Source: Candidatus Saccharimonadales bacterium (lineage in GTDB: Bacteria; Patescibacteriota; Saccharimonadia; Saccharimonadales; JANWIN01). Taken from it: a stretch of DNA of 37,919 bases. The DNA lies in assembly GCA_025449905.1 (NCBI GenBank), contig JANWIN010000004.1, positions 88,656 through 126,574 of the forward strand. The letters run 5' to 3'. Of this stretch, positions 1 through 37,919 are shown one piece after another (the first letter of the stretch is position 1; the number at the start of each line of letters is the position of its first letter). The notes beneath the pieces were generated by a model. It had not been told where the DNA came from, ran no database searches, and saw only the letters and a list, made by a program, of their open reading frames with translations. A program made the position numbers and the translations under genes.

Positions 1-865
1 TTCGCTCAGTGATGATCCTAAAAAACTGGGCACCAGAACTGAAACCAAGAATCTAAACTCCTTTAAGAGCGTGTTTGGTGCAGTCGAGCATGAAATTGCC
101 CGCCAAACCGAACTACTTCAAAAAGGCCAGAAAATCGTCCAGGAAACCCGTGGTTGGGACGAAGCCAAGCAAAAAACCATAAGTCAGCGTGGCAAGGAAG
201 AGGCTCACGACTATCGTTACTTCCCAGAACCGGATATCCCGCCGATTGAATTGGACGATGACTTTATAAACAAAATTGATAAGTCTATGCCCGTTCTGCC
301 TGTTGAGTGGCGCCGGCGCTTAAAATCACTGGGCTTGGATAAAAGTTTTACTGAAACATTAATTGAAGCTGAAGCCGAAGATGAAAAAGTTAGTTATTTG
401 GGATTAATTGAACAGAATTTAGAAGAGAAAGAGTTAGCTAAGTTTTTAGCCAAAATGTTTGTAAACGTTGAAATTCCGCTAAGGAGAGCTGATGAGACTA
501 GCGGACTAACTAAAGACGTTAGCCGAGCCGATATTTACTCAGGGATTTACGAACTACTTAAAGATAATAAGCTTAGCTCCACAGCCACTAAATCACTATT
601 AACAGAACTACTGAAAACTGGCGCGCAGCCCGAAAACCTAGAAAAGTATGCTGATGAGCAGGGCTACATCCAGGTCTCCAACGAAAAAGAAATAGAAAAG
701 ATTGTCGCAGAAGTAGTTAAAGAAAACACTGCTGCTGCCGAAGACGTACGTAGCGGTGAAGCTAAGGCCATCGGCTTCTTAGTTGGCCAAGTGATGAAAA
801 AATCACTCGGCAAGGCAAATCCCGAAATTGCCAAAAAACTTATTAAGCAACAACTTGGAGTATAA
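1..865 (+). CDS. gatB: Aspartyl/glutamyl-tRNA amidotransferase subunit B, 3' part
   Basis: GatB activates and amidates Glu-tRNA(Gln) or Asp-tRNA(Asn) as part of the GatCAB complex. The reading frame is open from base 2 with no start in the window, so the gene is cut by the window edge. The visible part begins inside the catalytic cradle (GTRTETKNLNSFKS, then VEHEIARQ, then RGWDEAK and HDYRYFPEPDIPP), all typical GatB strings. It continues into the C-terminal GatB/YqeY tail domain, ending with a helical, Lys-rich segment (VGQVMKKSLGKANPEIAKKL). A GTG at 71 is in frame but is internal, because homology continues upstream of it. The stop TAA at 863-865 is 8 bp before the next gene, suggesting one transcript. 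Family assignment is secure; the presence of gatC and gatA upstream is expected but not visible. Confidence 0.96.
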   Translation, partial: SLSDDPKKLGTRTETKNLNSFKSVFGAVEHEIARQTELLQKGQKIVQETRGWDEAKQKTISQRGKEEAHDYRYFPEPDIPPIELDDDFINKIDKSMPVLPVEWRRRLKSLGLDKSFTETLIEAEAEDEKVSYLGLIEQNLEEKELAKFLAKMFVNVEIPLRRADETSGLTKDVSRADIYSGIYELLKDNKLSSTATKSLLTELLKTGAQPENLEKYADEQGYIQVSNEKEIEKIVAEVVKENTAAAEDVRSGEAKAIGFLVGQVMKKSLGKANPEIAKKLIKQQLGV

Positions 866-873
866 TAAGCTAC

Positions 874-1128
874 ATGGATGATGCCGCCGAAGTCCTACTA
901 ATAATTGTTTCAGCTACTCTGTCTATATTTCTGATTGTAGCTATCATCGCCATAGTCAAAAGCATCAAGATACTAAATCATATCAAGAGTATCACCGAAA
1001 AAGCCGAACGGATTGCTGATAATGCCGAATCAGCCAGCGAATTTTTTAAAAATACGGCTGGGCCGGCAGCTATTGCAAAATTGATAGCTAATATCACCAG
1101 CGCGTTTAAAAAAGGGAAGGAGAAATAA
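874..1128 (+). CDS. Small membrane protein, YtxG/DUF948-like
   Basis: 84 residues. One strongly hydrophobic segment spans about residues 7-30, followed by an amphipathic helix with Ala-, Lys- and Glu-rich heptads (SITEKAERIADNAESASEFF). This resembles the short DUF948/YtxG proteins, which have an N-terminal anchor and a cytoplasmic helical rod. Placement directly before a YtxH-like gene matches the ytxG-ytxH arrangement known from Bacillus and supports the call. It starts 8 bp after gatB and ends 4 bp before the next gene. Function is unknown; an envelope stress role is only by analogy. The exact family is uncertain because the protein is short and low in complexity. Confidence 0.6.
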   Translation: MDDAAEVLLIIVSATLSIFLIVAIIAIVKSIKILNHIKSITEKAERIADNAESASEFFKNTAGPAAIAKLIANITSAFKKGKEK

Positions 1129-1132
1129 TTTC

Positions 1133-1555
1133 ATGAAAGGCAGCACTAAAAAATTTGCCATAGGGGCAGTAGTGGCGGGAATTGCAGGATATGTAACCGG
1201 GTTATTAACAGCACCCAAAAGTGGTAAGGAAACCAGAAAAGATATACACGACACTGCCGTTAAGGCAACCGCCGAAGCTAAGAAGCGGCTCAAACAAGCT
1301 AACGACGAGCTTCATAAAATGATTGAAAAAGCCAAGCGTGAAACCGCACATTTGCGCGGCACAGTCAAAGAACAGGCCGACAAATCACTGGCGGCTATCA
1401 TTGCGACTAAAAACAAGATACAAAATGTAATAAAAGAAGGCAGCAGCAGTGATAAGGAGCTAAAAAAAGCCCTCAAAGAAGCCAATGATGCTATGAATCA
1501 CTTAAAAAAATACATAAACCAATATGGAAAAGCCGCTAAAAACGCCAAAAACTAA
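1133..1555 (+). CDS. YtxH-like envelope protein
   Basis: 140 residues. The N-terminus (KKFAIGAVVAGIAGYVTGLLTAPKSG) is the hallmark of the YtxH family: a Gly/Ala-rich transmembrane or membrane-associated hairpin followed by the L-x-A-P-x-S-G-x-x-x-R motif. The rest is a long Lys/Ala/Glu-rich helix likely to form a coiled coil. A strong Shine-Dalgarno (AAGGAG around 1117-1122) precedes the ATG, although it lies inside the end of the upstream gene, as expected in an operon. Family members in Firmicutes are stress-induced and of unknown biochemical role. The 3' end overlaps the next gene by 32 bp in another frame. Confidence 0.75.
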   Translation: MKGSTKKFAIGAVVAGIAGYVTGLLTAPKSGKETRKDIHDTAVKATAEAKKRLKQANDELHKMIEKAKRETAHLRGTVKEQADKSLAAIIATKNKIQNVIKEGSSSDKELKKALKEANDAMNHLKKYINQYGKAAKNAKN

Positions 1556-1784
1556 ACAGGACTACGAAAAGCTCGGTAAGGCTGTTGATGCTATGCTCAA
1601 CAGCGATTATTTAAAACGCCGCGAAGCTTTTAAGAACCGTTTTTTAATGGGTATTGTCGGTGGTATCGGCGGAGTTATTGGCGCCACGATTGCCTTAGCC
1701 TTATTACTATGGCTCTTGTCCCTGTTTGACACTTTGCCATTCGTTGAGAATATACGCCAGGCCATAGAACACACTAAGACCTAA
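1524..1784 (+). CDS. Small membrane protein, DUF5665-like
   Basis: 86 residues. A charged N-terminal segment (QDYEKLGKAVDAMLNSDYLKRREAF) is followed by a Gly-rich long hydrophobic stretch (about residues 43-68, MGIVGGIGGVIGATIALALL), then a short tail. This architecture fits the DUF5665 family, which often accompanies YtxH-like genes. The ATG at 1524 lies within the last codons of the upstream gene. The reading frame is real because the hydrophobic segment and charge pattern are coherent and the block is packed as an operon. The first dozen residues could be replaced by a later start, since no clear Shine-Dalgarno decides it. Function is unknown. Confidence 0.65.
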   Translation: MEKPLKTPKTKQDYEKLGKAVDAMLNSDYLKRREAFKNRFLMGIVGGIGGVIGATIALALLLWLLSLFDTLPFVENIRQAIEHTKT

Positions 1785-1823
1785 ATAGTCTTTTACCTCA
1801 GCTTCGGCTAAAATTATTATTAC

Positions 1824-4800
1824 ATGAGTCCCACTTCTAGGGTGCAAAATTTGCAGCCAAAAGATTTTGTGCACCTGCACAACCATACCCAATATAGTTT
1901 GCTAGATGGTCTGACAAAAGTTCCGCAACTTATTGAAGCGGTCAAAGATTTGGGTATGAAGGCCATCGCTATAACTGACCATGGCACCATGAGTGGCGTT
2001 ATTGAATTTTATAAAGCTGCTAAGCCCCAGGGCATTAATCCGATAATTGGCATCGAAACTTATGTGTCAAGGCGTCGCTACACCGATAAGGACCCAGAGA
2101 AGGACAAGAATCCTTTTCACTTGACACTTCTGGCCATGAACAACACCGGTTATAAGAACCTAATGAAGCTAAGCAGCATCGCAAATTTGGATGGTTTTTA
2201 CTATCGGCCCAGAATTGATCACGACTTGCTGGAAAAATATAACGAAGGATTGATTGTTTTATCTGGCTGTATAGGTGGTGAGATTGGCGATGCCCTGCGC
2301 CAGGGTTTACACAAACAAGCTGCCGCCATTGCCAAGTGGTATAAAGGGGTGTTTGGTGATCGTTATTATCTGGAAATTCAAGATCACGGCCATAAAGCTC
2401 ACCCCACCAGCTGGCCGGAGCAAGTAGAAGTTACTCGGCAAACTTTAAAGATTGCGAAAGATTTGAATATCCCTTGTGTATTGACGTGCGACGCTCATTA
2501 CCTAAAACACGGCGATCAAGACGCACATGAAATATTGCTATGCGTCCAAACCGGCTCATTTCTGTCTGACCAAAATCGGATGAGTTTAAAAAATCTAGAA
2601 TTACACGTGACAGACCCAAAGGAACTGATAAAGCGTTGGGGCAAATCCCACCCCGATTTAATTACCAACACCAAGAAAATTGCTGACCGTTGTGATGTTG
2701 ATATTGCGCTCGGTAAAATTTTAATTCCTAAATTTCCTTTGCCCGGGAACGAGACCGAAAAATCATATTTGGAAAAGTTGGTTTACCAAGGTTTGGCCTG
2801 GCGCTATGGCGGCCAAAACAGGGATAAAGCCTCAAAATTATCCCTGGCAGCAGCAAAAAAGACTCTCAAAAAAGAGATATTAAATCGGGCAGCCTACGAA
2901 CTTGGAGTGATTGAGCAGATGAAGTTCAGCGGCTACTTCTTAATAATTGCTGACTTTGTAAACTGGGCTAAGGACCAAGGCATTGTTTTCGGGCCAGGCC
3001 GCGGTTCGGCCGCCGGCTCCATAATCTCTTATGCGCTTCGCATTACTGAGCTTGACCCACTGGAGTATGATTTACTGTTTGAGCGCTTTTTAAACCCAGA
3101 CCGCATAAGCATGCCAGACATTGACATCGACATCCAAGACTCTAGGCGCGACGAAGTAATCCAATATTGTATCGATAAATACGGAACTGACCGAGTGGCC
3201 AATATTGTGACTTTTGGACGAATGGCGGCGCGTAATGCCGTGCGCGATGTCGCCCGCGTTCTACAAGTACCTTACGGCGACGCCGATCGGATTGCCAAAA
3301 TGATTCCGCCGCCGATTCAAGGGCGTCATATTCCTCTGAAAGACTCACTAGAAAAGGACCAAGGCTTAAAAAATGAGTATAAAACTAATGAACAGTCATC
3401 ACGGGTTTTTGACTTGGCCATTCAGCTTGAAGGCACTATTCGCTCACATGGTGTCCATGCCGCAGGAGTGGTGATTGCACCAGACAATATTGTCAATTAT
3501 GTACCACTGGAGATGGCTCAAAAAGGCGTAGTGGCGACTCAATACGCCATGGGGCCAATTGAAGATTTAGGACTTCTAAAAATCGACTTTTTGGGGCTAT
3601 CTAACCTAACAATTATTAAAAATACGCTTAGAATTGTCCGCAAAGTTTACGGCAAATCTATTGATATTGCCAAGATTCCGATGGATGATAGTGAGACCTT
3701 TGAGCTTTTAGCTCGAGGCGACACCACCGGGGTCTTCCAGCTGGAATCCTCCGGCATGAAGCGTTATTTAAAAGAGCTCAAGCCGACCGCCTTTGATGAC
3801 ATTATTGCCATGGTGGCTCTCTACCGGCCCGGCCCGATGCAATGGATAGAGGACTTTATTGCCCGCAAATATGGTAAGCGCAAAATTGAATATATCCATG
3901 CTTCAATGGAACCATCACTGACTACCACTTATGGGGTGATTGTCTATCAGGAGCAGGTTATGCAGATTTCAAAGGATATGTGCGGCTTTAGCGGCGGCCA
4001 GGCTGACACACTTAGAAAGGCCATTGGTAAGAAAAAGCCTGAAGAACTAGCCAAGCTAAAGACTGACTTTATTGAAGGCGCTATTAAAACTGTTGATGCT
4101 CAGCGGCCGGCCATGGAAAAGTTTTGGTCGCAGCTAGAAGCCTTTGCAGCTTACTGTTTTCCCAAGTCACACGCGGCTTGTTACGGCCTGATTGCCTACC
4201 AAACAGCCTATTTAAAGGCTCATTACCCTGAAGCCTTTATGGCCGCCTTAATGACCAGCGACTTTGATAATACCGATCGTCTGTCGATTGAAATTAATGA
4301 ATGCAAACATATGGGTATTGAAGTCCTGCCGCCGGATGTTAACGAGTCATTTGTGGAATTCGCTGTGGTACCAAAGAAAAAACAAATCCGCTACGCGCTG
4401 CCAGCTGTTAAAAATGTCGGCACGGCTGCGGTCGAGGAAATAATCCGAGTCCGCGAAGAGCTTGGCAGATTTGATCGCCTGGAGGACTTCTTTAGCACAG
4501 TCAGTCCGAGAGTTGTAAACCGTAAAAGTATCGAGAGCTTAATTAAAGCTGGCGCTTTTGATAGTTTTGAAGAGCGTAGCAAGCTGCTGGCCAACATTGA
4601 CGTTTTGCTAGCTTATTCCAGCAACTCGCAAAAGAGGCGGCTCAGCGGCCAAACTGACTTATTCGGTGATGAAGTTAGCAGTTTGTCATCATCAAAAATC
4701 ACTTTAGAGGAAGCCGACGGAGAAATTGGGCTTAATGAACATATGCAATGGGAGCGAGAGCTACTGGGCTTATACCTGTCACAACATCCCTTAGAGAATC

Positions 4801-5396
4801 ACAAAGATAGGCTTGCCAAAATCGCTACGCCAATCAAAAGCCTGGAAACTGAGCATCATGGCCGGGGTGTGACGGTTGGTGGGCTAATTACTGACGTTCG
4901 GCCAATTGTCACCAAAAACGGCCAAAAAATGGCTTTTGTACGTATCGCTGATGAACAGGGCGAAATAGAAATTATTCTGTTCCCGAAGCTTTATCAAAAA
5001 AATGAAGAGCTGTGGCAAAACGATCGGGTTTTACTCGTAAAAGGCAAAGTCACATCTCGCGATAGAGCAGGCAATTCAACCGGTGAAATTAAAATCCTAG
5101 CTGACAGCGGCCATGACTTGGCCACTTATGACGATTCCGCCCAGCCATCGCCGCCGCCTCTACGTCCGGAAAATGAGCGAGTCTATATCCGCTTAGCCAA
5201 CAGCGAAGACCAAGACAAGCTGTTGTCGCTCAAACAAACTATTGACCAATATCAAGGTGATACCGAGGTGGTGCTGGTAATTGGCGAAAATGGTAGTGCC
5301 CAGATTATAAAACTGCCTATAAAAATGGAGCGTGACGAACAAGCTTTATCTGATTTGGCTAATCTAGTTGGCAAGGAAAATGTAAAAGTTAAGTAA
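1824..5396 (+). CDS. dnaE: DNA polymerase III subunit alpha
   Basis: Replicative polymerase, 1190 residues, normal DnaE length. Domains in order: N-terminal PHP domain (about 15-230), palm with catalytic carboxylates (PDIDIDI, D434 and D436; third Asp D588 in KIDFLGL), fingers, helix-hairpin-helix region, a clamp-binding peptide QTDLF at 943-947, and an OB fold near 1010-1080 (VTVGGLITDVRPIV). All nine PHP metal ligands of active family members appear present: H19, H21, D28, H53, E78, H99, C149, D223 and H225. An intrinsic 3'-5' proofreading exonuclease is therefore plausible, as in mycobacterial DnaE1. A -10-like TAAAAT lies 9 nt before the ATG with no Shine-Dalgarno. The 3' end overlaps the convergent gene by 8 bp. 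Confidence 0.97.
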   Translation: MSPTSRVQNLQPKDFVHLHNHTQYSLLDGLTKVPQLIEAVKDLGMKAIAITDHGTMSGVIEFYKAAKPQGINPIIGIETYVSRRRYTDKDPEKDKNPFHLTLLAMNNTGYKNLMKLSSIANLDGFYYRPRIDHDLLEKYNEGLIVLSGCIGGEIGDALRQGLHKQAAAIAKWYKGVFGDRYYLEIQDHGHKAHPTSWPEQVEVTRQTLKIAKDLNIPCVLTCDAHYLKHGDQDAHEILLCVQTGSFLSDQNRMSLKNLELHVTDPKELIKRWGKSHPDLITNTKKIADRCDVDIALGKILIPKFPLPGNETEKSYLEKLVYQGLAWRYGGQNRDKASKLSLAAAKKTLKKEILNRAAYELGVIEQMKFSGYFLIIADFVNWAKDQGIVFGPGRGSAAGSIISYALRITELDPLEYDLLFERFLNPDRISMPDIDIDIQDSRRDEVIQYCIDKYGTDRVANIVTFGRMAARNAVRDVARVLQVPYGDADRIAKMIPPPIQGRHIPLKDSLEKDQGLKNEYKTNEQSSRVFDLAIQLEGTIRSHGVHAAGVVIAPDNIVNYVPLEMAQKGVVATQYAMGPIEDLGLLKIDFLGLSNLTIIKNTLRIVRKVYGKSIDIAKIPMDDSETFELLARGDTTGVFQLESSGMKRYLKELKPTAFDDIIAMVALYRPGPMQWIEDFIARKYGKRKIEYIHASMEPSLTTTYGVIVYQEQVMQISKDMCGFSGGQADTLRKAIGKKKPEELAKLKTDFIEGAIKTVDAQRPAMEKFWSQLEAFAAYCFPKSHAACYGLIAYQTAYLKAHYPEAFMAALMTSDFDNTDRLSIEINECKHMGIEVLPPDVNESFVEFAVVPKKKQIRYALPAVKNVGTAAVEEIIRVREELGRFDRLEDFFSTVSPRVVNRKSIESLIKAGAFDSFEERSKLLANIDVLLAYSSNSQKRRLSGQTDLFGDEVSSLSSSKITLEEADGEIGLNEHMQWERELLGLYLSQHPLENHKDRLAKIATPIKSLETEHHGRGVTVGGLITDVRPIVTKNGQKMAFVRIADEQGEIEIILFPKLYQKNEELWQNDRVLLVKGKVTSRDRAGNSTGEIKILADSGHDLATYDDSAQPSPPPLRPENERVYIRLANSEDQDKLLSLKQTIDQYQGDTEVVLVIGENGSAQIIKLPIKMERDEQALSDLANLVGKENVKVK

Positions 5397-6288
5397 TAAA
5401 GCCACTGGCGCGGGTTAGCACAACGCCAATAATAATTACAGCCGCAAAAATAATATCGAGCTTAGGATTACGAACTATAAACTTCTCTCCGCGCTTAACA
5501 GTCCTTCTAATAGCTACACCATGTTTGATAAATAAAATTGCCAGACAAATGCCTACCGTTGCCCCAATGAACGACGCCGCCCAAGGCGCGTTGCCGCGGG
5601 CAAACAAAGCAATCTTTGGCACGCTTACGCTTGCCGGCTCTTTTAGCAGAGAATTAGTTGAATTAATAGCAGAGTTATTAGTGGTTGCAGCGGCAACGGC
5701 ATTCTTACCGGGCTGACCGTACATGGCTACGACAACCGTCTCCGGACCGTTATGTACGTAGTCATTGGAGTGGGCGACGCCAAAACCAACCTCGCTATAA
5801 GCTGAATCTAATATGTTTGCTCGGTGCGAGGGGCTATTCATCCAGCCGTAAACGGCATCAGCTGCGCTATTAAAGCCATAAGCCAAGTTCTCGCCAGCCT
5901 TTTGAAATTTATACCCGGCCTTGGTAATAAATACCCATGGGCTTTTACCGTCCGGCGTTATATGTGCCCAGTAATTACGCTTGACCATATCCTTGGCTTT
6001 GTCCTGAGCAGCTTCGGTTAAGCGAAAATTAATGCCCAGAGCCGCTTCATTATGGTTTTTGCGCTCGGTGTTAGTTTGAGTCAGCAGAGTGTCTTGATTG
6101 ATAACCGTTGAATATGATAGTACGCTCGTGGTTTGGTTGTGTTTATAAAAGACAAAAAAGCCGATAACTGCTAAAAATACTAGCAAAAAAGGCAGATATG
6201 GATGATAAACATTCAAAAAAGGCTTATTGCGAGTTTGGTGATGACCATGCCGTTTTGTGTTGTGTTTGTAATGCCTTTGATCGGCCAT
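5389..6288 (-). CDS. Membrane-anchored CAP/SCP-domain (YkwD-like) protein
   Basis: 299 residues. A His/Lys-rich cytoplasmic N-terminus (residues 1-30) leads into a transmembrane helix (about 31-48, FLLVFLAVIGFFVFY). An extracellular CAP domain follows (about 70-195), with family strings YWAHITPDG, GENLAYG, WMNSPSHRANIL and VGFGVA. After a Ser/Thr/Asn-rich linker there are two more hydrophobic helices near the C-terminus (about 235-255 and 278-296). CAP domains in bacteria are surface or secreted proteins whose biochemical role is mostly unknown. Tethering by both ends is unusual, as most have a single anchor. A TATAAT (6299-6304, minus strand) sits 10 nt before the start codon, inside the end of the upstream methyltransferase gene. 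Confidence 0.85.
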   Translation of the reverse strand: MADQRHYKHNTKRHGHHQTRNKPFLNVYHPYLPFLLVFLAVIGFFVFYKHNQTTSVLSYSTVINQDTLLTQTNTERKNHNEAALGINFRLTEAAQDKAKDMVKRNYWAHITPDGKSPWVFITKAGYKFQKAGENLAYGFNSAADAVYGWMNSPSHRANILDSAYSEVGFGVAHSNDYVHNGPETVVVAMYGQPGKNAVAAATTNNSAINSTNSLLKEPASVSVPKIALFARGNAPWAASFIGATVGICLAILFIKHGVAIRRTVKRGEKFIVRNPKLDIIFAAVIIIGVVLTRASGFIT

Positions 6289-6295
6289 AGGTATC

Positions 6296-6790
6296 TTAAT
6301 TATACCTCAAAACATATAACGCGATAGCCGCGGCAATTGTCACATTTAGCGACTCTTTTTTACCAAGCATCGGGATTTGCAATGCGCCGTCGCAAAGACT
6401 TATGACTTCGGCTTCTAGCCCTTCTACCTCTCGACCGACAATTATGGCAATTTTCTGCGGTGATTGAAATTTATTAAGAGCTGTAGCCGTTTTGGTTTGT
6501 TCCAAAGCAAAAACTCTATAACCTTGGGTTTTAATTAACTCAATTATTGATTCAATTTTCGGGCTTTGACTCCAATTAACAGACTTTTCTGCTCCCAGAG
6601 CAGTTTTAGCAATTTGTCGATCTATTTTCCTGGCTAAGTGTGGCAGACGGCTATCACCCTCTTTAAGTGGATAGGGCGTATAACCGGTCAAATAGAGCTC
6701 ATCAATACCCAGCCCGTCAGCCGTTCTAAGCAGCGAGCCAACATTGTGGGTGCTCCGCAGGTTATGGGCAATGATGGCAATCTTTTTCAT
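6296..6790 (-). CDS. SpoU-family RNA 2'-O-methyltransferase
   Basis: 164 residues from the chosen ATG at 6790. This is a SPOUT-fold SAM-dependent methyltransferase. The three SpoU motifs are visible: NLRSTHNVGSLLRTADG (motif 1), IIVGREVEGL (motif 2) and IPMLGKKESLNVTIAAAIALY (motif 3). There is no separate N-terminal substrate-binding domain, so it resembles the small TrmL/TrmH-like enzymes. Target (tRNA or rRNA ribose) cannot be told from sequence. The frame is open 32 codons further upstream, but those codons have no family similarity and would overlap the divergent promoter. The ATG at 6790 has a TATAGT hexamer 7 nt upstream, which fits a leaderless start. Confidence 0.9.
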   Translation of the reverse strand: MKKIAIIAHNLRSTHNVGSLLRTADGLGIDELYLTGYTPYPLKEGDSRLPHLARKIDRQIAKTALGAEKSVNWSQSPKIESIIELIKTQGYRVFALEQTKTATALNKFQSPQKIAIIVGREVEGLEAEVISLCDGALQIPMLGKKESLNVTIAAAIALYVLRYN

Positions 6791-6853
6791 AAAATTAACT
6801 ATACGGTATTTGTAGGTCGCAACAGAGTGCTTATGGTTTATACTTATTGATAT
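6791..6853. promoter_or_regulatory. Divergent promoter region of the SpoU gene and the pilB-like gene
   Basis: A 63-bp intergenic space serves two genes transcribed outward. The left gene has TATAGT (minus strand, 6798-6803) 7 nt before its ATG. The right gene has TATACT (6839-6844) 9 nt before its ATG. Neither has a good -35 at 17 nt and neither has a Shine-Dalgarno, so both mRNAs are predicted leaderless or nearly so. Confidence 0.6.
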
Positions 6854-8458
6854 ATGTCTCAGGACGCCAGACTTGACGAAGAACAATCTACGAGTCGTCG
6901 TGCCCGTATTTTGGGTATGAATTATTTTGATACCTCGGTGGCTGGCGAAAAACCATTATTTAAGGATGTTATGCCAAATTCGGAACTCTACAAACTTCGG
7001 CTTATCCCGCTGCGCGCCGATGCCCACCATGTAAACTTTGGCGTAACTACCACCACTTCGCAGCAGACTATGTCCGGCTTGCGGCAACGTTATCAAGACC
7101 AGCAAATTACTTTTTCATTAATTTCCGACACGGGCTTCAAAGAGTATATGAAGCTTTATGACCCGCCAAAACAGGTGGTTTATCAGGATATAGAGCTAAC
7201 CACGGCCGGCACTGATGAGTTGATTAAGCAAGTCTCAGCTACGCTTGAACAAGTTCGAGCCGATGATATGTTGGGCTACTTAGTTCAGCAGGCTCATAAA
7301 CTTGTAGCTTCCGACATTCACTTGGAGAACCAAACCCATCAAGCACGGATACGCTTTCGTATTGACGGCGTTCTGCATCCAGTAGCTGTAATTAGCCCGG
7401 AAAAATGCCGAATATTAATTTCGGCCATTGCCAGCGCCGCCAATGTCTCAACCGCCGCCAATGAAGCCCAGCAGGGCCACATTGCCCAACATGTAAAAAT
7501 GGCCGATGGCGCCGAAGTTGATATCAACCTGCGCGTCGAAACGGTGCCGGCTATTAACGGCATGGACATTGTTATGCGACTATTTAACCTGCGCCAGGAT
7601 ATGTATAACCTCGATAAACTGGGATTGTCACAAAAAGAACGGGCGGTGCTGGACGAAATTATCAAAAAACCAACCGGGCTGGTTTTGGCAGTCGGTCCGA
7701 CCGGCTCCGGTAAAACTACCACACTATATTCAATTTTAAATTCGCTTAATAGCCCGGAACGCAAAATTATCACTATTGAAGACCCGGTGGAGTATCAATT
7801 TGAAGGCATTACTCAGATATCTATTACTACTAAGGGTGGCGAAGAATCCCACTTTGCCGACAAGTTGCGAGCAGTGCTGCGATTAGACCCAGACATTGTC
7901 ATGATTGGCGAGATCCGCGACATGGATACTGCCAAAACAGCCTTGCAGGCGGCGCTAACAGGCCATTTGGTGCTGTCGACCTTCCATGCTGGCTCGGCTT
8001 CGGCGGCTTTAACGCGTATGATGGACGTAATTGGCGAGAATCCGTTGTTCGTTTCGGCCATCCGGCTGGTTATGGCTCAGAGGTTGGTTCGCAAGTTAGA
8101 CGATAATTCCAAGCAGGCTTATGAACCGGACCAAGTTGCCCTGGATCATATCCAAAAAGTAATAGCTACTTTACCCGAAGGTATTGAGAGGCCGAGTTTA
8201 GAAGGCCTAAAACTTTATAAACCAGGTAAGACTGCTGACAACCCTTATGGCTACCGCGGCCAAGTGGCTTTACGCGAGCAATTCACCATGAACCCTGAAA
8301 TTACTAAGCTATTACAGGGTCAAGGTAGTAAACTATCAACCGAGCAACTAGAAGAAGCCGCCATCAAAGCCGGCATGACGACAATGTTACAAGACGGCAT
8401 ACTAAAGACGATCGCCGGCCAAACGACCTTGGAAGAGGTCTACCGCGTAATCGGTTAG
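6854..8458 (+). CDS. pilB: Type IV pilus / type II secretion assembly ATPase, PilB/GspE family
   Basis: 534 residues, the usual PilB/GspE range. It powers pilus polymerisation as a cytoplasmic hexamer docked on the inner-membrane platform protein. The N-terminal MshEN-like region is divergent. The core shows SDIHLE (about 153), Walker A GPTGSGKT (281-288), Asp box IITIEDPVEY (305-314), Walker B DIVMIGEIRD (347-356) and His box GHLVLSTFHA (370-379). The tetracysteine zinc motif that normally follows QRLVR is absent: the segment reads QRLVRKLDDNSKQAYEPD, and the only Cys I see is near residue 185. No other pilus gene is adjacent. The 3' end overlaps the convergent transporter gene by 4 bp. Confidence 0.93.
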   Translation: MSQDARLDEEQSTSRRARILGMNYFDTSVAGEKPLFKDVMPNSELYKLRLIPLRADAHHVNFGVTTTTSQQTMSGLRQRYQDQQITFSLISDTGFKEYMKLYDPPKQVVYQDIELTTAGTDELIKQVSATLEQVRADDMLGYLVQQAHKLVASDIHLENQTHQARIRFRIDGVLHPVAVISPEKCRILISAIASAANVSTAANEAQQGHIAQHVKMADGAEVDINLRVETVPAINGMDIVMRLFNLRQDMYNLDKLGLSQKERAVLDEIIKKPTGLVLAVGPTGSGKTTTLYSILNSLNSPERKIITIEDPVEYQFEGITQISITTKGGEESHFADKLRAVLRLDPDIVMIGEIRDMDTAKTALQAALTGHLVLSTFHAGSASAALTRMMDVIGENPLFVSAIRLVMAQRLVRKLDDNSKQAYEPDQVALDHIQKVIATLPEGIERPSLEGLKLYKPGKTADNPYGYRGQVALREQFTMNPEITKLLQGQGSKLSTEQLEEAAIKAGMTTMLQDGILKTIAGQTTLEEVYRVIG

Positions 8459-9675
8459 TTCTCAATTTCAATCAAATCCCCAGTTGGCGAATGAGGAGAC
8501 TTTAATCTTATTTTGTTTTTGCCGTACCAAGCCCACCACAGCAGGGCCAGCCCACCAAATATGCCGCCAAACTTGAAGGCGCCAAAGACATCATTATTTT
8601 TTATAATTATGCCTGTAATCAAGCCGAAAGGTACTATTAACATTGTGCTTAAGAAGGTGAAAACCGAAGTCGCAGTGGCTCTAATATGCGAAGGCAAATG
8701 CTCTTGGATTTCGCTCTCGCAGTTATTTTGAACCAGCTGGTTGATGCCGTAAAAACTAATCAAACCAATCAAAATTACATATTTGTTATGGCCAAAACCA
8801 ACTAAGCCGAATAGAACAATTATTATGGCCACAAATGGCCGCGTATATTTTGTAAAACGATGCGAAACCAGCCGTCCGATAGCACCGCTGCTGGCCGCCA
8901 AAAAACCCAGTACTCCAAATAACGATAATGCCAGGCCTAGATCATGAAATATTAGCTGGCTGTAACTGTCGCTCATCCAGCGAAAAGCTGTGGTTACCAT
9001 AAATAAGACAGCGGCAGCAATGAGGACGGAGTTACGCTTGATAGTTACAAAGCTTTCACGAATAGCGGTTTTTAAAGCCGGCTTGTTAGCCCCGTAAACG
9101 TGCTGCTTGGGCTCCACTAATAGGCAGGCCAGTAGAAATGAAGTAGCGGCTGAAGCCATCGACAAGCGGAAGTTAAAGCGGAAACCAAAATGCTCAACTA
9201 AGAATCCAGAAAGAAGCAAAGCTGTGCCGGCACCTACGGCTAAAGCTGCCTGCAACCGCCCGTGAATTTTATTGTAGTCCTGGGAGCGATCAAGTTCTTT
9301 TAGGCTATCGTAGGTCAAGGCCTGAGTGGCACCGTTAATGGTGGCAAGGGCTATAGCAAATAGGATAGTGCCAATTAGATAAATTTGCGGTGAATGAGCC
9401 AAGCCGTAAACGGTTGAGGATAAAAACAAGCTGCCCAGTCCGGTTAAAAGCAAATGCTTGCGTCCCCAGCGGTCGGCCAAAGCACCAGTGGGTATATCCA
9501 GGCACAAAACAACGGCTACAAACACAACTGCGTTGAGGCTTATCGCAAAACCGTCACCGCCAATGCTAAGTAAAAATAGTTTCTCGATGCCGGTCCAGAA
9601 GATTAAGCCGCCCGATAATGCCACGGTGTAAAGAAGGGGAATATTAAATTTTAGTGAACGTTTTGGCAGGCTCAT
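8455..9675 (-). CDS. Major facilitator superfamily transporter
   Basis: 406 residues from the ATG at 9675, with about 12 hydrophobic segments. The first half carries the MFS loop 2-3 signature region (LDIPTGALADRWGRKHLLLTG, D-x-x-x-G-x-x-x-D-R-x-G-R-K/R), which identifies the superfamily. Substrate cannot be inferred; the pattern is drug/metabolite-efflux-like rather than sugar-specific. A TTG at 9696 is in frame, but the ATG at 9675 follows the malic enzyme stop (TAG at 9677-9679) by one base. That is a tight stop-start arrangement and implies translational coupling within a two-gene operon. The 3' end overlaps the convergent pilB-like gene by 4 bp. Confidence 0.85.
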   Translation of the reverse strand: MSLPKRSLKFNIPLLYTVALSGGLIFWTGIEKLFLLSIGGDGFAISLNAVVFVAVVLCLDIPTGALADRWGRKHLLLTGLGSLFLSSTVYGLAHSPQIYLIGTILFAIALATINGATQALTYDSLKELDRSQDYNKIHGRLQAALAVGAGTALLLSGFLVEHFGFRFNFRLSMASAATSFLLACLLVEPKQHVYGANKPALKTAIRESFVTIKRNSVLIAAAVLFMVTTAFRWMSDSYSQLIFHDLGLALSLFGVLGFLAASSGAIGRLVSHRFTKYTRPFVAIIIVLFGLVGFGHNKYVILIGLISFYGINQLVQNNCESEIQEHLPSHIRATATSVFTFLSTMLIVPFGLITGIIIKNNDVFGAFKFGGIFGGLALLWWAWYGKNKIRLKSPHSPTGDLIEIEN

Positions 9676-9676
9676 T

Positions 9677-10819
9677 CTATTTAATGACTTTGGCAATCGC
9701 TGGCATAAGTCGTTTATCCATAACGCTTGGAATTATTTCGTTGGCGGTTGGTTTTTTAACTAGGCCGGCTATTACTTTAGCAGCGGCGATTTTATGCTCA
9801 TCGGTAATTTTATGTACTTTATTGTCCAGTGCCCCACGAAAGATACCCGGAAAAGCCAAGGCATTATTGACTTGGTTAGGGAAATCGCTGCGGCCGGTGG
9901 CCACTACCGCGGCGCCGGCTTTTTTTGCAACGTCGGGATAAATTTCTGGCACCGGGTTGGCCATAGCAAAGATGATCGGCTTTTTATTCATTACTTTTAT
10001 ATCATCGGCTGTTATCATCTCCGGCTTAGAGACGCCAATAACAATATCGGCTCCATGGAAAGCTTCTTTTATCGGCTTGGGCTTATGATGAGTGTGAATA
10101 ACATTGTGCAAGCTAGCTAGGTGACGCTTATGCTTGTTAAGATCTTTGCGGTTTTTGGTGATAACACCCTTACTATCGACTGTAATAATTTCCGGCTTAT
10201 CATAAAGATATAGGAGCTTGGCAACAGCAACACCTGCCGCCCCAGCGCCAATAATAATCACTCGGCAATCTTTTAACTGTTTACCGACAATTTTCAAAGC
10301 GTTAATAATGCCGGCTAGCACTACCACAGCAGTGCCGTGCTGATCATCGTGCATTACCGGTATACTAAGAGCGGCTTTAACGCGGTCTTCAACTTCAAAA
10401 CAAATCGGTGCGGCAATATCTTCCAGATTAATACCGCCAAAACTAGGAGCTATGGCAAGCACTGCGTCGACAATTTCATCCGCTGTATGAACATTTAAGA
10501 CAATTGGCACGGCATCAATGCCGGCAAAATGTTTAAAGAGCATGGCCTTGCCTTCCATGACCGGCAGAGCACCATACGGGCCAATATCGCCCAAGCCTAG
10601 AACTGCCGAGCCATCACTAATAACCGCCACACTATTATTTAGCCAGGTGTAATCACGGGCTTCTTTAGGATGTTTAGCGACGTGGCTGGAGACGGCCGCC
10701 ACACCTGGAGTATAGTAGGTGCTCAGCTTATCTTTTGTGTCTAATTTATCCTTTAAACTGACTCCAATTTTACCTTTTAGTTGTTTATGGCGTTTTAAAG
10801 CCTCATTGCCAAAGTCCAT
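9677..10819 (-). CDS. Malic enzyme (NAD(P)-dependent, malate to pyruvate)
   Basis: 380 residues, the short bacterial form without a phosphotransacetylase extension. It oxidatively decarboxylates malate to pyruvate and CO2 with reduction of NAD(P). The catalytic Tyr lies in YYTPGVA, the catalytic Lys in VMEGKAMLFK, the metal ligands in NLEDIAAP and MHDDQHGTA, and the dinucleotide-binding Gly motif in IIIGAGAAGVAVAK. Cofactor preference cannot be settled by eye. In a fermentative, auxotrophic cell this would supply pyruvate and reducing power from imported malate, which is an inference. It is first in an operon with the MFS gene, which might import or export a related acid. TACAAT (minus strand, 10828-10833) lies 8 nt before the ATG. 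Confidence 0.93.
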   Translation of the reverse strand: MDFGNEALKRHKQLKGKIGVSLKDKLDTKDKLSTYYTPGVAAVSSHVAKHPKEARDYTWLNNSVAVISDGSAVLGLGDIGPYGALPVMEGKAMLFKHFAGIDAVPIVLNVHTADEIVDAVLAIAPSFGGINLEDIAAPICFEVEDRVKAALSIPVMHDDQHGTAVVVLAGIINALKIVGKQLKDCRVIIIGAGAAGVAVAKLLYLYDKPEIITVDSKGVITKNRKDLNKHKRHLASLHNVIHTHHKPKPIKEAFHGADIVIGVSKPEMITADDIKVMNKKPIIFAMANPVPEIYPDVAKKAGAAVVATGRSDFPNQVNNALAFPGIFRGALDNKVHKITDEHKIAAAKVIAGLVKKPTANEIIPSVMDKRLMPAIAKVIK

Positions 10820-10877
10820 TTATTTCAATTGTACTACCTCTTGAGATAAACAGCGAAATAGTGTAAGGTAAACTCTT
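10820..10877. promoter_or_regulatory. Divergent promoters of the malic enzyme gene and rplS
   Basis: On the plus strand TTGAGA (10841-10846), a 17-nt spacer and TAAGGT (10864-10869, preceded by TG) lead to the rplS ATG 8 nt later. On the minus strand TACAAT (10828-10833) is 8 nt before the malic enzyme ATG. The two promoters overlap within 58 bp. No Shine-Dalgarno is seen for either gene. Confidence 0.6.
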
Positions 10878-11441
10878 ATGCAGTCAGTGGTTCAAAAGAT
10901 TGAAGACAAGCAGAAGAAGCGCCAAGTTGTCGACGTACGACCGGGCGACACTGTTAAAGTGCACCAAAAAATTCGAGAAGGCAAAAAAGAGCGAATTCAG
11001 ATTTTTGAAGGCCTGGTTATTCGCGCCAACCGTAAGAATAGGCTAACTGCGAGCATTACTGTTCGAAGAATTGCCAGCGGTGTTGGTGTTGAAAAATCAT
11101 ATCTGCTGCATTCACCACTTGTTTTGAAGGTTGAAGTTGTAAAACGTAGCAAAGTTCGCCGTAACTACTTAACATATATGCGCCAGCGCACAGGTAAATC
11201 TACTCGTTTGAGCGGCAAGGATTTTGATAAAGAAGCCGTTAACAAAATAGAAGATGAAGAAGCCGCCAAAGAAGAAGAAAAGCTACACGAAGCAGCAGAA
11301 AAACAACACGAAGCTAAGGCCGCCAAAGAAGCAGCAGAAAAAGCTAAAGAAGACGCCAAAGCCGAGGCCGCTATTCAGGCCCACAAAGCAGCTGCTAAAC
11401 CAAAAGCCAAAGACACCAAAGAAAAATCCGAAGAAGAGTAG
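10878..11441 (+). CDS. rplS: 50S ribosomal protein L19 with long charged C-terminal tail
   Basis: L19 sits at the 30S-50S interface and helps form bridge contacts. Residues 1-112 are a normal L19 (RPGDTVKVHQKIREG, RIQIFEGLVIRANRK, TASITVRRIASGVGVEK, SKVRRNYLTYMRQRTGKSTR). Residues 113-187 form an added tail dominated by Ala, Lys and Glu, predicted helical or coiled coil, with repeated EAAEK- and KAAK-like units. Typical bacterial L19 is about 115 residues, so the tail adds some 65 percent. The tail is in frame with no sign of frameshift, and the same region read in other frames gives only low-complexity shadow ORFs. It begins the rplS-rnhB-yraN cluster, a very common bacterial gene order. Confidence 0.96.
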   Translation: MQSVVQKIEDKQKKRQVVDVRPGDTVKVHQKIREGKKERIQIFEGLVIRANRKNRLTASITVRRIASGVGVEKSYLLHSPLVLKVEVVKRSKVRRNYLTYMRQRTGKSTRLSGKDFDKEAVNKIEDEEAAKEEEKLHEAAEKQHEAKAAKEAAEKAKEDAKAEAAIQAHKAAAKPKAKDTKEKSEEE

Positions 11442-11458
11442 TTTGTTATCATTAGAGC

Positions 11459-12019
11459 ATGAGGGTAATCGTCGGACTCGACGAAGTTGGCAGAGGCGCT
11501 TGGGCTGGCCCATTGGTAGTTGGAGCGGTTGTTCTGCCTAAACCTATTGACGGCCTAAAAGATTCTAAGAAACTCACAAAATTACAGCGTGAGAAGCTAG
11601 CCACAATCATTAATTCTGAGGCTAATGTTGGATTAGGATGGGTCTCGCACCGGCAAGTTGATGACTTGGGATTGACGAAAGCAATTTCCAAGGCAATGCT
11701 TCAAGCCTTAAAACAAATAAAGTTCAAATATGACGAGGTTATCATTGATGGCAATTTTAACTTCTTGCCAGAAATTCGTAATTGCCGAACCATCATAGGT
11801 GCTGACGAAACTATTGACTGTGTCAGCGCCGCGTCAATTATTGCCAAAGTTGCCCGCGACAATCATATGGTAGAAATGGCCAAACTTTATCCAGTTTATG
11901 GCTTCGAGAGCCACGTCGGCTATGGCACCAAATTTCACGCCAACGCCCTGAAAAACTACGGACCAAGTGCCATCCACCGTCTTTCATATAAACCCATGAA
12001 CCGGCTACTACCAATCTGA
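11459..12019 (+). CDS. rnhB: Ribonuclease HII
   Basis: 186 residues. It cleaves RNA in RNA/DNA hybrids and at single misincorporated ribonucleotides. The carboxylate site is visible: Asp and Glu in GLDEVGRG (D8, E9), the glycine GRG loop used for ribonucleotide recognition, VIIDGN, and the later Asp-containing segment ETIDCVSAASIIAKVARD. The conserved Tyr-Gly region appears as HVGYGTKFH. The ATG at 11459 follows a TATCAT hexamer by 6 nt and lies 17 bp after the rplS stop, so the gene may have its own leaderless promoter in addition to read-through. The stop (12017-12019) touches the first base of the 44-bp element described separately. Confidence 0.96.
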   Translation: MRVIVGLDEVGRGAWAGPLVVGAVVLPKPIDGLKDSKKLTKLQREKLATIINSEANVGLGWVSHRQVDDLGLTKAISKAMLQALKQIKFKYDEVIIDGNFNFLPEIRNCRTIIGADETIDCVSAASIIAKVARDNHMVEMAKLYPVYGFESHVGYGTKFHANALKNYGPSAIHRLSYKPMNRLLPI

Positions 12020-12062
12020 AATTGTACAAGATAATGACGATCGTCACGATTAGGGACAATTT
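12019..12062. repeat. 44-bp partly palindromic element, copy 1
   Basis: The element begins with AAATTG (12019-12024) and ends with its inverse CAATTT (12057-12062). Inside are a perfect 8-bp palindrome TTGTACAA (12022-12029), a 5-bp spacer, and a perfect 12-bp palindrome TGACGATCGTCA (12035-12046). A second copy of exactly the same length lies at 26959-27002 in the opposite orientation. This copy sits in the yraN promoter, with the 12-bp palindrome 24 nt upstream of TATAAT (12071-12076), a promoter that has no recognisable -35. It is probably a protein-binding site, which is an inference. Confidence 0.7.
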
Positions 12063-12070
12063 TTTGGCGC

Positions 12071-12083
12071 TATAATTTAGCAG
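12071..12083 (+). promoter_or_regulatory. yraN -10 box and leaderless start
   Basis: A perfect TATAAT (12071-12076) lies 7 nt before the yraN ATG at 12084, so the transcript should start at or next to the start codon. No -35 hexamer is found 16-18 nt upstream; that space is occupied by the 44-bp element. Confidence 0.65.
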
Positions 12084-12425
12084 ATGACTAATTTTTCGCA
12101 TGGCCGAGCGGCTGAGGCCGCAGCCGCAGAATTCTTGAAGAAAAAGAAATTCAAGATTTTAGCCAAAAACTGGAGAACCCGCTACTGCGAAATAGATATT
12201 ATTGCCAGGAAGAAAAAAATCATATATTTCACAGAGGTAAAATACCGTCAGACAGCCCGGCAAGGCAGCGGCTTGGAATATATCACCCCAGCCAAACTAA
12301 GACAGATGGAACTGGCGGCTCGCTTTTGGACGGCAGAAAACGAGTGGCAAGGCGACTACAGGTTAGCGGCTATAGAAGTTAGTGGTCCGGCTTACGAAAT
12401 TACAAATTTTCTGACTGAGCTTTGA
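12084..12425 (+). CDS. yraN: YraN family (UPF0102) nuclease-fold protein
   Basis: 113 residues. The family has a restriction-endonuclease-like fold, and the conserved acid and lysine pattern is visible: GRAAEAAAAEFL (the helix with the first Glu), RYCEIDIIA, and FTEVKYR (E-x-K). Its cellular role is poorly defined; a DNA processing or repair nuclease role is proposed from the fold. It follows rnhB as in very many bacteria. The start is fixed by the perfect TATAAT 7 nt upstream. The end (TGA at 12423-12425) overlaps the convergent aminopeptidase gene by 26 bp, the largest overlap in the window. Confidence 0.92.
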   Translation: MTNFSHGRAAEAAAAEFLKKKKFKILAKNWRTRYCEIDIIARKKKIIYFTEVKYRQTARQGSGLEYITPAKLRQMELAARFWTAENEWQGDYRLAAIEVSGPAYEITNFLTEL

Positions 12426-15030
12426 AGAAAGTTTTGACTTCAGCTGAGGCGCGCTCTTTCCAAGCCGACTGCCACTGAATCATTTCTACGCCCCGCTTGA
12501 ACATTTTGTCTAGACCAGGATCATTAACCGATTTAAAGAATTTTTTGTACTCGGGTAAAAACTTTTTATCGCTAAAAACCCGTGCGCTATAAATTGGCAT
12601 ATAGTAGAAGCTTAAATCGCCGCCCAGATTCTCTTTTAGCCACGCCCAATTGGTAGTCAGCCATTTCCAGGTTTGGGGCCTGGCGTGTCGGTTTAAGAAA
12701 CTGTATGACACCCAATAAGCAACATCCTGAAGTCTTACTTCCTTGCTTTTTATCATCGCCAGCGTGCGCTTAATAAGCTGGGGCTGCCTGAAGGAAGTCA
12801 GGGCCGCGGCGATGGTGACTTTTTCTTCGCTAAGCTTTGCTTCATGATAAAGTCGCAATAACTTTTTATGCTCAGCTTCACTTCCAAGTCGGGCTGCTGT
12901 ACTGAAAACAAGTCCTCGGAGGTCCGGATCAACATCGCCGCCACGCTTTACGCTGGTTTTTGAGGGAATAGTTCTAAGATCTGCTGAAATGTCTTCTTGA
13001 TGGCGGATAGCTTTAAAAATTTTCTGGCAGCGTGCGACAACCGCCGGTTCATCAGCTGAAGCCGCCAAGCCCAGTATCACCGGTCTAAGTAGTTGGTCAA
13101 AGTGTGTTTCTCCAACTCTACGTTGCCAGCCTAAGCGTTTGAGCTGTTTTGAGACAAGGTGTCTGATAAAAGGCTTCATGTCTTCGCGTAACTGTTCATC
13201 ATCCATGGCTATACGCAGCGAACCTAAAAAGCCGGAAATAACTTCCCAGACTGGATAACTAGACTCATCTATAAAATTATCCAAAAAATGAAGAGCATCC
13301 AAAGTGTCAGTGTGGCCACTTTTTGCGCAGTCAATGACGTCAGTCAGCAAACCTAAACGATCAACTACCTCAAGATGGCCCTTGCGTATTAATTCACCAA
13401 AGCGTTCTAGCTGCGTACTGTTATAGGCGACCCGGTAAAAGCCGCTCTGGCCATTGTTTAGCTTGAGCTCGTGGGTATCTGGCAACTTGAGACCCTGAGA
13501 TTTATTACTGAAAAGCTCGGGTAACTGTTTGTTTTTGGCCAATAGCGGAATCGGCCAAGTTTGGGGATTAATCTTAGAGTGGTTAGGGTTAATAAAAAAG
13601 CGTTCCTGAACCAACTTTAGCCTATCTTCTTCAACCGTAGCGTGAACAATTGGAAACCCAGCTTGAGCTATCCAACTATGCATAAAATCCCTAACCGGCT
13701 TTTCACTGGCCGTTTCTAGCGCTCGCCACAAGTCATCGGTCACGGTGTTTTTATAGGCATGCTGGCTTATGTAGTAGCGAAGACCGGCTTTGAAAGCCTC
13801 TTCACCCAGATAATGATATAGCATGTGAATGGCGCTTGAGCCTTTGCCATAGCTAATCGGTGGGTCAAAAGCGGTGCGGATTTCGTCTGGATAGTTAATA
13901 GCCGGCACCTCAATAGCTCGGGTGTGCTCCAGGGCGTCAAAACGCATGGCTTGTTGCTGCTCATCAACTATAAATTGGGTCCACATTTCCCAACCAGGGA
14001 AAAGGTTAGCCAGTGCCAGATGTTCAACCCAGCTGGCGAAGCCCTCGTTTAGCCATAGGTCAGTCCACCAACGCATAGTTACAAGATTACCGAACCACAT
14101 ATGAGCCATTTCATGAGCCACTACCATACCGACTAATTGCTTATTGGCTAGACTGGTATTCTTATCGTCGACTGACAAGGCCATTTCGCTAAAAGTAATG
14201 CAACCCCAATTTTCCATTCCAGCAACTGCAAAATCAGGCAGAGCTACTAAGTCACACTTAGGCAGAGGAAATTCATAATCAAAATAATCTTCATAAAATT
14301 CCAGACATCTAACGGCTGTTTCAAGCGCAAATCCAGTGTGTTCGACAATGCCCGGCGTCGAGTAAGTCCGTACCACCACGCCGCGTTTAGTTTTAGCTTC
14401 CTTAAACTTCAGCTCGCCGTAAACAAAAGCCAGAAGGTAGGTGGGCATTAAGGGAGTAGTCTCAAAAGTCGTAACCGTTTGCTTGCCACTGGCCTTGGTC
14501 GATTTGACCGGAGTATTTGAGACAACCGCTTCGCCTATGGGTGTAGTTAAACTCAGGTCAAAAGTGGCCTTAGCTTCCGGCTCGTCAATACAAGGAAAGA
14601 CTTGCCGGGCAAAATGGCTTTCAAACTGCGTGGCAATAAGTTTTTTCTCTTTGCCAGCGTGTTTAAAATAACATGGGTAGATACCATCCATTGGCCTAGT
14701 AATCTTACCCCTAAAGCTAATTTCTACGCTGTAATTACCAGCAAAAATTTTTTGGGAGGTATGTAAGCGCAGTTCGTCCATTTTTTCATGCGTATTAAGT
14801 CGACTAACTTTTATCTCTTTATCAGCCGTGCGATCATGCCTAGTAAGCTTGGCTTTGGTTATAGTCAGGCCTTTTTGATGGAAAGTGATTCGCTGGCTGG
14901 GCGGACCGACCTTTTTGCCCCGTATCACAACCGTACCGCTAAAGCTCATTTTTTCGCGGTCTGGGATCAGGTCTAATTGATAATTAGCCGGCTGGAACTG
15001 CTCGAACAGCCGTTTCACTTTTTTAGCCAT
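12400..15030 (-). CDS. pepN: M1-family zinc aminopeptidase
   Basis: 876 residues, full length for the family. It removes N-terminal residues from peptides and is probably cytoplasmic, since no signal peptide is seen. The exopeptidase motif reads AGMEN (about 270-274) and the zinc site is HEMAH (306-310) with the third ligand E329, exactly 18 residues after the second His. A catalytic Tyr is likely in ISYGKGSSAIHML (near 394). The remainder is an ERAP1-like helical domain. For an organism expected to scavenge amino acids, it fits peptide catabolism, which is an inference. TAAAAT (minus strand, 15038-15043) is 7 nt before the ATG. The gene is divergent from nusA. Confidence 0.94.
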   Translation of the reverse strand: MAKKVKRLFEQFQPANYQLDLIPDREKMSFSGTVVIRGKKVGPPSQRITFHQKGLTITKAKLTRHDRTADKEIKVSRLNTHEKMDELRLHTSQKIFAGNYSVEISFRGKITRPMDGIYPCYFKHAGKEKKLIATQFESHFARQVFPCIDEPEAKATFDLSLTTPIGEAVVSNTPVKSTKASGKQTVTTFETTPLMPTYLLAFVYGELKFKEAKTKRGVVVRTYSTPGIVEHTGFALETAVRCLEFYEDYFDYEFPLPKCDLVALPDFAVAGMENWGCITFSEMALSVDDKNTSLANKQLVGMVVAHEMAHMWFGNLVTMRWWTDLWLNEGFASWVEHLALANLFPGWEMWTQFIVDEQQQAMRFDALEHTRAIEVPAINYPDEIRTAFDPPISYGKGSSAIHMLYHYLGEEAFKAGLRYYISQHAYKNTVTDDLWRALETASEKPVRDFMHSWIAQAGFPIVHATVEEDRLKLVQERFFINPNHSKINPQTWPIPLLAKNKQLPELFSNKSQGLKLPDTHELKLNNGQSGFYRVAYNSTQLERFGELIRKGHLEVVDRLGLLTDVIDCAKSGHTDTLDALHFLDNFIDESSYPVWEVISGFLGSLRIAMDDEQLREDMKPFIRHLVSKQLKRLGWQRRVGETHFDQLLRPVILGLAASADEPAVVARCQKIFKAIRHQEDISADLRTIPSKTSVKRGGDVDPDLRGLVFSTAARLGSEAEHKKLLRLYHEAKLSEEKVTIAAALTSFRQPQLIKRTLAMIKSKEVRLQDVAYWVSYSFLNRHARPQTWKWLTTNWAWLKENLGGDLSFYYMPIYSARVFSDKKFLPEYKKFFKSVNDPGLDKMFKRGVEMIQWQSAWKERASAEVKTFFKAQSENL

Positions 15031-15037
15031 TAGATAT

Positions 15038-15043
15038 ATTTTA
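15038..15043 (-). promoter_or_regulatory. pepN -10 box
   Basis: TAAAAT read on the minus strand lies 7 nt before the aminopeptidase ATG. No clear -35 is seen, since the expected region overlaps the divergent nusA -35. A leaderless transcript is predicted. Confidence 0.5.
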
Positions 15044-15063
15044 ACATATTTTCAGGGGTAGAA

Positions 15064-15092
15064 TTGACATTTTAAGCAAAATCAAGTAATCT
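15064..15092 (+). promoter_or_regulatory. nusA promoter
   Basis: TTGACA (15064-15069), a 17-nt spacer and TAATCT (15087-15092). A start near 15099 would give a leader of about 44 nt, unlike most first genes here, which have almost none. Confidence 0.75.
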
Positions 15093-15104
15093 TATTAGGT
15101 ATTG

Positions 15105-15129
15105 ATCCGGCCAGCAGGTCGGATTTTTT
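15105..15129 (+). terminator. Intrinsic terminator in the nusA leader (attenuator candidate)
   Basis: Stem ATCCGGCC (15105-15112) pairs with GGTCGGAT (15117-15124) across an AGCA loop: 8 bp with one G-U pair, followed directly by six T (15124-15129). It lies between the nusA promoter and the nusA Shine-Dalgarno (AGGAG, 15133-15137). It cannot serve an upstream plus-strand gene, because the neighbour is divergent. It therefore acts on nusA's own transcript, consistent with autoregulation by NusA-stimulated termination. Confidence 0.8.
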
Positions 15130-15142
15130 CATAGGAGAAACC

Positions 15143-16366
15143 ATGGAACTAGATATGAAACAACTGGCCTTGGCCGTCAAAGCCATTGCCGAGGAAAAAA
15201 ACCTGCCAGAAGAAACCGTTCAGGAGATTGTTGAACAATCTCTAGCGGCCGCTTATCGGCGTGATTATGGTGACCGCGAGCAGGAAGTTCGTGTAACCAT
15301 GAATTTGAATAACGGCGAGGTTGATGCTTATATTTCTAAAGAAGTTGTAAAAGATGTTGAGGATGAGCGTTTTGAAATTAACCTAACCGAAGCTCAGGCT
15401 GTGCGAAAAAACGCCAAAATTGGTGAAACTGTCGAGTTGCATGAAAAAGTCGAAAGTTTTGGACGGGTAGCAGCTCAAACCGCTAAACAGGTTATTTTGC
15501 AGCGCTTGCGAGAAGCAGAGCGTGAAATCGTTATGGCCGAATATCAAGACAAAATCGGCACGGTTATTAACGGCATTGTCGGCCGGGTAGAAACTAATAT
15601 TGTACGGATTGAGCTAGGTAAAGCTCAAGGCATTATGCCTAAGAGCGAGCAAATTCAAGGTGAGCGCTATTTCCCCGGCCAGAGACTAAAAGTTTTCCTA
15701 AAAGACGTGGAGCGTGGCTTTCGCGGCCCGCAGTTGGTGGTCAGCCGCGGCCATCCGGAATTTATAGAATGGCTATTTAGAAGTGAAGTGCCGGAGATGG
15801 AAAACGGCGCTGTGGAAATTAAGGACTTAGCCCGCGAAGCTGGAGTTAGAACAAAAATTGCTGTACACAGCACCGTTCCGGGCGTTGATCCAGTTGGTAC
15901 GTTTGTTGGCGGCCACGGTACGCGAGTTAACGCTGTAGTTAGTGAAATTGGCGAGCAGGAAAAGATTGACATTGTGGTTTGGGACGAAAACTCCGAACAG
16001 TACATTATTAATGCCCTAAGCCCGACCAACGTCACCAAAGTCAAGATTGATGAAAAAGCCAAAAAGGCCACGGTTGTGGTGCCAGAAGATCAGTTAAGCA
16101 TTGCGATTGGTAAAAGCGGCCAAAATGTGCGACTGGCTAGTAAATTAACAGGCTACGAGATTGATATTACAGCGGAAGGTGAAGAAGGCAAGAAAAAGCC
16201 GGCAGTTAAATCAGCTGAAGAAAAAACTCCAGCAGCGGCCCCTAAGCTCAAGAAAAAAGAGCAATTAGAGAGTAGTCTGCTAGAGGCAATCGAAGAACAT
16301 GGTGTTGAAGAAAAGACCGAACCAGCCAAAGAAGCTGAAAAACAGATGAAAAACAAGCAAGTCTAG
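15143..16366 (+). CDS. nusA: Transcription termination/antitermination factor NusA
   Basis: 407 residues. It binds RNA polymerase and nascent RNA, and affects pausing, intrinsic termination and antitermination. Domains: N-terminal polymerase-binding domain (about 1-125, with ETVQEIVEQSLAAAYRRDYG), S1 domain (about 130-200, GTVINGIVGRVETNIVRIELG), KH1 (DPVGTFVGGHGTRVNAVV) and KH2 (QLSIAIGKSGQNVRLASKLTG). A Lys/Glu/Ala-rich tail of about 60 residues follows, without the acidic repeats of gamma-proteobacterial NusA. The Shine-Dalgarno AGGAG is 5 nt from the ATG. Expression is probably attenuated by the leader terminator just upstream. The stop codon lies in a 15-bp repeat shared with the clpC operator. 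Confidence 0.96.
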   Translation: MELDMKQLALAVKAIAEEKNLPEETVQEIVEQSLAAAYRRDYGDREQEVRVTMNLNNGEVDAYISKEVVKDVEDERFEINLTEAQAVRKNAKIGETVELHEKVESFGRVAAQTAKQVILQRLREAEREIVMAEYQDKIGTVINGIVGRVETNIVRIELGKAQGIMPKSEQIQGERYFPGQRLKVFLKDVERGFRGPQLVVSRGHPEFIEWLFRSEVPEMENGAVEIKDLAREAGVRTKIAVHSTVPGVDPVGTFVGGHGTRVNAVVSEIGEQEKIDIVVWDENSEQYIINALSPTNVTKVKIDEKAKKATVVVPEDQLSIAIGKSGQNVRLASKLTGYEIDITAEGEEGKKKPAVKSAEEKTPAAAPKLKKKEQLESSLLEAIEEHGVEEKTEPAKEAEKQMKNKQV

Positions 16367-16377
16367 CACTCTTGACC
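16363..16377 (+). repeat. 15-bp direct repeat; CIRCE half-site at the nusA stop
   Basis: CTAGCACTCTTGACC occurs here, across the nusA stop codon (TAG 16364-16366), and again at 16545-16559 inside the clpC operator. This copy has the left CIRCE arm and the embedded TTGACC, but no right arm (GAGTGCTAA) and no good -10. It may be a decayed operator/promoter duplication or an auxiliary HrcA contact. Confidence 0.6.
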
Positions 16378-16544
16378 TACGGGCCAAAACTGCCAGATTA
16401 TGATATTGTCTGGCACATCTGTGTCAACCTATTGCACGACTTTTTCTTCCGGTTCAGCTCAAAGTAGCTACAGCTACATTTTGCTCTAATCCTCAGAAAA
16501 ATTCACACACTAGGCTGTCTCAGAAGCACCAACCAGCATCATAA
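16367..16544 (+). other. nusA-clpC intergenic region with two hairpins
   Basis: About 180 bp without a gene. One hairpin pairs TGCCAGA (16391-16397) with TCTGGCA (16409-16415) around an 11-nt loop. A second near 16460-16483 pairs GTAGC with GCTAC over TACA, flanked by CAAA and TTTTG. Neither has a proper U tract, so they are at best weak nusA terminators. No ORF or promoter is convincing. A small RNA is possible but not shown. Confidence 0.4.
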
Positions 16545-16587
16545 CTAGCACTCTTGACCCGCGAGTGCTAATTGATATAATGGTTAT
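16545..16587 (+). promoter_or_regulatory. CIRCE operator and promoter of clpC
   Basis: CTAGCACTC (16545-16553), a 9-nt spacer, and GAGTGCTAA (16563-16571) match the HrcA operator CIRCE with one mismatch at the first base. The -35 TTGACC (16554-16559) lies in the CIRCE spacer, and TATAAT (16576-16581) follows after 16 nt. The ATG at 16588 is 6 nt further, so transcription should start on the start codon. HrcA binding would block polymerase directly. Confidence 0.92.
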
Positions 16588-19065
16588 ATGATGCCTCAAA
16601 GTCCTGACTTTCAGGAATTTCTAAACCACCTAACAAACAATGCTCTAGCGAGCCTAAAGCATGCTGATGCCATTGCTCGCAGTTTTGGCAGTGCCTACAT
16701 CGGTACCGAACACTTACTCTTGGGAGTCTTAGCGCAGGATTCATCGATGGGTTCAAAATTATTAGAAGGCGTGGGAGTGACTTTAGATAGAGCCCGCATG
16801 GCATTAAATCTGACACCTAAAACATTAGTTATAAACATGGGTGCAAAGGGACTAAGCGAAACTGCAAAACTGACACTGAAAATGGCATATGACGTGGCCC
16901 AGGATTTTAATCAGGAATACTGCGGCACCGAGCATATTTTATATAGCATATTGAGCCAAAAGAATGCTCGGGCGACGATTTTACTGCGCGATATGAACGT
17001 TAACACCAACCAGCTAACAGCCGAATTAGAACAATTTTTAAATCGCCAGCAATATGAGGATAGTAGCCAGGCCAGTGATACTGGACGACGAATTCGCAAG
17101 CAACGTAAAACTGCCCTGGACTTTTTTGGCACTGACCTAACCGCTCAAGCCCGTCAAGGAAAGCTCGATCCGGTTGTTGGCCGAGAAAATCAAATCCGCC
17201 GCGTAATCACCATTTTGAACCGCCGGACTAAAAATAATCCAGTGTTAATTGGTGAGCCGGGTGTCGGCAAGACAGCAATCGTCGAGGGCTTGGCCCAGCG
17301 AATTGTCACTGAAGACGTGCCGGACAGTCTGCTTGATAAACGAATTATTATGCTTGATCTGGCTGGCATGGTGGCTGGTACTAAATACCGCGGTGAGTTT
17401 GAAGAGCGATTGAAGAAAGTTATGGCTGAACTGGACAAAGATTCTAAAACGATTGTCTTTATTGATGAGTTGCATTTAATAGTTGGTACTGGTGCAGCCG
17501 AAGGGGCTATGGACGCCGGCAATATCTTAAAACCGGCCTTGGCCCGCGGCAAAATGCAGGTAGTTGGCGCAACCACTACAAGCGAATACACCAAACATAT
17601 TGAAAAAGATGCGGCCTTGGAACGGCGCTTCCAGCCAATTCAAGTCCCCGAGACTAACTTCGCTGAAACTTTAGCAATCTTGAAAGGCTTGCGCAAGCAT
17701 TATGAGGCCTTTCACGGTGTTTCAGTCAGTGATGAGGTGCTCTACGACACCGTAAATCTTGCCCAGCGCTATATAAATGATCGTTTTATGCCCGATAAAG
17801 CCATTGACTTGCTGGATGAGACTTCCGCATATCTTAGGGTAGATAAAGGCAAGGTACCGCCGCATGTCCGCAAACTGCAAAAAGAGCTGAAGCTTATCAA
17901 TGCCCGTATGGAAGATGCCGCTGAAGCCGGTGACTATGAACGAGCGGCTCGAGCCAAAACCCGCACCAGCCAAATTCAAGAAGAATTAAAAAAACTGCAA
18001 ACTAGCGGTAAGGCAGCTAACAAGCTAAGTATGAAAAGTGAGGACGTAGCTGAAGTGGTAGCTCGTATTACCGGTGTGCCGGTGACTAAAGTTATACGCT
18101 CCGAAGCCAAGTACTTGCTCAACTTGGAGAAGAACTTATCGAAACATGTAATTGGCCAAAGTGAGGCAGTGGCTGCAGTGGCTAAAGCTGTGCGCCGCAA
18201 CCGCTCTGGTATTAGCCATGCCGGGCGGCCAATCGGCTCATTTGTATTCTTAGGTCCAACTGGCGTCGGCAAGACCGAGCTAGCTCGCGTATTAGCCCGA
18301 GAGTTTTTTGGTAGCGACAACTCACTCATAAAAATTGACATGAGCGAGTTTAGCGAACGACACACATCATCTCGTTTAGTTGGTGCGCCGGCTGGCTATG
18401 TCGGCTACGACGACGGCGGCCAGCTGACCGATAAAGTGCGCCGCCAGCCCTACAGCCTGGTGCTGTTTGATGAAATTGAAAAAGCTCACCCCGAAGTCTT
18501 TAATATGCTTCTACAGATACTAGAAGACGGCGTTTTAACTGATGCTAAGGGCCGCAAAATTGACTTCACTAATGCCATTATTATTATGACTAGCAACATT
18601 GGCGCCGAGAAACTACAAAAAGAGGCCAACCTTGGCTTCCACGCTACTGATGCATCAACTCAAAAAGATCTTGACACTCTTCATAATCAGAATAAAGACA
18701 AAGTTTTAGACGAACTAAAGAAAACAATGCGTCCAGAACTAGTTAACCGTATTGATAAGCTAATTGTCTTTAGAGCGCTGACACCTAAAGACGTTATGAA
18801 GATTCTAGATCTGCAAATTGAGGAGCTTCGCCAGCGCTTGATTAAGCACGGGTTAGGGCTAGAGGTTACAGCTGCCGCTAAGCAGCACCTGTTGAATGAG
18901 GGCTACGATGCCTTGCATGGTGTTCGACCACTTCGCCGCTTACTGCAAGATACTATCGAAGATCACATCGCATTGGAGATGCTGGATAGCAAGGTAACTA
19001 AGGGCGATATTGTTCAGGTTGGTATGCGTGATAAAGAGCTTAACTACGCTTCAATAACCGAATAA
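16588..19065 (+). CDS. clpC: ATP-dependent Clp protease ATPase ClpC
   Basis: 825 residues, HSP100 unfoldase that feeds proteins to ClpP. Domains: double Clp N repeat (about 5-150), AAA+ 1 with Walker A GEPGVGKT (222-229) and Walker B VFIDELH (290-296), a UVR/middle coiled-coil segment (about 425-470, [19 protein letters not shown]), AAA+ 2 with Walker A GPTGVGKT (556-563) and [10 protein letters not shown], then the D2 small domain. The ClpP-docking loop tripeptide LGF is at 682-684, so it should partner with the ClpP encoded at 32463. Two ATGs are adjacent (16588 and 16591); either could be used. It is repressed through CIRCE and predicted to be translated from a leaderless mRNA. Confidence 0.97.
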
Positions 19066-19081
19066 GGTTATACTTAATCAA

Positions 19082-20047
19082 GTGACAAAACTTCGAAAAG
19101 TTGGAGGGTTATTATTTAGCCTAGCTTTACTTGGCGGGGTAATTTTTGCCTGGACTCAGCGACAGGACCTTTATGATTGGTATAGATTGCGTGGTTATGA
19201 CCCGCCAGCCACAGTAGCCCAACTCGCTAGAGACACGACCATGAGCGGCTACAGCCGAAAAGTCTTTTATGTTAATCATCCAGATCTAGAAAGCAAGGGC
19301 GAATTTAACCAGCATTGCCCGCAAACCGAGCAAACCATAGTTTTAGGTTGTTATGTCAAAAATGGGGGTATTTATCTTTACAATGTCCAAGATAAGAGGC
19401 TTGCCGGCGTTGAAGAGGTTACAGCTGCCCATGAACTACTGCACGCCTTATACGACCGTCTGAGTGACGGCGAGAAAAGTGAAGTAAACGGGCTACTAAA
19501 GCAGGCTTATGCCGGCGTAAATGACCCTCGTATTCGTAAAAATATAAGCTCCTACCAGCGCGAGGGCGCTAACATTACTAATGAGCTGCATTCCATCTTA
19601 GGCACAGAAGTCCGAAACCTACCAAAACAGCTTGAGGACTACTACCAAAAATATTTCTCCAATCGGCTAAAAATAGTAGATTACTCAGAAAATTATGAAC
19701 AGATTTTTACCTCTAATCAGGCTAAGATTGTTTCACTGAAGAAGGACATAGACAGCGCCAAGACTGAACTAAATAATCTTCATTCGTCCATAGATTCGCT
19801 TCGCGCACAAGTTTCTGAAGATTACGACCAGCTCCAACAACTCAGCAATAACGGCCAGGTTGAGGAATTTAACAACCGTGTGCCTGCCTATAACGCCAAA
19901 GTTAATCTCCTGCGCGCAAAAATTGAGGAGTTTAACCAAAAAGTTAGTTATGTAAACGAATTAGTAAGAAGATACAACCAGCTAAGCGTTGAGCAGTCTA
20001 GCCTCTACCGGGCTCTGGACAGCCATATAAAGTCCGCCCCGCGCTAA
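19082..20047 (+). CDS. Membrane-anchored HExxH metalloprotease-like protein with coiled coil
   Basis: 321 residues, GTG start. An N-terminal transmembrane helix (about 6-24) anchors an extracytoplasmic domain with a zinc-protease signature, AAHELLHALYDRL (H117, E118, H121). A possible third ligand is a Glu in NELHSILGTE (168 or 176). From about residue 205 to 300 a long coiled coil is predicted (KIVSLKKDIDSAKTELNNLH and following heptads). I do not recognise a named family. A peptidase on the cell surface is inferred from the motif alone. The GTG start is supported by TATACT (19069-19074) 7 nt upstream and by the signal-anchor beginning at once. It lies 16 bp after clpC. Confidence 0.75.
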   Translation: MTKLRKVGGLLFSLALLGGVIFAWTQRQDLYDWYRLRGYDPPATVAQLARDTTMSGYSRKVFYVNHPDLESKGEFNQHCPQTEQTIVLGCYVKNGGIYLYNVQDKRLAGVEEVTAAHELLHALYDRLSDGEKSEVNGLLKQAYAGVNDPRIRKNISSYQREGANITNELHSILGTEVRNLPKQLEDYYQKYFSNRLKIVDYSENYEQIFTSNQAKIVSLKKDIDSAKTELNNLHSSIDSLRAQVSEDYDQLQQLSNNGQVEEFNNRVPAYNAKVNLLRAKIEEFNQKVSYVNELVRRYNQLSVEQSSLYRALDSHIKSAPR

Positions 20048-20065
20048 TTTGCTACACTGTAATAA

Positions 20066-21412
20066 ATGGCCAAAAAATCAATAAGCCAATATGTTTGCAC
20101 AAATTGCGGAGCAATAAGTCCTACCTGGTCTGGCCGCTGCTATCAATGCAGTGAGTGGAACACCCTAACTGAGCAGGTTGAAGTCAATACCAGCTCAGTT
20201 TCTACGGCCGGCACAGCTTTAAAACCCGAAAGCGTTAAAACCTTAGTAGCTAGGCGGACCCATCAACGAATAGCCAGCGGTATTAATGAGCTAGATGTAG
20301 TCCTGGGCGGTGGTTTTGTCGCCGGCAGCGTAAATTTAATTGCCGGCCAACCGGGCATTGGCAAGAGCACACTGCTACTTCAACTTGCCGATAAGGTTTC
20401 TGCTAAGCACGCAGTTTTATATGTTAGCGGTGAGGAATCAGCTCACCAGATTGGACTCCGGGCCAAGCGCTTGGGCGCTGGCAAGCCCAAGCTACAGCTG
20501 GCGACCAGCTCAAACGCTGATGATATTGCCACCACTATTGCCGGCGGCCAATACGATCTAGTAATTGTTGACTCTATACAGGCGGTTACAACTACGTCTG
20601 TTTCTTCGGCAACGGGCACAATTAGCCAGATTTCTGGCAGTGCCCAGCTTTTAAGCGCGGCCGCTAAACAAACCTCTACGGCCTTAATGTTGGTTGGCCA
20701 CGTTACTAAAGAAGGTGAAATTGCCGGCCCAAAAGTTTTGGAGCATGTCGTTGATGTTGTTTTGCAGCTGGAAGGGGAGCGCTATGGCGGGTTGAGGGTT
20801 CTGCGCGGAGTAAAAAACCGCTACGGCTCAACAAATGAAACCGGAATTTTTGAAATGGAAGACAAAGGACTTAATCCGGTCGCCAATCCGTCAGCGGCTC
20901 TGCTGGCCGAACGCCAAGTCAGTGACGGCTCTGTAGTTCTGGCCACCATGGAAGGAAGCCGTCCATTATTAGTTGAGGTTCAGGCTTTAGTAAACCGGAC
21001 CAGCTTTGGCTATCCCAAGCGAGCGGCCAGCGGAATTGATTTAAACCGACTAAATCTATTAATTGCCATGCTGGAACGACGGACTAAGCTTAGCCTTAGC
21101 GACCAGGATGTTTATGTCAATATTGTCGGCGGCATCAAGATTAGTGAACCAGCAGCCGATCTGGCCATTTGTATGGCTATTGCCTCCGCCAGTCGCGGTA
21201 TGAAGCTAAAAAAGGATGCTGTAGTTTACGGCGAAGTTGGTTTATCGGGTGAAGTTCGCCATGTGCCTTTTGCAGATAAACGCTTAGCTGAAGCCAAAAA
21301 ACTTGGCTTCGTTGGAGCTATAGGTCCAAATCTAAAGAACTTTAAAAAACCCGGGTTCCATCCGGTCCGTGACATTAGAAGTGCCCTTAATCAATTCCTA
21401 GAAAAAGATTAA
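20066..21412 (+). CDS. radA: DNA repair protein RadA (Sms)
   Basis: 448 residues. RadA is a RecA-like branch-migration helicase in recombination and repair. The N-terminal C4 zinc finger has C11, C14, C25 and C28 (VCTNCGA, GRCYQCSEW). The RecA-like ATPase has Walker A GQPGIGKST (94-102), the RadA-specific KNRYG motif (KNRFG in most bacteria) in RGVKNRYGSTNE, and a C-terminal Lon-protease-like domain (VYGEVGLSGEVRHV) that lacks proteolytic function in this family. TACACT (20053-20058) is 7 nt before the ATG, so the start is promoter-proximal. The 3' end overlaps the convergent PBP gene by 4 bp. Confidence 0.96.
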   Translation: MAKKSISQYVCTNCGAISPTWSGRCYQCSEWNTLTEQVEVNTSSVSTAGTALKPESVKTLVARRTHQRIASGINELDVVLGGGFVAGSVNLIAGQPGIGKSTLLLQLADKVSAKHAVLYVSGEESAHQIGLRAKRLGAGKPKLQLATSSNADDIATTIAGGQYDLVIVDSIQAVTTTSVSSATGTISQISGSAQLLSAAAKQTSTALMLVGHVTKEGEIAGPKVLEHVVDVVLQLEGERYGGLRVLRGVKNRYGSTNETGIFEMEDKGLNPVANPSAALLAERQVSDGSVVLATMEGSRPLLVEVQALVNRTSFGYPKRAASGIDLNRLNLLIAMLERRTKLSLSDQDVYVNIVGGIKISEPAADLAICMAIASASRGMKLKKDAVVYGEVGLSGEVRHVPFADKRLAEAKKLGFVGAIGPNLKNFKKPGFHPVRDIRSALNQFLEKD

Positions 21413-24204
21413 TGCCCGAATAGGCCGTGGTGGTGGCCATTAGAGTTGGAATTTACTCCCTGAACACTACCAGTTTGAAAATTGTAAGATTCCGCTGCTT
21501 GTGCTCCATAGAGCACACTATCTGTCACTTGAACGCTAATAGTCTTAGAGCCATCTGAATTTGTGGTGTATTGAAAAGTTGAATAGCCGCCAGTCTTTTT
21601 AAGCAACTTAAGTGACTTTCCATCTACGGACACCGAAATATTAAATGGAAACTTATCACTGGTCAGTGGATGTGTGCCTGGCGAGTATTGAACGCTAATC
21701 TTATAAACACCACCTCCATTATCGTCAACTGTGATGCCGTCAATAGTCGGTCTGGCGTCACCACACTTATGAATATCGTCTTTATCCGTACCTGTAGAAT
21801 TGCCACCATTAACAAACGTATCGCTAGAAAAACTGCCTACTGCAGCATTGTTAACGGTCTTTTTTGCTCTGTCGGGCGTACAATTAGTTGCGAGTTTATT
21901 TGAGACAATGTCAATGACTTCTGATTTAGTAGCAACCTTTTTAGGTTGGTACCAAGAAGGGAAAATATCAGTGCTAGGACTTGGCTCGACTGAGGCTACG
22001 CCAACATGGCTGCGGACAACATATGCTGGCAGAGTCTTTACGCCGCTAGGACGTTTTCGCTCGACTGGCTGTAAACCGGTATGGGCTTGATTCATCCAGT
22101 TCGAAATAATTGGCTGGGTCATCGTTTCCATAAAGCCACTCATGACCCTTTGACGATTATGATAGCCAACCCATACACCAGCGGCGTATTTGGTTGAAAA
22201 GCTCATCATTAGGCCGTCTTTGCCGTCATTGGTTGTTCCGGTTTTTACACCAAATCGCCAATTGTTGAAGATGTGTGTTTTACGGCTAAGATAGCTGGCG
22301 TTGGGGTCGCTAATCATGTCGGCTACGATGTAAGCTGCATCTGGACGAACGGCTTGCTCGCCTTTGGATTTCTTCCACTCATACAGCGGCTTAGACCGGG
22401 CATCAGTAATCTTTAATATGTAAGTCTGCGGCAGGTTAACGCCATCTCTCGAAATTGAAGCAAAGCCGTGGACATGTTCATCTAGCTTTAGGTAAGCGCC
22501 ATCACCAATGGCTGACGAGCCGTAACAGGGTCCCTCTTTGGTTAGCTTGTCGTCGACATAACAATTGTAGCCACTCTTCAAGCCTAATTTTTTTGCTACA
22601 TCACGAGTTTTATCAATACCGGCAATCAACATGGCCTTAACGGCTGGGATATTAAGAGAACCACCTAAAGCATATCTAAGTGACAATGGTCCCGGTTGAC
22701 GGAAGTCATAGTCCACCAAACAATTACCGCCGTCGCGCGGACGGGCGTGATTAGTGCAGGGGTAGCCAGGCAAGGGTCCTACTTTATCATACAAAACCGA
22801 CCCAGCCCCGGAGTTAGTAGTATTTTCCAGTAGCGAAATATAATCATATGGCTTAAAGCTGGAACCTGGAGGAATCCGGAGTCGGGCATAATTATTTTGA
22901 CCATGATCCTTATCGGTAAAATCAACTCCGCCAACTAAAGCTACCATTTGGCCTGTAGGCACGTCTTCGGCGGCAAAACCAATTTCGTCCCCTCCTTGGG
23001 CGCGGACTTGGTAAATTCCGTTTTGAACTACCTGCTCGGCTTGTTTTTGTTTTTCAAGATCAAGAGTAGTTGTAACTTTCCAACCGCCACGCTTAGCCGT
23101 ATCAGAACTCTGTAATATTTCATTTTCTAGCTGTTCCTTGGCGGTCAGCACGAAATACGGTGCCTTAATACCGGCAAATTTAGTAGGCCTTGGTTTAACG
23201 GCAGCTATAACATTGACTTTTTTAGCTTTCGCAGCTTTCTCCTTGCTTATCATGCCTTGGTCGACCATTTGGTCTAAGATATACCGCTGCCGACCAACAG
23301 CTGAAGCCTTGTCGAAATCAGCGCTGTATGGTGAATAATAGCGCGGCGATTTAGGAATAGCTGCCAACATCGTTGCTTCAGCTAGTGATAGCTCGTCTGC
23401 CGACTTGTTAAAATAATCACGCGCTGCGGCTTCAACACCGTATTCAATACCGCCATAAGGTGCAACATTCAGATAGCCGCTTAAAATCTCTTGCTTGGAA
23501 TAGGTGCGCTCTAGCTCGACCGCCAGAATAATTTCTTTAATTTTTCGGGCATAACTACGGTCCAGTGTCCAGTTTTGAGTTAGCTTAACTAGCTGCTGAG
23601 TTATGGTAGAGCCACCTTGGGTCGTGCCGCTGCCGCCGAAGACATTATTCCACCCCGCTCGGATTATGCCGCGAACATCAAATCCACCGTGCTTAAAGAA
23701 ATCTTTGTCCTCAATTGCCACAGTGGCTTGCTTCATGTAGGTAGAGATATCTTTATCTTTGACGGGGATACGTTTAACCGCGTCATAATCTTCCCACAGC
23801 AGCACCTTACCAGTGCGATCATAGTACTGTGTACTACCGCCGAGGTTTTTACCATAAATATCGTCTTTAAGGTTCGGCAAGTCTTTTCTAAAGTATGCAA
23901 ACAGACCAATTAACAGTAAGAAACTGGCGGCAATGGTAATGCCAAAAATTTTAAGCGCCATAATAGCGCCCTCGCGGCTAAACCAATAATGATACATTCG
24001 GCTGGGTTGGAAGTGGTAAAAAAAGCGCTTAACACGACCTTTTGGTAAACCGGCTAAGCGTTCGGCCTTGCGTCGCTGTAAATCGTCACGCCAAGTAACC
24101 CAGCGAGCTACCAGGTTACGATTTACTTTAATCGTCTTGCCGCTATGGGTCGTAAACTGGTTACGGCTACTACGGCGGCCCACTCTCCGTCTTGGTCTGC
24201 TCAT
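21409..24204 (-). CDS. Class A penicillin-binding protein (glycosyltransferase/transpeptidase)
   Basis: 931 residues. It polymerises and cross-links peptidoglycan outside the membrane. A basic cytoplasmic N-terminus (about 80 residues) precedes a transmembrane helix (about 82-105). The GT51 domain has the catalytic Glu in AIEDKDFF (E165) and GGSTITQQLVK. The transpeptidase has SSFK (S448, K451), SLN (516-518) and KTGT (654-657). A C-terminal Ig-like region (about 820-910) and a short Gly/His-rich tail (GHHHGLFGH) follow. The catalytic set is complete. A minus-strand promoter TTGAAA-N17-TAAACA (24234-24239 and 24211-24216) places the -10 box 6 nt before the ATG. The gene is divergent from tyrS. 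Confidence 0.95.
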   Translation of the reverse strand: MSRPRRRVGRRSSRNQFTTHSGKTIKVNRNLVARWVTWRDDLQRRKAERLAGLPKGRVKRFFYHFQPSRMYHYWFSREGAIMALKIFGITIAASFLLLIGLFAYFRKDLPNLKDDIYGKNLGGSTQYYDRTGKVLLWEDYDAVKRIPVKDKDISTYMKQATVAIEDKDFFKHGGFDVRGIIRAGWNNVFGGSGTTQGGSTITQQLVKLTQNWTLDRSYARKIKEIILAVELERTYSKQEILSGYLNVAPYGGIEYGVEAAARDYFNKSADELSLAEATMLAAIPKSPRYYSPYSADFDKASAVGRQRYILDQMVDQGMISKEKAAKAKKVNVIAAVKPRPTKFAGIKAPYFVLTAKEQLENEILQSSDTAKRGGWKVTTTLDLEKQKQAEQVVQNGIYQVRAQGGDEIGFAAEDVPTGQMVALVGGVDFTDKDHGQNNYARLRIPPGSSFKPYDYISLLENTTNSGAGSVLYDKVGPLPGYPCTNHARPRDGGNCLVDYDFRQPGPLSLRYALGGSLNIPAVKAMLIAGIDKTRDVAKKLGLKSGYNCYVDDKLTKEGPCYGSSAIGDGAYLKLDEHVHGFASISRDGVNLPQTYILKITDARSKPLYEWKKSKGEQAVRPDAAYIVADMISDPNASYLSRKTHIFNNWRFGVKTGTTNDGKDGLMMSFSTKYAAGVWVGYHNRQRVMSGFMETMTQPIISNWMNQAHTGLQPVERKRPSGVKTLPAYVVRSHVGVASVEPSPSTDIFPSWYQPKKVATKSEVIDIVSNKLATNCTPDRAKKTVNNAAVGSFSSDTFVNGGNSTGTDKDDIHKCGDARPTIDGITVDDNGGGVYKISVQYSPGTHPLTSDKFPFNISVSVDGKSLKLLKKTGGYSTFQYTTNSDGSKTISVQVTDSVLYGAQAAESYNFQTGSVQGVNSNSNGHHHGLFGH

Positions 24205-24306
24205 ATTGTCTGTTTAATGCTTCCGTTCATGGATTTCAAGTCAACCATTATTATAGCAAAGCTTAGCCTTAGAAAAGAGCTTATTTTAAGCTATACTAGG
24301 GTTAAT
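24205..24306. promoter_or_regulatory. Divergent promoters of the PBP gene and tyrS
   Basis: Minus strand: TTGAAA (24234-24239), 17-nt spacer, TAAACA (24211-24216), then 6 nt to the PBP ATG. Plus strand: TATACT (24292-24297), 9 nt before the tyrS ATG, without a clear -35. Neither start has a Shine-Dalgarno. Confidence 0.6.
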
Positions 24307-25518
24307 ATGACCCTCTCTGAAGAGCTAAAATGGCGCGGCTTTATCAATCAGACAACCTACAGAGACCTAGCAACCCTCGACAAGCAAGTAAACAAGAAAT
24401 TTTACCATGGTTACGATGCCTCCGTTGACTCGCTTGCTATTGGTAACCTGGCAGCCGTCATGCTTGATAAACTGTTTATTCGCCATGGCTGGGAGCCGGT
24501 CATTTTGGCGGGCGGGGCAACCACTTTAATCGGCGACCCAGGCGGTAAGGACAAAGAAAGACCTTTGCAATCTACGCAAGCTGTAGAGAAAAATGTAGCA
24601 GCTGTTAAGCTTCAGCTAGAGAAGTTGTTTGGCTCTAAAGTTATATTTGAGAATAACCTAAACTGGCTCAAATATGTTAAACTTTTAGACTTTTTGCGCG
24701 ACATAGGCAAACATTTTTCGATGACAACGCTAGTTCAACGTGACTACATAGCCCGGCGAATAGGCGGTCAAGGCTCCGGTATTAGCTACAGTGAGTTTAG
24801 TTACACGCTCTTACAGGGATATGACTTTTTAGAACTTTACAAAAAGTATGGAGTTAGCTTGCAGCTGGCCGGGAGCGATCAGTGGGGCAACTGCCTGTCG
24901 GGGGTTGAGTTGGTTAGGCGGGTTACCGGCAAGGAGGTCAACGCTCTAACTATGCCCCTAATTATCAACAAAATTACCGGCAAAAAATTTGGCAAGAGCG
25001 AAGCTGGCGCTGTTTGGCTGGATGAGAATAAAACTAGCCCAAATGACTTTTATCAATTTTGGCTTAACGTTGATGATCGGAGTGTAATTGATTATCTTAA
25101 AATCTATACTGAGCTTGATAAGGCTGAAACGGAGACTTTAATTGAAGGATTTAAAAAAGATAAAAGCCAGCGTAGCGCTCAAAAAAAATTAGCTCACGAT
25201 GTCACCAAGCTAGTTCACGGCGCTAAAGCAGCCCAGCAGGCAGAGGCGTTGGCCACAGGCCTTAAATCAGGGTCATCCAAGAGCAGCGAGGCTAAAATTG
25301 AGGCGCCAAAAGATATGAACATAGTTGAGGCCTTAGTTAAAAGTGGTTTAGCCTCGTCGAAAACCGAAGCCCGGCAGCTGTTAGCTAGCGGCGGCGTTTA
25401 CGTTAATGGCAGTCAGACCACTAAAGATAGTTTTGAAGAGTCTGATTTTAAAGACGGTTTATTGAAATTGCGGCGTGGTAAGACATTAAAAAACACGGTG
25501 ATAATCAAGCAAAAATAA
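24307..25518 (+). CDS. tyrS: Tyrosyl-tRNA synthetase with altered HIGH motif
   Basis: 403 residues from the ATG at 24307; the frame is open for 54 more codons upstream, but these overlap the PBP gene and have no family similarity. The class I core is clear: GYDASVDSL, LAGGATTLIGDPGGK, the tyrosine/tRNA region GYDFLELYKKYG, AGSDQWGN, the KMSKS loop as KFGKS (227-231) and a C-terminal S4 domain (about 335-400). The HIGH motif, normally H-x-G-H, reads A44-I-G-N47, so both histidines are replaced. The rest of the enzyme looks intact and no second copy is in the window. It ends in TAATG, overlapping the next start codon. Confidence 0.94.
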   Translation: MTLSEELKWRGFINQTTYRDLATLDKQVNKKFYHGYDASVDSLAIGNLAAVMLDKLFIRHGWEPVILAGGATTLIGDPGGKDKERPLQSTQAVEKNVAAVKLQLEKLFGSKVIFENNLNWLKYVKLLDFLRDIGKHFSMTTLVQRDYIARRIGGQGSGISYSEFSYTLLQGYDFLELYKKYGVSLQLAGSDQWGNCLSGVELVRRVTGKEVNALTMPLIINKITGKKFGKSEAGAVWLDENKTSPNDFYQFWLNVDDRSVIDYLKIYTELDKAETETLIEGFKKDKSQRSAQKKLAHDVTKLVHGAKAAQQAEALATGLKSGSSKSSEAKIEAPKDMNIVEALVKSGLASSKTEARQLLASGGVYVNGSQTTKDSFEESDFKDGLLKLRRGKTLKNTVIIKQK

Positions 25519-26270
25519 TGGTAAAAAAAGCGGATCAGTACAACGACCCTAAGCACAATTACCTACATTACTGGGATGGTCGTGACTACGAAAATGCCGC
25601 GGAACAAATTGCAATTAAGCGCTTACTCAAAAATAAGCATTTTAAGCACGCTGTTGATGTTGGTGGCGGCTATGGCCGGCTGTGTATTTTGCTTGAAAAT
25701 TATGCCGATAAAGTTACCTTGGCGGAGCCTAGCCAGCAACAGCTGAACATTGCTAAAAACTTTCTAAAGAACTATCCGGAAATTGAACGCAAACTTACTC
25801 AAGCCGATAAATTAGACTTTAAGAGTAGCTCCGTGGACCTTTTGACGATGGTCAGGGTAATGCATCACTTGCCGGACCCCAAAGATGAGTTTAAGGAGAT
25901 AAGCCGAGTTCTAGCCAAAGACGGTCTTTTTATTCTGGAAGTGGCTAATTTTGCCCACGGCCGCAACCGCATAAAATATTGGCTAAAACGAAAAAAACTT
26001 CCTGTTGAACCAGTTGATATTCGCTCAGAAAAAAATAAAGGCAAGGATGAAATTCAATTTGTAAATCACAACCCTAAAACTGTTGTCCACCAGCTCAATA
26101 AAGCCGGCTTTGAAGTAATGGACGTCTTGTCGGTCTCTAATTTGCGCTCGCCGACTCTCAAGAAGATCGCGCCGCGTAACATCATGTTAGCAATGGAGAA
26201 ATTCCTTCAGCCAACACTTGCTAAAACCTACTTTGGCCCTAGTGTTTTTTTCTTACTTAAGAAAAAATAA
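25518..26270 (+). CDS. Class I SAM-dependent methyltransferase
   Basis: 250 residues, ATG overlapping the tyrS stop (TAATG), so translationally coupled. The Rossmann methyltransferase fold is shown by motif I VDVGGGYGRLCILL (about 48-61), an acidic end of strand 2 (TLAEPS) and the post-motif VRVMHHLPDP region typical of UbiE/Methyltransf_11 enzymes. The C-terminal part has many Lys and Arg residues (RNRIKYWLKRKKLP). Substrate is unknown; small molecule, lipid or protein are all possible. Its operon position after tyrS does not indicate a pathway. Confidence 0.85.
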   Translation: MVKKADQYNDPKHNYLHYWDGRDYENAAEQIAIKRLLKNKHFKHAVDVGGGYGRLCILLENYADKVTLAEPSQQQLNIAKNFLKNYPEIERKLTQADKLDFKSSSVDLLTMVRVMHHLPDPKDEFKEISRVLAKDGLFILEVANFAHGRNRIKYWLKRKKLPVEPVDIRSEKNKGKDEIQFVNHNPKTVVHQLNKAGFEVMDVLSVSNLRSPTLKKIAPRNIMLAMEKFLQPTLAKTYFGPSVFFLLKKK

Positions 26271-26304
26271 CGCTCAAGCTTTGTGTGCTAAAATTTCTTT
26301 AAGT

Positions 26305-26946
26305 ATGGATGAAGTTATTCGTGATGTAGATACTGGTCAGCCGGTGTCACAGCCCAAGCAACCCAAAAAGCCCAAAGCCAAGAAAATACTTATCGGATTG
26401 ATTATTGTGGCTTTGTTAGCTGGAACGTTTGCTCTTGGCTATGCCATTCGTGCTGAGGATGAACATGATATACCCGGTGAGCAACAAGCTAAAATAAATG
26501 ATCTAGAGGCTCAAGTGACCAAGCTTAAAAATGATTTAGAGGCCGCTACGACTGCCTCTGATAAATCCACCGAAACAACTATTCCAGATCAGGAAACTCG
26601 AGATATGATTACTTCGGCTATCAATGCTCGTCAAGTAGTCAATATCAAAGAGCATCTACTAAACAAAGTATTTGTCATACATGCTGCAAGTGAAGGAATG
26701 GGGGGGCGCACACCTAGTCAAGCCATAAAAGACATCAGTGCTGACATTGAGAATTCTAAAACGCCTTGGGACTTCGACTTATCAAGTGAAACACTCGACA
26801 AATACAGTAGCGGCGATTATGCCGAGTACTTCCCGGCAGGTGGATTAGTTGGTGAATCGGCCGACGGCACGGTGGTGTCCTTCACCTTTAATACTGCCGG
26901 CAAAATAAGCGTCATCTTTATAGCCGCTGACTCCTCTCTTCTTTGA
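26305..26946 (+). CDS. Single-pass membrane protein of unknown function
   Basis: 213 residues from the ATG at 26305; an upstream in-frame start at 26218 would overlap the methyltransferase gene and is disfavoured. A Pro/Lys-rich cytoplasmic segment (1-26) precedes one transmembrane helix (about 27-48, ILIGLIIVALLAGTFALGY). A short coiled coil follows (about 60-85, KINDLEAQVTKLKNDLEA), then an extracytoplasmic domain with no family I recognise. TAAAAT (26289-26294) lies 10 nt before the ATG. The gene precedes the second copy of the 44-bp element by 12 bp. Confidence 0.7.
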   Translation: MDEVIRDVDTGQPVSQPKQPKKPKAKKILIGLIIVALLAGTFALGYAIRAEDEHDIPGEQQAKINDLEAQVTKLKNDLEAATTASDKSTETTIPDQETRDMITSAINARQVVNIKEHLLNKVFVIHAASEGMGGRTPSQAIKDISADIENSKTPWDFDLSSETLDKYSSGDYAEYFPAGGLVGESADGTVVSFTFNTAGKISVIFIAADSSLL

Positions 26947-26958
26947 TCTCGTTCAGCA

Positions 26959-27002
26959 AAATTGCACATTTTTGTGACGATCGTCAATATCTTGTACAAT
27001 TT
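26959..27002. repeat. 44-bp partly palindromic element, copy 2 (inverted)
   Basis: Begins AAATTG (26959-26964) and ends CAATTT (26997-27002). It contains TGACGATCGTCA (26975-26986) and TTGTACAA (26992-26999) separated by 5 bp, in the reverse order of copy 1 at 12019-12062. Between the conserved core and the outer arm the sequence differs, but the length is the same. It lies upstream of the rsmD -10 box (27032-27037), another promoter without a recognisable -35. Confidence 0.7.
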
Positions 27003-27031
27003 TTAAAAGCAGGCTTCGAAGCTAGTTTTCG

Positions 27032-27043
27032 TATAATGGTAAT
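27032..27043 (+). promoter_or_regulatory. rsmD -10 box and leaderless start
   Basis: A perfect TATAAT (27032-27037) lies 6 nt before the rsmD ATG. No Shine-Dalgarno and no -35 are visible. The 44-bp element ends 29 bp upstream of the hexamer. Confidence 0.65.
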
Positions 27044-27577
27044 ATGCGCATAATTGCAGGGAGTTTAAAAGGACGGCAGTTTCAGTCTCCGCATGGATAT
27101 AGAACTCACCCAATGAGCGAGAAAGTACGCGGTGGTCTATTTAATATTCTAGGGGATATTGAAGGACTAAGCGTTTTAGATGCTTTTGCTGGTAGTGGCG
27201 CACTGAGTTTTGAGGCTATAAGCCGCGGTGCTAAGCATGCTACTGCTATTGATATTGATAAAAATGCTCATAAGACAGCCATTTCTAATGTAAGAGAATT
27301 GGGAATCGGTGACAGAATTAAAATTACTCAGGCTAATGTTAGCGGCTGGTCGGATAATAACCCTAAGGCAAAATTTGATCTGGTTTTTGTAGCTCCGCCT
27401 TATGATGACATACAGCCAAGGATAGTAGAAAAGTTAACGAAGCATATGGCGCTAAAAGGCTTGTTCATATTGGATTGGCCCGGAAAAGTGGAATCACCAG
27501 CGCTTAATGGCTTAAAAATTGTAGAGCAGAAGGACTATGGAGACGCCCAGCTAGTGTTTTACCGAAGAGTCTCGTAA
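27044..27577 (+). CDS. rsmD: RsmD-family 16S rRNA guanine-N2 methyltransferase
   Basis: 177 residues. RsmD methylates G966 of 16S rRNA. The N-terminus MRIIAGSLKGR and the segment HPMSEKVRGGLFNIL match the family, and SAM-binding motif I is VLDAFAGSGALSFEA (about 44-58). Motif IV, normally [D/N]PP[Y/F], reads APPY (117-120): the catalytic-side Asp is Ala, directly seen as codons GTA GCT CCG CCT TAT. All else looks normal for the family. It may be an active variant lineage or an impaired enzyme. It is followed by tRNA-Leu after 13 bp. Confidence 0.9.
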   Translation: MRIIAGSLKGRQFQSPHGYRTHPMSEKVRGGLFNILGDIEGLSVLDAFAGSGALSFEAISRGAKHATAIDIDKNAHKTAISNVRELGIGDRIKITQANVSGWSDNNPKAKFDLVFVAPPYDDIQPRIVEKLTKHMALKGLFILDWPGKVESPALNGLKIVEQKDYGDAQLVFYRRVS

Positions 27578-27590
27578 AATATATTGACGT

Positions 27591-27675
27591 GCCGGGATGG
27601 CGAAATTGGTAGACGCACTAGCCTTAGGAGCTAGCGGGGCAACCCATGGAGGTTCGAGTCCTCTTCCCGGCACCA
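27591..27675 (+). tRNA. tRNA-Leu (anticodon UAG)
   Basis: Acceptor GCCGGGA (27591-27597) pairs fully with TCCCGGC (27665-27671), followed by discriminator A and an encoded CCA (27673-27675). The anticodon stem CTAGC/GCTAG (27618-27622 and 27630-27634) closes a 7-nt loop CTTAGGA with anticodon TAG at 27625-27627, reading CUN/CUA Leu codons. The T arm contains GGTTCGAGTCC. The variable arm is long enough for a class II tRNA, with GGGG-CAA-CCC pairing. A TAAAAT (27575-27580) is 10 nt upstream and may be its promoter element. Confidence 0.97.
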
Positions 27676-27684
27676 ATACAATAA

Positions 27685-27713
27685 TTGACGAACATTGACA
27701 AGTGTGCTATAAT
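27685..27713 (+). promoter_or_regulatory. Promoter of the his leader-hisG-hisI-hisS operon
   Basis: TTGACG (27685-27690), exactly 17 nt, TATAAT (27708-27713): one of the two best-formed promoters in the window. Transcription should begin near 27720-27721, only 3-4 nt before the leader peptide ATG at 27724. Confidence 0.85.
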
Positions 27714-27723
27714 ATCTCCCAGT

Positions 27724-27783
27724 ATGAATTATGTTCGGACTAACCAGCATCATCTACATCTATTGCCGGAGCTGATCGGTTAG
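27724..27783 (+). CDS. Histidine-codon leader peptide (attenuation)
   Basis: A 19-codon ORF: MNYVRTNQHHLHLLPELIG then TAG. It has three His codons within four (CAT CAT CTA CAT, 27748-27759) and four Leu codons. It starts a few nt after the predicted transcription start and ends 25 bp before a strong terminator. Ribosome stalling at the His codons would leave GCCGGAG (27765-27771) free to pair with CTCCGGC (27822-27828) in the 3' arm of the terminator. Another possible pairing, ACTAACC (27739-27745) with GGTTAGT (27778-27784), encloses the His codons. The layout is that of ribosome-mediated attenuation as in enterobacterial his and trp leaders, upstream of hisG-hisI-hisS. Translation of the ORF is inferred. 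Confidence 0.75.
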   Translation: MNYVRTNQHHLHLLPELIG

Positions 27784-27808
27784 TTTCTCTTTGTCTCAAA
27801 ATACATAG

Positions 27809-27835
27809 AACGCCGGGTCGCCTCCGGCGTTTTTT
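27809..27835 (+). terminator. Attenuator terminator of the his operon
   Basis: AACGCCGG (27809-27816) pairs perfectly with CCGGCGTT (27824-27831) around a 7-nt loop and runs into six T (27830-27835). It is the strongest intrinsic terminator in the window and lies between the leader peptide and hisG. The 3' arm overlaps the CTCCGGC segment that can pair with the leader, giving mutually exclusive structures. Confidence 0.9.
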
Positions 27836-27869
27836 AATTCTGTTTATTTGTAATTTTAAGGAGAAGAAG

Positions 27870-28514
27870 ATGAGTGAATTTAAAAAAGCAGAAAAAGATT
27901 TGGCTAGTGCAGAGCAAATCCTCCTTCCGAACCGATACGAAGATGCTTTCGTTGAAGCTTACCAGGAGTTAACTGGCCTAGAAGTACCAAAAGCCGATGA
28001 AAGGCGCCTCAAGGCGACTTCAAACGGCCTAACTTATCGATGGATAAGGGGTCGTGATATAACGCCAACTATAGTTAAGTTGTCTAGAGAAAAACCAGGT
28101 TTAAGAGTCTCTGGATTGACCGGTTATGAATGGTGGAGGGAATTTGTAGCTGTTGAAAGGAATCGTTGTAAAACCGCCACGAGTGTAGCTAGTAACAAAC
28201 TGATAGGAAGAGTTAGCCTGATTGCCTCTGCAGAAAGTGCAAAGGCTGTAACGCAAAGGCGCTCCAATCAATCACGTATTCAAGTAGTGACAGCATACCC
28301 AAACTTGGCTAGGAAGTTAGGGTTTGGAGTAAAGCAAGCTGTTTCTGGATGCGTGGAGGGTGTTGCTGATAGTTTAGACCTCCCGGCGCTAGATCTCGTA
28401 TGCAGCGGACAAACTATTAAGAAAAACGGCTTCGTAGAAATTGAGCCACTATTAGATAGCTTCCCAGTTGTTGTCAGTACACTAAGTCCTAGTGGTAGAA
28501 TGGAGGAAAGATGA
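27870..28514 (+). CDS. hisG: Divergent short-form HisG-like protein (ATP phosphoribosyltransferase family)
   Basis: 214 residues, the length of short HisG, which lacks the C-terminal regulatory domain. Alignment by eye to the HisG catalytic fold: WIRGRDITPTIV (like RDDDIPGLV), GRVSLIASAESA (like CRLSLATP), RIQVVTAYPNLARKL (like RIATSYPHLLKRYL), SGCVEGVAD, and the PRPP loop DLVCSGQTIKKNGF (175-188; D-L-V-S-T-G-A-T-L in E. coli). The N-terminal K-G-R-L substrate motif is not conserved: the segment reads ILLPNRYEDAF. True HisG condenses ATP with PRPP; whether this one does is open. Strong Shine-Dalgarno AAGGAG (27858-27863). The ATGA stop-start overlap couples it to hisI. Confidence 0.72.
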   Translation: MSEFKKAEKDLASAEQILLPNRYEDAFVEAYQELTGLEVPKADERRLKATSNGLTYRWIRGRDITPTIVKLSREKPGLRVSGLTGYEWWREFVAVERNRCKTATSVASNKLIGRVSLIASAESAKAVTQRRSNQSRIQVVTAYPNLARKLGFGVKQAVSGCVEGVADSLDLPALDLVCSGQTIKKNGFVEIEPLLDSFPVVVSTLSPSGRMEER

Positions 28515-28894
28515 GTGAGCTTCGACTGTTAACTGATGCAAGTCAATTAGATTATTCTAAGTTGATTGAGCCACAATCAGGCGAGTTAATAGTCCCAGTA
28601 GTCTGTATTGATAGCTTTAAAATGGTAAGCGAAGGATTAGGTGCTTACCGCATGCAGGGATTCGCAAATCAAGCAGCTGTAGAAACTACTCTAAAAACTG
28701 GTAGAGCTACCTTTTTTTCAAGGAAAAGAAGCGGCCTTTGGGTGAAGGGTGAGGAAAGTGGTAACTTCTTAATTGTTAGAGCGTCATATACAGACTGCGA
28801 CTTCGACAGTATATTGTATGACGTAGATGCTCAAGGTCCGACATGTCACAAGGGACCGAATTCTTGCTTTGAGATAAACGATGAAGGAGAATAA
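28511..28894 (+). CDS. hisI: Phosphoribosyl-AMP cyclohydrolase (HisI)
   Basis: 127 residues, a stand-alone HisI without the HisE pyrophosphohydrolase domain. HisI opens the purine ring of phosphoribosyl-AMP in the third step of histidine synthesis. Family strings are clear: FANQAAVETTLKTGRATFFS, SRKRSGLWVKGEESGN, TDCDFDS (Mg ligands D95, D97, D99 and zinc ligand C96), and GPTCHKGPNSCF (C112, H113, C119). The active site therefore looks complete. Shine-Dalgarno GGAGGAAAG precedes the ATG. It overlaps hisG (ATGA) and hisS (TAATG). Its substrate would require a HisE, which is not in the window. Confidence 0.93.
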   Translation: MSELRLLTDASQLDYSKLIEPQSGELIVPVVCIDSFKMVSEGLGAYRMQGFANQAAVETTLKTGRATFFSRKRSGLWVKGEESGNFLIVRASYTDCDFDSILYDVDAQGPTCHKGPNSCFEINDEGE

Positions 28895-30153
28895 TGCTAA
28901 TGGCACTATCGATACGACCCTATAAAGGCGCGCGGGATTTCTACCCCGAGGATATGTATTTGCGCAATTATATCTTCGGCAAATGGCGGGAAGTCTGCGA
29001 GCGCTTTGGCTACGAGCCGTACGACGGCCCAATTTTGGAGCCGATTGAGTTATTTGCGTCCAAAACCAGCGATGAAATAGTTAACGAGCAGACCTACAAC
29101 TTTACTGACCGCGGCGGCCGAGAAGTAGTTATGCGGCCGGAAATGACTCCTACAGTTAGCCGAATGGTAGCGGCCAGGCGCCAGGAACTAGCTTATCCGC
29201 TGCGCTTATATAGCATAGTTAACTGCTTTCGCTATGAACGGCCGCAAAAAGGCCGTCTGCGCGAGTTCTGGCAGCTAAATGTCGACTTATTTGGTGTTGA
29301 GGGGGCAGAAGCTGATGTTGAGGTAATTCAACTAGCCGATACTATCATGAAAGCCTTTGGCGCACAGAGGAGCACGTATGAGATAAGAATAAGCAGTAAA
29401 AAATTAATAAATGCAATCTTTGACGAATTGAGTCTAAGTGAAGACGAAAGAAAAGTCCTTCTTTTGCTCATCGATAAGAAAGAGAAAATCGAGTTGATAG
29501 AGTGGGAGCAGCTATTTTACGAAGCAATAGACAAGGAAAAAGCAGAGCGGTTAATAGCCTACCTTAAGGAAGAAAAAGCTCCGGAAGAGGTTCAAAAAGT
29601 ACTCGACAAACTAAGTGACAGCGGCATTAGCAATGTTAGCTTCAGTCGTTACTTGAGCCGCGGTTTTCAGTACTACACCGACATTGTATTCGAGGTGTTT
29701 GATAAAAACCCGGAAAATAATCGTTCTTTGTTTGGTGGTGGACGCTACGACGGCTTAATCGGCCAAATGGGCGTTGAGCCACTGCCGACCGTCGGTTTTG
29801 GTATGGGTGACGTTACTCTAATTGAATATTTAAAATCTAATAATTTAGTTCCAAATCTCAAAACTAAAACCGATATAATATTAGTCCCAGTGGGCGATGT
29901 CTATGAAAAAATCCAGAAACTGGCAAGTGACTTAAGGCAAATGGGTGTTAATGTAGCTGCTGACTTTAGTAATCGCAAAATAGACAAACAGATTAAGGCT
30001 GCGGCTAAGCAGGGAGTGGTATATACTTTATTTGTGGGCAAAAACGAACTAGCTGATGAACAATATACACTTAAAAACTTACTGACCGGCCATGAAGAAA
30101 AACACAGCTTACAACGCATTGTCAGCATCATAAAAGACTATCGAAAAAAATGA
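28894..30153 (+). CDS. hisS: Histidyl-tRNA synthetase
   Basis: 419 residues with both the class II core and the anticodon-binding domain (about 325-415, IILVPVGDVYEKIQKLASDL), so a true HisRS and not the shorter HisZ paralogue. Motif 1 region YKGARDFYPEDM, motif 2 FRYERPQKGRLREFWQLNVD, the His-specific loops RGFQYYTDIVFE and LFGGGRYDGLIGQMG, and motif 3 VGFGMGDVTL are present. The first loop usually reads Y-Y-T-G; here Gly is Asp. Start at 28894 (Shine-Dalgarno GGAG, TAATG overlap with hisI); a second ATG two codons on is possible. It is under the His leader, so histidine starvation should raise its expression. Confidence 0.95.
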   Translation: MLMALSIRPYKGARDFYPEDMYLRNYIFGKWREVCERFGYEPYDGPILEPIELFASKTSDEIVNEQTYNFTDRGGREVVMRPEMTPTVSRMVAARRQELAYPLRLYSIVNCFRYERPQKGRLREFWQLNVDLFGVEGAEADVEVIQLADTIMKAFGAQRSTYEIRISSKKLINAIFDELSLSEDERKVLLLLIDKKEKIELIEWEQLFYEAIDKEKAERLIAYLKEEKAPEEVQKVLDKLSDSGISNVSFSRYLSRGFQYYTDIVFEVFDKNPENNRSLFGGGRYDGLIGQMGVEPLPTVGFGMGDVTLIEYLKSNNLVPNLKTKTDIILVPVGDVYEKIQKLASDLRQMGVNVAADFSNRKIDKQIKAAAKQGVVYTLFVGKNELADEQYTLKNLLTGHEEKHSLQRIVSIIKDYRKK

Positions 30154-30611
30154 CAGCTACTAACCATGCCCTAACCGGGGCTATTATTGGTTTAAGTTTG
30201 AGCAATCCCTATCTGGCAATTCCATTGGCGTTTGCTTCGCATTTTGCCTTGGACGCTTTGCCGCACTTTACATTTAGGGGGAGCATAAAAGAGGTTTTAC
30301 GAAGCAAGAAGTTTTTAATAAGCTTAATTATTGATGTGGTTCTTTGTTTTACTCTAGCTGGGCTTTTGATAGCTACTCAACCCCCTAACTGGAAGCTTGG
30401 TGTTGTCTGCGCTTTTACAGCCTGTAGCCCAGATTTACTTCAAATTGGCAGATTTATAGCTGCGAAAAGAAATATGGCAGTGCCCAAACTTAGGGGTTTA
30501 ATGGGCGAAATACACGAGCGTGTTCAATGGTTCGAACGGCCGATTGGCGCTTTTGTCGAAGCCGCTTGGTTTGCGACGACTGTCTTGTTTTTACGTTTTC
30601 TAGTAAGATAG
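30150..30611 (+). CDS. Membrane protein, possible YdjM-like hydrolase-type family
   Basis: 153 residues with about four hydrophobic segments. The N-terminal part has MTATNHALTGAIIG and ASHFALDALPHF, His and Asp residues on membrane-adjacent helices in a pattern seen in the YdjM/LexA-regulated membrane-bound metal-dependent hydrolase group; later CSPDLLQIGRF carries another Asp. Start codon overlaps the hisS stop (ATGA), so it is the last gene of the his-leader operon or close to it. Function unknown; the family call is tentative. Confidence 0.6.
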   Translation: MTATNHALTGAIIGLSLSNPYLAIPLAFASHFALDALPHFTFRGSIKEVLRSKKFLISLIIDVVLCFTLAGLLIATQPPNWKLGVVCAFTACSPDLLQIGRFIAAKRNMAVPKLRGLMGEIHERVQWFERPIGAFVEAAWFATTVLFLRFLVR

Positions 30612-30617
30612 TAGCTC

Positions 30618-31898
30618 ATGCAAGTCAAGCGAACTAACCTCGAGCCAACCAAGGTGAAATTAGAGATTTCGGCTGATGAGATCTTCCTTAGAACAGCTAA
30701 GGAAGTTGCTCTTAAAAAACTTAGCAGCAGTGTTAAAGTTGCCGGATTTCGTGAGGGAACAGCACCGGCTAATCTAATAGAAAAAAATATTGATCAAAAT
30801 CGGTTGCAAAATGAATTTTTAGAGCAAGCTATTAACAGTCTTTATGTTGAGGTTATTAATAAAGAAAAGCTGCGACCGGTCAGTGACCCAAAAATTGAGC
30901 TAAAGAAATTTGTACCTTTTTCAACATTGGATTTTGAAGTTGAGGCTGAAGTTGTTGGCGAAATTAAGCTGGCAGATTATAAAAAGATTCAGAAAGCTAA
31001 AACCCCCGTTAAGATTAGCGAAAAAGATGTCGCCCAAGTTGTTAAATCCCTGCAGGAGCGAGCGGCTAAGAAGACAGAAGTTAAGCGCCCGGCTAAAAAT
31101 GGCGATAGCGTTGATATCGATTTTAAGGGCATCAACGACAAGGGCGAGCCAGTAGCCGGTGCCGAGGGCAAAGATTACCCTTTAACTTTGGGCAGCAACA
31201 GTTTTATTCCGGGTTTTGAGAGCAATCTGATTGGCCTAAAGCCCGGTAAGGAGAAGAAGTTTGATCTAACTTTCCCCAAAGATTATGGCGTTAGCGCACT
31301 GGCCAATAAAAAGGTATCTTTTACAGTCAATATTAATAAAGTACACGAGCTATCTATACCAGATCTAGATGATAAATTTGCCGCCGAAGCCGGCCCGTTT
31401 AAAACACTAACCGAGCTAAAAGCTGACATCAAAAAACAATTGAGTGTAGAGAAACAAAATGAAGCCGATAGAGCCTTTGAAAATGAGCTGTTGCAGGAAA
31501 TTTCAGACAAGTCGAGTGCGGTTATACCCAAGACTTTGGTGGATGATCAGATTTTGCGAGCCGAACAGCAGGAAAAGCAGGATATAACCTATAAGGGCCA
31601 GACTTGGCAAGAACATTTGGCCGAGGAGGGTGTAAGCGAAGAGCAGCACCGAGAGCGAAACCGCCCATCGGCCGAGCAAAGTGTTAAAATCGGGTTGGTA
31701 TTATCAGAGTTAGCCGAGAAAGAAAATATCCAAATTACGCCCGAAGAGCTGGAAATACGGACGCAGATTCTAAAAGGCCAGTATAAAGACCCCTCGATGC
31801 AGGCGGAGCTGGATAAGCCTGAAAATCGCCGCGACATAGCTTCAAGACTTATAACCGAAAAAACTGTCAATAAACTTGTTGAATACGCAAAAAAATAG
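30618..31898 (+). CDS. tig: Trigger factor chaperone
   Basis: 426 residues. It binds the ribosome exit site and shields nascent chains. The ribosome-binding signature is VAGFREGTAP (41-50; G-F-R-x-G-x-x-P in the family). The PPIase FKBP-like domain spans about 155-245 (GDSVDIDFKGINDKGEPV, IPGFESNLIGLKPGKEKKF). The C-terminal helical chaperone arms follow. Start is 6 bp after the previous gene, so it is likely co-transcribed with the his-leader operon. No terminator is seen between tig and the convergent gene, only 16 bp. Confidence 0.95.
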   Translation: MQVKRTNLEPTKVKLEISADEIFLRTAKEVALKKLSSSVKVAGFREGTAPANLIEKNIDQNRLQNEFLEQAINSLYVEVINKEKLRPVSDPKIELKKFVPFSTLDFEVEAEVVGEIKLADYKKIQKAKTPVKISEKDVAQVVKSLQERAAKKTEVKRPAKNGDSVDIDFKGINDKGEPVAGAEGKDYPLTLGSNSFIPGFESNLIGLKPGKEKKFDLTFPKDYGVSALANKKVSFTVNINKVHELSIPDLDDKFAAEAGPFKTLTELKADIKKQLSVEKQNEADRAFENELLQEISDKSSAVIPKTLVDDQILRAEQQEKQDITYKGQTWQEHLAEEGVSEEQHRERNRPSAEQSVKIGLVLSELAEKENIQITPEELEIRTQILKGQYKDPSMQAELDKPENRRDIASRLITEKTVNKLVEYAKK

Positions 31899-31914
31899 AC
31901 TTGTAGCTTCTTTT

Positions 31915-32361
31915 TTAACGAGTAGCTGGCTCGCAAGAGTTGGGGAAAGTGTAGGTACTGCCGGCGTTAATTGCATTAGGGTTTTCTATGCCTGCAATTG
32001 CGGCTACTGCCGTAGTGACAGCTTCTCTTGATAAATCTGGCTGCCCAAGAGCTACAGGCTCATATATAGCGACTTCGGTTGTAACTAATCCAGAAAGTGT
32101 GTCACCAGGGCTAGCTTTTACTTGCTTAGTCCCTCTGCATAAAATATGCCAATCATCAACCTTTAAGTCATAAATATTTTCTTCATTTTGTGCAATATCG
32201 TGTCTTGGATGTACCCCGGATTTTTCCGGAATGGTTGCAACGGCTACAGTAAGTATAACTGCGCCTACACCAGCGGCTAACCACGGAAGGGGGTTTTGGA
32301 TAACTCCTCGCGTTTCCTTACGTGATTTACGCATAGGAACAACATCTATTCGATCTACCAT
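31915..32361 (-). CDS. Membrane-anchored LysM-like protein
   Basis: 148 residues. A basic N-terminus (1-25) is followed by one transmembrane helix (about 28-45, LPWLAAGVGAVILTVAVAT). The extracytoplasmic C-terminal part resembles a LysM peptidoglycan-binding repeat: VKASPGDTLSGLV, a middle helix, and NPNAINAGSTYTFPNSC. Two Cys (about 80 and 143) could form a disulfide. Role in cell-wall attachment is inferred. It is divergent from the clpP operator region and convergent with tig. Confidence 0.65.
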   Translation of the reverse strand: MVDRIDVVPMRKSRKETRGVIQNPLPWLAAGVGAVILTVAVATIPEKSGVHPRHDIAQNEENIYDLKVDDWHILCRGTKQVKASPGDTLSGLVTTEVAIYEPVALGQPDLSREAVTTAVAAIAGIENPNAINAGSTYTFPNSCEPATR

Positions 32362-32412
32362 AACTATATTTAAGCATAAGAGTAGTAATAAGTCAACAGC
32401 AAAGATAGCTAA

Positions 32413-32454
32413 TTAGCACTCACACTTGACGAGTGCTAGTTTAATTCGTACAAT
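32413..32454 (+). promoter_or_regulatory. CIRCE operator and promoter of clpP
   Basis: TTAGCACTC (32413-32421), a 9-nt spacer and GAGTGCTAG (32431-32439), matching CIRCE except for the last base. The -35 TTGACG (32426-32431) overlaps spacer and right arm, and TACAAT (32449-32454) follows after 17 nt. The ATG is 8 nt later. This is the same design as clpC, so both should be HrcA-controlled and heat-inducible. Confidence 0.92.
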
Positions 32455-32462
32455 TGAGTTAT

Positions 32463-33074
32463 ATGGATAAAATCAAGTCGCAAGTACTTATTCCAACAGT
32501 TATTGAAAACGAGGGCCGCTTCGAGAGAGCCTATGACATTTACAGCCGTTTACTGCGAGATAGAATTATCTTTTTGGGTAATGATGTAAATGAGCACACC
32601 GCCAACTTAGTGGTTGCTCAACTTTTATTCTTAGACAATGAAAACAATAATAAGGACATCTATCTCTACATAAACAGCCCGGGCGGTAGCGTTTATGACG
32701 CTCTCGCCATATACGACACTATGCAATACGTTAAAAGCGACGTCCAAACTGTCGGTATTGGTGTTCAGGCCAGTGCGGCGGCTTTCTTGCTAAGCGCTGG
32801 CGCTAAGGGCAAACGATTCATCTTGCCGCACGCTACGGTGATGATTCATCAACCATCGAGCGGGACTAAAGGAAAGGTTACCGACCAGGAAATCGACCTC
32901 AAGGAAGCATTGCGGGTTAAACGGCTGCTGGAGCAAATTATGGCCAAAAACACCGGACAGAAGCCGGAAAAAATTCATTTTGATATGGAACGCGATTTTT
33001 GGATGACCTCTGATGAAGCCAAAAAATACGGCCTAGTCGATGCTGTTATTTCGAACCCGCCTAAGATTAAATAG
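32463..33074 (+). CDS. clpP: ATP-dependent Clp protease proteolytic subunit ClpP
   Basis: 203 residues from the ATG at 32463. It forms the tetradecameric serine protease chamber. The catalytic triad is visible: Ser in [14 protein letters not shown] (SMG in most ClpPs is SAA here), His in [11 protein letters not shown], and Asp in [12 protein letters not shown]. The N-terminal strand [24 protein letters not shown] and [16 protein letters not shown] are typical. A TTG at 32454 in the same frame is rejected because it overlaps the -10 box. Partner ATPase ClpC (16588) has the LGF docking motif and the same operator. Confidence 0.97.
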
Positions 33075-33110
33075 TTTATCCAAACTTGACTAGAAGGGCA
33101 TAATATTAAT

Positions 33111-33851
33111 ATGGCGAATTTTGAGGTAGATGGGCTTAGATTTATTAACGTACCACCGGCAGATCTGGCCGAAAGATTTCCCGAAATTCAAGATTTTCGC
33201 CTGTCTAATTATTCAAGGCTTATTGACCGGCCTCCGGAGCAAATTGAACATTTTGTCGGACGTTTAACTGTTGAGTTTTGGTCAGACCCAAACTTGGCGG
33301 TTGGCAAAGTTGCCCGGTCAGCCCAAAGACGCTTTAATCCCAGAGTAGTAATGGCCCTTGATGACCAAACTGACGAGATAGCTGGCTACACTTATATGGC
33401 CGGAAATGTGTCAAGTAAAATTGAAAAGCTGCTGAGAAAGTTGCATACGCCAGATAAAATCGCTACTTATTCTGGCAATCGCGAACGAAAATTTAAAATG
33501 GAGCGCAGCATGTTTTATGCCTGGGGCAATGAATATGTCACAGATGGGCGCGCTGGGCTGCCAACGGTGCTTGCAGCCATTAACATCGGTAACTACCCTG
33601 AGTTTATACGCGGAACCTGGTTCCCTTGGGATGAAGAAGAAGAGCTAAAAGGAAACTTAAATGTCTGGGGCTATCGGCGCGAAGGTGAACCTGAAGATTT
33701 GGAAGGCGACAAGGGTTTTGGCGAGGGTAGTGACCCAACTCATCAAGAGATATGGAAGTCTAGAACTTTAGCTACTGTGCGCGAGAATATCTTAGCTATT
33801 GCCGGGGCGCGTACCGCCATCGATCAAGCCAAAAGATCATTAGGGCATTGA
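33111..33851 (+). CDS. Putative GNAT-like protein, tandem paralogue 1
   Basis: 246 residues. It resembles the next gene in length and in segment order: an EIQDF segment, RPPEQIEHFVGRL, DPNLAVGKVARSAQ, a hydrophobic strand RVVMALDDQTDEIAGYTYM and a charged loop. The acetyl-CoA loop (R-x-x-G-x-G/A) is not recognisable, so acetyltransferase activity is doubtful; it may be a degenerate or substrate-specific copy. The C-terminal half (WGYRREGEPEDLEGDKGFGEG) is acidic and unlike the neighbour. CATAAT (33099-33104) lies 6 nt before the ATG, again a leaderless pattern. Confidence 0.6.
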   Translation: MANFEVDGLRFINVPPADLAERFPEIQDFRLSNYSRLIDRPPEQIEHFVGRLTVEFWSDPNLAVGKVARSAQRRFNPRVVMALDDQTDEIAGYTYMAGNVSSKIEKLLRKLHTPDKIATYSGNRERKFKMERSMFYAWGNEYVTDGRAGLPTVLAAINIGNYPEFIRGTWFPWDEEEELKGNLNVWGYRREGEPEDLEGDKGFGEGSDPTHQEIWKSRTLATVRENILAIAGARTAIDQAKRSLGH

Positions 33852-33876
33852 CCTAGTATTATAATAGTGTTATAAT
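33848..33876 (+). promoter_or_regulatory. Promoter of the second GNAT-like gene
   Basis: TTGACC (33848-33853) overlaps the stop codon of the previous gene; 17 nt later is TATAAT (33871-33876), 9 nt before the ATG at 33886. A second TATAAT lies within the spacer (33860-33865). Confidence 0.75.
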
Positions 33877-33885
33877 AAGCGTACA

Positions 33886-34626
33886 ATGACTAATTTTGAT
33901 GCAGAAAATATAATGCTAACTGTTCTACCGGCTGACAAGGTTGGTTTACTATCTGATGGCGAGGTAGATTATAAGCATTGGCAGGAAATTCAAGATCTTG
34001 TAAGGGAGGGATATACATCGAGCTTACCAGAGCGCTCACCGAAAGAGGTAGACTTATTGGTTGATTCGAGTAATTTAAACACATTTCGTGATGCCCAAGT
34101 TGATCCCAATTTTGATGTTCGCAGAGGCAGACTGCCGCGGAATCAAAAATTAGCACAACCAATTGTGATTTTAGCGACTGAAGGTTCATATGAAGGACGG
34201 CTTGTCGGTTATAGCCGCAGTGCCAATAGAGTTTTTGGAAGATCTGATAAATCAAGGGATCGTAAAATGTCTAGACCAGCTTCACGAGAAGTATTAATAA
34301 GTGAAGTGGTAGTCGCCAAGGATTACCGCCTGCGTGGACTAGCCCATATTCTAGCTTCGGCACACTTAGATGAAAGGCATCCTAAGCAACCCGTAGCGGT
34401 TGATGTCTGGGAGGAAATGAGAGATTTTGGTTCAACCATGCAAACCCTTGGCCGCCTCGGCTTTGTTGGTCGGCCCGCTGAACCACGCAACCCATTTCCT
34501 TACGGAATCCCTGGACCCGTAAAAGAGGTTCATCTTAAAGCTCCAAGTGTCAATTTTTTAAGAAAAAAGCTTCATCGCATACCGGGTTTTACTGACATAG
34601 CAGAGAATATAAACATTTATAGTTAA
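33886..34626 (+). CDS. GNAT-family N-acetyltransferase-like protein, tandem paralogue 2
   Basis: 246 residues. The C-terminal half has a recognisable GNAT core: beta strand and motif A as ISEVVVAKDYRLRGLAHILASAHLD (about 140-164), where R-x-R-G-L-A takes the place of the acetyl-CoA pyrophosphate loop (R/Q-x-x-G-x-G/A), then VDVWEEMRDFGSTMQTLGRLGFVG, the usual late-helix 'LGF' feature of GNATs. The N-terminal half parallels the upstream gene (EIQDL, RSPKEVDLLV, DPNFDVRRGRLPRNQ, PIVILATEGSYEGRLVGYS), suggesting an old tandem duplication. Substrate unknown. It has its own strong promoter. Confidence 0.7.
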   Translation: MTNFDAENIMLTVLPADKVGLLSDGEVDYKHWQEIQDLVREGYTSSLPERSPKEVDLLVDSSNLNTFRDAQVDPNFDVRRGRLPRNQKLAQPIVILATEGSYEGRLVGYSRSANRVFGRSDKSRDRKMSRPASREVLISEVVVAKDYRLRGLAHILASAHLDERHPKQPVAVDVWEEMRDFGSTMQTLGRLGFVGRPAEPRNPFPYGIPGPVKEVHLKAPSVNFLRKKLHRIPGFTDIAENINIYS

Positions 34627-34628
34627 GC

Positions 34629-34668
34629 TTGACAGAAGACTATTGGTGCTTCACAATACTCCGTGAAG
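34629..34668 (+). promoter_or_regulatory. rpoB promoter with hairpin over the -10
   Basis: TTGACA (34629-34634), 17-nt spacer, CACAAT (34652-34657). An inverted repeat CTTCAC (34649-34654)/GTGAAG (34663-34668) with an 8-nt spacer covers the -10 and the expected start site near 34664. It could be an operator. The resulting leader would be about 130 nt. Confidence 0.6.
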
Positions 34669-34753
34669 TAGTATAAGCTGGGCCGTGCTGTATTTGCTTA
34701 TAACTAGTTGAATAGGCTCACTTAGTGTTCTTCGGTAGAAAGATAAAACTAAT

Positions 34754-34771
34754 AAAATTTAGTTAAATTTT
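34754..34771 (+). repeat. AT-rich palindrome in the rpoB leader
   Basis: AAAATTTA (34754-34761) and TAAATTTT (34764-34771) form a perfect inverted repeat around GT, just before a GGGAG (34776-34780) that is 14 nt from the rpoB ATG. It could be a protein site or a weak RNA hairpin that affects initiation. The rest of the 168-bp intergenic region shows no ORF. Confidence 0.45.
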
Positions 34772-34794
34772 AGGCGGGAGTTTTTAAGCGAGCA

Positions 34795-37700
34795 ATGGCG
34801 AATAAGGCAAAGCAGACGAACATTAAGCAGCAGCGCATTTTTTTCAATTTAGACGATGATGTCGTAGGCCTACCTAACTTAATAGATCACCAGAACAAAT
34901 CTTTTGATTGGTTTGTTAAAGAAGGTCTGGGCGAGTTACTTAATGAAATTAGCCCGATTGATGACTATACAGGCACTAAATTATCCTTAGAATTTAAAGG
35001 CTACCGGTTTGAGCCGCCTAAAATGAGCGAGGCCGAGGCCCGCGAAAACAACACCAGTTATGAAGCACCGCTAAAAAGTAAAGTAGTTTTAACCAACAAG
35101 GTGACCGGCGAGGTTAAGGAACAGGAAATTTACCTTGGCGACTATCCTTGGATGACCCAACGCGGTACTTTTGTGATTAATGGCGCGGAGCGAGTCATTG
35201 TTAGCCAGCTGATACGCTCAGCTGGCGTTTTTTTCACCTCTGACGCCCATGGCACTACTAATCTTTACGGAGCTAAGGTAATCCCCGGACGCGGCGCCTG
35301 GCTGGAGTTTGAAACCGCTGCTAACGGGGCTTTGTATGTAAAGATTGACCGCAAGCGTAAGATTCCGGTAACAACTCTACTAAGAGCTCTAGGTTTAAGC
35401 GAAGTCCAGATGCGCGAAAAATTCGCCCATGTGGACACCGGTGAAACAAACTACTTGCAAGCGACGTTGGATAAAGACCCGACAACCGGTAGTAACGAGG
35501 CTTTGATTGAGGTTTATCGTCGCCTGCGTCCTGGTGATTTGGCGACAGTTGATAACGCCCGCAGCTTGCTGGAAAACATGTTTTATAACTTTAAGCGTTT
35601 TGATTTTAGCCGGGTAGGCCGTTACAAAATAAACAAACGTCTGAACTTGGATGTTCCCAACACCATGAAAAACCGTGCCATGCGGTTGGATGATTTAGTA
35701 GCTATCGTAGCTGAACTTATTAGACTAAATAACACCCAGGATCCAGCTGATGACATAGATAGCCTCGCCAACCGTAGAGTTAAATTAGTCGGCGAATTGG
35801 TCCAAAGGCAATTTAGGATTGGTCTGCTACGCATGGAACGAAACACCAAAGACCGCATGAGTATGAGTGAAATTGAAACTGTTACACCGGCTCAGCTTAT
35901 TAATGCCCGTCCAGTGGTTGCTGCTGTCCGCGAATTCTTTGCCAGCTCTCAACTTAGCCAATTTATGGATCAGATCAACCCATTAAGCGAGCTGGCTCAC
36001 AAGCGGCGTCTTAGTTCTATGGGCCCAGGTGGATTATCACGCGAGCGCGCCGGTTTTGAAGTTCGTGATGCGCACGCCACCCACTATGGCCGTATCTGTA
36101 CCGTAGAAACCCCCGAAGGCGCAAACATCGGACTGGTACTAAATATGGCCAGCTACGCTCGGATTAACGATTTTGGTTTTATTGAGACACCGTATTGTAA
36201 GGTTATAAATGCTGCCACTGCCGCCAAAGCAGCCGGTCATATTGCCGCCGTCGATTTGGAAAATGAAAAAGGCACAGTAATTGTTAAAGCTGGTGCCAAG
36301 ATTACGCCAGCCGCCGCCAAGCGCCTAGCCGCAGTTAAAAATCAGAGGACATGGCCGGTCAAAGCTAAGGTTACCTCTGATGTTATTTATATGGATGCTG
36401 CCGAGGAAGAACAGGCAGTTATTGCCAGCTCTGGCGAAGAGACCGACGAAAACGGCTATTTTGTCAACGAACGCGTCAGTGCACGTAAGCGATTGCAATC
36501 AAGTGAAGTTGATGCTGACGACGTAACTCACGTTGACGCCTCTCGACGTTTGATTATCGGTTCTTCTGCCGCCCTAATTCCTTTTATCGAGAAGAACTAT
36601 GTCTATCGCAGCCTGATGGGCAGTAACCAACAGCGCCAAGCCGTGCCCTTAATAAAATCAAGCTCGCCAATAGTTGGCACCGGTATGGAAGGCGTGGTTG
36701 CCAGAAATAGTGGTCAGATTATTGAGGCCGAAGGCAGCGGCGTAGTCACCAAGGCTTCAGCGGATGAAGTTGCCGTGCGTTATGGCAGTAAAACCGTTCG
36801 TTATAATCCTCAACACTTTGTGCGCAGCAATGAAGGCACCAGTATAAATCAAAAAGTTGTGGTTAGTACCGGTGATAAAGTTAAAGGCGGCGACGTGCTA
36901 ATTGAAGGAATGTCAATAGCCGAGGGTGAGCTGGCGCTGGGCCGAGACCTGTTAGTGGCCTTTATGCCCTGGGCTGGCTATAATTTTGAAGACGCCATTA
37001 TTATTTCACGCAAATTAGTCGAGGACGACGCCTTAACTTCTGTGCACATTGTTGACTTTATGACTGAGGTCCGCGAAACCAAGCTGGGTCCGGAAATTGT
37101 AACCCGTGATATTCCCAACGTTTCCGAAGAGGCCCTGCGCCACCTGGATGATGACGGAATTGTCCGTATTGGTGCAGAAGTTCATCCCGGCGACATCTTA
37201 GTCGGTAAAATTACACCAAAGGGCGAACAAGAACTATCCAGCGAGGAGCGATTGCTTAGAGCTATCTTTGGTGAAAAGGCTAAAGAAGTTCGTGATACCT
37301 CGCAGCGCATGAGTAACGGCAAGCACGGCAAGGTCGTCGGTGTTAAGATTTTCAGCCGTGAGAACGGTCACGAGCTAAAGGCCGGCGTAATAATGCAGAT
37401 TCAAATTTTCGTAGCCCAAATGCGAAAAATTGCTGTTGGTGACAAACTTGGTGGAAGACATGGTAACAAGGGTGTAATTGCTCGCATCCTTCCTCAAGAA
37501 GATATGCCATTTACAGAGGATGGCACGCCAGTTGATGTGGTCCTAAATCCACTGGGTGTACCATCTCGCATGAACATTGGCCAGCTGTTTGAAACCCACT
37601 TAGGTATGGCCGCTCGAGCTTTAGGTATGCGCGTAGCCAGCCCGACCTTTAACGGTGTGGGCACTGACAAGATTAAAGAGTTATTAAAGGAAGCTAAGCT

Positions 37701-37919
37701 GCCAGAAGACGGAAAGCAGCAACTATACGATGGTCGAAGCGGTGAGCCGTTTAACGATCGCAGCACCGTTGGCTCAATGTACATCATTAAGCTTAACCAC
37801 ATGATCGCTGACAAAATCCATGCCCGCTCGACGGGCCCATACACAATGGTCACCCAGCAGCCGCTTGGTGGTAAAGCTCAAAATGGTGGCCAGCGCTTTG
37901 GTGAAATGGAAGTTTGGGC
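34795..37919 (+). CDS. rpoB: RNA polymerase beta subunit, 5' part
   Basis: ATG at 34795 (MANKAKQTNIKQQRIFFN); open to the window end, about 1041 codons, so only the last segment is missing. The rifampicin-binding region is canonical: SSQLSQFMDQINPLSELAHKR then LSSMGPGGLSRERAGFEVRD, with the usual Asp, His and Ser determinants present, so no resistance substitution is evident there. THYGRICTVETPEGANIGL, GYNFEDAIIISRKLVEDD, KITPKGEQELSSEERLLRAIFGEKA and GDKLGGRHGNKGVI complete the catalytic core, and the visible end reads KAQNGGQRFGEMEVW. Large lineage-specific beta insertions are lacking. rpoC should follow outside the window. Confidence 0.97.
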   Translation, partial: MANKAKQTNIKQQRIFFNLDDDVVGLPNLIDHQNKSFDWFVKEGLGELLNEISPIDDYTGTKLSLEFKGYRFEPPKMSEAEARENNTSYEAPLKSKVVLTNKVTGEVKEQEIYLGDYPWMTQRGTFVINGAERVIVSQLIRSAGVFFTSDAHGTTNLYGAKVIPGRGAWLEFETAANGALYVKIDRKRKIPVTTLLRALGLSEVQMREKFAHVDTGETNYLQATLDKDPTTGSNEALIEVYRRLRPGDLATVDNARSLLENMFYNFKRFDFSRVGRYKINKRLNLDVPNTMKNRAMRLDDLVAIVAELIRLNNTQDPADDIDSLANRRVKLVGELVQRQFRIGLLRMERNTKDRMSMSEIETVTPAQLINARPVVAAVREFFASSQLSQFMDQINPLSELAHKRRLSSMGPGGLSRERAGFEVRDAHATHYGRICTVETPEGANIGLVLNMASYARINDFGFIETPYCKVINAATAAKAAGHIAAVDLENEKGTVIVKAGAKITPAAAKRLAAVKNQRTWPVKAKVTSDVIYMDAAEEEQAVIASSGEETDENGYFVNERVSARKRLQSSEVDADDVTHVDASRRLIIGSSAALIPFIEKNYVYRSLMGSNQQRQAVPLIKSSSPIVGTGMEGVVARNSGQIIEAEGSGVVTKASADEVAVRYGSKTVRYNPQHFVRSNEGTSINQKVVVSTGDKVKGGDVLIEGMSIAEGELALGRDLLVAFMPWAGYNFEDAIIISRKLVEDDALTSVHIVDFMTEVRETKLGPEIVTRDIPNVSEEALRHLDDDGIVRIGAEVHPGDILVGKITPKGEQELSSEERLLRAIFGEKAKEVRDTSQRMSNGKHGKVVGVKIFSRENGHELKAGVIMQIQIFVAQMRKIAVGDKLGGRHGNKGVIARILPQEDMPFTEDGTPVDVVLNPLGVPSRMNIGQLFETHLGMAARALGMRVASPTFNGVGTDKIKELLKEAKLPEDGKQQLYDGRSGEPFNDRSTVGSMYIIKLNHMIADKIHARSTGPYTMVTQQPLGGKAQNGGQRFGEMEVW

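Follow-up and report, generated by a model that had tools for sequence, protein, structure and literature searches.

A terminator-type hairpin conserved between promoter and start codon of nusA in Saccharimonadales, and its proposed role in NusA feedback

Does the nusA gene of Saccharimonadales (Candidatus Saccharibacteria) carry, between its promoter and its start codon, a terminator by which NusA holds its own synthesis in check? The question is raised by the window, the whole 37,919-nt stretch of DNA analysed here, which comes from a genome of 633 kb belonging to this order. The initial annotation had placed a promoter, a hairpin, a run of T, a Shine-Dalgarno sequence and the ATG of nusA within ~80 bp, and each of these was located in the sequence (Table 1). 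Those 80 or so bp would hold the whole leader circuit.

The two promoter elements are separated by a spacer of 17 nt. The -10 element agrees with the consensus at three of six bases and is absent from the list given by the promoter scan; its position is the one at which nearly all relatives carry theirs. The stem comprises eight pairs, one of them G-U, and folding of the 46-nt leader gives this hairpin as the minimum-free-energy structure (-15.2 kcal/mol, z -3.0; one of 200 shuffled sequences was equally good). A scan of positions 14000-17500 returned eight terminator-like sites, of which the nusA leader hairpin is the richest in G-C pairs. As expected of an intrinsic terminator, the G+C-rich hairpin is followed immediately 3' by a T tract, and it is very likely that a functional terminator lies in the leader before nusA.

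Table 1. Features of the nusA leader and its surroundings (window coordinates)
Feature	Position	Strand	Basis and remarks
Promoter-to-ATG stretch of nusA	15064-15145	+	Read from sequence
-35 element TTGACA	15064..15069	+	Sequence; a -35/-10 pair at a set distance from the hairpin also in relatives
-10 element TAATCT (weak)	15087..15092	+	Ends 14 nt 5' of the reference stem C
Predicted nusA start site	~15099	+	Inferred from spacing
Terminator stem, 5' arm ATCCGGCC	15105..15112	+	Sequence, fold; CGRCC in 85/85 relatives with the motif
Loop AGCA	15113..15116	+	Sequence; 4-10 nt and variable in sequence in relatives
Terminator stem, 3' arm GGTCGGAT	15117..15124	+	Sequence; T15119 pairs with G15110, the conserved G-U wobble
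Terminator T tract, six T	15124..15129	+	A15105 pairs with its first T; hardly varies in 85 relatives
Predicted RNA 3' end	~15129-15131	+	Geometry
Shine-Dalgarno AGGAG	15133..15137	+	Sequence; three bases past the T tract
nusA ATG	15143	+	Sequence
nusA, 407 aa (NusA_N, KH domains)	15143..16366	+	ORF; TIGR01953, E 9e-114
Aminopeptidase N-like gene, divergent	12400..15030	-	ORF, profile search

As the neighbouring upstream gene is divergent, there is no co-directional gene that would read into the leader. The description of nusA as a stand-alone gene with no rimP in front of it is borne out: RimP_N was detected in none of 21 genomes, against 10 of 14 control genomes, and infB lies on a separate contig (C1) from nusA (C4) in the same genome.

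Among 100 relatives, nusA was found in 96, and upstream DNA was extracted for 90 loci. A hairpin of the form CGRCC-N4-10-GGTCG(G/A)-T(n) lies 5' of nusA in 85 of the 90 (with GGCCG as the 3' arm in one), which rules out a chance hairpin; its sequence is kept almost letter by letter across the order. In two of the five loci lacking the motif (L029 and L061), another hairpin, related or different, and a T run occupy the same place; one locus has a doubtful hairpin (L087), and no hairpin was recognised in the nusA leaders of the other two (L086 and L088). The T tract right behind the stem is as well conserved in the 85 relatives as the stem itself. The promoter is held in register too, the best -10 element ending 11-16 nt 5' of the same stem base in 80 of the 85, and the best promoter score in these leaders has a mean of 10.7 versus 7.9 in shuffled sequence. 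The loop varies from 4 to 10 nt, and the distance from T tract to start codon from 12 to 228 nt, so the hairpin keeps its place relative to the promoter, and not relative to the ribosome binding site. Promoter and first gene of the transcription unit are thus separated by a predicted terminator of conserved sequence, and the hairpin, first noted in a single leader, has been kept with nusA in evolution.

Conservation and covariation of the stem had been set beforehand as a test, and the outer pairs do covary. In the 79 distinct sequences compared, 96.7% of stem cells are paired and two-sided changes occur in 28 cells, which none of 500 shuffles reach. The covariation support rests on the three outer pairs, which vary with compensation; the inner pairs hardly vary. 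Four of these five never change; at the fifth, 75 sequences have G-U, three have A-U, one has an unpaired A-C and none has G-C. Replacement of the wobble U by C makes the hairpin ~2.3 kcal/mol stronger on average, and the G-C form of this pair is present in L194, a locus from the same class and another order.

From this arrangement we infer the start site, actual termination, its dependence on NusA and the feedback. RNA polymerase would start at ~15099; nucleotides +7 to +26 or so would form the hairpin, and the U tract would be complete at about +31. There some of the complexes would be released with an RNA of 31-33 nt, and the remainder would read on into nusA. At intrinsic terminators, NusA bound to the polymerase aids formation of the nascent hairpin and stimulates release. 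The model described for Bacillus subtilis places this aid in the exit channel, where the hairpin forms (PMC8060035). Because NusA promotes hairpin formation and release, more NusA would give more release and hence negative feedback. On this analysis feedback of NusA on the nusA leader is likely, and the hairpin is probably a promoter-proximal attenuator by which NusA limits its own synthesis. Given the predicted start, only ~6 nt of RNA lie 5' of the stem, and therefore no upstream antiterminator, leader peptide or RNA-binding site would fit; an antiterminator or leader peptide was considered and rejected, there being no room between promoter and stem. As the RNA-binding domains of NusA would find almost no RNA upstream, its effect would be exerted via the hairpin in the exit channel. 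Control, if any, would act on the hairpin or on the polymerase. Against feedback, NusA might not be needed for termination at a stem that is followed by a good T tract.

The strength of the hairpin bears on this point. Its energy is -11.9 +/- 0.8 kcal/mol in 85 genomes; 30 tmRNA loci of the same genomes gave 26 terminator candidates, whose energy is -10.5 +/- 3.7 kcal/mol and which have no common stem sequence. The tmRNA terminators were taken as the control, the terminators 3' of nusA being too few to serve. Since they vary freely in stem and energy, the sequence and strength of the nusA leader stem seem to be constrained beyond the need to terminate. The narrow range of energies resembles a fixed setting and no antiterminator is visible 5' of the stem, both of which would suit a terminator that cuts nusA expression by a constant factor independently of NusA. 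We regard such constitutive attenuation as improbable, for it does not need a near-invariant stem sequence of the kind that the tmRNA terminators of the same genomes do without, and leader terminators before nusA or rimP recur in distant phyla.

Stem conservation is to be read with caution, because some tRNA terminators keep their stem sequence within families. Apparent terminators 3' of tRNAs in families f6 and f3 have common GTCGTCC...GGACGGC-type stems with a T6-C tail; examples are found at L160:601-634, L161:572-605, L162:586-619, L163:563-596 and in L171.

Returning to NusA feedback, a near-invariant stem in 80-odd divergent genomes, set against the free variation of tmRNA terminators, poses the question of which component, in or near the polymerase, recognises a terminator stem by its sequence. 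It is a tentative suggestion, on the doubtful side, that the upper five pairs, including the conserved R-U wobble, form a sequence-specific site that NusA, or the polymerase itself, reads in the exit channel. If this were true, NusA would sense its leader through the sequence of the stem as well as through hairpin strength, and a 31-nt sequence-addressed autoregulator would be fixed across an order of ultra-small bacteria.

The hairpin is largely a property of nusA. With a covariance model of the hairpin, the nusA leader is the top match in nearly all relatives in which nusA was found, and matches elsewhere mostly score much lower. Fifteen of the better matches away from nusA were inspected; several are terminators 3' of tRNAs or genes, and the rest are weak or lie within coding sequence. 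Genome-wide use of the hairpin was rejected, as the eight raw matches to CGGCC-N-GGTCGR in the window's own genome fall below the reversed-pattern control, and one other short-loop match inspected there has no T tract 3' of it. In 404 kb of the same genome, 11 of 408 ORFs have a terminator-like structure within 150 nt upstream; four others of the 11 are without a co-directional neighbour, and these four gave no Pfam match. Among these candidates, no recognisable gene other than nusA was seen to have a leader of this kind.

This specificity weighs on the proposal that the terminator senses another polymerase-bound factor (e.g. NusG) or the growth state, NusA being one of several inputs. In B. 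subtilis, NusG and NusA act jointly at most intrinsic terminators, and NusG aids hairpins with weak A-U or G-U pairs at the stem bottom (PMC8060035); most of the nusA leader stems end in such pairs. The gene downstream is nevertheless nusA in every genome, and a general sensor of this kind, having no counterpart at another recognisable gene among the candidates, is very unlikely. Still less likely is a 5' stem-loop that guards the end of the mRNA or tunes translation and is no terminator. The hairpin does lie at the extreme 5' end of the predicted mRNA, and in the window the Shine-Dalgarno sequence is only three bases past the T tract, but such a stem-loop explains neither a T tract conserved as well as the stem nor a start codon that may be 12 or 228 nt away. 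A DNA operator, an inverted repeat for a repressor just past the promoter, would agree with the nearly invariant half sites but is hardly credible and was rejected, because the two arms lie 4 to 10 bp apart in different relatives, more latitude than a repressor dimer bound to a single face of the DNA would be likely to tolerate, and the T tract is left unexplained.

Leader attenuation with proposed feedback by NusA has precedents. The rimP-leader (RF01770) contains a terminator with no visible antiterminator (PMC2965389; Naville and Gautheret 2010), and NusA feedback has been proposed for it (PMC2965389). Like the nusA leader described here, it is a short terminator with a sequence-conserved stem that belongs to the transcription unit of nusA and lies in its leader at a variable distance from the gene. 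Its stem is GGGc...gCCC, whereas that found here is CCGGCC...GGUCGG, and it precedes rimP-nusA-infB, whereas the Saccharibacteria hairpin precedes a lone nusA. Rfam has no family at the nusA leader: RF01770 gave no match in 14900-15250 at E up to 10, and none above cut-off in 145 Patescibacteria, a weak test in that only one of 14 control genomes passed. By model, stem motif and gene order, the Saccharibacteria leader is outside RF01770. In Streptococcus agalactiae, termination at an intrinsic terminator 31 nt past the start site of rimP-nusA-infB has been mapped, and negative feedback by NusA proposed (PMC4448216). The geometry is the same as in Saccharibacteria, although the S. agalactiae leader stands before rimP instead of nusA and its termination was mapped by experiment, that of Saccharibacteria being predicted. 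The metY-rimP-nusA-infB operon of Escherichia coli is repressed by its own NusA (cited in PMC2965389) and has terminators t1 and t2 upstream of rimP (PMC6511841), both of which it shares with the reading proposed here. Unlike the Saccharibacteria leader, that of E. coli is long and multi-promoter, and includes a tRNA gene as well as sites for RNase III.

The view of the circuit as unusually minimal was therefore overstated, given the rimP-leader with no visible antiterminator (PMC2965389) and the stop at 31 nt in S. agalactiae (PMC4448216). The kind is known. The novelty lies in an order-wide form in Saccharibacteria, before a lone nusA, that has a stem of its own and keeps a G-U wobble. Neither Rfam nor the literature searched, in which subscription journals were scarcely covered, yielded this form with its particular stem and without rimP. 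Attenuation in the NusA leader would thereby extend to Patescibacteria, with nusA alone and rimP missing from the genomes tested, which suggests that the attenuator goes with nusA itself rather than with the operon.

Beyond the order, the hairpin model gives few matches in the phylum sample, and among the matches listed there none is at the place of nusA. Other stems do occur right behind a promoter before nusA, such as AAGTGGGT-GCA-GCCCACTT (L197 and L198) and AGTCGGATTTC...GAAATACGACT (L188), and family f34, with divergent NusA, has yet another stem with a T tract (L350-L352). Hairpin and T tract are kept despite a changed stem sequence in L029, L061 and L350-L352. At a score of 15, leader terminators were found before nusA in 31% of other Patescibacteria versus 0.3% in shuffles; a simple scan gave no terminator in about half of those sampled outside the order. 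Since different promoter-proximal stems recur before nusA, leader termination looks older than any single stem sequence.

In short leaders no second conserved element was seen 3' of the terminator. Long nusA leaders in some relatives contain inserts, one of which is a dispersed repeat; further long, strongly folded inserts between terminator and nusA are found in L018, L062, L064 and L029, and some of these may be more copies of dispersed repeats. The dispersed element, a structured sequence of about 145-185 nt, was recognised in two long leaders (L281:1501-1681 and L321:1501-1685, from genomes G067 and G050). A model made from these two copies finds it in 55 of 100 Saccharimonadales genomes, with up to 25 copies each and 14 in the window's genome; no copy was found in the window. 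Copies in genome G000 include L308:4146-4333, L309:10473-10656 and L341:1501-1682. Two-sided changes occur in 42 of 46 pairs, and the covariation score is 0.758 versus 0.228 in shuffled sequence, in an alignment fitted to the model. The element is mostly intergenic, in the window's genome often a few bases from a stop codon, and elsewhere occurs in either orientation. It has no match in Rfam and may be either a structured mobile repeat or an RNA that has yet to be described.

Downstream of nusA, a CIRCE-like inverted repeat, CTAGCACTC-N9-GAGTGCTAA, at 16545-16571 of the window overlaps the promoter TTGACC-N16-TATAAT (16554-16581) of a Clp ATPase gene at 16588, which suggests control of that gene by HrcA. 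Similar repeats are found 3' of nusA in many relatives, and a single left half of the repeat, TAGCACTC, lies at the nusA stop codon (16364).
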